This document shows positions 1 to 41,418 of a stretch of DNA of 41,418 nt, one piece after another. The translations under genes were made by a program, and so were the position numbers. The stretch's first letter is position 1, and every line of letters begins with the position of its first letter. The DNA comes from an uncultured Bacilli bacterium (GTDB lineage: Bacteria; Bacillota_I; Bacilli_A; RF39; UBA660), in the NCBI GenBank assembly GCA_947631045.1, contig CANRJV010000008.1, positions 1 through 41,418 of the forward strand. Reading direction: 5' to 3'. The notes under the pieces were generated by a model. The model made no database searches and was not told the DNA's origin. It was given only the letters and a program-made list of their open reading frames with translations.

Positions 1-882
1 AAGAATACGATGTTGCTGACGGTAATAGCAGTAGCAACATTATTAGTAGCGGTAGTGGGAGCAACATTCGCATATTTTAGTTTAACGGTAGATGATAATA
101 CATCATCGACAGTTGTGAAGTCCCGATCACAAAATTTACCGACCATAACGATGGAGAAAGGAAAAGATACGTTTGGAATAGCTGTGACGGCTGAGGATAT
201 GGCAATGAATAGTAACGGACCAAGGTGGGCGATGAATACTAGTGACGTAGATGGTGTTGAAAACGCGTCTAGCGGTAAAAATGCTGGAGATGGAAAACTT
301 TATTATTGGAGTCAAAATGAAATTAAGTATAATTTATTTACTATTAAAGCAACGAATGTATCTACTGATGAGAATGATGTTTCAACATATGAGTGTCCAG
401 TTACAATAACACTTACGGCTAAAGATGATAAGATTGATGGATTAACTCAAGGAGATCTAATATTATACTTATATTCCAAAAATGGTGAAGTGTTAGTTTC
501 TGAGCCAAGCAGTGATGGTCCGGATAAAACAAGCGATTTAATAAATGATTGGACGACGAACGATGGTAGCACATATTTGATGGAAGAAAGTGATAGTAGT
601 TCGAGCCATGCGACTGAAAATGGTTGTAGTGGTGAAAGTAAAAAAGGCTGCTATGATGTGTATGATTTGTTTAACGAAAATAAGCAAACTAAAACTTTGT
701 ATACAGTAGTTATAGTTAAATCTGACAAATCAAGTGCTAGTGGAACATCAGTCGAATCAAGTATGAAACTTGTTAATAAATCAAGTGCCGATCAAAGTAC
801 TTTAGCTGGTAAAGAGATTCAAATTACCTTAGCATCTCAATTATCTCAAGAAGGATGTAAAGTAATTGCTAAAGAAGCATGA
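1..882 (+). CDS. SipW-type secreted protein, 5' end cut by window edge
   Basis: The frame is open from base 1, so the true start lies outside the window. The first visible ATG is at 10. The visible part opens with a hydrophobic stretch ending VVGATFAYFS, the form of the SipW-dependent signal peptides of TasA/camelysin-like proteins of Firmicutes. The rest (about 265 residues) is polar, rich in Ser, Thr, Asp and Asn, with a few cysteines (ENGCSGESKKGC), which suits an extracellular beta-rich protein. No catalytic motif is seen. Codon choice here (more ACG, GTA and GCG) differs somewhat from the pilin genes downstream. A clear terminator follows. The role, perhaps a matrix or surface protein, is inferred only from the signal region. 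Confidence 0.6.
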   Translation, partial: KNTMLLTVIAVATLLVAVVGATFAYFSLTVDDNTSSTVVKSRSQNLPTITMEKGKDTFGIAVTAEDMAMNSNGPRWAMNTSDVDGVENASSGKNAGDGKLYYWSQNEIKYNLFTIKATNVSTDENDVSTYECPVTITLTAKDDKIDGLTQGDLILYLYSKNGEVLVSEPSSDGPDKTSDLINDWTTNDGSTYLMEESDSSSSHATENGCSGESKKGCYDVYDLFNENKQTKTLYTVVIVKSDKSSASGTSVESSMKLVNKSSADQSTLAGKEIQITLASQLSQEGCKVIAKEA

Positions 883-951
883 TGATTGATCAAAATAATA
901 ATGTTAATATTTTGATTATAGATGAAACCTATGAAATAAAAAATGCTTTAT

Positions 952-974
952 AGAACCTTAATGGTTCTTTTTTT
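952..974 (+). terminator. Intrinsic terminator after the SipW-type gene
   Basis: Stem AGAACC (952-957) pairs with GGTTCT (963-968) around loop TTAAT, followed by a run of T to 974. It separates the secreted-protein gene from the ZIP transporter. Confidence 0.85.
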
Positions 975-1023
975 GCCTACACTTTAGGCGGATATTTATC
1001 TATATTATAATAGGGTGTTTAAA

Positions 1024-1824
1024 TTGATAAATTTTTATATTAATGCAAATGTTTATATTCAAGTCTTACTTGCAACACTTATGACTTGGGGTATAACAGC
1101 TTTAGGAGCAGCAATTGTTTTTTTCTTTAAAAAAGTAAATGGTGTAGTCTTAGATGCGATGATGGGTCTATCAGCAGGTGTAATGATTTCGGCCTCATTT
1201 TGGTCACTTTTAAATCCGGCGATTAATACGGCTAATTCTTTAGGAATGGTATCTTGGCTAGTGGTTTCTTTAGGCTTTTTAATTGGTTGTATAATTTTAA
1301 TATTTAGTGATATAATGTTTGGTCGTTTTTTAAGTAAAAAGAAAAGTCCTAATATAAAAGGTCTTAAACGAAGTTTAATGTTAATATTTTCTATTACCTT
1401 ACATAATATTCCTGAAGGACTTGCAATTGGGGTTGCCTTTGGTTCTATTGCCAGTGGTGCTAAAGAAGCAACATTAGCGGCGGCCTTTATGTTAGCCGTT
1501 GGTGTAGGAATTCAAAACTTTCCCGAAGGAACAGCGGTTAGTCTTCCGCTTCGAAGAGAGAATATGAGTCGTTTAAAATCGTTTATTTATGGGATGCTTA
1601 GTGGTATTGTCGAACCTATTGCGGGAATTATTGGCTGTTTTCTAGTTATTTATGTCGAAAATATTTTACCATTCTTTTTATCTTTTGCGGCAGGAGCAAT
1701 GATTTATGTCGCCGTAAGTGAACTTATTCCCGAAAGTCAAAGTAATAAACATAAAAATTTAATGTCTTTTTTTACAATGCTAGGTTTTGTCATCATGATG
1801 ATGTTAGATGTAGCATTTAGCTAA
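1024..1824 (+). CDS. ZIP family metal transporter (ZupT/GufA type)
   Basis: A polytopic membrane protein of about 266 residues that would import zinc or another divalent metal. The two signature helices are plain: HNIPEGLAIGVAFGS and, about 35 residues later, QNFPEGTAVSLPLRRE. The paired HN-PEG and QN-PEG motifs form the metal path in ZIP proteins, and EPIAG follows in a later helix. Length and topology (about eight hydrophobic segments) fit the bacterial ZupT branch. The start is uncertain. GTG at 1015 is in frame, but AGGGTG at 1012-1017 is better placed as the ribosome site for TTG at 1024, used here. A TATAAT lies at 1006-1011, which would leave almost no leader. Confidence 0.88.
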   Translation: MINFYINANVYIQVLLATLMTWGITALGAAIVFFFKKVNGVVLDAMMGLSAGVMISASFWSLLNPAINTANSLGMVSWLVVSLGFLIGCIILIFSDIMFGRFLSKKKSPNIKGLKRSLMLIFSITLHNIPEGLAIGVAFGSIASGAKEATLAAAFMLAVGVGIQNFPEGTAVSLPLRRENMSRLKSFIYGMLSGIVEPIAGIIGCFLVIYVENILPFFLSFAAGAMIYVAVSELIPESQSNKHKNLMSFFTMLGFVIMMMLDVAFS

Positions 1825-1854
1825 ATTTGTGGTAAAATTATCATAGGTGGAAAT

Positions 1855-2838
1855 ATGAATAAAGGGTTTACATTACTAGAGTTATTAGCTTCGATAGTAA
1901 TACTTTCAACAATTATTTTAATTGCGGTTCCTACTATTAATAATGTAGCGGATACAATTAAGAGGAATCATTATAAAAATATGGTTAAAAATATTGAAGT
2001 TGCTGCTTCTAAATATGCCTTTGATACTAAAGAAGAAGTTACGTATGTTGATACCTTAATTAAAGAAGGATATCTTAGTAGTGATAGAGAAGATGATTTA
2101 ATTGTTAATCCCGAAAATCAAGAAATAATTAATTGTTATATTGTAACAATGAATAAAGTAAGTGATTATTATGAAGCTAAATTAACTAAAGAAAATTATC
2201 CTTTAGAAGATAATAATTGTGATTTAACTAAATTAGAAGAAAAGACCAAAGAAATTAAATTAGTTTTAAAAAAAGGAGAAGAAGTAATTTCGGATAATAA
2301 TGTGTGGTTAAAAGGAGATAATATAACCTTAGAGGCTATTAGTGATAATTTAAATATTGATTGTGGAAATAATAAATGCTTATGGTCTTCTAGTAGTGGG
2401 ATAACTAGTACAACTTCTAAAATAGATATTACTAGTAATTCTGAATTAATTAATTCTTTATATAATTTTCAAATAACTTATGAAAATGAAGAGGGAATAA
2501 AAAGATATAAAGAAAGTATAAATATTAAAGTAGATAATGAAAAACCAACAATAAAATTAGAAGACACGAAAAAAACTATTACAGATCCTTATCAAGGTAC
2601 TTTAACGAAAAGTATTAAAATAGTTGCTAATGATGGAAGAGGATCAGGTATTTTAAGTTACTATTTGGGTTATAATGAAAGTAGTTGTGCTAATGTTACT
2701 AATTGGTATGATAATAATAAATTTACTATTTCGAATAATGGAAATTATTTAATATGTGTTAAAGATAAAGTTGGAAATATTGCGAGTGAAAGTATTTTAA
2801 TAGATAATATTGAAACGTCTAATAATGATGAAAATTAG
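1855..2838 (+). CDS. Large type IV pseudopilin with Ig-like C-terminal region
   Basis: The N-terminus KGFTLLELLASIVILSTI is a prepilin leader: cleavage is expected between Gly and Phe, with Glu at mature position 5 and a hydrophobic assembly helix. At 327 residues it is about twice the usual pseudopilin length. After residue 130 it resembles bacterial Ig-like or adhesive modules (DNEKPTIKLED, then NGNYLICVKDKVGNIASES). Cysteines come in close pairs (DCGNNKC; SSCAN with YLICV), suggesting disulfides outside the membrane. A start at ATG 1855 follows AGGTGG, and an extended -10 (TGG then TAAAAT at 1833-1838) precedes it. It could be a minor tip pilin or adhesin. No pilus ATPase or prepilin peptidase gene lies in the window. 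Confidence 0.75.
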   Translation: MNKGFTLLELLASIVILSTIILIAVPTINNVADTIKRNHYKNMVKNIEVAASKYAFDTKEEVTYVDTLIKEGYLSSDREDDLIVNPENQEIINCYIVTMNKVSDYYEAKLTKENYPLEDNNCDLTKLEEKTKEIKLVLKKGEEVISDNNVWLKGDNITLEAISDNLNIDCGNNKCLWSSSSGITSTTSKIDITSNSELINSLYNFQITYENEEGIKRYKESINIKVDNEKPTIKLEDTKKTITDPYQGTLTKSIKIVANDGRGSGILSYYLGYNESSCANVTNWYDNNKFTISNNGNYLICVKDKVGNIASESILIDNIETSNNDEN

Positions 2839-2849
2839 CTGCTTTACAA

Positions 2850-2878
2850 TTGACATTAATACTTAATTATTGTAAGAT
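2850..2878 (+). promoter_or_regulatory. Sigma-A promoter of the twin pilin genes
   Basis: TTGACA (2850-2855), spacer 17, TAAGAT (2873-2878). It lies right after the large pseudopilin gene and fixes the start of the next gene at ATG 2907. The in-frame TTG at 2850 is part of the -35 box. Confidence 0.8.
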
Positions 2879-2906
2879 TATCTTAGAGGATATAGAGGTG
2901 AAAGTT

Positions 2907-3443
2907 ATGAAGACTTTTAAGAATAAGAAAGGTTTTACATTAATTGAATTACTTGCTGTAATCGTTGTCTTAGCAATTGTTACCGTTTTAGCTACATCAA
3001 CTATTTTACCTTATATTGCTGATGTTAGAAAGCAAGCTTTTGCTGATGAGGCTAATGAAGCTATTGAAGCAGCTAGTAGAGCAATGAGTCTTATAACAAT
3101 TGGCTCTATTACTGAAGATGATTTAAAAGGAAATGATGGAGAGTATAAAAAAACTGATGACTCATATTGTTTCTCATTATCTAAATTAGTTGATTTAGGC
3201 TTATGGGAAAAAGATAAAAAAGAACTTGGGGCGAATGGTTATGAAGGTTATGTTAAAGTAAATACTAGTAATCCAAGTAAGGCATATACTTATGTAATTA
3301 AAATGCATAACTCCTCTTTATATGTATCAGGTGATGGAGTAAATATTAAATACGATAATGATAAAAAGGGAGAAGAACAAGTAATTAAAGATTTAGATTC
3401 TTCTAAAAAACAAGAAACCTTTAATTGTGGTTCTAGTGAATAG
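2907..3443 (+). CDS. Type IV pilin-like protein A
   Basis: A 178-residue protein with a prepilin leader: KKGFTLIELLAVIVVLAIV, cleavage expected between Gly and Phe, mature Glu5 present. The mature domain has two cysteines, one in SYCFSLS and one near the C-terminus (FNCGSSE), in the arrangement of the C-terminal disulfide region of pilins. The next gene encodes a protein with an almost identical first 30 residues but a different remainder. The start at 2907 is set by the AGGTG site at 2896-2900 and the promoter at 2850-2878. Likely role: subunit of a type IV or competence-type pseudopilus. The exact class (major or minor) cannot be told. Confidence 0.8.
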   Translation: MKTFKNKKGFTLIELLAVIVVLAIVTVLATSTILPYIADVRKQAFADEANEAIEAASRAMSLITIGSITEDDLKGNDGEYKKTDDSYCFSLSKLVDLGLWEKDKKELGANGYEGYVKVNTSNPSKAYTYVIKMHNSSLYVSGDGVNIKYDNDKKGEEQVIKDLDSSKKQETFNCGSSE

Positions 3444-3453
3444 GTAAATGATA

Positions 3454-3933
3454 ATGAAGAAAAAAAACGGGTTTACTTTAATTGAACTTCTAGCTGTTAT
3501 TGTTGTTTTAGCAATTGTAACAGTTTTAGCAACTTCAACAATTTTACCTTATATGGGTAATGCTAGAGAAGATGCTTTTAAAGTAGAGGCTGCTAATGCT
3601 GTTAATGCAGCTGATTATGTTATGAATTTATATGCTTTGGGAGAATTTTCTTTTGATAGTACGGGTGGTAAAAGTAGCTATAATAGTGAAACTAAAAAAG
3701 CGTGTATTACTATTGAGGCTTTAATTGATGCCGGAGCTTTTGATGCGGATAAGGATGCTTATAAAGGTCGGGTAATAATTGATAAAAGTAATAATACTTA
3801 TACATTATCTTTAAAGAAAAATGATGAATTTACATTAGTGAATGCAACTGGCAAAAACTTTAGTGATGCTACTCTTAGTAAAGCTGATGGCTGGGATGCT
3901 GAAACTTATGAACATTGTAGTGATCTTAAATAA
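3454..3933 (+). CDS. Type IV pilin-like protein B (paralogue of A)
   Basis: A 159-residue pilin-like protein with leader NGFTLIELLAVIVVLAIV. The segment from GFTLIE through TSTILPY equals that of the preceding gene at protein level, although many codons differ. The globular part has one cysteine at KKACITIE and one in the last ten residues (EHCSDLK), like its neighbour. ATG at 3448 is also in frame, but AGG at 3442-3444 is spaced better for 3454. It is probably cotranscribed with pilin A (10-base gap) and ends in a strong terminator. Confidence 0.8.
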   Translation: MKKKNGFTLIELLAVIVVLAIVTVLATSTILPYMGNAREDAFKVEAANAVNAADYVMNLYALGEFSFDSTGGKSSYNSETKKACITIEALIDAGAFDADKDAYKGRVIIDKSNNTYTLSLKKNDEFTLVNATGKNFSDATLSKADGWDAETYEHCSDLK

Positions 3934-3958
3934 CTAAGAATAACTTAGTTATTTTTTT
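3928..3958 (+). terminator. Intrinsic terminator after the pilin genes
   Basis: An 11-bp stem (3928-3938 with 3944-3954, arm AAATAACTAAG), loop of 5, T run to 3958. The pilin stop codon TAA (3931-3933) lies inside the stem. Confidence 0.9.
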
Positions 3959-3962
3959 GCAA

Positions 3963-3991
3963 TTGATTTTAATATTTTTTTTTGAGATAAT
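3963..3991 (+). promoter_or_regulatory. Promoter of nfo
   Basis: TTGATT (3963-3968), spacer 17, GATAAT (3986-3991), directly after the pilin terminator and 20 bases before the nfo start. Confidence 0.7.
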
Positions 3992-4011
3992 TTTAACGAG
4001 GAAGTGGTGTA

Positions 4012-4914
4012 ATGATTATTGGGAGTCATGTTCATTTTGGCGAAACGCAACTTCTAGGATCTTTAGAAGAAGCTTTAAGTTATGGAGCTAATGCTTTTAT
4101 GTTATATACAGGAGCACCCCAAAACACGATGCGAAGTAAAATAAAAATGGAATATGTTGAAGAAGCGCTAGCGAAAATGAAAGATGAAGGATTAAGTATC
4201 GATAATGTTATTTGTCATGCTCCTTATATCATTAATTTAGCTAATAAAGAAAAAATAGATTCTTGGAATTTTTCGATTGGCTTTTTGAATCAAGAGATTA
4301 AAAGATGTGAAGAGCTCGGTATTAAATATATAGTTTTACATCCTGGTAGTAGTGTTAAGCATACTTTAGAAGAAGGGCTTAACAATATTATTGAAGCTTT
4401 GAACTTAATTGTTAAAGATGATAGTAAATGTATGATTATTTTAGAGACTATGGCTGGTAAAGGTAGCGAATGTGGTAAAACTATTGAAGAAATTAAAACT
4501 ATTTTAGAGGGAGTTAAAAGTTCTAATATTGGGGTTTGCCTTGATACTTGTCATTTGAATGATGCCGGGTATGATATGAGTGATTTTGATACTTTCTTAA
4601 CTAATTTTGATACTTTAATTGGTTTAGATAGAATCAAATGTCTTCATATAAATGATAGTAAGAATCCTTTGGAAAGTCATAAAGATCGGCATGCTAATAT
4701 TGGTTATGGCACTTTAGGTTTTGAAAATATTTTAAAAATAATTAATCATGAAAAATTAAAAGATGTTCCTAAAATTTTAGAAACACCTTATATAAGTTCA
4801 AGTGATGATGAAAAGACTTTAGTTTATCCTCCTTATAAATTTGAAATTGCTATGATTAAAAAAGGAGAATTTAATCATCACATGCTTGAAGATATTAGAG
4901 AGTTTTATAAATAA
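4012..4914 (+). CDS. nfo: Endonuclease IV (AP endonuclease)
   Basis: A 300-residue, full-length member of the zinc-dependent AP endonuclease family with a TIM barrel. It cuts DNA 5' to abasic sites in base excision repair. Family landmarks appear in order: GSHVHFG near the N-terminus, YTGAPQN, VLHPGSS, ILETMAGKGSE, GVCLDTCHLNDAGYD, and LHINDSKNPLESHKDRHANI, which together carry the His, Glu and Asp ligands of the three zincs, then ILETP near the end. It has its own promoter. Its last 10 bases overlap the tail of the convergent DUF2624 gene. In Bacillus the same two families are neighbours (yqfS/nfo and yqfT). Confidence 0.95.
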   Translation: MIIGSHVHFGETQLLGSLEEALSYGANAFMLYTGAPQNTMRSKIKMEYVEEALAKMKDEGLSIDNVICHAPYIINLANKEKIDSWNFSIGFLNQEIKRCEELGIKYIVLHPGSSVKHTLEEGLNNIIEALNLIVKDDSKCMIILETMAGKGSECGKTIEEIKTILEGVKSSNIGVCLDTCHLNDAGYDMSDFDTFLTNFDTLIGLDRIKCLHINDSKNPLESHKDRHANIGYGTLGFENILKIINHEKLKDVPKILETPYISSSDDEKTLVYPPYKFEIAMIKKGEFNHHMLEDIREFYK

Positions 4915-5165
4915 GAACTATATCTTTGGTTGTATTCATTGAAAACTTTAGTGATTTTACTAAAGTTTTCTTCTGTATAATGGCTTTTATAACGATTTAT
5001 ATCAAATAATTGGGGATTTTTTAAAATGTTTTGATAATTTTTTTTGACAAAATCATAAGTAAATTGTAGTTCTTCTTCACTTAAGGTAATATTTTTACTA
5101 AGGGCAAAAGATCTAATATCTTCCTTAGTTAATTTTTGCACATATCTTTCAATAATGTTAAACAT
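4905..5165 (-). CDS. DUF2624 (YqfT-like) small protein
   Basis: An 86-residue, charged, mostly helical protein with no membrane segment or signal. I recognise a likeness to YqfT/DUF2624: an N-terminal MFNIIERYVQKLTKEDI, a middle with KNITLSEEE, and a helical end. Its position beside nfo, as in Bacillus, supports this. The function of the family is unknown. The start at 5165 follows AGGTG (5172-5176 on this strand); a GTG nine bases upstream lies inside that site and is less likely. It converges on nfo and overlaps it by 10 bases, whereas in Bacillus the two genes, as I recall, face the same way. Confidence 0.6.
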   Translation of the reverse strand: MFNIIERYVQKLTKEDIRSFALSKNITLSEEELQFTYDFVKKNYQNILKNPQLFDINRYKSHYTEENFSKITKVFNEYNQRYSSYL

Positions 5166-5247
5166 AAACGTCACCTGTTATATTTTATGTGAAATTTTAA
5201 AAATGAATACTATTTAAGGGGAATTCCATACTAATAAGGGTGGAAAG

Positions 5248-7185
5248 ATGAAAAAGTATTTTATAATAATTATGATATTTAGTATTCTTTTAGGAAGAGT
5301 AATATATTTAAATATTTATAACAAAGATAACTATGTTAAAAAGTTAGAAAATAAAACGATTAATTATGTAGAAGGGGCAAGTGCTCCCAGGGGAAGAATA
5401 ATTGATCGAAATGGGAAAATTCTGGTTGATAATACGGGCATAAAAACGGTTTTTTATACGAAATTAAAAGATATTTCTTTAAAAGATGAATTAAATATTG
5501 CTCGTAAATTAGCGAGTATTATTAATATCCCGATAAACGAAAATAGTTTAAAAAACTACTATTTAGTTACCCATAATAATGGAGATGATTTAATAACTAA
5601 TGAAGAATATGAAAAATATAAAGAGCGAAAATTAAGTAGTGAAGATTTAAAAAGATTAAAAAATGAAAGAATAAAAGAAGAAGATTTAAATAGTTTAAGT
5701 GGAGAAGAAAAGGAAAGTGCTACAATTTATGATTTAATGAACAAAGGATATTCTTATCAAAAGAAATTAATTCTAAAAGGAATTAGTGATGAAGAATATA
5801 GTCTTTTAATTGATGAAAATATTAAGGGAATTACGACAGAACTTACTTGGGAGCGATTATATAATTATGGAGATACTTTAAAAGATATTTTTGGATCTAT
5901 TGGTTATATTCCGGAAGAGGAGAAAGATGAATATTTAAAAAAAGATTATAATTTAGAAGATATTGTAGGTTTAAGTTATTTAGAAAAAGAATATGAAGAT
6001 TATTTGAAAGGGGAAAAAGATTTATATAAAGTAAATAGGGATAATACTTTAACTAAAGTTAAAGAGGGAAAAAAGGGTAATGATTTAATATTATCTATTG
6101 ACATTGATGTCCAATTAGAATTAGAAAAAATTTTAAGAGAAAATATTATTAATGCTAAAAAAAGAAGTAATACGGATTATTTTAAAGAAAGTTATAGTAT
6201 TGTGGGAAGTCCTAAGACGGGCGAAATTATTGCTTTAAGTGGGCAAAAATTAGTCGATTTTAAGAATCAGGTATTTACAAATGTTAATACTAATTTGATT
6301 AATACTTCTTATACTGTTGGTTCAGTTGTTAAAATGGCTACTTTAAGTACGGGTTATAAATATGGTGTCATTGATATTGGCTCCTCTGTAACTGATGGTT
6401 GCATTAAGTTATATCAAGTACCTATTAAATGTAGTTATAAAAGTTTAGGAAAAGTTAATGATCTAACCGCCATTAGTAGAAGTAGTAATTATTATCAATT
6501 TAATATTGCCATTGGTCTTACTAATCAAAAGTATAAATATAATATGGTTTTAAATACTAGTGAGGAAGATTTTAATAAATTTAGAGGTATGTTTCAAGAA
6601 TATGGTTTAGGAAATAAAACAGGAGTCGATTTGCCGAGTGAAGTATTAGGAATTACCGGAAGTCTTACTTCTAGTGATTTACTTTTAAACTTAAGTATAG
6701 GGCAATATGATACTTATACACCGATGCAATTATTTCAATATGTTAATACTTTAGCGAGTACAGGAGATAGAAGAAGCCCAAAACTTTTAAAAATGGTTAA
6801 AAACGAAGATGAAGTAGTTTGGCAAAATGATTATCCCGTTTTAAACCATATTAGTTTAGATCTTAAATATTCAGAAAGATTGAAAGAAGCCATGCATTTA
6901 GCAACAACTAGTGGAACTGCAAGAGGCTATATTGAAGCCACTTATAAGCCCGCTGGGAAAACGGGAACTAGTGAAACATTTATCGATACAAATGATGATG
7001 GCATTATGGATACGAAAACAACCTCAATTGCTTTTGTGGGCTTTGCTCCTTATGATAATCCCGAATATAGCATTGTTGTTTTAGCCCCAAATATTTATGT
7101 TTCCAGAGAATATAATTATAGTAAAGTTTATATTACCAGATATATTTCAAAAAGTATTATGAACTTTCTCTTTGAAAATGCGTAA
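5248..7185 (+). CDS. Class B penicillin-binding protein (PBP2 type)
   Basis: A 645-residue monofunctional transpeptidase that would cross-link peptidoglycan outside the membrane. The N-terminus is a single signal anchor (IIIMIFSILLGRVIYL). The dimerisation region begins at GASAPRGRIIDRNGKIL, a class B PBP landmark. The three penicilloyl-serine motifs are present: SxxK in GSVVKMAT, SxN in SRSSNYYQF and KTG in PAGKTGTSETF. No PASTA domain is present, so it resembles PBP2/PBP3-like enzymes rather than PBP2x. ATG 5248 follows AGGGTGG. Whether it works in elongation or division cannot be told; no rodA or ftsW is adjacent. Confidence 0.93.
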   Translation: MKKYFIIIMIFSILLGRVIYLNIYNKDNYVKKLENKTINYVEGASAPRGRIIDRNGKILVDNTGIKTVFYTKLKDISLKDELNIARKLASIINIPINENSLKNYYLVTHNNGDDLITNEEYEKYKERKLSSEDLKRLKNERIKEEDLNSLSGEEKESATIYDLMNKGYSYQKKLILKGISDEEYSLLIDENIKGITTELTWERLYNYGDTLKDIFGSIGYIPEEEKDEYLKKDYNLEDIVGLSYLEKEYEDYLKGEKDLYKVNRDNTLTKVKEGKKGNDLILSIDIDVQLELEKILRENIINAKKRSNTDYFKESYSIVGSPKTGEIIALSGQKLVDFKNQVFTNVNTNLINTSYTVGSVVKMATLSTGYKYGVIDIGSSVTDGCIKLYQVPIKCSYKSLGKVNDLTAISRSSNYYQFNIAIGLTNQKYKYNMVLNTSEEDFNKFRGMFQEYGLGNKTGVDLPSEVLGITGSLTSSDLLLNLSIGQYDTYTPMQLFQYVNTLASTGDRRSPKLLKMVKNEDEVVWQNDYPVLNHISLDLKYSERLKEAMHLATTSGTARGYIEATYKPAGKTGTSETFIDTNDDGIMDTKTTSIAFVGFAPYDNPEYSIVVLAPNIYVSREYNYSKVYITRYISKSIMNFLFENA

Positions 7186-7199
7186 AAATCTGGTATAAT
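7172..7199 (+). promoter_or_regulatory. Promoter of rpmG-efp
   Basis: TTGAAA (7172-7177), spacer 16, TATAAT (7194-7199) with an extended -10 (TGG before it). It overlaps the last codons of the PBP gene. Confidence 0.8.
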
Positions 7200-7226
7200 A
7201 GGGTGGTTAAGTGAGGAGGATTTTAA

Positions 7227-7391
7227 ATGGCTAAAAATGAAAATCGTAATTTTGTTAATATGCGTTGCACGGAATGTGGTGCTGAATTACGTCCAACTAG
7301 TAAAAACAAAAAGAATAATCCTGAACGTTTAGAAATTAAAAAATATTGTCCTAAATGTCGTAAAACTGTTGTCGCAAAAGAGAAAAAATAG
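7227..7391 (+). CDS. rpmG: Ribosomal protein bL33
   Basis: A 54-residue protein of the large ribosomal subunit. It starts [18 protein letters not shown] and ends VVAKEKK. Two CxxC pairs (CTEC and CPKC) form the zinc ribbon of the C+ type of L33, and the basic stretch between them ([15 protein letters not shown]) is typical. The ribosome site GAGGAGG is strong, and length matches the family. It lies 22 bases before efp and shares its promoter. Confidence 0.95.
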
Positions 7392-7413
7392 AATTTAGGG
7401 AAAGGAGTAAATT

Positions 7414-7974
7414 ATGAATATTAACATTAATGATATAAAAAATGGAATGACTGTTATTATTGATGGTAATCTATGTTTAATTCAAGAATTTCAACATGTA
7501 AAACCTGGTAAAGGACCAGCATTTGTTAGAATTAAATTAAAGAATTTAAGAACAGGTTCAATTGTTGAACAAACTTTTAACACGAATATTAAAATCACAA
7601 GAGCACATATAGATAAGAGTAAAGTTCAATATTTATATGCTAGTGGTGATAATTTAGTATTTATGAATAATGATACTTATGAACAAGTTGAAGTTCCAAG
7701 AAAGATTCTTGGTGAAGATGCTGACTTTATTAAAGAAGGTATCGATATTTCGATTGATTTTTATGAAGGTGAAATAATTGGTATTACTTTACCAGAAAAA
7801 GTGGAATATGAAATAGTCGAAACTAGTGAAGCTGTTAAAGGTAATACCGCTACTAATGCGCAAAAAGATGCAAAAATTGAAACTGGTAAAGTTATTAAAG
7901 TCCCTTTATTTATTAATGAAGGAGAAAATATTTTAGTTACAACTAAAGATGGTAAATATGCAGGAAGAGCTTAG
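7414..7974 (+). CDS. efp: Elongation factor P
   Basis: A 186-residue translation factor that relieves ribosome stalling at proline runs. It has the three-domain EF-P layout: an N-terminal KOW-like domain with the tip loop KPGKGPA, then two OB folds (the last containing KVPLFINEGENILV and ending KDGKYAGRA). The tip lysine is Lys33, the residue that receives modification in many bacteria. In Bacillus relatives it carries 5-aminopentanol, though no modification gene is in this window. AAAGGAG precedes the ATG. It is cotranscribed with rpmG and ended by a terminator that includes its stop codon. Confidence 0.97.
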   Translation: MNININDIKNGMTVIIDGNLCLIQEFQHVKPGKGPAFVRIKLKNLRTGSIVEQTFNTNIKITRAHIDKSKVQYLYASGDNLVFMNNDTYEQVEVPRKILGEDADFIKEGIDISIDFYEGEIIGITLPEKVEYEIVETSEAVKGNTATNAQKDAKIETGKVIKVPLFINEGENILVTTKDGKYAGRA

Positions 7975-7986
7975 GCTCTTTTTTTT
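7965..7986 (+). terminator. Intrinsic terminator of efp
   Basis: Stem AAGAGC (7965-7970) with GCTCTT (7975-7980), loop TTAG containing most of the stop codon, T run to 7986. Confidence 0.9.
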
Positions 7987-8009
7987 AAAAATTTTTTATG
8001 TTTCATATA

Positions 8010-8038
8010 TTGACAAAAAGTTCATAAAATAATATAAT
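8010..8038 (+). promoter_or_regulatory. Consensus promoter of candidate RNA 1
   Basis: A perfect sigma-A promoter: TTGACA (8010-8015), spacer 17, TATAAT (8033-8038). A start of transcription near 8045 is expected. No gene with a ribosome site follows before the terminator at 8302-8333. Confidence 0.85.
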
Positions 8039-8044
8039 AAAATT

Positions 8045-8333
8045 GCTTAGTAATGATATAGTAAGTAGCCATGTTTAGAAGTTATTATTTTATAATAATG
8101 TTGATGTGTGTGAAAGTTATATTTTTAGTAAATAAGTTATGTAAAAATAACCTTATCTGCGCTAAGTAAAAGCAATTGTTTTAAGAGAAAGAAAACTCTA
8201 AGAGATAAGCTATCCACACTAGATACTGATAATATTTAGTTAATATTTAAAATTATGGAGAGTAGTTTTAAATGATTGTGGAGAAGTTATTTTTAAACTA
8301 GAATAACTATTTTATCAGAATAGTTATTTTTTT
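8045..8333 (+). ncRNA. Candidate structured RNA 1, about 290 nt
   Basis: A unit bounded by a consensus promoter and an intrinsic terminator with no convincing gene inside. Helices I can trace: 8082-8088 with 8092-8098 (loop TTT); 8116-8119 plus 8122-8127 with 8142-8151 (two-base bulge); 8245-8252 with 8266-8273, nested in 8213-8218 with 8277-8282; and the end segments 8041-8048 with 8170-8177, the first bases of which may lie before the transcription start. AGTTATT at 8285-8291 can pair with AATAACT at 8302-8308, which would break the terminator, so a two-state switch is possible. It does not match the conserved cores I know for tmRNA, RNase P RNA, SRP RNA or common riboswitches. 6S RNA cannot be excluded. 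Confidence 0.55.
8302..8333 (+). terminator. Terminator of candidate RNA 1
   Basis: AATAACTATT (8302-8311) with AATAGTTATT (8319-8328), a 10-bp stem, loop of 7, T run to 8333. Confidence 0.85.
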
Positions 8334-8346
8334 GATTTAAAAAAAA

Positions 8347-8375
8347 TTGATTTTAATATAAAAATGTGATATAAA
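8347..8375 (+). promoter_or_regulatory. Promoter of candidate RNA 2
   Basis: TTGATT (8347-8352), spacer 17, TATAAA (8370-8375) with an extended -10 (TGA before it). Start expected near 8382. A second possible -10, TATAAT at 8421-8426, has no good -35. Confidence 0.65.
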
Positions 8376-8381
8376 TATATA

Positions 8382-8596
8382 GCAAGGAAGTCATTCCTAA
8401 TTATATTTTAAAATAATTATTATAATGAAAAATTATAGTATTATTTGATGGGTAGTTGAGGATAGAATAACATCGTCTATCGCGGATTGTAATAATCTTA
8501 AGTGTAGGTTACCTTGAATGGTTACTGATGAGATGTTGGAAGTGATGTCCAACCAATTACCTATTAGCCTACTAGTAATAGTAGGCTTTATTTTTT
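8382..8596 (+). ncRNA. Candidate structured RNA 2, riboswitch- or tRNA-like leader
   Basis: After a small 5' hairpin (AGGAA, loop GTCA, TTCCT at 8385-8398) comes a compact fold. A closing stem of 10 pairs, two of them G-U, joins 8449-8458 to 8554-8563. Two bases later is a hairpin 8461-8466 with 8476-8481 (GATAGA/TCTATC, 9-base loop). A small hairpin is at 8485-8488 with 8494-8497, and a hairpin 8535-8540 with 8548-8553 (GTTGGA/TCCAAC, 7-base loop) abuts the closing stem. CATC in the first loop can pair with GATG in the last. This recalls a tRNA-like or kissing-loop riboswitch fold. A terminator follows three bases after the closing stem. It sits immediately before the PBECR-like gene. The class was not recognised. 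Confidence 0.6.
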
Positions 8597-8994
8597 GGAA
8601 GGGGGGGTATAATATAAAATATAAATATTTAGGCATTTTAAAGCCAGATGTTGCCAAAAAATTAGGACTTTTGGAACATAAAAATAAGCCTATTTTAGTT
8701 TATAATGATAGAATAGAGCATGTTATAAATCATCATTCGGAAGATTTTGGAACAAAAGATAAGATTATGTTTGTTTATAACAATCTCAGTAATATAATTA
8801 AAAATCCAGATTATACTTTTTATAATTTGAAAAATAATTCAATAGAATATTATAAAAATATAAATTTCGATATATGTGTGGTTGTTAGAATAGCTCCAGG
8901 AAAAATTTTAAAAGTTCGTAGTTGGTTTCCTCCAAATCGAGGAAAAATAAATAATAGAATAAAACAAGAAAAGCGAGAAAAAGAAGTAGTTTAA
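8518..8994 (+). CDS. PBECR-like nuclease-fold protein with uncertain start
   Basis: The conserved part (about 8614-8994) has PILVYNDRIEHVINHHSED, then YNNLSNIIKNPDYTF, NSIEYYKN and KILKVRSWFPPN followed by INNRIKQ. This order resembles the PBECR domains (phage Barnase-EndoU-ColicinE5/D-RelE-like nucleases) found at the ends of phage polyvalent proteins, where a His-rich helix and a C-terminal S-x-(Y/F)-P segment recur. The only canonical in-frame start codon ahead of this part is ATG 8518. It lies inside candidate RNA 2, and translation from it would read through the terminator hairpin. A strong AAGGGGGG site (8599-8606) sits just after the terminator, but the codon at the right distance is ATA (8614). 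It could be a toxin-like gene under attenuation, or the 3' fragment of a decayed phage gene. Family call by eye only. Confidence 0.5.
   Translation: MVTDEMLEVMSNQLPISLLVIVGFIFWKGGYNIKYKYLGILKPDVAKKLGLLEHKNKPILVYNDRIEHVINHHSEDFGTKDKIMFVYNNLSNIIKNPDYTFYNLKNNSIEYYKNINFDICVVVRIAPGKILKVRSWFPPNRGKINNRIKQEKREKEVV
8566..8596 (+). terminator. Terminator of candidate RNA 2
   Basis: AGCCTACTA (8566-8574) with TAGTAGGCT (8579-8587), loop GTAA, then TTTATTTTTT. GTAGG at 8504-8508 could pair with CCTAC at 8568-8572 as an antiterminator. Confidence 0.9.
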
Positions 8995-9072
8995 AAAATG
9001 CACATTAAATTACTAACAATATTGATATTTACGATTTTTTATATGTTTATTTAACAGTAATTATTTTTTTGT

Positions 9073-9101
9073 TGCAATTTTTTTCTTTAAAATTTATACT
9101 T
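9073..9101 (+). promoter_or_regulatory. Promoter of the flippase-like gene
   Basis: TTGCAA (9073-9078), spacer 17, TATACT (9096-9101), 14 bases before ATG 9115. Confidence 0.65.
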
Positions 9102-9114
9102 AAATAGTGATGTT

Positions 9115-10140
9115 ATGAAAAAATATTTTTGGACAACAATTTTCTTTTTGGTATTAGTGGGGCTCACTTATTTTTTTGTTTTAAGAGGGTGCGATATTAA
9201 TTTAATAATTGAATCTTTCAAAAGCACTAATAAAACTTATTTATTTTTAACTTTTTTAACGATGTTTGTTTATGTTTTTTTAGGAGCTTTATTTATTAAA
9301 AGACTTTTAGGACATTTTAATTATCCCATTAAATTATCAACGGCTTATGGTTATTTATTTACGGAAATTTATTTTTCCTCGATAACTCCTAGTTATATTG
9401 GGGGTCAACCAGTCCAAGTTTTAGAAATGAAAAAAGAAGATATCCCTTATGAAATTAGTAGTGTAGCCGTGTTATTTAATTCTATGATTAACCGCATTGC
9501 TTTAGTTTTAGTGGCAACTATTCTTTTTATCTTTTTTGGGAGAGAAGTTTTTGCTTTAAAAGGAATATATAATGTTTTAGTAATATTAGGTTATCTTACG
9601 GCTATAATGGTTATCTGTATTTTTTGTAGTTTAATCTATTCTGAGAAAGTAACCAAGATTTTATTAAAGATAGCCTTTTATATAATTGATCATTTAAAAT
9701 TTATTAAAAATAAAAAAGAACTAAAGGAAAATTTAGACCAAGCTGTTAAAAATTATCAAGCTTGTTCTAAAATAACAAAAAATAAGCCTATGATATTAAT
9801 CGAATCTTTAATTATTTTAGTCTTTCAAAGATTATGCTTATTATTTGCTAGTTATACTGTTTACCGAGCCTTTGGCTTAAACCAATATGGGGCCTTCTTA
9901 ATTATGGCTTTCCAAATATGTGTTAATTTAGGCTCTGATTTAATGCCTACTCCGGGTGGGGTTATTGCCAATGAAGGGTTACTTTTATTTGTTAATAATC
10001 TTCTTTATGGAGAAACTCTTGCTTTATCGGGAATGTTGATGCTTCGTTGTTTTAATTTTTACTTCTTAGTTTTAATTAGTGCGATTGGTTATTTTATTTT
10101 TCATTATCGAAAAAAATATCAAAAAAGTCTTAAAAATTAA
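9115..10140 (+). CDS. Flippase-like membrane protein (LPG synthase TM / YbhN family)
   Basis: A 341-residue polytopic membrane protein with about eight hydrophobic segments, corresponding to the membrane half of MprF without the catalytic C-terminal domain. The family signature is seen as TPSYIGGQPVQ (residues about 94-104) and PTPGGVIANEGLLLF (about 279-293). Proteins of this type are annotated as lysylphosphatidylglycerol flippase-like or UPF0104 and may move or sense lipids; the substrate here is unknown. The gene stands alone, with its own promoter and a terminator that spans its stop codon. A weak ribosome site (GTGATG) precedes the ATG. Confidence 0.85.
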   Translation: MKKYFWTTIFFLVLVGLTYFFVLRGCDINLIIESFKSTNKTYLFLTFLTMFVYVFLGALFIKRLLGHFNYPIKLSTAYGYLFTEIYFSSITPSYIGGQPVQVLEMKKEDIPYEISSVAVLFNSMINRIALVLVATILFIFFGREVFALKGIYNVLVILGYLTAIMVICIFCSLIYSEKVTKILLKIAFYIIDHLKFIKNKKELKENLDQAVKNYQACSKITKNKPMILIESLIILVFQRLCLLFASYTVYRAFGLNQYGAFLIMAFQICVNLGSDLMPTPGGVIANEGLLLFVNNLLYGETLALSGMLMLRCFNFYFLVLISAIGYFIFHYRKKYQKSLKN

Positions 10141-10156
10141 TTTTTTAAGATTTTTT
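10128..10156 (+). terminator. Terminator of the flippase-like gene
   Basis: TCTTAAAAA (10128-10136) with TTTTTAAGA (10142-10150), loop TTAAT, T run 10151-10156. The stop codon is in the loop. Confidence 0.85.
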
Positions 10157-10205
10157 AAATTTAATAAATGTCCTTATTATGTTGTCAAAAAGTGCCTAGG
10201 TTAAG

Positions 10206-10235
10206 TTGAAAAGGCATCCTTTGTTATGTTAAAAT
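10206..10235 (+). promoter_or_regulatory. Promoter of parE-parC
   Basis: TTGAAA (10206-10211), spacer 18, TAAAAT (10230-10235) with an extended -10 (TGT before it). An interrupted inverted repeat, TGCCT (10193-10197) and AGGCA (10212-10216), brackets the -35 box. Confidence 0.65.
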
Positions 10236-10253
10236 AAAAGTGGTGAATAGAAA

Positions 10254-12164
10254 ATGGCAAAATATGATGAATCATCAATTAAAATTTTAGAAGGGCTTGA
10301 AGCGGTTCGCAAAAGACCTGGTATGTATATAGGAAGTACTGATAAAAGAGGACTTCATCATTTAGTATGGGAAATTGTCGATAACTCTATTGATGAAATT
10401 ATCAATGGTTATGGTAATTATATAAAAATTGTTTTACATAAAGATGGCTCAATTACGATTGCGGATAATGGAAGAGGTGTTCCCATTGGGATGCATGAAA
10501 GCGGAAAAACAACTCCGGAGGTTATTTATACTATCTTGCATGCCGGAGGTAAATTTGAAGAAGGAAACTACAAAGTAAGTGGGGGACTTCATGGTGTTGG
10601 AGCCTCAGTTGTTAATGCTTTAAGTAGTAAGATGGATGTTTTAATTTATCGGGATGGTAAAATATCTAATATTCGTTTTAAAGATGGTGGGTTAGTTGAA
10701 GAAGATTTAAAAACGATTGGTACTACCAATAAAACGGGAACAGTTGTAACTTTTTTACCTGATTATAGTATTTTTAAAAATTGTAATTTTTCTTATACAA
10801 CTATTTGTGAAAGAATGCAAGAAAGTGCTTTCTTAATTCCTAATGTAACGATTGAGGTTATTGATGAAGATGGCAATAAAGAAGTTAAGTATCATTATGA
10901 AGAAGGACTTACTAACTTTGTTGAATATATCAATGAAGATAAAAATACTTTACATAAAGTCTTAAACTTTTCGGGTTCTAAAAATAATATTGAAGTAAAT
11001 GTGGCGATGCAATATACTGATACTTATAATGAAAATATTATTTCTTTTGTTAATAATGTTAAAACTAGTGATGGGGGAACTCATGAAGTCGGATTTAAAA
11101 CGGGAATTACGAAAGCCTTCAATGATTATGTTAAAATGAATAATATTTTAAAGGGTAAAGATAATACTTTTGATGGTAGTGATGTAAGAGAAGGTTTAAG
11201 TGTTGTTATTAATTTAAGAATACCGGAAAATTTATTACAATTTGAAGGGCAAACTAAAGGAAAATTAGGAACACCAGAAGCGAGAAGCATTACGGAAAGT
11301 ATTACGTATGAAAATATTAAATTTTTCTTAGAAGAAAATAAAGAGATTGCTTTAAATATTGTGGAAAAAGCCGCTAAAAGTAAGATCGCCAGAGAAGCCG
11401 CAAGAAAAGCCAGAGAAGATGCGCGTAATGGTAAGGGTAAAAATAAAATTGAAAAAATATTATCCGGTAAACTAGCGCAAGCAACAAGTAAAAATCCGAA
11501 GATTAATGAATTATTTTTAGTAGAAGGAGATTCGGCTGGTGGTTCAGCTAAAGGTGGTAGAGACCGGAAATTTCAAGCAATTCTGCCATTAAGAGGAAAA
11601 GTAATTAATGCCGAGAAAACGAGTGAAGCTGAAATTTTAAAAAATGAAGAAATTAATACAATTATTCATACTATTGGAGCCGGAATAGGGAGTAATTTTA
11701 CAGTTGAAGATTCTAATTATGATAAAGTAATTATTATGACCGATGCCGATGTTGATGGCTCTCATATTCAAATTCTTTTATTAACTTTCTTTTATCGGTT
11801 TATGCGTCCTTTAATTGAGGCTGGTAAACTTTATATTGCAAAACCTCCTTTATATAAAATTGATTATGGCAAAAAACATTTTTATGCTTATAGTGATGAA
11901 GAAAGATTTAAAATTATGGCCGAGAATAGTGGTAAGGCTGATGTCTCAAGAAATAAAGGTTTAGGAGAAATGAACTCTGATGAATTATGGGATACCACCA
12001 TGAATCCGGATACCAGAACTTTAATTAGAGTAAATATTTATGATGCTTCTCTAGCGGATAAAAGAGTTAATGTTTTAATGGGTGATAAAGTAGAGCCAAG
12101 AAAAGAATGGATTGAAGAAAATATTGTCTTCACGATGGAAGATGATTATCGTGTGGATGCCTGA
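10254..12164 (+). CDS. parE: DNA topoisomerase IV subunit B
   Basis: The ATPase subunit (636 residues) of topoisomerase IV, which unlinks daughter chromosomes. GHKL ATPase motifs are visible: EIVDNSIDEI, DNGRGVPIG and GGLHGVGASVVNALS. The TOPRIM metal site is EGDSAGGSAKGGRD and TDADVDGSHIQ. I call ParE rather than GyrB because of QFEGQTKGKLGTPEARS and DRKFQAILPLRGKVINAEK, which are the Firmicute ParE forms, and because its partner follows at once. The gene ends with TGA, showing that TGA is a stop in this organism. It is eight bases from parC, in one operon. Confidence 0.93.
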   Translation: MAKYDESSIKILEGLEAVRKRPGMYIGSTDKRGLHHLVWEIVDNSIDEIINGYGNYIKIVLHKDGSITIADNGRGVPIGMHESGKTTPEVIYTILHAGGKFEEGNYKVSGGLHGVGASVVNALSSKMDVLIYRDGKISNIRFKDGGLVEEDLKTIGTTNKTGTVVTFLPDYSIFKNCNFSYTTICERMQESAFLIPNVTIEVIDEDGNKEVKYHYEEGLTNFVEYINEDKNTLHKVLNFSGSKNNIEVNVAMQYTDTYNENIISFVNNVKTSDGGTHEVGFKTGITKAFNDYVKMNNILKGKDNTFDGSDVREGLSVVINLRIPENLLQFEGQTKGKLGTPEARSITESITYENIKFFLEENKEIALNIVEKAAKSKIAREAARKAREDARNGKGKNKIEKILSGKLAQATSKNPKINELFLVEGDSAGGSAKGGRDRKFQAILPLRGKVINAEKTSEAEILKNEEINTIIHTIGAGIGSNFTVEDSNYDKVIIMTDADVDGSHIQILLLTFFYRFMRPLIEAGKLYIAKPPLYKIDYGKKHFYAYSDEERFKIMAENSGKADVSRNKGLGEMNSDELWDTTMNPDTRTLIRVNIYDASLADKRVNVLMGDKVEPRKEWIEENIVFTMEDDYRVDA

Positions 12165-12172
12165 GGTGAATT

Positions 12173-14653
12173 ATGCAAGAAATAATTAAGAAAATTGAAG
12201 ACTATGCTTTAGAAGAAATAATGGGAGAATCTTTTGCGGCTTATGCAAAAGAAATTATCCAAGATCGGGCCATTCCCGATGTTAGAGATGGTCTTAAACC
12301 CGTGCAAAGAAGAATTTTATATGGGATGTTTGAAGCGGGAAATACTTATGATAAAAAATATAAAAAGAGTGCAGCAACTGTTGGTGATGTTTTAGGTAAA
12401 TACCATCCTCATGGTGATTCTTCGGTTTATGATGCTATGGTTCGAATGAGTCAATGGTGGAAGCAAAGTGCCATTTTAGTGGACATGAAAGGTAATAATG
12501 GTTCCATGGATGGCGATTCACCTGCCGCTTATCGTTATACTGAGGCTAGACTTGCGAAAATTAGTAATGAACTTTTAGGAGACTTAGATAAAGATACGGT
12601 TGAATGGGCACCCAACTTTGATGATCGCCTTTTAGAGCCTACCGTTTTACCGGCCAAATTTCCGAATCTCTTAGTTAATGGAACGATGGGTATTAGTGCC
12701 GGATATGCTACCAATATACCTCCCCATAACTTAGGCGAAATAATTGATGCGACGATTAAAAGAATTGATTCTCCTAATTGTTATTTAGATTCAATTTTAG
12801 AACTAGTTAAAGGTCCGGATTTTCCAACTGGTGGTATTGTTGAGGGTAAAGATGGTATCAGAGAGGCCTTAAAAACTGGTAAAGGTAAAATTATTGTTAA
12901 ATCGAAATATCAAATTGTTAAGGAAAAAGGAAAAGAAAAAATTGTTATTACCGAAATTCCTTTTGATGTTATTAAGAAAAATTTAGTTGAAAAAATTGAT
13001 TATATACGAATTGATAAAAAAATAGATGGAATAAGTGAAGTTCGTGATGAATCAGACCGAGAAGGTTTACGAATTGTTATCGATTTAAAAAGTGGCGCTA
13101 ATAGTGACTTAATTGTGAACTATTTACTTAAGAATACCGATTTACAAATATCTTATAGTTATAATATGGTAGCAATTGTTAATCGCGTTCCGAAAACTTT
13201 AGGTATTTTAAGTATTTTAGATGCTTATATTGCCCATCAAAAAGAAATCATTACGAGAAGAACAACTTTCGATTTAAAAACAAAAGAAAAAAGACTAGAA
13301 ATAGTTAATGGTTTAATTAAATGTATTTCTATTTTAGATGAAGTTATTAAAACTATTAGAGCTAGTAAAAATAGAAGTGATGCGGAGAATAACTTAGTCG
13401 AAAAGTTTGCTTTTACTCCTGAACAAGCCAAAGCCATTGTCACTTTACAATTATATCGTTTAACTAATACCGATGTTGTCGCTTTAGAAGAAGAAATGGC
13501 TTCTTTAAAGAAAATGATCGAGGGCTTAAAAGCCATTTTAAGTGATGAAGAAGTTTTAAAATATGTGATGAAAAAAGAATTAAAACTAATTAAAAAAGAA
13601 TATGCTATTCCAAGAAGAACGGAAATTGTTGATGAAATAACGGAAATTAAATTAGATATGACAACAATGATTCCTAAAGAAAATGTTTTAGTAGTGGTTA
13701 CTAATGAAGGATATATAAAAAGAGTATCAGCTAAATCTTTTGCCTCATCTGATAGCGAAACTACTTTAAAACCGGGTGATTTTATCACGAATATTTATGA
13801 AACAACAACTTTAGATAATATTATTTTGTTTACTAATTTAGGAAATTATTTGTTTATCCCAGTTTATAAAGTCTTTGAGGCTAAATGGAAAGAACTTGGA
13901 AAACATGTTAATAATTTAGTACCAATGAAAGAAAATGAAAAAATTGTGGCTTCCTTTATTTTAGAAAAAGGCAAGTATTTAACGATGTTTACTAAATTAG
14001 GCATGGCAAAACAAGTACTCATGGATGATTTAATTGTTTCACGTTATAGTAAAACAATGACCGCGATTAAATTAAAAGAAAATGATGAACTCGTAAGTGT
14101 GAGTGAAACTAAAGAAGAAGTTGTTGTGGTAACGGAAAATGGTTATTACTTAAGATTTAAAACTTCCGAGTTACCAGTTTTAGGACCAAAAGCAAGTGGC
14201 GTTAAAGGTATAAAACTTACAGATGATGTGATTGTCAGCGCTAATACTTTTGATAACAATAGCGAATATTTAAATATTTTTACCAAAAATAATACTGCCA
14301 AGAGAATAAAACTAGAAGAATTAAAAAGTTTGTCTCGGGCTAAAAAAGGAAATATGCTCCTTAAGAAAACTAAAACTGTTACTTATAAAGTAATGAATGC
14401 TTATGTTACAAATAGTCGAGATATAGTTATTATCAAGAAAGATAGTGAAATTAAAGAAGTTAAAAATAGTGAGATACCTATAATGGATATTTCTAGTAAT
14501 GGAGGAAATATTACCAAAGGCTATGTTGATACTTACAATTTAAAATATACGATTCAAAAAATAATGCCAAAGGAAGAGAAGAAAGAAGAAGAAGTAAAAA
14601 AAGAAGAAAAACAAGTTTCTTTTGATGATTTTACCAAAGATTTTAAAATATAA
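12173..14653 (+). CDS. parC: DNA topoisomerase IV subunit A
   Basis: The cleavage subunit (826 residues). The winged-helix segment has [17 protein letters not shown] and [20 protein letters not shown], and the active-site tyrosine sits in [11 protein letters not shown] coiled-coil and DNA gate follow, then a beta-pinwheel C-terminal domain from about residue 495 with degenerate repeats. The GyrA-box (QRRGGKG type) needed for DNA wrapping is not evident, which fits ParC. The C-terminus is a Lys/Glu-rich tail. GAGGTG precedes the ATG. Confidence 0.93.
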
Positions 14654-14690
14654 TTAAAAATTATTCATAATATTTACTAAGGTGAAGTTT

Positions 14691-15044
14691 ATGAGTAAGA
14701 AAGAGGAGTTTAAAGAGTTTATTCGTAATAAACCCGAATTAGTAGAATTTATTAAAAATAAAGAAATGACTTTACAGTCTTTCTATGAAATTTATGATGT
14801 TTATGGTGAAGATGAAAAAGCATGGGAGCCTTATGAAAGAAAAGCAACTCCATCTTTAAATACGCCCAAGATTACTGATATTATGAAAAATATTAATTTA
14901 GATGAAATTCAAAAACATATTAATACGGCTCAAAAAGCTTTAGGGGTAGTTTCAGATTTAACAACGAAGGGTACGCAAAATGTTTCATCAACAGTTAAAG
15001 GTCCTCTAAGCCCAAGGCCTTTAAATAAATTTTTCGAGGATTAA
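14691..15044 (+). CDS. YlbD-like protein
   Basis: A 117-residue soluble protein opening KKEEFKEFIRNKPELVEFI and continuing MTLQSFYEIYDVYGEDEKAWEPY. This resembles YlbD (Pfam YlbD_coat) of Bacillus, where the region reads as a helical EFKEFVRKHP...LQELYEDW...LGEDD. The second half is predicted helical with a Pro-rich end. In Bacillus ylbD and ylbE are adjacent, and here the next gene is YlbE-like, one base away. The Bacillus protein is linked to spore coats only by annotation, so the function is unknown. A start at ATG 14691 follows AAGGTG (14679-14684); the in-frame GTG at 14682 is inside that site. Confidence 0.65.
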   Translation: MSKKEEFKEFIRNKPELVEFIKNKEMTLQSFYEIYDVYGEDEKAWEPYERKATPSLNTPKITDIMKNINLDEIQKHINTAQKALGVVSDLTTKGTQNVSSTVKGPLSPRPLNKFFED

Positions 15045-15045
15045 T

Positions 15046-15267
15046 ATGGAATATTTTTTACAACAGAAATTAAAAGAAGATAAAAAATTTAAAAAATATT
15101 TTGATGAAAATAGTAATCAAGTTAAATATTTAAATCGAAATCCCGAATATTATAAAACTTTTATGAGAGATATGAAAGAATTGTATAAAGAAAGAACAAC
15201 CGATAAATTAAGTGATGCTTTAAATACCATCGAGATTGTTAGTTCGATAATTGATACTTTAAAATAG
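15046..15267 (+). CDS. YlbE-like small protein
   Basis: A 73-residue charged helical protein. YLNRNPEYYKTFMRDMKELY, then TTDKLSDALNTIEIVSSII, resembles YlbE of Bacillus (arginine/asparagine-proline motif RNP followed by a helix). Gene order with the YlbD-like gene supports the call. Function unknown. GAGG lies in the preceding codons, and a shared bidirectional terminator follows. Confidence 0.6.
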   Translation: MEYFLQQKLKEDKKFKKYFDENSNQVKYLNRNPEYYKTFMRDMKELYKERTTDKLSDALNTIEIVSSIIDTLK

Positions 15268-15293
15268 ACCTACAAATATGTGGGTCTATTTTT
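15261..15293. terminator. Bidirectional terminator between ylbE-like and DUF6512 genes
   Basis: A 10-bp stem TAGACCTACA (15265-15274) with TGTGGGTCTA (15279-15288), one G-T pair, loop AATA, flanked by AAAA and TTTTT. The stop codons of both convergent genes lie inside the stem. Confidence 0.88.
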
Positions 15294-15828
15294 GGATAAG
15301 ATAATTATTTAAACCATATTTTTCTTCTTTAGGATCAAAGAAGATATCCATTTTGGGAGGCTTATAAGTAAGAATAATCATGATGACGTAAATACTAATA
15401 ATTAGAATAATTCCTAAAATATTTTGATACTCAAAATTTTTAAACTTTAAAATAAAGTAGCCAATTAAATTGACAATAAAGATAGTAATTATTAAAATGG
15501 CAAAATTTAAAATCATGTTTTCCCCAAAATTATAAAATATTGGTAGATATAAAGCTAAATAAATAGGAATAGCCAAGAAAGCTTTTAAAAATAAAGTTAA
15601 AGTAAAATTATGATATTCTAGATTAAATTTTTTATAAACGAAATATTCAATTATTCCATAAATTAAAATCGTTGTATAAAGCATTTTCATGTGTTCCCAA
15701 ATACTTTCATTGACTGGAAAAAAGACAGCAAATAAAGGATTAGGAAGTAAGTCATAAGCAAAATGGGTAGCAAAGCATAATAAAAAGATGGCTATACTAT
15801 TTATAAAAATCATTTTCTTTAGATTCAT
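15286..15828 (-). CDS. DUF6512-like membrane protein
   Basis: A 180-residue protein with about five hydrophobic segments and a charged C-terminal tail. FFPVNESIWEHMKMLY after the first segment resembles the conserved NES(I/V)WEH motif of the DUF6512 membrane family found in Clostridia and Bacilli. No enzymatic motif is seen and function is unknown. The start at 15828 follows TGGTGA. It stands alone on the minus strand between two plus-strand units. Confidence 0.6.
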   Translation of the reverse strand: MNLKKMIFINSIAIFLLCFATHFAYDLLPNPLFAVFFPVNESIWEHMKMLYTTILIYGIIEYFVYKKFNLEYHNFTLTLFLKAFLAIPIYLALYLPIFYNFGENMILNFAILIITIFIVNLIGYFILKFKNFEYQNILGIILIISIYVIMIILTYKPPKMDIFFDPKEEKYGLNNYLIQK

Positions 15829-15888
15829 ATTATCACCATATTAATAATATATATAAAATAAATAAAATTATACTTTAAGATATTTTTG

Positions 15889-15897
15889 TGATATAAT
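15889..15897 (+). promoter_or_regulatory. Extended -10 promoter of ttcA
   Basis: TGA followed by TATAAT (15892-15897); no convincing -35 box. ATG follows 26 bases later with GGAAGTG as the ribosome site. Confidence 0.6.
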
Positions 15898-15922
15898 TTC
15901 CTTGTTTTAGGAAGTGATTCTT

Positions 15923-16777
15923 ATGGAAAGATATAAAGAAATTGAAAGAAGCATTATTAAAAAGTTTCGAAAAGATATCTGGCATAATTTTACCAAAGCC
16001 ATTAATGATTATGATTTAATTAAAGAAAATGATAAAATTATGGTTTGTATCAGTGGTGGTAAAGATTCTTTTTTGTTAGCTAAATGTATTCAAGAATTAC
16101 AAAGACATGGCAAAATAAAATTTGAAGCCCATTATGTTTCTATGAATCCTGGTTATAATGAAATTAATAAAAATAAAATTATCGAAAATGCTAAAATTCT
16201 AGATATTCCCTTAGAAATGTTTGAAAGTGATATTTTTGAAGTGGCCCGGAAACTTAATTATGATAATCCTTGTTATATGTGTGCCAGAATGAGGAGGGGA
16301 CACTTATATAGTAAAGCCCAAGAATTAGGTTGTAATAAAATTGCTTTAGGACATCATTTTGATGATGTTATTGAAACGACGCTTTTATCATTATTTTATG
16401 GAGCTGAGATTAAAACAATGATGCCCAAACTTCATAGTGATAACTTTGCTAATTTAGAACTTATCAGGCCTCTTTATTTAGTTAAAGAAAGCGCCATTAA
16501 AGCTTGGCGGGATTTTAATAATTTAGAATTTATTAATTGTGCTTGTCCTTTAACGGATAATTGTGTCATCAATACTGATAATGATGAAGAAATTGGAAGA
16601 AGACAAGCCATGAAAAATTTAATATATAAATTAAGAGGTGAAAGAAAAAATATTGATAATAATATTTTTACGGCTTTAAATAATATTAATATGAATTGTA
16701 TTTTAGGTTATAAAAAAGATGGTAATTATACTTCCTTTTTAGATGAGTATGAAGATACTTTTAAAAAGAATAATTAA
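15923..16777 (+). CDS. ttcA: tRNA 2-thiocytidine biosynthesis protein TtcA
   Basis: A 284-residue PP-loop ATPase that would thiolate cytidine 32 of certain tRNAs. The ATP-binding PP-loop is ISGGKDSFLL (about residues 44-53). CYMCARMRRG holds two cysteines and NCACPL the third, the set that binds the [4Fe-4S] cluster in TtcA. ALGHHFDDVIETTLL is the adenylation motif of the family. Length fits TtcA rather than TilS. GTG 15914 is in frame, but AGGAAGTG (15909-15916) places the start at ATG 15923. The enzyme needs iron-sulfur clusters and a sulfur donor, and the suf genes begin 1.5 kb downstream. Confidence 0.85.
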   Translation: MERYKEIERSIIKKFRKDIWHNFTKAINDYDLIKENDKIMVCISGGKDSFLLAKCIQELQRHGKIKFEAHYVSMNPGYNEINKNKIIENAKILDIPLEMFESDIFEVARKLNYDNPCYMCARMRRGHLYSKAQELGCNKIALGHHFDDVIETTLLSLFYGAEIKTMMPKLHSDNFANLELIRPLYLVKESAIKAWRDFNNLEFINCACPLTDNCVINTDNDEEIGRRQAMKNLIYKLRGERKNIDNNIFTALNNINMNCILGYKKDGNYTSFLDEYEDTFKKNN

Positions 16778-16799
16778 AAAGTATAAAGGAAAAGTAGTA

Positions 16800-16830
16800 T
16801 TTGCGGTTTCAAATTGAAATCGCAAATTTT
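16800..16830 (+). terminator. Terminator of ttcA, CAAATTG-centred palindrome
   Basis: TTTGCGGTTTCAA (16800-16812) with TTGAAATCGCAAA (16814-16826), one G-T pair, then TTTT. The centre CAAATTG equals that of three palindromes in and before the next gene. Confidence 0.7.
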
Positions 16831-16867
16831 AAAATGATAAAAAATTGTTAAAATTTACTAAAAAGTC

Positions 16868-16896
16868 TTGTCAAAACAATAGTTCGGTGATATAGT
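16868..16896 (+). promoter_or_regulatory. Promoter of the ORF6N gene
   Basis: TTGTCA (16868-16873), spacer 17, TATAGT (16891-16896). Start expected near 16903, giving a leader of about 110 bases that contains the palindrome at 16960-16984. Confidence 0.7.
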
Positions 16897-16959
16897 TATC
16901 ATACAGCAAGGTAGTAAAGCTTTATATAGATAGAATAAAAAGAGGAATAAAAATAGTTT

Positions 16960-16984
16960 CTAAGGTTCCAAATTGGAACCTTAG
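16960..16984. repeat. Palindrome A in the leader of the ORF6N gene
   Basis: Arms CTAAGGTTCCAA (16960-16971) and TTGGAACCTTAG (16973-16984) around a single A. It would form a hairpin in the transcript or a two-fold binding site in DNA. It matches palindrome C inside the coding sequence over AGGTTCCAAATTGGAACCT. Confidence 0.85.
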
Positions 16985-17014
16985 AGAAAAAATAAAAGGA
17001 AGGGTTTTGGTAAT

Positions 17015-18283
17015 ATGAATAATGAAATTGAAAAAATTGTAAAAGAAAATTTAGTTTATGAGGTAAGAGGAAAAAGGGTAATGCTAGATAGTGATCTAGC
17101 CAAATTATATCAATGTAATAATGGTACAAAAGAATTGAACCAATTGGTAAGAAGACATATTGAAAAGTTTTCTAGTGACATGTATTTTCAGTTAGAAAAA
17201 GAGGAGTATTTAGAACTTCTAAGGTCACAAATTGTGACCTTAAAGGTTTCAAAAGGGCAACATGTTAAATACTTGCCATACGTGTTTTCTCGGGAAGGAA
17301 TCGAGATTTTAAATAATTTAATAAGGAATGAAAACAAGGAAAAAATTTATAAAAAAATATTAAATGATTTTCAAGATGCTGAAAATTTTGATTTAGTAGA
17401 AGTGCGCGCAAACCCGCATAAAATCGGGGATTTAATCTATGAAGTAAGAGGAAGGCAAGTGATGTTAGATAGTGATTTAGCTAAACTATATCAATGTAAA
17501 AATGGCACCAAAGATATTAATAAAGCTGTTAAAAGAAACATCGAAAGATTTCCAGAAAACTTTGTTTTTAAATTAACAAATGATGAAAATTTGAGGTTCC
17601 AAATTGGAACCTCAAATGAGAATAATGTTGGAGGTCGAAGATATTGTTCGTATGCTTTTACCGAACAGGGTGTAGCAATGTTAAGTGGAGTTTTAAAAAC
17701 TGAAGTGGCTGTAAAAGTAAGTATTGCGATAATGAATGCTTTTGTTTTAATGCGAAAATATATTTCTAGTAATTTAATGGAACAGCAATTGATAAATAAT
17801 CAAGTTATGAGAAATACAGAAGATATAAAGAAGTTACAAGAATCATTTAATAAGTTTGAAGAGAAAAAAGAGAATGTAAATGAGATATATTTTTACGGGA
17901 GAATATATGACGCTTATTCAAAGATAGTAGATATTTTAAAAGAAGGCAAAGAAGAAATAATAATTATAGATAGATATGCTGATAAAAGCATCTTAGATAT
18001 GATAAGAGATATAGATGTTAAAGTGACATTGATAGTAAAGAGAAATGGTTTGTTAAAAGAGATAGATATTGAAAAGTATAATAAACAATATCATAACTTA
18101 AAAATAAAATATGATGATACCTATCATGATCGTTATATAATAATTGATAGAAAGAAAGTCTATCATTTAGGATCATCCCTAAATCAAGCGGGAAGTAGAA
18201 CATTTAGTATTAATATTTTAGAGGAAGAAGAAGTAAAAGAAGCAATTTTTCATAAAGTAAAAAGAGATTTAACAAACAATTAA
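17015..18283 (+). CDS. Double ORF6N-domain protein with PLD-like C-terminal domain
   Basis: A 422-residue phage-type regulator. Residues about 9-105 and 139-240 are two copies of the ORF6N (KilA-N-like) domain. Each copy opens YEVRG(K/R)-VMLDSDLAKLYQC and ends in a YxPY-F or YCSYAFTEQGVAML segment. ORF6N domains occur in phage antirepressors and bind DNA. After a short coiled region (residues about 255-290) comes a third domain with YHDRYIIIDRKKVYHLGSSL, the histidine-containing half motif of phospholipase D-like folds, a known companion of ORF6N. Lys of the HxK motif is replaced by Arg (HDR), so catalysis is doubtful. Both N-terminal copies contain a DNA palindrome in the codons for L-R-(S/F)-Q-I. 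Its own promoter and lack of phage neighbours suggest a solitary acquired gene. Confidence 0.8.
   Translation: MNNEIEKIVKENLVYEVRGKRVMLDSDLAKLYQCNNGTKELNQLVRRHIEKFSSDMYFQLEKEEYLELLRSQIVTLKVSKGQHVKYLPYVFSREGIEILNNLIRNENKEKIYKKILNDFQDAENFDLVEVRANPHKIGDLIYEVRGRQVMLDSDLAKLYQCKNGTKDINKAVKRNIERFPENFVFKLTNDENLRFQIGTSNENNVGGRRYCSYAFTEQGVAMLSGVLKTEVAVKVSIAIMNAFVLMRKYISSNLMEQQLINNQVMRNTEDIKKLQESFNKFEEKKENVNEIYFYGRIYDAYSKIVDILKEGKEEIIIIDRYADKSILDMIRDIDVKVTLIVKRNGLLKEIDIEKYNKQYHNLKIKYDDTYHDRYIIIDRKKVYHLGSSLNQAGSRTFSINILEEEEVKEAIFHKVKRDLTNN
17221..17239. repeat. Palindrome B within ORF6N copy 1
   Basis: Arms AGGTCACAA (17221-17229) and TTGTGACCT (17231-17239) around a single A, encoding RSQIVT. Same centre CAAATTG as the other copies. 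Confidence 0.85.
17589..17617. repeat. Palindrome C within ORF6N copy 2
   Basis: Perfect 14-base arms (17589-17602 and 17604-17617, left arm ATTTGAGGTTCCAA) around a single A, inside coding sequence for LRFQIGTSN. Its core equals palindrome A of the leader. Confidence 0.9.
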
Positions 18284-18287
18284 TTTA

Positions 18288-18296
18288 TGTTATAAT
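18288..18296 (+). promoter_or_regulatory. Extended -10 promoter of the suf operon
   Basis: TGT followed by TATAAT (18291-18296), just after the ORF6N stop codon. The -35 is weak. Confidence 0.6.
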
Positions 18297-18316
18297 CTAT
18301 TTTGTAGGTGATTTTT

Positions 18317-19066
18317 ATGTTAGAAATGACTAATGTAAATTTATTTATAAATGAAAAGAAATTATTAGAAAATATAAATTTAAAAATAAATGAGGGAGAA
18401 ATCCATGTTTTAATGGGCAAAAATGGAGTTGGTAAAAGTAGTATAGCTTCGAGCATTATGGGTAATCCTAATTATAAAGTAGAAGGATCAATAAAATATA
18501 ATGGTCAAGAAATAACTAATTTAAATATTTATGAAAGAGCTAAATTAGGAATATATTTACTTAATCAAACCCCAATGCAAATTGAAGGAGTTACTAATGC
18601 CGAAATGCTTAGAATTGCTTTAAGTGAAAAAACTGGGGAGGCCATCAATATTTTAAAATTTAATAAAGAGTTAGAAAATATTTGTACTTCTTTAGAGTTA
18701 GATAAAAGTTTTATTCATCGGGAAATAAATGTTGGGGCATCTGGTGGCGAAAGAAAAAAAGTGGAATTATTACATATGTGGATGTTAAAGCCAACTTTCA
18801 TTATCTTAGATGAAATTGATTCTGGTCTTGATGTTGATGCTTTAAAAATTGTGGCTAATTCTTTAAAAGAATATCATGAGAAATATCATCCAGCTATCCT
18901 TATTATTACTCACTCTGATACTTTGATTAATACTTTTGATGATTATTTTGTCCATGTGCTAAATGAGCATAAAATAGTTAGAAATGGTTCAAAAGAATTA
19001 GCTAAAGAGGTTTTAACTAAAGGTTTTAAGACTGCATCTGATACATTTGTTATAAGTGAGAATTAA
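18317..19066 (+). CDS. sufC: Fe-S cluster assembly ATPase SufC
   Basis: A 249-residue ABC-type ATPase that drives the SUF scaffold in iron-sulfur cluster assembly. Walker A is GKNGVGKSS, the signature is SGGERKK, Walker B is FIILDEIDSGLD and the switch histidine is in ITHSD. SGGERKK-(V/N)E and DEIDSGLD are the SufC forms rather than those of transport ATPases. A start at ATG 18317 follows AGGTG (18306-18310). First gene of sufC-D-S-U, four bases ahead of the next start. Confidence 0.95.
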   Translation: MLEMTNVNLFINEKKLLENINLKINEGEIHVLMGKNGVGKSSIASSIMGNPNYKVEGSIKYNGQEITNLNIYERAKLGIYLLNQTPMQIEGVTNAEMLRIALSEKTGEAINILKFNKELENICTSLELDKSFIHREINVGASGGERKKVELLHMWMLKPTFIILDEIDSGLDVDALKIVANSLKEYHEKYHPAILIITHSDTLINTFDDYFVHVLNEHKIVRNGSKELAKEVLTKGFKTASDTFVISEN

Positions 19067-19070
19067 AATT

Positions 19071-19727
19071 ATGAATAAATTATTAGTAAGTGATATTATA
19101 AATTTAAAAGATGGTATTTATAATCTTTGTTCAAAAGATGGTAATTTAGAAATAATTATAAAAGGTAACGTAACAATTTATTTATATGATGAAGAAATAA
19201 ATAATATTAGTTTAAAATTAGAAGAAGAAAGTAATTTATTTGTTTATGACTATCGATGCAATTGTCATGATTGTCATGTTACAATAGAGCAAAGTCATAA
19301 TTCTAAAGTTCATTATAATTGTAGTTTGCAAAATTATGGTAATAGTAATTATAGGATTGATAATAATATTACAGGTGATAATAATGAATCTTATTTAAGT
19401 ATTCGTAATATTAGTCATAAAGATAGTAGTAAAATTACCATAAATGTTAAAATAGATGAAAAGACCAAAAATAATATCGCGTTAGAAGATTTAAAAGGAA
19501 TTTTTGATGGTGGTTCAGTAATGATTGAACCCAATATAATTGCTTTAAGTAATGAAGTAGTAGCTAATCATTTAACCACAATTGGGGGAGTTGATAAAAC
19601 AAATCTTTATTACTTAATGAGTAAAGGGATAAAAGAAATTGATGCCAAAAAAATATTATTAAAAGGTTTTATTTATAGTAATATGGATGAATTAATAAAA
19701 AATATGGGAGGTGATAAAAATGCATAG
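19071..19727 (+). CDS. Short SufB/SufD-like scaffold protein
   Basis: A 218-residue protein between sufC and sufS, the place of sufD. The C-terminal part looks like the SufBD core: GDNNESYLSIRNISHKDSSK, then FDGGSVMIEPNIIALSNEV, and HLTTIGGVDKTNLYYLMSKG, which parallels the A-H-(G/S)-A-T-x-G-(Q/R)-(L/I)-D segment and following helix of SufB/SufD. Full-length SufD and SufB are about 400-470 residues, so it is half-size and lacks most of the N-terminal helical region. Cysteines YRCNCHDCH are unusual and could bind metal. It may act as a reduced SufD with a SufB encoded elsewhere or as the only SufBD-type scaffold. Confidence 0.7.
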   Translation: MNKLLVSDIINLKDGIYNLCSKDGNLEIIIKGNVTIYLYDEEINNISLKLEEESNLFVYDYRCNCHDCHVTIEQSHNSKVHYNCSLQNYGNSNYRIDNNITGDNNESYLSIRNISHKDSSKITINVKIDEKTKNNIALEDLKGIFDGGSVMIEPNIIALSNEVVANHLTTIGGVDKTNLYYLMSKGIKEIDAKKILLKGFIYSNMDELIKNMGGDKNA

Positions 19728-20916
19728 AGAAGACTTTCCAATGTTAAAGCAAGATATAATTTATTTAGATAATGGGGCGACAAGTTTAAAGCCGCAATGC
19801 GTTATTGATAAAGTAGTTGATTATTATGAAAATTATAGCGCTAATGCCCATCGGGGAGATTATGATATATCTTATAAAGTTGATTTAGAATATGAAAATA
19901 CTCGAGATTTAGTAAAAGATTTTATTGGAGCTAAAAGAAAAGAAGAAATAGTTTTTACGAGTGGAACAACTGATAGCATGAATTTAATCGTTAATGGCTT
20001 TTTTAGTGGCCTATTAGAAGCTGGGGATGAAATCATTTTAACAAAAACTGAACATGCTTCCAATATCATGCCTTGGTTTAGAGTAGCAGGTGAAACCGGA
20101 GCCGTAATTAAATATATTCCTTTTGATGATAATAATTTTGTCACTTTAGACAATTTAAAAAAGGTGGTAACTCCGAAAACAAAAGTCATTAGTTTAGCAG
20201 AGATTACTAATGTTATTGGAGACATAAGACCCATTAAAGAAATTACTAAATTTGCGCATGAAAGAGATATTTTTGTTGTTGTTGATGGCGCTCAAAGTGT
20301 TCCTCATAAGAAAACTAATGTCAGTGATAGTGACATTGACTTTTTAGCATTTTCCGCTCATAAAATGTTAGGACCTACCGGAGTCGGCGTTTTATATGCC
20401 AAATATGAACTTATGCAAAATATTGAGCCAATGAATCTGGGCGGGGGAATGAATGAATCATTTGATTCCCCAGATAAAATGGTTTTAAAAGATGTTCCCA
20501 CTAGATTTGAGGCGGGTACTCCTAATATTGCTGGTGTTATTGGTTTTGGGGAAGCTATTAAATATTTAAATAAAATCGGCATGGATAAGATAAGTGAATA
20601 TGAAAAAAATTTAAGGGCTTACTTAATTGAAAAATTAGTAACGATTCCGCATATTGACATTTTAAATTTAGAAGCTGATAGTGGTATTGTCGCTTTTAAT
20701 GTGGATGGTGTTTTTTCTGAAGATGTTGCCTACTATTTAAATAAATATGGTATTTGTGTAAGAGCAGGTAATCATTGTGCTAAACTTACAAAAGATATTT
20801 TAGGAGTAGCTAATTCTATTCGGGTAAGTTTATATTTTTATAATACAGAATCCGAAATTGATAATTTAGTGGAGCTTTTAAAAGATAAAGATAAAATAAT
20901 GAAAGAGATGTTTTAA
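19720..20916 (+). CDS. sufS: Cysteine desulfurase SufS
   Basis: A 398-residue pyridoxal-phosphate enzyme that takes sulfur from cysteine for cluster assembly. YLDNGATSLKP, then NAHRGDY, FTSGTTDSMN and KTEHASNIMPW, are class V desulfurase motifs of the SufS group. The PLP lysine is in FSAHKMLGPTGVGVLY, and the catalytic cysteine is Cys353 in RAGNHCAK. A start at ATG 19720 follows GGAGGTG; the in-frame GTG 19711 is part of that site. It overlaps the preceding gene by 8 bases and the sufU start by 1. Confidence 0.95.
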   Translation: MHREDFPMLKQDIIYLDNGATSLKPQCVIDKVVDYYENYSANAHRGDYDISYKVDLEYENTRDLVKDFIGAKRKEEIVFTSGTTDSMNLIVNGFFSGLLEAGDEIILTKTEHASNIMPWFRVAGETGAVIKYIPFDDNNFVTLDNLKKVVTPKTKVISLAEITNVIGDIRPIKEITKFAHERDIFVVVDGAQSVPHKKTNVSDSDIDFLAFSAHKMLGPTGVGVLYAKYELMQNIEPMNLGGGMNESFDSPDKMVLKDVPTRFEAGTPNIAGVIGFGEAIKYLNKIGMDKISEYEKNLRAYLIEKLVTIPHIDILNLEADSGIVAFNVDGVFSEDVAYYLNKYGICVRAGNHCAKLTKDILGVANSIRVSLYFYNTESEIDNLVELLKDKDKIMKEMF

Positions 20917-21344
20917 TGGATAAAGAAGTAGGAAGAGAAATAATATTAGAAAATTTTCAACATCCAATGCATAAAAAAGAAATTCATGATGAAAATTATC
21001 AAAAGGTTAATACAAGAAATCCTAATTGTATTGATAATTTAGATATTTATATTAAATTTAATAATGATACAATTGAAGATATTAGTTTTATGGGAGAAGC
21101 TTGTGCTATTTCGACAGCTTCTACTTCCATAATGATTAAGAATTTAATTGGCAAAAATATTGCTGAAGCTAAAGAATACATTAAAAATTTTTATGCAATG
21201 TGTGATGAAGAAGAATATGATGAAGATTCCTTAAATGAAGGCTTAGCTTTTCAAGATATTTATAAACAAAGCAATCGAAAAAATTGTGCCCTTCTTCCAT
21301 ATAAAGGAATTTTAAAGGCTTTAGAGGAATATGAAAACAAATAA
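20916..21344 (+). CDS. sufU: Sulfur acceptor SufU
   Basis: A 142-residue IscU-fold protein that in Firmicutes takes sulfur from SufS. The three conserved cysteines are Cys38 (NPNCIDN), Cys63 (GEACAISTASTSIM) and Cys124 (RKNCALLPY), with Asp40 as the usual fourth zinc ligand. The SufU-type insertion between Cys63 and Cys124 is present. TAATG overlap with sufS implies coupled translation. sufB normally follows sufU, but here an unknown gene follows. Confidence 0.92.
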   Translation: MDKEVGREIILENFQHPMHKKEIHDENYQKVNTRNPNCIDNLDIYIKFNNDTIEDISFMGEACAISTASTSIMIKNLIGKNIAEAKEYIKNFYAMCDEEEYDEDSLNEGLAFQDIYKQSNRKNCALLPYKGILKALEEYENK

Positions 21345-21885
21345 GTTAACTATCGTTTTAATCTTAATAATTATTGTCTTATTAGGTTATATAATTTTTG
21401 ATCATTTTGCAAAAGAAAATAATTCTCAAAAAGAGGATGAAGAAATTAAATTAATGGAAGAGATTAATTTAGATTATGCCAATATTTATTTATTAAGTGA
21501 TGGCCTTGCTTATTTAGAACCTTATAATAAAGAGAAAATTTCGAGTTTATCCGTTGATAAAAATTTAAAAGATCGGCTTAATACTTTGTATGAACGTTCC
21601 TTTTATTATGATATATATCTTAATGATTATAAGCTTCGAGCTTTTAGAATAAAATTAGATGATAAAATAAAAAGTATAAAAAGAATTAATTTGAGTGATG
21701 TTGAGTATATAATCTTTTTAAAAGACAATAATACTATCGGGTTATTTAATACGGAAGAGTATTATGATTTACTTTATACAGAGGTAACAGATAATTATCA
21801 TAATTTAAAAAATGTTTTAGATATTAAAGATAATAAAATAATTTATTTAGATGGCAGTAAAGAAGATTTTAAAATAGAAGAGTAG
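21331..21885 (+). CDS. Membrane-anchored protein of unknown function
   Basis: 184 residues: one N-terminal membrane segment (LTIVLILIIIVLLGYIIF), then an acidic and lysine-rich domain of about 150 residues expected outside the cell. No known motif is recognised. It overlaps the sufU end by 14 bases and is probably cotranscribed with it, but a role in cluster assembly is not implied by the sequence. GAGG precedes the ATG. A terminator overlaps its stop codon. Confidence 0.7.
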   Translation: MKTNKLTIVLILIIIVLLGYIIFDHFAKENNSQKEDEEIKLMEEINLDYANIYLLSDGLAYLEPYNKEKISSLSVDKNLKDRLNTLYERSFYYDIYLNDYKLRAFRIKLDDKIKSIKRINLSDVEYIIFLKDNNTIGLFNTEEYYDLLYTEVTDNYHNLKNVLDIKDNKIIYLDGSKEDFKIEE

Positions 21886-21897
21886 TAATACTCTTTT
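21878..21897 (+). terminator. Terminator of the suf operon
   Basis: AAGAGTA (21878-21884) with TACTCTT (21889-21895), loop GTAA, short T tail. The stop codon falls at the stem-loop boundary. Confidence 0.7.
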
Positions 21898-21929
21898 AAT
21901 TATGTTAAAATCTTAATTAGGAGTAGATT

Positions 21930-22193
21930 ATGCAAAGAATAACTTTTATGAAAACAAATGAAGAGGGGAAAAAAATAAAATGTGAAGTAATTGCTACTTA
22001 TCACGATGATGAGGGGAATAAAGATTTTCTTGTTTATACCGATAATACTTTTGATGAAGATAATAAATTAAAGGTATATTATTCGTTATATGAAAAAGTA
22101 GGTAAAGATATTAAATTAAAAAATATCAAAAATCTTGAAGATGAAAAAACAGGATTAGAAATAGTTAAAGAAATATTAAAAGAAATACAATAA
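21930..22193 (+). CDS. DUF1292 protein (YrzB-like)
   Basis: An 87-residue acidic protein. The pattern KCEVIATYHDDEGNKDFLVYTD, followed by a conserved Y and the C-terminal GLEIVKEIL, is that of DUF1292 proteins of Firmicutes, which are often linked with yrrK/yrzL but have no known function. AGGAG (21918-21922) precedes the ATG, and an extended -10 (TGT then TAAAAT at 21906-21911) lies before it. Confidence 0.75.
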   Translation: MQRITFMKTNEEGKKIKCEVIATYHDDEGNKDFLVYTDNTFDEDNKLKVYYSLYEKVGKDIKLKNIKNLEDEKTGLEIVKEILKEIQ

Positions 22194-22260
22194 ATACTGT
22201 ATAATTTGTGTCAAGTCTCTTGTAATCTTCTTTTTTAATGCTTAATATAAAAGGTGTTAG

Positions 22261-23820
22261 ATGGGAAGGAAAATTATGACAGAGGAAGAATATAAACAAA
22301 TAGAATTAGAACTTATTAGTTTAGCTGAAAAAAGTGAAGAAGAAATTAATAATTTAGAAGCAAGAGCAAAAGAAGCTTTAAAATTTCTTATAAAGGTTCA
22401 AAAAAACTTACAAAGTAAAAACCCAACAATAAGTAAAAAAATTGTTAAAACTGGGGAGTATATTAATCTTAATAGTCTCATAGTATTCATATTGGAATCA
22501 AAAGATTTCTATGATAATCAAATCTCAGAATTATATGAACAAATATTAAAAGCTCAAGACTTTAATTCTTTAAACGCTGTTAAAGTTACAATAGAATATT
22601 TAATTAATTCTGTTAAAGGCTTTCAAGATGAATTAGAAGAAGATTATTTAGACTTTAGAAAGGCATTAAGTCCTAAAGAAATGGTATCCTTGGAAGAAAA
22701 TCCTCGCAATTTACCATTCAATAAAAATTTAGCGAGAGTTAAATATTCAACAAGTGAAAATTTTGTAACTAAGACGGGTTTAACATTAAGAAAATTAGGT
22801 CTTAAAGTTATGCAAAATGCGTTAAAATCAGCATCAAGAAGGAATACGATAATTGAAGAATATCATCCCGAATTTTTAGAGGGAAAAACTCCTGAAGAAG
22901 TTGATAGAACTAATACTTTAGTAGAGGTAGAAAAAGTAACAGGTTTAGATGATGATGCTTATATTTTTGCTCCTAATCATTTATTTGATGAGGAAAGTAA
23001 TTCGATGTCTATCAGTCTTGATCGTCTTGCCTATTATTTAGTAGGATCCACTGATCAAATTGATCATAATCCCGTTTTAAACTTTTTATGGCTTTCAGGA
23101 ATAGCTTATGTTAATCGTCAAGATAAAGATAGTCGTAAAGATTCCGTTTGTAAAATGGAAAAATTACTTGAAAATAAGACAAGTGTTATAGAATATATTG
23201 AAGGAAGATATAATAATACGGAAAATAAATTAGTTGAAGGAATGTTTTATAGTGCTTTTGAATTATGGGAAAAGACTGGTAAAAAAGTTGTTCCGGTTTC
23301 TACTCATACGACATTGGATGCTAGTACAGTTTATGTATGCTTTGGAAAACCACTAGATTTTACCGGTATGAATAAGTATGAAGCGAGAGATTTAATTAGG
23401 GAAAAAATTGCCGAAATGCATTATGAACAAATTAGACAACATAGTATTCCTTTAACAAGAGAATATCTAGATTCAAGAAAAGATTATCATTTAGATTATA
23501 TGATAGCTAGAAGACAAGAATATTGCCATCATAAATGGTATGATGATGTTTGGGATGAAGAGTTAACTGGTTTTATTGATAAAAATGTAACTAGTCCGGA
23601 AGAAGTTAGAGCAAGTCTTGATAATGTTCGAGTAACTCCTCAAAATGCTCATATTTTGGCTCCAACTTTAGCAAGAAGAGAACAAGATAAAAAGTATGAT
23701 TTTAAACAATTTATGAAAGACACTTATGATAAAGATATAAGAGCATTGTATCCTGATAATGATATTCTTGATTTTGAATATCAAAAAGAAAAGGGAAAAA
23801 GTCGTCAAAGAACAAGATAA
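22261..23820 (+). CDS. PlsC-like acyltransferase with N-terminal helical extension
   Basis: 519 residues, soluble. The first 165 residues are charged helices. From about 235 the order of motifs follows the lysophospholipid acyltransferase fold: IFAPNHLFDEES (block I, NH present but spacing to Asp shorter than the classic HX4D), GIAYVNRQD (block II), VIEYIEGRYNN (block III, EG kept, usual TRS replaced), then KVVPVSTHT (block IV). A His/Trp-rich region (EYCHHKWYDDVWDEE) and a basic tail (KSRQRTR) follow. The acyl substrate cannot be told, and activity is uncertain given the altered block I. ATG 22276 with GGAAGGA ahead is an alternative start. Confidence 0.6.
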   Translation: MGRKIMTEEEYKQIELELISLAEKSEEEINNLEARAKEALKFLIKVQKNLQSKNPTISKKIVKTGEYINLNSLIVFILESKDFYDNQISELYEQILKAQDFNSLNAVKVTIEYLINSVKGFQDELEEDYLDFRKALSPKEMVSLEENPRNLPFNKNLARVKYSTSENFVTKTGLTLRKLGLKVMQNALKSASRRNTIIEEYHPEFLEGKTPEEVDRTNTLVEVEKVTGLDDDAYIFAPNHLFDEESNSMSISLDRLAYYLVGSTDQIDHNPVLNFLWLSGIAYVNRQDKDSRKDSVCKMEKLLENKTSVIEYIEGRYNNTENKLVEGMFYSAFELWEKTGKKVVPVSTHTTLDASTVYVCFGKPLDFTGMNKYEARDLIREKIAEMHYEQIRQHSIPLTREYLDSRKDYHLDYMIARRQEYCHHKWYDDVWDEELTGFIDKNVTSPEEVRASLDNVRVTPQNAHILAPTLARREQDKKYDFKQFMKDTYDKDIRALYPDNDILDFEYQKEKGKSRQRTR

Positions 23821-23830
23821 GAAATTTAAT

Positions 23831-23849
23831 GAGGCTAAGCCTCTTTTTT
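23831..23849 (+). terminator. Terminator of the acyltransferase-like gene
   Basis: GAGGC (23831-23835) with GCCTC (23839-23843), loop TAA, six T. Confidence 0.88.
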
Positions 23850-23850
23850 C

Positions 23851-23879
23851 TTGTATTTAATTCGCCAAAATGTTACAAT
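23851..23879 (+). promoter_or_regulatory. Promoter of the hybrid kinase gene
   Basis: TTGTAT (23851-23856), spacer 17, TACAAT (23874-23879) with an extended -10 (TGT before it). Confidence 0.65.
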
Positions 23880-23901
23880 ATTTTTAGAATAGAGGGTATT
23901 T

Positions 23902-25719
23902 ATGATAGCGGAGTTTGAATTACAATTAGTATCTTTAATATTTATTATTTTATTAATGGTTATATATTTTCCGAAAGAAAAAGCCAAGTTTCCGGAAAAT
24001 AAATATTATGATATTATGCTGGTATGTGCTTTTTTATCGATTTCGATAACGACTGGTCTTCATATATTTGCCTATTTTCAAGGATTTGAAAATGCTTTAA
24101 AAATTGCTTCCTTAGTGGGAGTCTTAAATAAGATAGTATCCGTATTATACATGATTTTCTTTGGCTCTATTTTAGGCTATACTTTAACTATCAATAAAAA
24201 AATAAAAATAAGTCAAGAAAATTTAGATGGTATATTATTGGTTGTTTATATATTTTATGCTTTTATAATATCATTTACTAGTATTAATATTGAACTAGTT
24301 AATGGAATAACTACTGTATCGGGTAGTACCACAGATATTACCCAATCTGTTTTAGCCACAACGGAACTACTTAATTTGATTGTCTTGTTATTAAATCATA
24401 ATAACTTAGATAAGCGGTATAATATTATTTATTTCGTTTTATTCTTTATTTTCCTATCAGGAATTAGTAGTATTATATTCCCAGGCTTTAATTTAAGCGA
24501 TGTTATTTTAGTTTTAACTTGCTATACCATGTATAGTACCATTGAAAACCCTGATGTTAAAATGATTGAACAATTAAATATTGCTAAAGAGCAAGCCGAG
24601 AGAGCTAATAAAGCCAAGACAGATTTCTTATCAAATATGTCGCATGAAATTAGGACTCCACTTAATGCCATCGATGGGTTTAGTCAACTTATTTTAGAAG
24701 AAGATAATATCGATGAAATTAAAGGGGAAGTAAGAGATATTATGGCGGCTTCTCAAAACCTATTGGAGATTGTCAATGGTATTTTAGATATTTCCAAAAT
24801 TGAAGCAAATAAATTAGAAATAATTAAAGTGGAATATGAACCTGCGAAAGTATTTGATGAACTTGTTAAATTAACTAAAGGCAGAATTGGTGATAAGCCT
24901 TTAGAATTTAGAGTAAATATTGCCAAAGACTTGCCTGAATATTTAAATGGTGATTATGTAAGACTTAAACAAATAGTTTTAAATTTACTGACTAATGCAG
25001 TTAAATATACCAAAGAAGGTTTTGTTGAATTTAATGTTGATGTGGTTAAAAAGAATAATATTTGTCGCTTGATTATCAGTGTTAAAGATAGTGGTATAGG
25101 AATTAAAAAAGAAAATATTGATAAATTGTTTACTAAATTTGAAAGATTTGATTTACAACATAATATGACGATAGAAGGAACTGGCTTAGGACTTGCCATT
25201 ACTAAAAAATTGGTTGATTTAATGCATGGTAAGATAGTAGTAGAATCAGAATATGGCAAAGGTTCTAATTTTACGGTCGCAATAGATCAAAAAATTGTTA
25301 CATCACCAAAAAAAGTTAAAGAAACTGTGAAAGAACCGAAAAAGTTAGATATTAAAGGTAAAAAGGTTTTAATTGTTGATGATAATGCCATTAACTTAAA
25401 GGTAGCAGCCAGATTACTTTCGACTTATAAATTAGATACAGAAGAAGTTGAAAGCGGCTTTGAATGTCTTAAAAAAATTGAAGAAGGTTCTAAGTATGAT
25501 TTAATTTTAATGGATGATATGATGCCAAAAATGAGTGGAGTAGAAACATTTAAAAAATTAAAAAATATAGAAGGTTTTGATATTCCAGTTATTGCTCTTA
25601 CCGCTAATGCTATTGCGGGAATGAAAGAGAATTATTTAAAAGTAGGGTTCAATGATTATATATCTAAACCTATTGATAAAAAAGAATTAGAAAGAGTTTT
25701 GAATACTTATTTAAAATAA
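23902..25719 (+). CDS. Membrane hybrid sensor histidine kinase with receiver domain
   Basis: 605 residues. About seven hydrophobic segments fill residues 5-220 and form an unrecognised membrane sensor. A linker leads to the HisKA helix [16 protein letters not shown] with phospho-accepting His248. The HATPase has N box [12 protein letters not shown]1 DSGIGI, F box FERFD and G2 GTGLGLAI. After a Lys-rich linker comes a receiver domain: [18 protein letters not shown], phospho-acceptor Asp538 in LILMDDMMP, and KPI near the end. The His-Asp layout predicts a phosphorelay that needs an HPt protein, and the next gene encodes one. The signal is unknown. Confidence 0.93.
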
Positions 25720-25743
25720 TTTAATTGACATAAAATAAGAAAA

Positions 25744-25786
25744 AAGTGTTAAATGTGAAGATAAATCAATATTAACTCTTTTTTTT
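25744..25786 (+). terminator. Probable terminator of the hybrid kinase gene
   Basis: AGTGTTAA (25745-25752) can pair, with one mismatch, with the TTAACTCT that ends near 25780, followed by a run of eight T. Loop is long (about 20 bases). Confidence 0.45.
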
Positions 25787-25787
25787 G

Positions 25788-25796
25788 TGATATAAT
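25788..25796 (+). promoter_or_regulatory. Extended -10 promoter of the HPt gene
   Basis: TGA followed by TATAAT (25791-25796), 22 bases before the inferred ACG start. Confidence 0.6.
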
Positions 25797-25818
25797 TTTT
25801 ATAGTAGAGGTGGTTTTT

Positions 25819-26184
25819 ACGAAAGATGTAAGTATCTTAACAAATAATGGGGTTGATTTAGAATATGCGGTTAGTCTTTTAGGAGATTTAAGTTTCTATG
25901 ATGAAACTTTAGAAATGTTTTTAGAGGAAAATAAAACCAGAATTCCAAATATTGAAAAATATAAGAAAGATCAAAATATGGCCGATTATGCCATATTAGT
26001 CCATGCTTTAAAAAGTGATTCCAAATATTTGGGATTTATGAGTTTAGTTGATATTGCTTATGCTCATGAACTTGCTAGTAAAGCCAATAATATTGATGAA
26101 GTAAATAAAACTTATGATAAATTAAAGCAAGAAATTGATAAATATACCAAACTTGCCAATAAATATTTAGGAAAGAGTGAATAA
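25819..26184 (+). CDS. HPt phosphotransfer protein with non-ATG start
   Basis: A soluble helical protein of about 122 residues. ILVHALKSDSKYLGFMSL is the HPt signature, with the phospho-accepting histidine at residue 62 of this reading (HALKS-DSKYLG). It should pass phosphate between the receiver of the upstream kinase and the stand-alone receiver downstream. No ATG lies at the expected place. AGGTG (25808-25812) is followed six bases later by ACG (25819-25821), exactly where ATG stands in other genes of this window. GTG 25810 is in frame but overlaps the ribosome site. The frame is intact to its stop and closely spaced with the next gene. Confidence 0.8.
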   Translation, partial: TKDVSILTNNGVDLEYAVSLLGDLSFYDETLEMFLEENKTRIPNIEKYKKDQNMADYAILVHALKSDSKYLGFMSLVDIAYAHELASKANNIDEVNKTYDKLKQEIDKYTKLANKYLGKSE

Positions 26185-26187
26185 AAA

Positions 26188-26571
26188 ATGAAAAAAATAT
26201 TAGTAGCGGATGATTCAAAGATTATTAGTAATATCGTGGAAAGAGCTTTTAAAGATCAATACGAAGTTATAGTAGCATTTAATGGTAAGGAAGCCATCGA
26301 TATTATTAAAAATAATGTTGATGATTCAATTATTGGCTGCCTGCTTGATTTAAATATGCCGGAAGTAGATGGCTTTGCCGTTTTAGACTATTTTAAAGAA
26401 AATAAACTTTTTAGAAGAATACCTGTATGTATTATTACGGGTGATGTGGCTAAAGAACGGGTTGATAGAGCATTTAATTATGATATAGTGGATGTTTTAG
26501 CTAAACCATTTACTTTTGAAAATGTTCGTAGTGAAGTCGAAAAAATTGTTAATTTAAGTAGTTTAAATTAA
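26188..26571 (+). CDS. Stand-alone response regulator receiver (CheY-like)
   Basis: 127 residues, a single receiver domain with no DNA-binding or enzymatic output. ILVADDSK gives the acidic pocket (Asp8, Asp9), Asp54 in [12 protein letters not shown] is the phosphorylation site, CIITGD provides the switch Thr and LAKPF the conserved Lys. It probably ends the kinase-HPt relay by acting on another protein, or serves as a phosphate sink. Three bases after the HPt stop, same operon; the start of the rubredoxin gene is eight bases on. Confidence 0.92.
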
Positions 26572-26579
26572 GGATAAAT

Positions 26580-27233
26580 ATGGATAAGAATATTTTTAAA
26601 AAGTTTTCTTATGGCTTATATATTGTTAGCACTAAAGATAAGGATACTTTAGCAGGTTGCATAGTTAATACGGCCGTGCAAATAACTAGTCAAAATCCTA
26701 TAATTGCTGCAAGTATTAATAAAGAAAATTATACGAATGAAATAATTAAAAGAAGTAAAAAATTAGCTATTAATGTTTTAAGTATGAATATCAATAAAGA
26801 AATTATTAATACCTTTGGTTTTTATTCATCTAAAGATATTTCTAAATTTGAGAATGTTGAATACGAGATAATTGATGATATACCAGTTATTCAAAAGGGT
26901 AGTTGTGGTTATTTAATTGGAGATGTTATAGATATAGTCGATAGTGAAACTCATGATATCTTTTTAGTAAGAGTAAATACTAGTAAAGTTTTAAGTGATG
27001 ATGAGGCTTTAACTTATAAGTATTATCAAGAAAATATGAAAGGAAGATCTCCAAGTAAAGCCCCAACTTATATTGAAGAAGTCGAAAATACTTCATCTTC
27101 TAAATATCGCTGTCTTATCTGTGGACATATATATGATGATGCTAAAGAAGATGTTCCCTTTGCTGAGTTACCCGATGATTGGGTATGCCCAGTCTGTGGG
27201 GTAGGTAAAGACAAATTTGAAAAAATAAATTAA
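26580..27233 (+). CDS. High-molecular-weight rubredoxin (flavin reductase-rubredoxin fusion)
   Basis: 217 residues. Residues 1-155 are a flavin-reductase-like FMN-binding domain ([17 protein letters not shown], then [15 protein letters not shown]). Residues 170-217 are a rubredoxin: [16 protein letters not shown], then [16 protein letters not shown], with the four iron-binding cysteines. The same fusion in Moorella and other anaerobes (Hrb) delivers electrons to a flavodiiron protein that removes oxygen or nitric oxide. This suggests an anaerobe with an oxidative defence. The partner flavoprotein is not in the window. It is the last gene of the relay operon. Confidence 0.9.
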
Positions 27234-27237
27234 AAAA

Positions 27238-27264
27238 AATTGGTTTTATAAAAGCCAATTTTTT
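27238..27264. terminator. Bidirectional terminator between hrb and pbp1a genes
   Basis: AATTGGTTTT (27238-27247) with AAAGCCAATT (27251-27260), one G-T pair, with A and T runs on either side, between two convergent genes. Confidence 0.8.
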
Positions 27265-29839
27265 AATTTAATCCTGTGTCATCATCATTATTTGTATTAT
27301 TGTTATTTGAATTATTTTGGTTACCATCTACCATATTATTAACATTATTATCTATTGTTCTAGTACTAATTGTTAAACCATTAGACATATTATATTTAAA
27401 TATCGAATAAGAGGCTTTAACAACAAAGGTATAATTACCTCCAACAGAAGCAGAATAATTAAATGTATTACCAGTAGTAGTACCGATTTCTGTTAAAGTG
27501 CCATCACTATTTTTTAAATAAATTCGATAGATTAAATTACCGATATTCGTATTATTATATTGTAAACGCGAATTATAATATTGATTAGCATAACTGCCAT
27601 AATATTCATTAAAATGATTAGCTAAAGCCGTAGGATCAATAGCTTCGGGAGTACTTATTGGTGTCCATTTTAAGGTAATAGTATTACCACTAAAATTAAA
27701 ACTGCCATTAGTAGGATCTGGTAAAGTATCAAATCGACTAGAGGCGTCAGTTGGTTCGGTACCAGATACAAAGTATTCCGTTACACATAAATTCTTTGGC
27801 GTATAAGCACTACATAATTTTGGTGGGAAGGTTTCTTTTTCAATATTAACGCCAGTAACGCCTTTAGGAATAGGGAATTCCTTTTTATTTTTATGAATGT
27901 TTTTAGCTAGATAACTCATTATCGTACTTCTTGCCGTACCACCACTAGAACTATTTAGGTAATGTTTAGTTTCGGCAGCATTAGGATATAATTGTTTATA
28001 ACCATACCATAATGATACGGAATATTCGGTAGAATAACTATTATACCAAACTTCTAGAATAGCGCCGCTTGGTAAATGATTATTATCTTTGACATCTTTT
28101 GGTAGGTTAGTTGTACCTGTTTTACTAGCAACTTTGTCACCACCAGCCCCATAATTATTTAAAATATTATTAATCATATAAGCTGTTGATTCTTCCATAA
28201 CTTTTTCTTTACTATAACTATAATTAATTTCTTTTTCGGTTTCGTTATTAATAATTCGGGTATAAGTATAAGGTTTTATATAATAGCCACCTCTGGCAAA
28301 TGTGGCATAAGCTGCGGCCATTTGAAGTGGTGAAACACCATCAAATCCACCAATAGAAGCCGATTCATATAAGGTATCACCATAATCAATACCGACACTA
28401 TGAACAAAGTCTTCAATAATTTTTTGATCTAAGTTGGCTACATCTTTAAAAGCTAAGTAGGCTGGAATGTTTCGAGAATCTCTTAGAGCATCTCTCAAAG
28501 TTATTAAATGTTTATAACCATTATCATAGTTTGTTATTCTTTGACCAGTAGAATAAGTAGTTGGTTCATCTAAGAACATCGCATAAGAACTATGAGAAAT
28601 ATGTTCAATATACATCGCATAGTCAAAAATTGGTTTAGCTGTTGAACCTGGTTGCTTTTTAATATCAGTGGCTAGGTTTTGACCATTACCTTTGTAGTTT
28701 CTTCCTCCGGATAAAGCGACGATTGATCCATCAGCCACACTAGTAACGGCAATACCTTCATCAACATATTCATCAGTTTCTTCATAACTATTTGGGAATT
28801 TATAAACATCGCCATCTTCAACTTTTTCTAAAATTTCTTGAATTTTAGGATCAAAAGTAGTGTAAATCTTTAAAGAAACTTCTCTTGGATCAACTCCTAA
28901 GTTAGTTTCCACTTCATCTAAGCAATAATCAATAAAGGCTTGTTTACTTTCCGCTTGTAAAATTTCCCCTTTATCTTGTTTAAGTAAAAGATTATCTAGA
29001 GGAATAGCAAGAGCGTTATCGGCTTCTTCTTGGGTAATATAACCATGTCTAACCATTAATTTTAAAACGGTTTTTTGTCTATCTTTGGCTTTATCAGGAT
29101 AACTGTAAGGATTTAAATAATAAGTATTTTGGAACATTCCCACTAGAAGAGAAGCCTCCGCTAGGTTTAAATCTTTACTAGATTTTCCAAAGAAATATAA
29201 ACTAGCCTGTTCAATACCATATATTCCTTTTTCAATATTGATATCACCGGCATTAGCAAACCATTGACTATTAAGATAGAATTCAATAATTTCTTCTTTG
29301 GTATAGTTGGCCTCTAATTTGAAGACAGCCATATAGATATCGGTAAATTTCCGAATAATACCAGCAAGACCTTCATCTTGACTACTAGTATAAGTTCTTT
29401 TAATAACTTGCATGGATAGAGTAGATGCTCCACCAGCACTATCACTACCTAATATTTGACCAAATGATGCTTTTAAAAACCTAAATAAATCTAAACCATT
29501 ATGTTGAAAAAATCTTGAGTCTTCAGTCGCAATTAAAGCATCAATTAAAACATCTGGTATTTCATCATAAGTAATAACAACACTATCCATGGCGCCAACT
29601 CTGGCTAATTCGGCCCCATATTTATCATAAAGAATAGTGGGCTCTTTTTGATATAATTCAGATTTATCAAAGTTCGGAGATGTAATAACAATATAAAGAG
29701 CAAATACTAGGGCTAAACTTATAACACCGATGGCACAAATAAGTAAAAAGCTTAAAACACTTTTCCAAATTACTTTTTTTTCTTTGGGTGCTTTTACTTT
29801 ATCTTGTTTTTTATTAACTTTTAATTTAATTTTCTTCAT
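27263..29839 (-). CDS. Class A penicillin-binding protein (PBP1A family)
   Basis: 858 residues with one N-terminal membrane anchor. The glycosyltransferase domain shows ATEDSRFFQHNGLD (catalytic Glu), GGASTLSMQVIKRTY and KEEIIEFYLNSQWFANA. The transpeptidase domain has SxxK in PGSTAKPIFDY, SxN in RDSRNIPAY and KTG in ASKTGTTN. A fibronectin-like region follows, and the tail is Asn- and Asp-rich (last 35 residues). It polymerises and cross-links peptidoglycan. ATG 29839 follows GGAGG; TTG 29854 upstream is less likely. It overlaps the recU end by 14 bases, as in the conserved recU-ponA operon of Firmicutes. Confidence 0.95.
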   Translation of the reverse strand: MKKIKLKVNKKQDKVKAPKEKKVIWKSVLSFLLICAIGVISLALVFALYIVITSPNFDKSELYQKEPTILYDKYGAELARVGAMDSVVITYDEIPDVLIDALIATEDSRFFQHNGLDLFRFLKASFGQILGSDSAGGASTLSMQVIKRTYTSSQDEGLAGIIRKFTDIYMAVFKLEANYTKEEIIEFYLNSQWFANAGDINIEKGIYGIEQASLYFFGKSSKDLNLAEASLLVGMFQNTYYLNPYSYPDKAKDRQKTVLKLMVRHGYITQEEADNALAIPLDNLLLKQDKGEILQAESKQAFIDYCLDEVETNLGVDPREVSLKIYTTFDPKIQEILEKVEDGDVYKFPNSYEETDEYVDEGIAVTSVADGSIVALSGGRNYKGNGQNLATDIKKQPGSTAKPIFDYAMYIEHISHSSYAMFLDEPTTYSTGQRITNYDNGYKHLITLRDALRDSRNIPAYLAFKDVANLDQKIIEDFVHSVGIDYGDTLYESASIGGFDGVSPLQMAAAYATFARGGYYIKPYTYTRIINNETEKEINYSYSKEKVMEESTAYMINNILNNYGAGGDKVASKTGTTNLPKDVKDNNHLPSGAILEVWYNSYSTEYSVSLWYGYKQLYPNAAETKHYLNSSSGGTARSTIMSYLAKNIHKNKKEFPIPKGVTGVNIEKETFPPKLCSAYTPKNLCVTEYFVSGTEPTDASSRFDTLPDPTNGSFNFSGNTITLKWTPISTPEAIDPTALANHFNEYYGSYANQYYNSRLQYNNTNIGNLIYRIYLKNSDGTLTEIGTTTGNTFNYSASVGGNYTFVVKASYSIFKYNMSNGLTISTRTIDNNVNNMVDGNQNNSNNNNTNNDDDTGLN

Positions 29840-30395
29840 TTTTAAATCCTCCAATTAAATCAACAATTTTTAAGTAATCAAGACCTTTATTATAATTATA
29901 TTCTAATGGATAACCTTTTTCTTCTATAAAACTATAAGGAATACTTTTTCTTTCAGTATGGTCAATAAATTCAATAAAATCTGGTCCATTTAATAAATAA
30001 ATCAATCCTTTAATTCGAATAATTAAGAAAACGATACCTCCATGTCTTATTACTCTTCTAAGATGTAAAATTTGATGTTTATGAACATTACTTATCGGAA
30101 ATGCCGTTTTAGATTCCGTATTCTTGGCATCAAATTCCACATATTTTCCTTTATATAATCCATTATAATCTAATGTTGATTGGGTAGCAAAATATGCATC
30201 TTTTATTTTTTGTTGGTTATTTTCATAACTAACTTTAACAATCCCAATAGGAGTGGGTTTTTTATAAATTAAAGCCATGTCTTTTTCTAAGTAATATTCA
30301 TTGGCTTCATTAATCATTTTTTCCAAATCCATTCCTCGATTAGCATAGTTGATATTTTTATGATATTCTTTTTTTATTTGATTGGGATAATTCAC
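29826..30395 (-). CDS. recU: Holliday junction resolvase RecU
   Basis: A 189-residue nuclease that cuts four-way junctions in recombination and chromosome segregation. Landmarks: NRGMDLEKMINEANEYYL, IYKKPTPIGIVKV, TLDYNGLYKGKYVEFDAKNT (which holds the metal-binding Asp, Glu and Lys), FPISNVHKHQI. The stalk region after YKKPTP is present. The start is GTG 30395: AGGTG is followed six bases later by this codon, while the upstream in-frame GTG (30404) is part of the site. It is the first gene of the recU-PBP operon. Confidence 0.95.
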   Translation of the reverse strand: MNYPNQIKKEYHKNINYANRGMDLEKMINEANEYYLEKDMALIYKKPTPIGIVKVSYENNQQKIKDAYFATQSTLDYNGLYKGKYVEFDAKNTESKTAFPISNVHKHQILHLRRVIRHGGIVFLIIRIKGLIYLLNGPDFIEFIDHTERKSIPYSFIEEKGYPLEYNYNKGLDYLKIVDLIGGFKNEEN

Positions 30396-30413
30396 ACATT
30401 TCACCTAGTAGTT

Positions 30414-30442
30414 ATTATATCAAATATTCCGCTTTTTTTAAA
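30414..30442 (-). promoter_or_regulatory. Promoter of recU-pbp1a
   Basis: Reading the minus strand: TTTAAA (30442-30437), spacer 17, TATAAT (30419-30414) with an extended -10 (TGA). Confidence 0.6.
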
Positions 30443-30455
30443 TATTTTACCTATG

Positions 30456-30483
30456 AAAAATGCCTACTTGACAAAGTAAGCAT
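30456..30483 (-). terminator. Terminator of the VanY-like gene
   Basis: On the minus strand ATGCTTACTT (30483-30474) pairs with AAGTAGGCAT (30469-30460), one G-T pair, loop TGTC, five T. The stop codon is in the second arm. Confidence 0.85.
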
Positions 30484-31420
30484 AATATTCATCAAAGGTT
30501 ATATTATTTTCATAGATATAAGTGGCGGCTTCCACTCCTACATAACGGTAATGCCATGATTCAAAATTATAACCTGTAATATCAACTTTATCTTCAGGAT
30601 ATCTTTGAATAAACCCATATTTATGAGCATTTTCTTTTAACCATTTATAAGATTCCGTTTCTGGGAAAGTCTTTTGACTCGTATTCATTTCAAAAATATC
30701 TAAAGTATAACCGGTTTGGTGTTCAGAGTATCCTGGTCTAGCCGCAATAGAATCAGCATATTCAGTACCATAGGATTTTTTATAATCATCATAAACGCTT
30801 TGTTGTTTTTCATGGGTCCTATAAGAAGAATTAACCATTAAATAAAAACCTTGTTCATGAGAAGCATTCCACATATTTAAGAAAGCATCATAAGTACTTT
30901 GCGTGGCTTTTTGACTACCTATTTCGCCATAAGAATAAGTAGGAGGAATTGTGACTAATTCTTCTGGTTCATAAGTTTCATCTAGATAAGTATATTTATT
31001 AACAAGCATTAATTCTTTTTTGGAAATATCAGTAGGTGTTGCTTCTTCATAATATTTTTTATTCGTATTGGTATTAACTCTTTCCACAATTTCTCTTATT
31101 TCTTTATCTTCATTTTGCGCTTGATAATCTAAATAATCATATAACTTATCATAAATAAAATATTTATCACTCGCTATTTTCAAATAGATATCATTAACAT
31201 CTTGATTTAAAATGTATTCAATTTCTTGCTCTTTAAAAGTTTTCGTAATTTTTACAGCATCATCTTTTTCATACCCCTTGGTAATAAGTTTATATTCATA
31301 AGTTTTCTCATAATCTAATTTTGCCTTAATTTTGACATAAGAATAAATACCTACACCGAGTAAAATAATAATTCCTCCAATAATAAGAATTTTATTTAGA
31401 ACATCTTTTTTTAATTTCAT
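30464..31420 (-). CDS. D-alanyl-D-alanine carboxypeptidase, VanY/M15B family
   Basis: 318 residues: N-terminal membrane anchor (IIGGIIILLGVGIYSYV), a linker region of about 130 residues, then the M15B zinc peptidase domain. SSYRTHEKQQSVYDDY, SEHQTGYTLDI (HxxxxxxD zinc site) and NFESWHYRYVG (Glu and second His) are the family motifs. It would trim the terminal D-alanine from peptidoglycan stems and lower cross-linking. There is no vanA/vanX/vanS context, so this is ordinary wall maintenance and not evidence of glycopeptide resistance. ATG 31420 follows AGGTGG; an extended -10 TGA TACAAT is at 31452-31447. Confidence 0.9.
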   Translation of the reverse strand: MKLKKDVLNKILIIGGIIILLGVGIYSYVKIKAKLDYEKTYEYKLITKGYEKDDAVKITKTFKEQEIEYILNQDVNDIYLKIASDKYFIYDKLYDYLDYQAQNEDKEIREIVERVNTNTNKKYYEEATPTDISKKELMLVNKYTYLDETYEPEELVTIPPTYSYGEIGSQKATQSTYDAFLNMWNASHEQGFYLMVNSSYRTHEKQQSVYDDYKKSYGTEYADSIAARPGYSEHQTGYTLDIFEMNTSQKTFPETESYKWLKENAHKYGFIQRYPEDKVDITGYNFESWHYRYVGVEAATYIYENNITFDEYYAYFVK

Positions 31421-31483
31421 TTTCCGCCACCTTTTATATTAATTAAATTGTATCATAATTATCTATCTTATGCACGATTATTT

Positions 31484-31512
31484 AAAAAAAACACACTTAT
31501 TATAAAGCGTGT
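31484..31512 (-). terminator. Terminator of tRNA-Arg
   Basis: Minus strand: ACACGC (31512-31507) with GTGTGT (31496-31491), one G-T pair, followed by a T run (31490-31484). Confidence 0.75.
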
Positions 31513-31523
31513 AATTTTTAAGA

Positions 31524-31600
31524 TGGTGTTTCCGAGGCGATTCGAACGCCTGACCGATCGCTTAGAAGGCGATTGCTCTATCCAGCTGAGCTACGGAAAC
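31524..31600 (-). tRNA. tRNA-Arg (anticodon UCU)
   Basis: A 77-nt cloverleaf with encoded CCA. Acceptor GTTTCCG (31600-31594) pairs with CGGAAAC. The D-arm has AGCTCAGCTGGATAGAGC; the anticodon loop CTTCTAA gives anticodon TCT; the T-loop is GTTCGAATC. It reads AGA codons, which are by far the commonest arginine codons in these genes. It has its own promoter and terminator. Confidence 0.97.
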
Positions 31601-31618
31601 AGGTCTGGAACAATTAAA

Positions 31619-31647
31619 ATTATATACTATTATTATTAATATTTCAA
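31619..31647 (-). promoter_or_regulatory. Promoter of tRNA-Arg
   Basis: Minus strand: TTGAAA (31647-31642), spacer 17, TATAAT (31624-31619), about 18 bases before the tRNA. Confidence 0.85.
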
Positions 31648-31649
31648 GG

Positions 31650-31686
31650 AAAAAAATACCTTTTTACCTAGGCTAGATAAAAAAGG
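31650..31686 (-). terminator. Terminator of the GerM-like gene
   Basis: Minus strand: CCTTTTTTATCTAG (31686-31673) folds on CTAGGTAAAAAGG (31671-31659) with one bulged base, followed by TATTTTTTT. It contains the stop codon and adjoins the tRNA promoter. Confidence 0.75.
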
Positions 31687-32605
31687 CATCGATTAATTGA
31701 TTATCAACATAAAAAATAGTTTCATTTATATCATAAGTATCTCTTATAGAAAGAGCAATGGCATATTTTACTTCTTCAATTATTTTGTTTTCTTCTAAAT
31801 TTAAAACTTGATTATTAAAACTTAAATTAATGGAGTTCTCTAATATTTCATAATTTAAAAGTTCGGCTGATGAAGCAAGATAGCTAATAAGGTTTGTTTC
31901 ATAAGTAGGAGATGTTTTTAACTTTTCAATAATGATTTCCACTTTTTCATTTTGGGTATTGGTTACAGTTGTAAGTGGAGTAAAGTAAGAAAAACCATCA
32001 ATTTTACTTACATAATAAGTGGTTATTTTTGTAACATCTTTCATACTATCTAATTCATAGACTTTATTTATTCCATAAGATCTATCTAAAGTATTAGGTA
32101 AAGTTTTGCCACTATTAGGAAGGCTTTTTAAAAGTTCTCCTTCCACAAAAATCATAATTTTTTTAACATCTTTAATTTCCGTTAAGGAATAAATTAGTGC
32201 TTCTAACATTTTTTCTTCATTTTCTTCCTCAACATTTAGTAATTCTTTCGAAAAATTTATTTTTAAAAGACCATCAGTTAAATCTTTATTAATTATTTTG
32301 GTATCTTTAGGAATTACTTGTTTAAAATTATTTGGAATGTGAGAATTATCATTACTGCCAATAGTTAAATTTTGAATAACTTCTTCAATTAAGTTATTAA
32401 TATCATCACTTTTTTTAATAACTTCAAAGCGGGATACTAAGTTATTATCATCAACTAAATAAATGGGAATAGTGACAGGATTAGTATAGGTTAGAGTAGT
32501 GTGAATATTATAAGCTTCATTACTAGGAAAAAAATAAATGATAAGTAGAATTAAAAAAGATAAGGATATAATAATTGTCTTTTTTAAGGCCAATCTTTTG
32601 AGCAT
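31673..32605 (-). CDS. GerM-like protein with two GerMN domains
   Basis: 310 residues with an N-terminal membrane segment (IIISLSFLILLIIYFF). Two similar domains follow: IPIYLVDDNNLV to LLKINFSKELL, and the second from ITTYYVSKIDGF to NSINLSFNNQVL. This doublet is the GerMN layout of GerM, a sporulation and germination protein in Bacillus; single GerMN domains also occur in proteins unrelated to spores. No lipobox cysteine is seen, unlike B. subtilis GerM. The start follows AGGTGG. gerE lies 93 bases upstream on the same strand; in B. subtilis the two genes are also near each other. Confidence 0.8.
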   Translation of the reverse strand: MLKRLALKKTIIISLSFLILLIIYFFPSNEAYNIHTTLTYTNPVTIPIYLVDDNNLVSRFEVIKKSDDINNLIEEVIQNLTIGSNDNSHIPNNFKQVIPKDTKIINKDLTDGLLKINFSKELLNVEEENEEKMLEALIYSLTEIKDVKKIMIFVEGELLKSLPNSGKTLPNTLDRSYGINKVYELDSMKDVTKITTYYVSKIDGFSYFTPLTTVTNTQNEKVEIIIEKLKTSPTYETNLISYLASSAELLNYEILENSINLSFNNQVLNLEENKIIEEVKYAIALSIRDTYDINETIFYVDNQLIDAFFI

Positions 32606-32651
32606 AAAACCACCTAATTAATTATACTAATTAACTTCTTTTTTATAACTC

Positions 32652-32679
32652 AAAAAAAGAATGAAATAAATCATTCTTT
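32652..32679 (-). terminator. Terminator of gerE
   Basis: AAAGAATGA (32679-32671) with TCATTCTTT (32664-32656) on the minus strand, loop of 6, then TTTT. Confidence 0.8.
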
Positions 32680-32697
32680 AAAGTATCAGGAACTTAT

Positions 32698-32904
32698 TTA
32701 GATAGATAGTTCTCCTAGTTTTAATAATTCCACGACAGCTTGAGCGCGACTTTTAACTCCTAGTTTTTGCATGGTATTAGAAATATGATTGCGTACTGTT
32801 TTTTCACTAATTCCTAAAAATGCGGCAATTTCTTTAGTAGTTTTATTTAATACTAGCAGTTCAAAGACTTCTTTTTCTCTGGCTGTTAAAATCCCTTTAG
32901 TCAT
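32698..32904 (-). CDS. gerE: GerE-type LuxR-family regulator
   Basis: A 68-residue protein that is just one LuxR/GerE helix-turn-helix, with no receiver or ligand domain. LTAREKEVFELLVLNKTTKE, then ISEKTVRNHIS, and QAVVELLKLGELSI, follow B. subtilis GerE almost residue for residue in the recognition helix region. GerE is the last regulator of mother-cell genes in sporulation. Homologues of this size also exist in Bacilli not known to form spores, so the role here is open. AAGGAAGG precedes the ATG. It has its own terminator. Confidence 0.85.
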   Translation of the reverse strand: MTKGILTAREKEVFELLVLNKTTKEIAAFLGISEKTVRNHISNTMQKLGVKSRAQAVVELLKLGELSI

Positions 32905-32969
32905 TAAACCTTCCTTTCATACTTCATAATATTTTATGATAAGGCTTAGATTATGGTTAAAAAGGGTTC

Positions 32970-33404
32970 TTAATATTTATCAATTTTTCCTAAAAGATAA
33001 TCGATAGAGGTGTGATATCTTCTTCCGAGCTCTTCTAAGATTAAGGTTGGTATTTGATATTTACAACTTTCATATCCAGTCCAGGTACTTCTGGAAATAT
33101 TTAATATTTGGGCTATTTTGATTTGGGTAATTTTATTTTCTTGGCGTAAGCTTTTTAATCTTTGACGGAGAAGTTCTTTATTAATTTCTTTTTTTAAATT
33201 ATGATATTTTTTCTTGTCGGTTAAACCTAAGACATAATCAATTGAAACATCAAAATAATTACATAAACTATTTAAATGGACGATAGGAATAGTATCTCTT
33301 TCAATTTCATAAGAAGTATAAGTAGCTCTTTTAATGCCAATTATACTTGCTAAATCTTCTTGTTTTAAGCTAGCTTCTTCTCTTAAATTTCTTAATCTTT
33401 CCAT
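32970..33404 (-). CDS. Regulator with two XRE-type HTH domains
   Basis: 144 residues made of two tandem Cro/CI-like helix-turn-helix domains. Copy 1 (residues 1-65) has QEDLASIIGIKRATYTSYE and ends DVSIDYVLGLTD. Copy 2 (77-144) has QIKIAQILNISRSTWTGYE and ends HTSIDYLLGKIDKY. Duplicate DNA-binding units in one chain could contact a pair of adjacent half-sites without dimerising. GGAGAG precedes the ATG. Targets are unknown; it lies divergent from the candidate RNA before rlmN. Confidence 0.88.
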   Translation of the reverse strand: MERLRNLREEASLKQEDLASIIGIKRATYTSYEIERDTIPIVHLNSLCNYFDVSIDYVLGLTDKKKYHNLKKEINKELLRQRLKSLRQENKITQIKIAQILNISRSTWTGYESCKYQIPTLILEELGRRYHTSIDYLLGKIDKY

Positions 33405-33488
33405 TTCTGGCTCTCCTTTTACTTATGCGTTATTATAAATGTTGGAAGTACCGAAAAATAAAAATGTGTATATATTTGGACAAAACTC

Positions 33489-33517
33489 TTGATTAAAAAT
33501 GTTGGCTGTGTTATACT
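33489..33517 (+). promoter_or_regulatory. Promoter of candidate RNA 3
   Basis: TTGATT (33489-33494), spacer 17, TATACT (33512-33517); start expected near 33524. Confidence 0.75.
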
Positions 33518-33523
33518 TTTTGT

Positions 33524-33652
33524 GTTAGGAGAATTTCTTAACTATCATAATCATTTGTCAGATGCTAAAGACATAAAAACATGGCCACTCAGACATATTT
33601 TGTCGCATGTCTGATAATTTTGGGGAAAAGAGCTTCGGCTCTTTTTCTTTTT
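33524..33652 (+). ncRNA. Candidate structured RNA 3 before rlmN, about 130 nt
   Basis: A promoter-to-terminator unit with no gene. Two mutually exclusive helices can form: TTGTCAGA (33555-33562) with TCTGATAA (33610-33617), one G-T pair; or CAGACAT (33590-33596) with ATGTCTG (33607-33613), loop of 10. A TTCG-capped terminator follows at 33626. It may be an independent small RNA or a leader controlling rlmN by termination. No match to a class I know. A short frame with AGGAG ahead (33527-33531) has no usable start codon at the right distance. Confidence 0.55.
33626..33652 (+). terminator. Terminator with TTCG tetraloop
   Basis: AAAAGAGC (33626-33633), loop TTCG, GCTCTTTT (33638-33645), T-rich tail to 33652. 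Confidence 0.9.
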
Positions 33653-33703
33653 AAATTACATTTTTCTAGATACATTTTGCTTAATTTATAGTAAAATTAA
33701 ATT

Positions 33704-34714
33704 ATGAGAAATTTAATGAGTTTAACTAAAGAAGAATTGGAAGAGTATTTTTTAAGTATCGGTGAAAAAAAGTATAAAGCCGAGCAAGTTTTAGAGTGGC
33801 TTTATATTCATAAAGAAAGAGATATTGTTAATTTTACAAATTTAAAAAAAGAATTAAGAGATACTTTAAAAAAAGATTTTAAAATTGATTTTATCAAAAT
33901 AAAGAAAAGAGAAGAAGGCTCTTTAGTTAAAAAATATTTATTTGAACTTTTAGATGGCAACTATGTTGAAGCTGTTTTAATGGAACATGATTATGGAAAA
34001 AGTGTCTGTGTTTCATCGGAAGTTGGTTGCAATATGGGGTGTAAGTTTTGTGAAAGTGGTCGTCTTAAAAAAGTAAGAGGCTTAGAAACTTATGAAATGG
34101 TAGAGCAAATTTTATTAATTGAAGAGGATATTAAAGATAAAATAAATAGCGTAGTTGTTATGGGAATTGGAGAACCTTTTGACAATTATGATAATGTAAT
34201 TAATTTTGTTAAAATTATTAATTATCCGAAAGGACTGGCCATTGGTTCTAGACATATAACTATTTCTACTTGTGGGTTAGTTCCTAAAATTGAAGAGTTT
34301 AGTAATTTTCCGTTACAAGTTAATTTAGCCGTTAGTTTGCATGCGCCGAATGATGCGATTAGAGATAAAATTATGCCCATTAATAAAGTGTATAATATTA
34401 GTAAACTAATGGAGGCTTTGAGAAAATATCTTTTAAAAACTAATAGACGAATAACTATAGAATATGTTATGCTTAATATGGTAAATGATAGCTTAGATTG
34501 TGCTTATGAACTTGCTCATCTTTTAAAAGGAATGAATGTCTATGTTAATCTAATACCATATAATGAAACAAATAATTTAGAGTTCAAAAAAAGTGAAAGA
34601 ATAAAAGAATTTAAAGAGGCATTAATAAGCCAAGGGATTAATGTGACAGTTCGAAAAGAATTTGGGGATTCGATTAGTGCGGCTTGCGGTCAACTAAGAA
34701 GTAAAGAGGTGTAA
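33704..34714 (+). CDS. rlmN: 23S rRNA (adenine2503-C2)-methyltransferase RlmN
   Basis: 336 residues, a radical-SAM enzyme that methylates A2503 of 23S rRNA and A37 of some tRNAs. The cluster motif is CNMGCKFCESG (CxxxCxxC). GIGEPFDNYDNV is the SAM-binding GEP motif, and AACGQLR at the C-terminus contains the cysteine that carries the transient methyl adduct. Length fits RlmN. There is no ribosome site: AAAATTAAATT precedes ATG 33704, and TAAAAT (33692-33697) would start the transcript at about the ATG itself. ATG 33716 is an alternative. First gene of the block rlmN-prpC-prkC-rsgA-rpe, as in Bacillus. Confidence 0.93.
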   Translation: MRNLMSLTKEELEEYFLSIGEKKYKAEQVLEWLYIHKERDIVNFTNLKKELRDTLKKDFKIDFIKIKKREEGSLVKKYLFELLDGNYVEAVLMEHDYGKSVCVSSEVGCNMGCKFCESGRLKKVRGLETYEMVEQILLIEEDIKDKINSVVVMGIGEPFDNYDNVINFVKIINYPKGLAIGSRHITISTCGLVPKIEEFSNFPLQVNLAVSLHAPNDAIRDKIMPINKVYNISKLMEALRKYLLKTNRRITIEYVMLNMVNDSLDCAYELAHLLKGMNVYVNLIPYNETNNLEFKKSERIKEFKEALISQGINVTVRKEFGDSISAACGQLRSKEV

Positions 34715-34716
34715 AA

Positions 34717-35457
34717 ATGGAATCATGTTACATGACAGACTCAGGACGAGTTAGAAGTCATAATGAAGATAGCGTTACAATTTTAAAAAATGATAGTAAT
34801 GAATATTTACTTGTTGTTGCTGATGGAATGGGTGGGCACCGCAAAGGGGAAGTTGCCTCAAGTATTGCGGTATCACATTTAGGTAAACGCTTTAATGAGA
34901 CACCTTCCATTGGTTCCAAATTAGATGCGGTCAATTGGCTTAATGATAATATTAATGAAATAAATGGGGAAATTTTAGAATATGGAGAGGAAAATATTGA
35001 TTCCAAAGGTTTAGGAACAACTTTAGTGGTGGCTCTTTTAACCAAGAATTATTTGATTTTCGGTAATATTGGCGATTCCTCAGGATTTGTTATGAAAAAC
35101 AAGAAGCTTCATAAAGTAACTCATGATCATACTTTAGTTAATCTACTCGTGGATGCCGGCAATTTAACGGAAGAAGAAGCCAAGATTCATCCGAAGAAAA
35201 ATGTTTTAATGAAAGCTTTAGGAGCTGCCGAAAAAGTTGATATGGATATTTTCGATGTCATTGATATTGAATTTGATTCCATCATGCTTTGTAGCGATGG
35301 TTTAACCAATATGTTAACCGAAGAACAAATTGAAAAAGTTTTAAATGATGAAGAATTAGATGCTTATGAAAAAGTGGAAAAATTAATTAGAAAATGTAAT
35401 GCTCGGGGTGGCAATGATAACATCTCGATCGCATATCTTTCAAGGAATGGTGAATAA
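34717..35457 (+). CDS. prpC: PP2C-type Ser/Thr phosphatase (PrpC/Stp)
   Basis: 246 residues. Metal-binding motifs of PP2C phosphatases: SGRVRSHNEDS, VVADGMGGHRKGE, GTTLVVALL, NIGDSSGF, MLCSDGLTNML and GGNDNISIAYL. It removes phosphate from Ser and Thr of proteins phosphorylated by the kinase encoded next, with which it forms the usual pair. AGGTG precedes ATG 34717; two bases separate it from rlmN and two from prkC. Confidence 0.95.
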   Translation: MESCYMTDSGRVRSHNEDSVTILKNDSNEYLLVVADGMGGHRKGEVASSIAVSHLGKRFNETPSIGSKLDAVNWLNDNINEINGEILEYGEENIDSKGLGTTLVVALLTKNYLIFGNIGDSSGFVMKNKKLHKVTHDHTLVNLLVDAGNLTEEEAKIHPKKNVLMKALGAAEKVDMDIFDVIDIEFDSIMLCSDGLTNMLTEEQIEKVLNDEELDAYEKVEKLIRKCNARGGNDNISIAYLSRNGE

Positions 35458-35459
35458 TT

Positions 35460-37232
35460 ATGATAATGAAAGGGCAAAAGATTAGTGACCGTTACCAAGT
35501 AATAAAAAGTATTGGTGAAGGGGGAATGGCTAATGTTTATTTAGCCTATGATACAATTCTTGATCGAAATGTGGCGGTTAAAGTTTTAAGAGGCGATTTA
35601 GCTAATGATGAGAAATTTGTGAGAAGATTTCAAAGAGAAGCTTTAGCGGCTAGTAGTTTATCTAATCCTAATATCGTTGAAGTATATGATGTTGGTGAGG
35701 ATAATGGTGAATATTATATTGTTATGGAATATATTGAAGGGCGCCATTTAAAGCAACTTCTTAAAAAGCGAGGAAAACTTACCGTTAGAGAAGCGGTAGA
35801 TATTGTCATGCAAATAACTGATGGCCTTTCCGTAGCCCATGATTCTTATATTATCCATCGGGATATAAAACCGCAAAATATTATGATTTTGGAAAATGGC
35901 TTAGTCAAAATTACGGATTTTGGTATTGCGATGGCGATGAATTCTACCCAACTTACTCAAACTAATTCGGTTATGGGAAGTGTCCATTATTTACCACCAG
36001 AACAAGCGAGTGGTAAAGGCGCAACTTTACAAAGTGATATTTATTCCATTGGTATTTTATTTTATGAATTATTAACCGGTAAACTTCCTTTTAAAGGCGA
36101 TAATGCCGTGGAAATAGCTCTTAAACATTTAAAAGAACCTCTTCCAAGTGTTAGAGAAGAAGATCCCGATATTCCGCAAAGTGTCGAAAATATTATTATT
36201 AAAGCGACGGCGAAAAATCCCAAAAATCGATATAGCGATGCTCGGGAAATGCATGAAGATTTAAAAACTTGTTTAGAACCGGAAAGAATTAATGAACCAA
36301 AGATAAAATTAAAATATCAAGAAGTATCAGATGATACGAAAGTGATAAAACAAGTTAAAACGGAAGCCAAAAAGAATAGTGAAACCAAAAGTGGTAATAA
36401 TAAAGAAAGAATTAAACCAGCCGAAAAAGAAGAAGTGGTTGTAAAGAAAATAACGGGTGATGATTTGAAAAAGCAAAATAAAATTTTAATTAAATTAGCC
36501 TCTATATTTACTGGATTAATAATCGTGGTAACTTTAGTCTTTGTCTTAATTATGACGACGAATAATACTAAAACGATTGAAGTTCCAGATGTAACGAATA
36601 AAAAAGCCGAAGAAGCTATCGATATTCTACAAAAAAAAGGATTTACCATTTCTGATGAACAAGAGGGTGTATCATCTAAAGAAATTGAAGTAGGAGATGT
36701 TGTTAAGACTTCACCTCTTGCGGGAACTAAGAGAAAGAAAGGCTCTGAAATAAAACTTTATGTTTCTACAGGGGATGAAACTATTCATATTGAAGATTAT
36801 ACTCATAAAAATTATTTAGAAGTAAAAGGAGCTCTAGAAGCCAGAGGATTAGTTGTTAATATTGAAGATGAAGTAATTGATAATGATGAAGAGTTTCAAA
36901 CTGATGAAATAGTTAGACAATCAGTAGAACCTGGCGAAAGCTTAATTAAAGGAGCGAGCATTAGTCTTTATGTGGCTAAAGTGGGAACTCCATATCCGGA
37001 TTTTACTGATGGCACTTATACAATTTCCGATGTTGAAGATTTCTGTTCTGAAAATAATCTTAAATTAGAAATTACCGAAACGGTTTCCGAAAATAATTTA
37101 GATGGCACTATCTATCGTCAAAGTAGAAATGCCGGAACTCCAGTACAAGGTGGAGCATCATTTAGAATTTGGGTTTATGTTAGTAAAAGTGAAAATACTA
37201 CCCCTGATGATAATTGTGATGGTTTATGTTAA
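35460..37232 (+). CDS. prkC: PASTA-domain Ser/Thr protein kinase (PrkC/Stk)
   Basis: 590 residues. The cytosolic Hanks-type kinase (1-270) has GEGGMANVYLAYD, VAVKVL with the ATP lysine, HRDIKPQNIM and DFGIA, then YLPPEQASG. A Lys-rich juxtamembrane region precedes one membrane helix at about 341-367. Outside are about three PASTA repeats (EVPDVTNKKAEEAIDILQ, then HKNYLEVKGALEARGLVV, then TISDVEDFCSENNL) that in this family sense peptidoglycan fragments. The third repeat is degenerate and the tail has two cysteines (DDNCDGLC). It controls wall growth and division. Overlaps rsgA by 7 bases. Confidence 0.96.
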   Translation: MIMKGQKISDRYQVIKSIGEGGMANVYLAYDTILDRNVAVKVLRGDLANDEKFVRRFQREALAASSLSNPNIVEVYDVGEDNGEYYIVMEYIEGRHLKQLLKKRGKLTVREAVDIVMQITDGLSVAHDSYIIHRDIKPQNIMILENGLVKITDFGIAMAMNSTQLTQTNSVMGSVHYLPPEQASGKGATLQSDIYSIGILFYELLTGKLPFKGDNAVEIALKHLKEPLPSVREEDPDIPQSVENIIIKATAKNPKNRYSDAREMHEDLKTCLEPERINEPKIKLKYQEVSDDTKVIKQVKTEAKKNSETKSGNNKERIKPAEKEEVVVKKITGDDLKKQNKILIKLASIFTGLIIVVTLVFVLIMTTNNTKTIEVPDVTNKKAEEAIDILQKKGFTISDEQEGVSSKEIEVGDVVKTSPLAGTKRKKGSEIKLYVSTGDETIHIEDYTHKNYLEVKGALEARGLVVNIEDEVIDNDEEFQTDEIVRQSVEPGESLIKGASISLYVAKVGTPYPDFTDGTYTISDVEDFCSENNLKLEITETVSENNLDGTIYRQSRNAGTPVQGGASFRIWVYVSKSENTTPDDNCDGLC

Positions 37233-38062
37233 AAGAAGGATTAATTGTTAAAATTAATAGTGATACTTTTACTATAAAAATGGGCGATGTTTACCTCGAT
37301 ACAAAAAGTCGAGGTAAATTTCGGCATCAAAAATTTAAACCTTTAGTGGGGGACCATGTTAAAGTAAATGAAGAAGAAAAAGTGATTGAAGAGGTAAGCC
37401 CTCGCAAGAATGCCCTAGATCGTCCACCCGTAGCTAATATTGATATTGCTCTTATAGTGACTAGTTTGAAGAAACCTGATTTAAATTTAACTTTATTAGA
37501 TAAATTAATTAGTATAATAACTATTAATAAAATTAAACCAGTTATTGTTCTTACAAAACTAGATTTAGTAGATAGTAAAGAATTAAAAGATTTGACTAAT
37601 ATTTTTAGTTATTATGAAAAGATTGGCATTCCAGTTTTTACAAATCAAAAATGGAAGAAATTAAAAAAATATTTAAAAGGTCAAATTGTGACTGTTTGTG
37701 GACAAACGGGGGCGGGTAAAAGTACCTTAATTAATTATTTTGACCAAAATTTAAATTTAAAAACTGATGAAATATCTTTAAGTTTAAATAGAGGTAAGCA
37801 TACAACTAGAATTGTAGAACTTTTCCCTTTAGATGATTTTTACATTGTGGATACTCCTGGTTTTTCGGCAATTTCTTTAAAAAATTATTCTGAAGAAGAG
37901 ATTAAAAATAGTTTTAATGAGTTTACTAATGCTCATTGTAAATTTAAAGATTGTAATCATATTAAGACGAAAGATTGTGAAGTTATCGCTAAATTAAATA
38001 AAGGTTTAATTTTAGAGAGTCGTTATGAGAATTATCAAAGATTTTTAAAGGAGGCCAAATGA
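37226..38062 (+). CDS. rsgA: Ribosome small-subunit GTPase RsgA
   Basis: 278 residues. Circularly permuted GTPase: an N-terminal OB fold, then VLTKLDLV (G4) before GQTGAGKSTLIN (G1, P-loop) and DTPGFS (G3). Zinc-binding cysteines and histidine lie in AHCKFKDCNHIKTKDCEV. It checks late maturation of the 30S subunit. The order after prkC is as in Bacillus (yloQ/cpgA). Its start overlaps the prkC end by 7 bases, and no strong ribosome site is present, which suggests translational coupling. Confidence 0.95.
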   Translation: MLKEGLIVKINSDTFTIKMGDVYLDTKSRGKFRHQKFKPLVGDHVKVNEEEKVIEEVSPRKNALDRPPVANIDIALIVTSLKKPDLNLTLLDKLISIITINKIKPVIVLTKLDLVDSKELKDLTNIFSYYEKIGIPVFTNQKWKKLKKYLKGQIVTVCGQTGAGKSTLINYFDQNLNLKTDEISLSLNRGKHTTRIVELFPLDDFYIVDTPGFSAISLKNYSEEEIKNSFNEFTNAHCKFKDCNHIKTKDCEVIAKLNKGLILESRYENYQRFLKEAK

Positions 38063-38685
38063 TATCGGTAAGTTATTTAAAAAGTATTTATCCGGAAAAA
38101 GAAACTATTAAAAAGATAGATGAGAGTCATGCTGATTTGATTCATGTTGATTTAATGGATAATACTTATGTACCTTATACTAATTTTCAAATGGCTGAAT
38201 TACTTAATAATTTAAAAGAAACCTCTAAAGGTTTAGATATCCATTTGATGGTTTCAAATCCTTTAAAATATATTTCTTTATTTATTAATTTAAATGTTAA
38301 AATAATAACTGTTCATTATGATATTAATGATAATTTAGAAGAAGTTATTTCAAACGTTAAAAAAAATCATATTTTAATGGGTTTAGCCATTAATCCTGAT
38401 GAAGATATTCATCTATTAGATAAATATTTGCCTTTAATTGATTATGTTTTAGTTATGGGTGTAAATCCCGGAATGGGGGGCCAAAAATTTAATCCCGAAG
38501 TTATTGAAAAAATAAACTATCTCCAAGATAAAAAAATTTTAATTGGCCTTGATGGGGGAGTTAATATAGAAATGATGCCTTATCTAAATGGGTTAAAAAT
38601 TGCCAATTTAGTAAGTGGCTCTTTTGTTTGTAAAAAACCAGATTTTAATAAATCAATAGATGAACTAAAAAAATATTTTTCTTAA
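38059..38685 (+). CDS. rpe: Ribulose-phosphate 3-epimerase
   Basis: 208 residues, TIM barrel of the pentose phosphate pathway that converts ribulose 5-phosphate and xylulose 5-phosphate. IHVDLMDNTYVP (metal ligands Asp and His), DIHLMVSNPLKYI, TVHYD, VMGVNPGMGGQKF and GLDGGVN are family motifs. It is at the short end of the family (usual length 210-225). The start codon overlaps the rsgA stop by four bases. Last gene of the operon. Confidence 0.93.
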   Translation: MISVSYLKSIYPEKETIKKIDESHADLIHVDLMDNTYVPYTNFQMAELLNNLKETSKGLDIHLMVSNPLKYISLFINLNVKIITVHYDINDNLEEVISNVKKNHILMGLAINPDEDIHLLDKYLPLIDYVLVMGVNPGMGGQKFNPEVIEKINYLQDKKILIGLDGGVNIEMMPYLNGLKIANLVSGSFVCKKPDFNKSIDELKKYFS

Positions 38686-38710
38686 AACAGCTTTTAGAAA
38701 GTTGTTTTTT
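38685..38710 (+). terminator. Terminator of the rlmN-rpe operon
   Basis: AAACAGCTT (38685-38693) with AAGTTGTTT (38699-38707), one G-T pair, T run to 38710. Confidence 0.8.
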
Positions 38711-38783
38711 TAAATCAAAAATTGACAAATTTTAGCAAAACGCAAAAAATGTCTTTTCGTGTATTCTAAAAGTCGGAATATTA

Positions 38784-38792
38784 TGATAAAAT
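38784..38792 (+). promoter_or_regulatory. Extended -10 promoter of ezrA
   Basis: TGA followed by TAAAAT (38787-38792); the -35 at 38764-38769 (TTCTAA) is weak. ATG follows 23 bases later with AGGTGG. Confidence 0.55.
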
Positions 38793-38815
38793 GATTATAG
38801 TAAAGGTGGTTCTTT

Positions 38816-40540
38816 ATGACAAGAGAAACTTTTTTACTAATTGCGGTTGCTTATTATTTATTTACAATGATTGTCGTTGTAATTGTTTTATTGTTCATGG
38901 ATAAAAGATATAAGAAAACCTTAAATAATGAAATTAATTCTTTAGAAAGAGATAAAAATTTGATTATTTCGAGTAGTATTTTATCGGAACTTAATAAAGT
39001 TGAAGCCTTAGTTAATAATCAAGAATTAAAAAAGAAATATAAAAATTGGCAAAAAAGATTCGAAAGTATTAGAGATAAAGAAATTCCCAAAATAACAGAT
39101 GAAATAATTGAGCTTCAAAATGATTTTAATGAAAAAAATTACTCTAAATTAAAAGAAGGTTTAATTAATGTTGAACTGGATATAAGTTATCTAAAGACTA
39201 AAGCCGATTTTTTACTTAATGAAATTCGCGACCTTACTTTATCCGAAGAAAAAAATCGGGAAACTATTATTAAATTAAAAGCTGATTACCGGGAAATTAG
39301 AAATTTATATAACAATAATGTTAATGATTATAAGATAATTAAAAAACCTATTGAGTTACAATTTGAAAATGTTGATAAATTATTCAAAGCTTTTGAAACA
39401 GCAATGGAAAAAAATGAATATTTGGAAGTTGGCCGGATTGTTAAAGCGATTGATGATGTTATTGGTAATTTAAAAGTAGTTATTAAAGAAACTAAATCCA
39501 TTGTTAATTTAGGTAGTGTTTTAATTCCGAAAAGAATTGCCGATATCGAAGATATCTATCATAAAATGGTTTTGGAAGGCTATAATCTAGAATATTTAAA
39601 TATTGAATATAATATCGAAGAAGTTAATAAGAAAATTCAAGATATTTTTAGTCGGCTAAATGTTTTAAATGTTGTTGATTCCGTTTTTGAATTAAAGACG
39701 ATGCTTGATTATTTTGATTCTTTATATAATGATTTTGATAAAGAAAAATTAACCAAAACTTTATATGAAGATTATAAAAGAAGCATTTTAATAAAGGTGA
39801 GTAAATTAGAAAAAATTAATAATGAATTATACAGAAAGATTGATGATATTAAATATAGTTATGATTTATCAGATGATGATGTTCTAGTTATTAAAGAGAT
39901 TAAAGATGAATTTAGTAATATAAGAGAGTCTTATGACCATGTTGTCGAAATGGAACGAAGTAAGACTTTAGCTTATTCGAGACTTGCAAAAGAAATGGAA
40001 ATCTTAAATAATAAACTTTCGCATGAAGAAGAGAAATTAAATGTCGCTTTAAGAACTTTAGGAAGTTTAAAAGAAGATGAATTAAGAGCCAGAGATGAGC
40101 TTGATCAAATAAAAGATATTTTACTGCAAGCTAAAGAAAAAGTACGGAGTTATAAATTACCAATAATTCCCAAAAATTATTATGTGGAATTAAGTGAAGC
40201 CACCCTGGCTATTAATGAAATGATTAAAGAATTAGATAAAAGACCAATATCGATTAAAACTTTAAATTTAAGAGTTGATACCGCTAGAGATTTAGTTTTA
40301 AAAGTATATAATACCATTAATGAAACGGTAAAGACGGCAAAAATGGCGGAGATGGCGATTGTTTATGGTAATCGTTATCGTCTAAGTAATCGGGAAGTTG
40401 ATTTTGGACTTTCTAAAGCGGAAGTGGCTTTTTATAAAGGGAATTTTAAAAATAGTTTAGAAAATGCCATTAATGCGATAAATATTATTGAACCCGGTAT
40501 TCATAAAAGATTGTTAGAAGAATATAATAATCCTCAGTAA
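38816..40540 (+). CDS. ezrA: Septation ring formation regulator EzrA
   Basis: 574 residues: a short outside N-terminus, one membrane helix (IAVAYYLFTMIVVVIVLLFM) and then a long intracellular chain of spectrin-like coiled-coil helices. Family features: the repeat segments around KKKYKNWQKRFESIRDKEIP and the C-terminal VYGNRYRLSNREVDFGLSKAE followed by NAINAINIIEPG. EzrA binds FtsZ and PBPs and limits Z-ring formation in Bacilli, which supports the taxonomic reading. It is an orphan unit with its own promoter and terminator. No thiI or iscS, common neighbours in Bacillus, is present. Confidence 0.93.
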   Translation: MTRETFLLIAVAYYLFTMIVVVIVLLFMDKRYKKTLNNEINSLERDKNLIISSSILSELNKVEALVNNQELKKKYKNWQKRFESIRDKEIPKITDEIIELQNDFNEKNYSKLKEGLINVELDISYLKTKADFLLNEIRDLTLSEEKNRETIIKLKADYREIRNLYNNNVNDYKIIKKPIELQFENVDKLFKAFETAMEKNEYLEVGRIVKAIDDVIGNLKVVIKETKSIVNLGSVLIPKRIADIEDIYHKMVLEGYNLEYLNIEYNIEEVNKKIQDIFSRLNVLNVVDSVFELKTMLDYFDSLYNDFDKEKLTKTLYEDYKRSILIKVSKLEKINNELYRKIDDIKYSYDLSDDDVLVIKEIKDEFSNIRESYDHVVEMERSKTLAYSRLAKEMEILNNKLSHEEEKLNVALRTLGSLKEDELRARDELDQIKDILLQAKEKVRSYKLPIIPKNYYVELSEATLAINEMIKELDKRPISIKTLNLRVDTARDLVLKVYNTINETVKTAKMAEMAIVYGNRYRLSNREVDFGLSKAEVAFYKGNFKNSLENAINAINIIEPGIHKRLLEEYNNPQ

Positions 40541-40551
40541 TGGGGATTTTT
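40529..40551 (+). terminator. Terminator of ezrA
   Basis: AATCCTC (40529-40535) with GGGGATT (40542-40548), one G-T pair, loop containing the stop codon, T tail. Confidence 0.75.
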
Positions 40552-40553
40552 GC

Positions 40554-40582
40554 TTGATTAAAAGGCAAAAAAAGAGTATAAT
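40554..40582 (+). promoter_or_regulatory. Promoter of the last complete gene
   Basis: TTGATT (40554-40559), spacer 17, TATAAT (40577-40582). The in-frame TTG at 40554 is therefore part of the -35 box and not a start codon. Confidence 0.85.
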
Positions 40583-40607
40583 GATTTTTGTTTTGGTGGG
40601 TGATGTT

Positions 40608-41282
40608 ATGACAGAACAAGAATTAAATAAATTAATGTATATTAATAAAGATAATATAACTATTGAAGAATTTAAAAGCTTATATAATATTAGTTATGTA
40701 GAAATATTAGGACTTTTAGAATTTTATGCTACGGAAGATTTACTAACTATCCATTTATTAGCGTTTTCCAAGGAATATAATATAGACTCAGAAGTATTGA
40801 GTAAATTTTTAGATATCCAAGATCCTAAAGATTTATTAACGATTTATTTCTATTATAAAGCTTTAAGTAAAGTGGGTGTAGTAACTCCCTACATAATTGA
40901 TAAATTAATTGGAATTAGATGTTTAGGCCATGATGAACTTAGAGAAATATATCGGACAATTGATGAATATATGACTCCCGAGGCTACTTTAGAAGGAACA
41001 ATTAGTCTTCTAAGCGAAGAAGCAGAGATATTTTTTGAAAGTTCAATGACTATGAGTGAACAAGCAAGAGATTTTATTTTAGAAATATTAACTGATTTTT
41101 ATGATTTAAAGGATAGTTTTAGAGTTTATGATAAAGAAAATGATTTACCACTTAATAGAGTATTAGGTGATGAAACATATCCTAAGCAAAGTCTTAGTAG
41201 AAGAAAATTAAAGAAAATTAATACTTTAATTGCCAGATTTAATAATAAGAATAATAAAAAAGAAGGCTTAAAAGTAAGTTAA
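40608..41282 (+). CDS. Unknown helical protein
   Basis: 224 residues, soluble, acidic first two thirds and a basic C-terminus (SRRKLKKINTLIARFNNKNNK). Predicted nearly all helical, with Leu-rich helices LLGFYATEDLL-like and LLTIYFYYKALSKVG. No known motif is recognised. The basic tail could contact nucleic acid, but this is only a guess. The start is chosen at ATG 40608, after GGTGGGTGA and within the transcript set by the promoter above. It is a single-gene unit with promoter and terminator. Confidence 0.75.
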   Translation: MTEQELNKLMYINKDNITIEEFKSLYNISYVEILGLLEFYATEDLLTIHLLAFSKEYNIDSEVLSKFLDIQDPKDLLTIYFYYKALSKVGVVTPYIIDKLIGIRCLGHDELREIYRTIDEYMTPEATLEGTISLLSEEAEIFFESSMTMSEQARDFILEILTDFYDLKDSFRVYDKENDLPLNRVLGDETYPKQSLSRRKLKKINTLIARFNNKNNKKEGLKVS

Positions 41283-41292
41283 TTTATTTTGG

Positions 41293-41326
41293 GGTTTAGT
41301 TTCTTAAAAACTAAACCTTTATTTAT
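41293..41326 (+). terminator. Terminator after the unknown gene
   Basis: GGTTTAGTTT (41293-41302) with AAACTAAACC (41308-41317), loop of 5, then TTTATTTAT. Confidence 0.85.
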
Positions 41327-41361
41327 ATAATAGGAAAGTCATGCAAAAAGAGGAATACATA

Positions 41362-41390
41362 TTGACATTCGTTTGTTCGTATAGTATAAT
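41362..41390 (+). promoter_or_regulatory. Consensus promoter of a gene beyond the window
   Basis: TTGACA (41362-41367), spacer 17, TATAAT (41385-41390). The spacer holds CGTTTGTTCG, similar to half of a Bacillus-type LexA box. Confidence 0.85.
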
Positions 41391-41400
41391 TGTATCATCT

Positions 41401-41418
41401 AGGAGGTAATGGTTGTGT
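41401..41418 (+). other. Ribosome site and start of a truncated gene
   Basis: AGGAGG (41401-41406) is the strongest ribosome site in the window. ATG 41409 is too close (2 bases); TTG 41413 or GTG 41415 are better spaced. The gene continues outside and cannot be identified. Confidence 0.5.

What the first reader, a model, noticed from the sequence alone, without database searches (positions are those of the whole stretch)
16800..17617. Four CAAATTG-centred palindromes before and inside a double ORF6N gene
Seen directly: palindromes at 16800-16826, 16960-16984, 17221-17239 and 17589-17617 share the centre CAAATTG. The leader copy and the second coding copy are identical over 19 bases (AGGTTCCAAATTGGAACCT). 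Both coding copies fall at the same place in the two ORF6N domains, in the codons for L-R-(S/F)-Q-I. From memory, R-(S/F)-Q-(F/I) is a recurrent motif of ORF6N proteins, so selection may act on DNA or RNA and not only on protein. Inference: the gene may carry sites for its own product, or hairpins that control its mRNA or let the domain be copied and spread. The first copy doubles as the ttcA terminator.
Basis: partly seen in the sequence, partly recalled or inferred. Interest (0 to 1): 0.72.

Follow-up and report, generated by a model that had tools for sequence, protein, structure and literature searches.

The report
Palindrome built into DNA-binding-protein genes
Genes for three families of bacterial DNA-binding proteins carry a near-perfect DNA palindrome in the same spot, kept symmetrical while its letters and even its reading frame change, which suggests that these genes contain a DNA site, probably one for their own product.

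Summary
The palindromes are real. Three of the four are perfect, and they are the only perfect odd dyads with arms of 11 or more in the window (shuffles give 0.08). Synonymous-codon shuffling does not explain them. About 87% of ORF6N genes, 80% of RhuM genes and 71% of long-form Bro-N genes hold a 25-33 bp palindrome in the DNA-binding domain, in at least five phyla and at GC 0.27-0.63. KilA-N and phage-type Bro-N genes lack it. It is read in different frames (ORF6N 0 and 1, Bro-N 1, RhuM 2). Its arms vary in every pair yet stay complementary (RhuM: 223 cells changed on both sides, 62 in shuffles; covariation score 0.83 against 0.25). G:T mismatches are no commoner than A:C, so pairing is conserved in DNA, not in RNA. 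The motif LR(S/F)Q is one reading of this DNA. Models place it in the wing of a winged helix; the ORF6N protein resembles TrmB-type regulators. Paralogues swap the recognition-helix-to-palindrome segment as one cassette. Extra copies collect upstream of the gene, some matching the copy inside it. Best explanation: a built-in cis site for the gene's own product. Binding is inferred, not shown.

The parts
15914..16777 (+). TtcA-like gene upstream (context only)
   Evidence: ORF; protein found in 57 of 58 family genomes, no sufC within the fetched flanks
16800..16826 (.). Upstream palindrome, imperfect (12 of 13 pairs); perfect in the C29 paralogue and in L012-L014
16868..16896 (+). Promoter-like element TTGTCA-17-TATAGT with TG before the second hexamer, also seen in several paralogues and relatives
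   Evidence: consensus match only
16959..16985 (.). Leader palindrome; cleanly absent from paralogues C11 and C33, present in C29; ortholog L011 differs by a paired change and a loop inversion
17015..18283 (+). Two ORF6N domains, coiled coil and a C-terminal PLD-like domain (422 aa)
17051..17311 (+). ORF6N domain 1 (PF10543)
17220..17242 (.). In-gene palindrome 1 (codons L-R-S-Q-I-V-T-L), 23 bp perfect
17165..17285 (+). Exchangeable segment of domain 1: identity to paralogue C33 falls from about 93% to about 50% here
   Evidence: 60-nt sliding windows, limits approximate
17432..17692 (+). ORF6N domain 2 (PF10543)
17589..17617 (.). In-gene palindrome 2 (N-L-R-F-Q-I-G-T-S-N), 29 bp perfect; encodes the low-confidence wing-tip loop of the model
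17524..17655 (+). Exchangeable segment of domain 2: identity to paralogue C29 falls from 100% upstream to about 50%, then recovers to about 90%
   Evidence: limits approximate
17702..17866 (+). Predicted long helix (coiled coil)
17882..18274 (+). PLD-like C-terminal domain (H-x-R..D..GSSLN), shared with some RhuM-family proteins
   Evidence: motif read

Best explanation
SHOWN: ORF6N, RhuM and long-form Bro-N genes carry a DNA palindrome (arms about 10-15 bp around a free centre of about 3 nt) in the segment that, where modelled, encodes the wing of their winged-helix DNA-binding domain. Complementarity is conserved, while arm sequence, encoded peptide and reading frame are not. The segment from the recognition helix to the palindrome is exchanged between paralogues as a cassette, and extra copies lie upstream of a minority of genes. 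INFERRED: the palindrome is a built-in cis site of the gene's own product. The protein, dimerised through its coiled coil like a TrmB-type regulator, would bind the in-gene dyad, together with a leader dyad where present (usually about 250-290 bp away), and act as an elongation roadblock or loop to hold its own expression down. With the site inside the DNA-binding-domain coding sequence, a mobile or shuffled gene always carries both domain and site. Complementarity of bases not read by the protein would be kept by a need for symmetry or cruciform extrusion, helped by template-switch correction between the arms.
For: Frame-independent conservation. In-gene palindromes of score 8 or more in 117/134 ORF6N, 70/87 RhuM and 37/52 Bro-N genes; none in 18 KilA-N loci, nor in phage-type Bro-N loci L176-L182. 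Codon-shuffle null: 50%, 47% and 39% of genes reach score 10, against 0.5%, 1.9% and 0.4% of permutations. Covariation. In the own genome, core-pattern palindromes occur only at ORF6N loci, apart from one non-palindromic match. Leader copies resemble their own gene's palindrome: 6.74 of 9 arm bases, against 5.82 +/- 0.22 for permuted pairing; L102 has two identical 33-bp copies. Helix-to-palindrome segments swap together. TrmBL2/TrmB fold match at E 2.5e-7. Palindromes are less perfect in domains without a tail (10.27 against 11.23 of 12, p = 4e-5). A promoter-like element lies between the upstream and leader palindromes.
Against: No binding data. Domains with nearly identical helix-turn-helix sequences can have quite different arms (L047 and L044: one HTH difference), which a sequence-read operator does not predict. 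Within one locus the inner arm bases are mixed. Only about 29% of ORF6N, 9% of RhuM and 8% of Bro-N genes with an in-gene palindrome have a strong upstream one. Loss of the in-gene copy is not generally offset upstream (ORF6N 4/13, RhuM 0/13, Bro-N 2/11). The permutation test of leader similarity does not correct for relatedness.
Confidence: 0.45

Rival explanations
1. The pairing itself is the signal: the palindrome acts as a cruciform in duplex DNA, or as a hairpin in single-stranded DNA during replication, conjugation or transformation, recognised by shape by the encoded winged-helix protein or by a host factor.
For: All arm positions covary, including those with no preferred base; pairing starts at position 2 around a loop of about 3 nt; non-coding copies occur in both loop orientations; G:T and A:C mismatches are about equal; many ORF6N and RhuM hits lie on plasmids and viral contigs; the best, marginal fold match of the RhuM model is the DNA-damage protein DdrC.
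Against: ORF6N arms keep preferred bases (A at 2, T at 6, G at 7), so sequence also matters; short palindromes extrude poorly in duplex DNA (established knowledge).
Confidence: 0.25
2. A mobile palindromic element of REP or Rickettsia-RPE kind that inserts at these genes and upstream of them, tolerated where the wing tip can accept any peptide.
For: Upstream arrays of discrete 29-33 bp palindromes (L033, L019); presence/absence of the leader copy between paralogues; a second in-frame copy in the N-terminus of the Segatella gene L123 and one over the start codon of L124.
Against: Not dispersed: in the own genome only at ORF6N loci; always the same place in the domain; absent from KilA-N; no mobilising enzyme identified; more perfect in genes with an intact tail.
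Confidence: 0.15
3. No function: once formed, the palindrome is kept symmetrical by template-switch correction of one arm from the other.
For: Concerted two-arm changes and loop inversions between close relatives (L011 against window, L015 against L016, L001 against L037).
Against: Does not explain conservation at one place across phyla and three families, the restriction to these genes, or the decay in tail-less copies.
Confidence: 0.1
4. An mRNA hairpin that regulates translation or decay.
For: The sense strand can form the stem; the finding suggested it.
Against: No G:U excess (30 G:T-type against 41 A:C-type mismatches); almost no one-sided G:U steps; no Rfam match; loop orientation free in non-coding copies.
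Confidence: 0.05

Closest known systems
Internal operators of regulator-controlled genes (lac O2 in lacZ, gal OI in galE; from memory)
   Same: A dyad inside a coding sequence, paired in some genes with a dyad near the promoter at a few hundred bp
   Different: Here the dyad lies inside the coding sequence of the DNA-binding domain itself, in most members of three families across phyla, with covarying arms and several reading frames
TrmB/TrmBL2 family regulators
   Same: Predicted winged helix + coiled coil + PLD-like domain (Foldseek E 2.5e-7)
   Different: Bacterial ORF6N, one or two winged helices; no in-gene palindrome is recalled for TrmB; not tested
Rickettsia palindromic elements (RPE; from memory)
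   Same: Palindromes read in frame in protein genes, peptide tolerated
   Different: RPEs are scattered over many unrelated genes; this one sits at one place in related DNA-binding domains
REP elements with RAYT transposases (from memory)
   Same: Palindromes clustered around one gene family
   Different: No genome-wide dispersal, no Y1 transposase; the palindrome is inside the gene
HsdS target-recognition-domain shuffling in type I restriction systems (from memory)
   Same: Specificity-bearing segments exchanged between otherwise near-identical paralogues
   Different: The exchanged segment also carries the palindrome; no recombinase identified

Membership tests
ORF6N domain (PF10543) | Profile match above the curated cut-off | tested here: met
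   168.5 bits against cut-off 27.8, two stretches
TrmB-type regulator (works like) | Winged helix + coiled coil + PLD-like domain | tested here: met
   AF2 pLDDT 82.4 and Foldseek top hits TrmBL2; by fold only
TrmB-type regulator (works like) | Binds palindromic DNA and regulates transcription | not testable with these tools
   needs gel shift and reporter
Intragenic operator | One fixed recognition sequence per regulator | tested here: not met
   near-identical HTH with different arms (L047/L044); inner arm bases mixed within a locus
Intragenic operator | Dyad symmetry, cognate copy near the promoter | tested here: inconclusive
   symmetry met; strong upstream copies in 34/117 ORF6N, 6/70 RhuM, 3/37 Bro-N genes; similar to the in-gene copy
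Structured RNA (cis-regulatory hairpin) | Base pairs kept through G:U intermediates | tested here: not met
   G:T 30 against A:C 41; 223 both-side against about 10 one-side changes
Structured RNA (cis-regulatory hairpin) | Match to an Rfam family | tested here: not met
   no match at the palindromes
REP/RPE mobile palindromes | Dispersed through the genome | tested here: not met
   only at ORF6N loci in the own genome
REP/RPE mobile palindromes | Insertion polymorphism between relatives | tested here: met
   leader copy present or absent between paralogues

The most novel reading that the evidence does not exclude
A previously undescribed class of frame-independent DNA element, built into the wing-coding segment of related winged-helix regulators: the gene carries its own site inside its DNA-binding-domain coding sequence, and domain and site are exchanged and spread together as one specificity cassette, with DNA base pairing itself under selection.
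Probability: 0.5. Interest if true: 0.92.

Novelty: categorically new. Interest (0 to 1): 0.85.

Why it matters
ORF6N, RhuM and Bro-N proteins are widespread on plasmids, in prophages and near defence loci, yet little is known of what they do; the text search found only 5 papers that mention ORF6N, and RhuM was proposed to be a toxin from gene neighbourhood alone (PMC3710099). The palindrome gives each of these genes a candidate binding site, so their function becomes directly testable. It would also be a rare case in which a protein motif used in annotation (LR(S/F)Q, LVxNCDR) is in fact the reading of a conserved DNA element, and it suggests how a mobile regulator could keep its site while changing specificity.

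Tried and rejected
Chance and codon bias: rejected by synonymous permutation and dinucleotide shuffles. RNA hairpin: rejected on mismatch types, both-side changes and loop orientation. Upstream copies as remnants of decayed ORF6N genes: no ORF6N similarity found in the L019 and L033 upstream arrays. Genome-wide repeat: not so in the own genome. Per-locus sequence specificity of the inner arm bases: not seen. Loss of the in-gene copy offset by an upstream copy: only in single cases (L019, L022, L202), not in general. Empty-site comparison at ttcA/sufC: no informative locus, since sufC is not within the fetched flanks of ttcA in relatives. The pattern AACTG-N3-CA-N5-TG-N3-CAGTT over 195 genomes gave mostly unrelated matches. 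A viral-contig search with the window protein alone found nothing; profiles worked. Sequence homology of ORF6N to RhuM is only suggestive (20-21 HTH columns, E 0.003-0.055); RhuM to Bro-N is better (E 1.8e-5), so 'one ancestral palindrome' is not claimed as shown.

Full report
OBSERVATION. The sequence confirms all four palindromes. Three are perfect odd dyads: 16959-16985, 17220-17242 and 17589-17617. The copy at 16800-16826 has one G:T pair. A window of this make-up yields 0.08 perfect odd dyads with arms of 11 or more per shuffle; it has three. With the protein held fixed, synonymous permutation reaches site 1 in 10 of 5000 trials and site 2 in none.

THE GENE. 17015-18283 encodes two ORF6N domains (PF10543) and a C-terminal domain with an HxR..D..GSSLN motif. 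A model of the second domain plus tail (pLDDT 82) shows a winged helix, a long helix and a PLD-like domain. Palindrome 2 encodes residues 57-66, inside a low-confidence loop (52-77) between the two wing strands. Foldseek puts TrmBL2 first (E 2.5e-7), then NucT and Zucchini. The C-terminal domain is shared with some RhuM-family proteins on plasmids.

GENERALITY. Among 132 distinct ORF6N domains from Bacillota loci, nearly all have a palindrome centred on the codon after the Q/K of L-R-x-(Q/K). Complementarity is only 55% at the first position from the centre and 76-95% at positions 2-13. ORF6N genes on plasmids of Treponema, Haliovirga, Segatella, Butyrivibrio, Bacteroides, Parabacteroides, Sulfuricurvum and Legionella have it too. 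In some members the same nucleotides are read one frame over, giving (L)VxNCD(Q/R). A pattern scan of 392 genomes led to Bro-N genes, and family searches to RhuM. RhuM reads it in frame 2, Bro-N in frame 1. In-gene palindromes of score 8 or more occur in 117/134 ORF6N, 70/87 RhuM and 37/52 Bro-N genes. KilA-N genes and phage-type Bro-N genes have none. These counts depend on sampling of MAGs, viral contigs and plasmids.

NUCLEOTIDE LEVEL. Score 10 or more is reached by 50%, 47% and 39% of viral-contig ORF6N, RhuM and Bro-N genes, but by 0.5%, 1.9% and 0.4% of their synonymous permutations. In 56 RhuM palindromes 90.6% of cells pair (60.6% shuffled), all 12 pairs show changes on both sides, and 223 cells changed on both sides (62 shuffled); sliding the partners by one column drops the score from 0.83 to at most 0.18. 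In ORF6N frame 0, 94.2% pair (65.3% shuffled). The centre of each row was chosen for best pairing, which raises the paired percentage; the shuffles keep the column make-up but not relatedness.

DNA, NOT RNA. Mismatches of G:T type number 30 and of A:C type 41 over the three families; an RNA helix would favour G:T. One-sided steps are rare. Non-coding copies occur in both loop orientations.

COPIES AND DYNAMICS. In the own genome the core pattern occurs only at ORF6N loci, apart from one match that is not a palindrome. Some loci have upstream arrays of discrete palindromes: about ten in L033, seven in L019. The window's leader palindrome is cleanly absent from paralogues C11 and C33. L102 has identical 33-bp leader and in-gene copies, L123 a second in-frame copy in its N-terminus, L124 one over its start codon. 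In 27 leader/in-gene pairs the median distance is 271 bp, and arm similarity exceeds permuted pairing (6.74 against 5.82 +/- 0.22). Close relatives show paired arm changes and loop inversions.

CASSETTES. The window gene and paralogue C29 are 100% identical over the first 390 nt, fall to about 50% between the domain-2 helix-turn-helix and its palindrome, and recover to 90% and more. Against C33 the fall is in domain 1, while domain 2 is 98-100% identical. L015 and L016 show the same in domain 2. Three domain-1 types and four domain-2 types assort over ten related genes. So the segment from recognition helix to palindrome behaves as one exchangeable unit.

MECHANISM. An autogenous cis site explains the confinement to DNA-binding-protein genes, the dyad, the co-exchange with the recognition helix, the leader copies and the regulator-like fold. 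It does not by itself explain why bases with no preference still pair, or why near-identical helices have different arms. A shape-read cruciform or hairpin explains the pairing; template-switch correction may add to it. None of these has been tested by experiment. Most genes lack a strong leader copy, so looping cannot be general.

PLACE AMONG KNOWN THINGS. It fails a tested defining feature of a classical operator (fixed sequence), of a structured RNA (G:U tolerance; no Rfam match) and of REP/RPE repeats (dispersal). No description was found in the open-access full text searched; subscription papers and preprints are not held, so earlier description cannot be excluded. RhuM had been proposed as a toxin from neighbourhood (PMC3710099).

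VERDICT. The function is inferred, at about 0.45 for an own-product site.

Noticed in passing
window 8145-8239 and 8451-8561: Rfam matches to PGK RNA (RF03040, 79.4 bits) and skipping-rope RNA (RF02924, 42.9 bits) close together.
   Followed up: no
L156:1727 and L157:1785 (genome G368): Palindromes identical in core to that genome's ORF6N palindrome (GGTCGCAAATTGCGACC) in two near-identical intergenic places beside genes that do not look like ORF6N.
   Followed up: partly
L046, 114 bp upstream of the ORF6N start: A RhuM-type palindrome (CAGTTGTTGCAAAATTTGCAACAACTG) lies upstream of an ORF6N gene whose own palindrome is of another type.
   Followed up: no
L121:532-4694: The Treponema plasmid ORF6N gene sits between a class I SAM-dependent DNA methyltransferase gene and a restriction subunit S gene.
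   Followed up: no
L168, L169, L170 (genomes G169, G279, G044): Tandem or fragmentary ORF6N domains lie close together, suggesting repeated duplication and decay.
   Followed up: partly
G000 contigs C3, C5, C45, C57; C1 and C34; C23: The window's own genome also has four Bro-N matches, two RhuM matches and a KilA-N gene; the one Bro-N locus examined (L194) showed no strong palindrome.
   Followed up: partly
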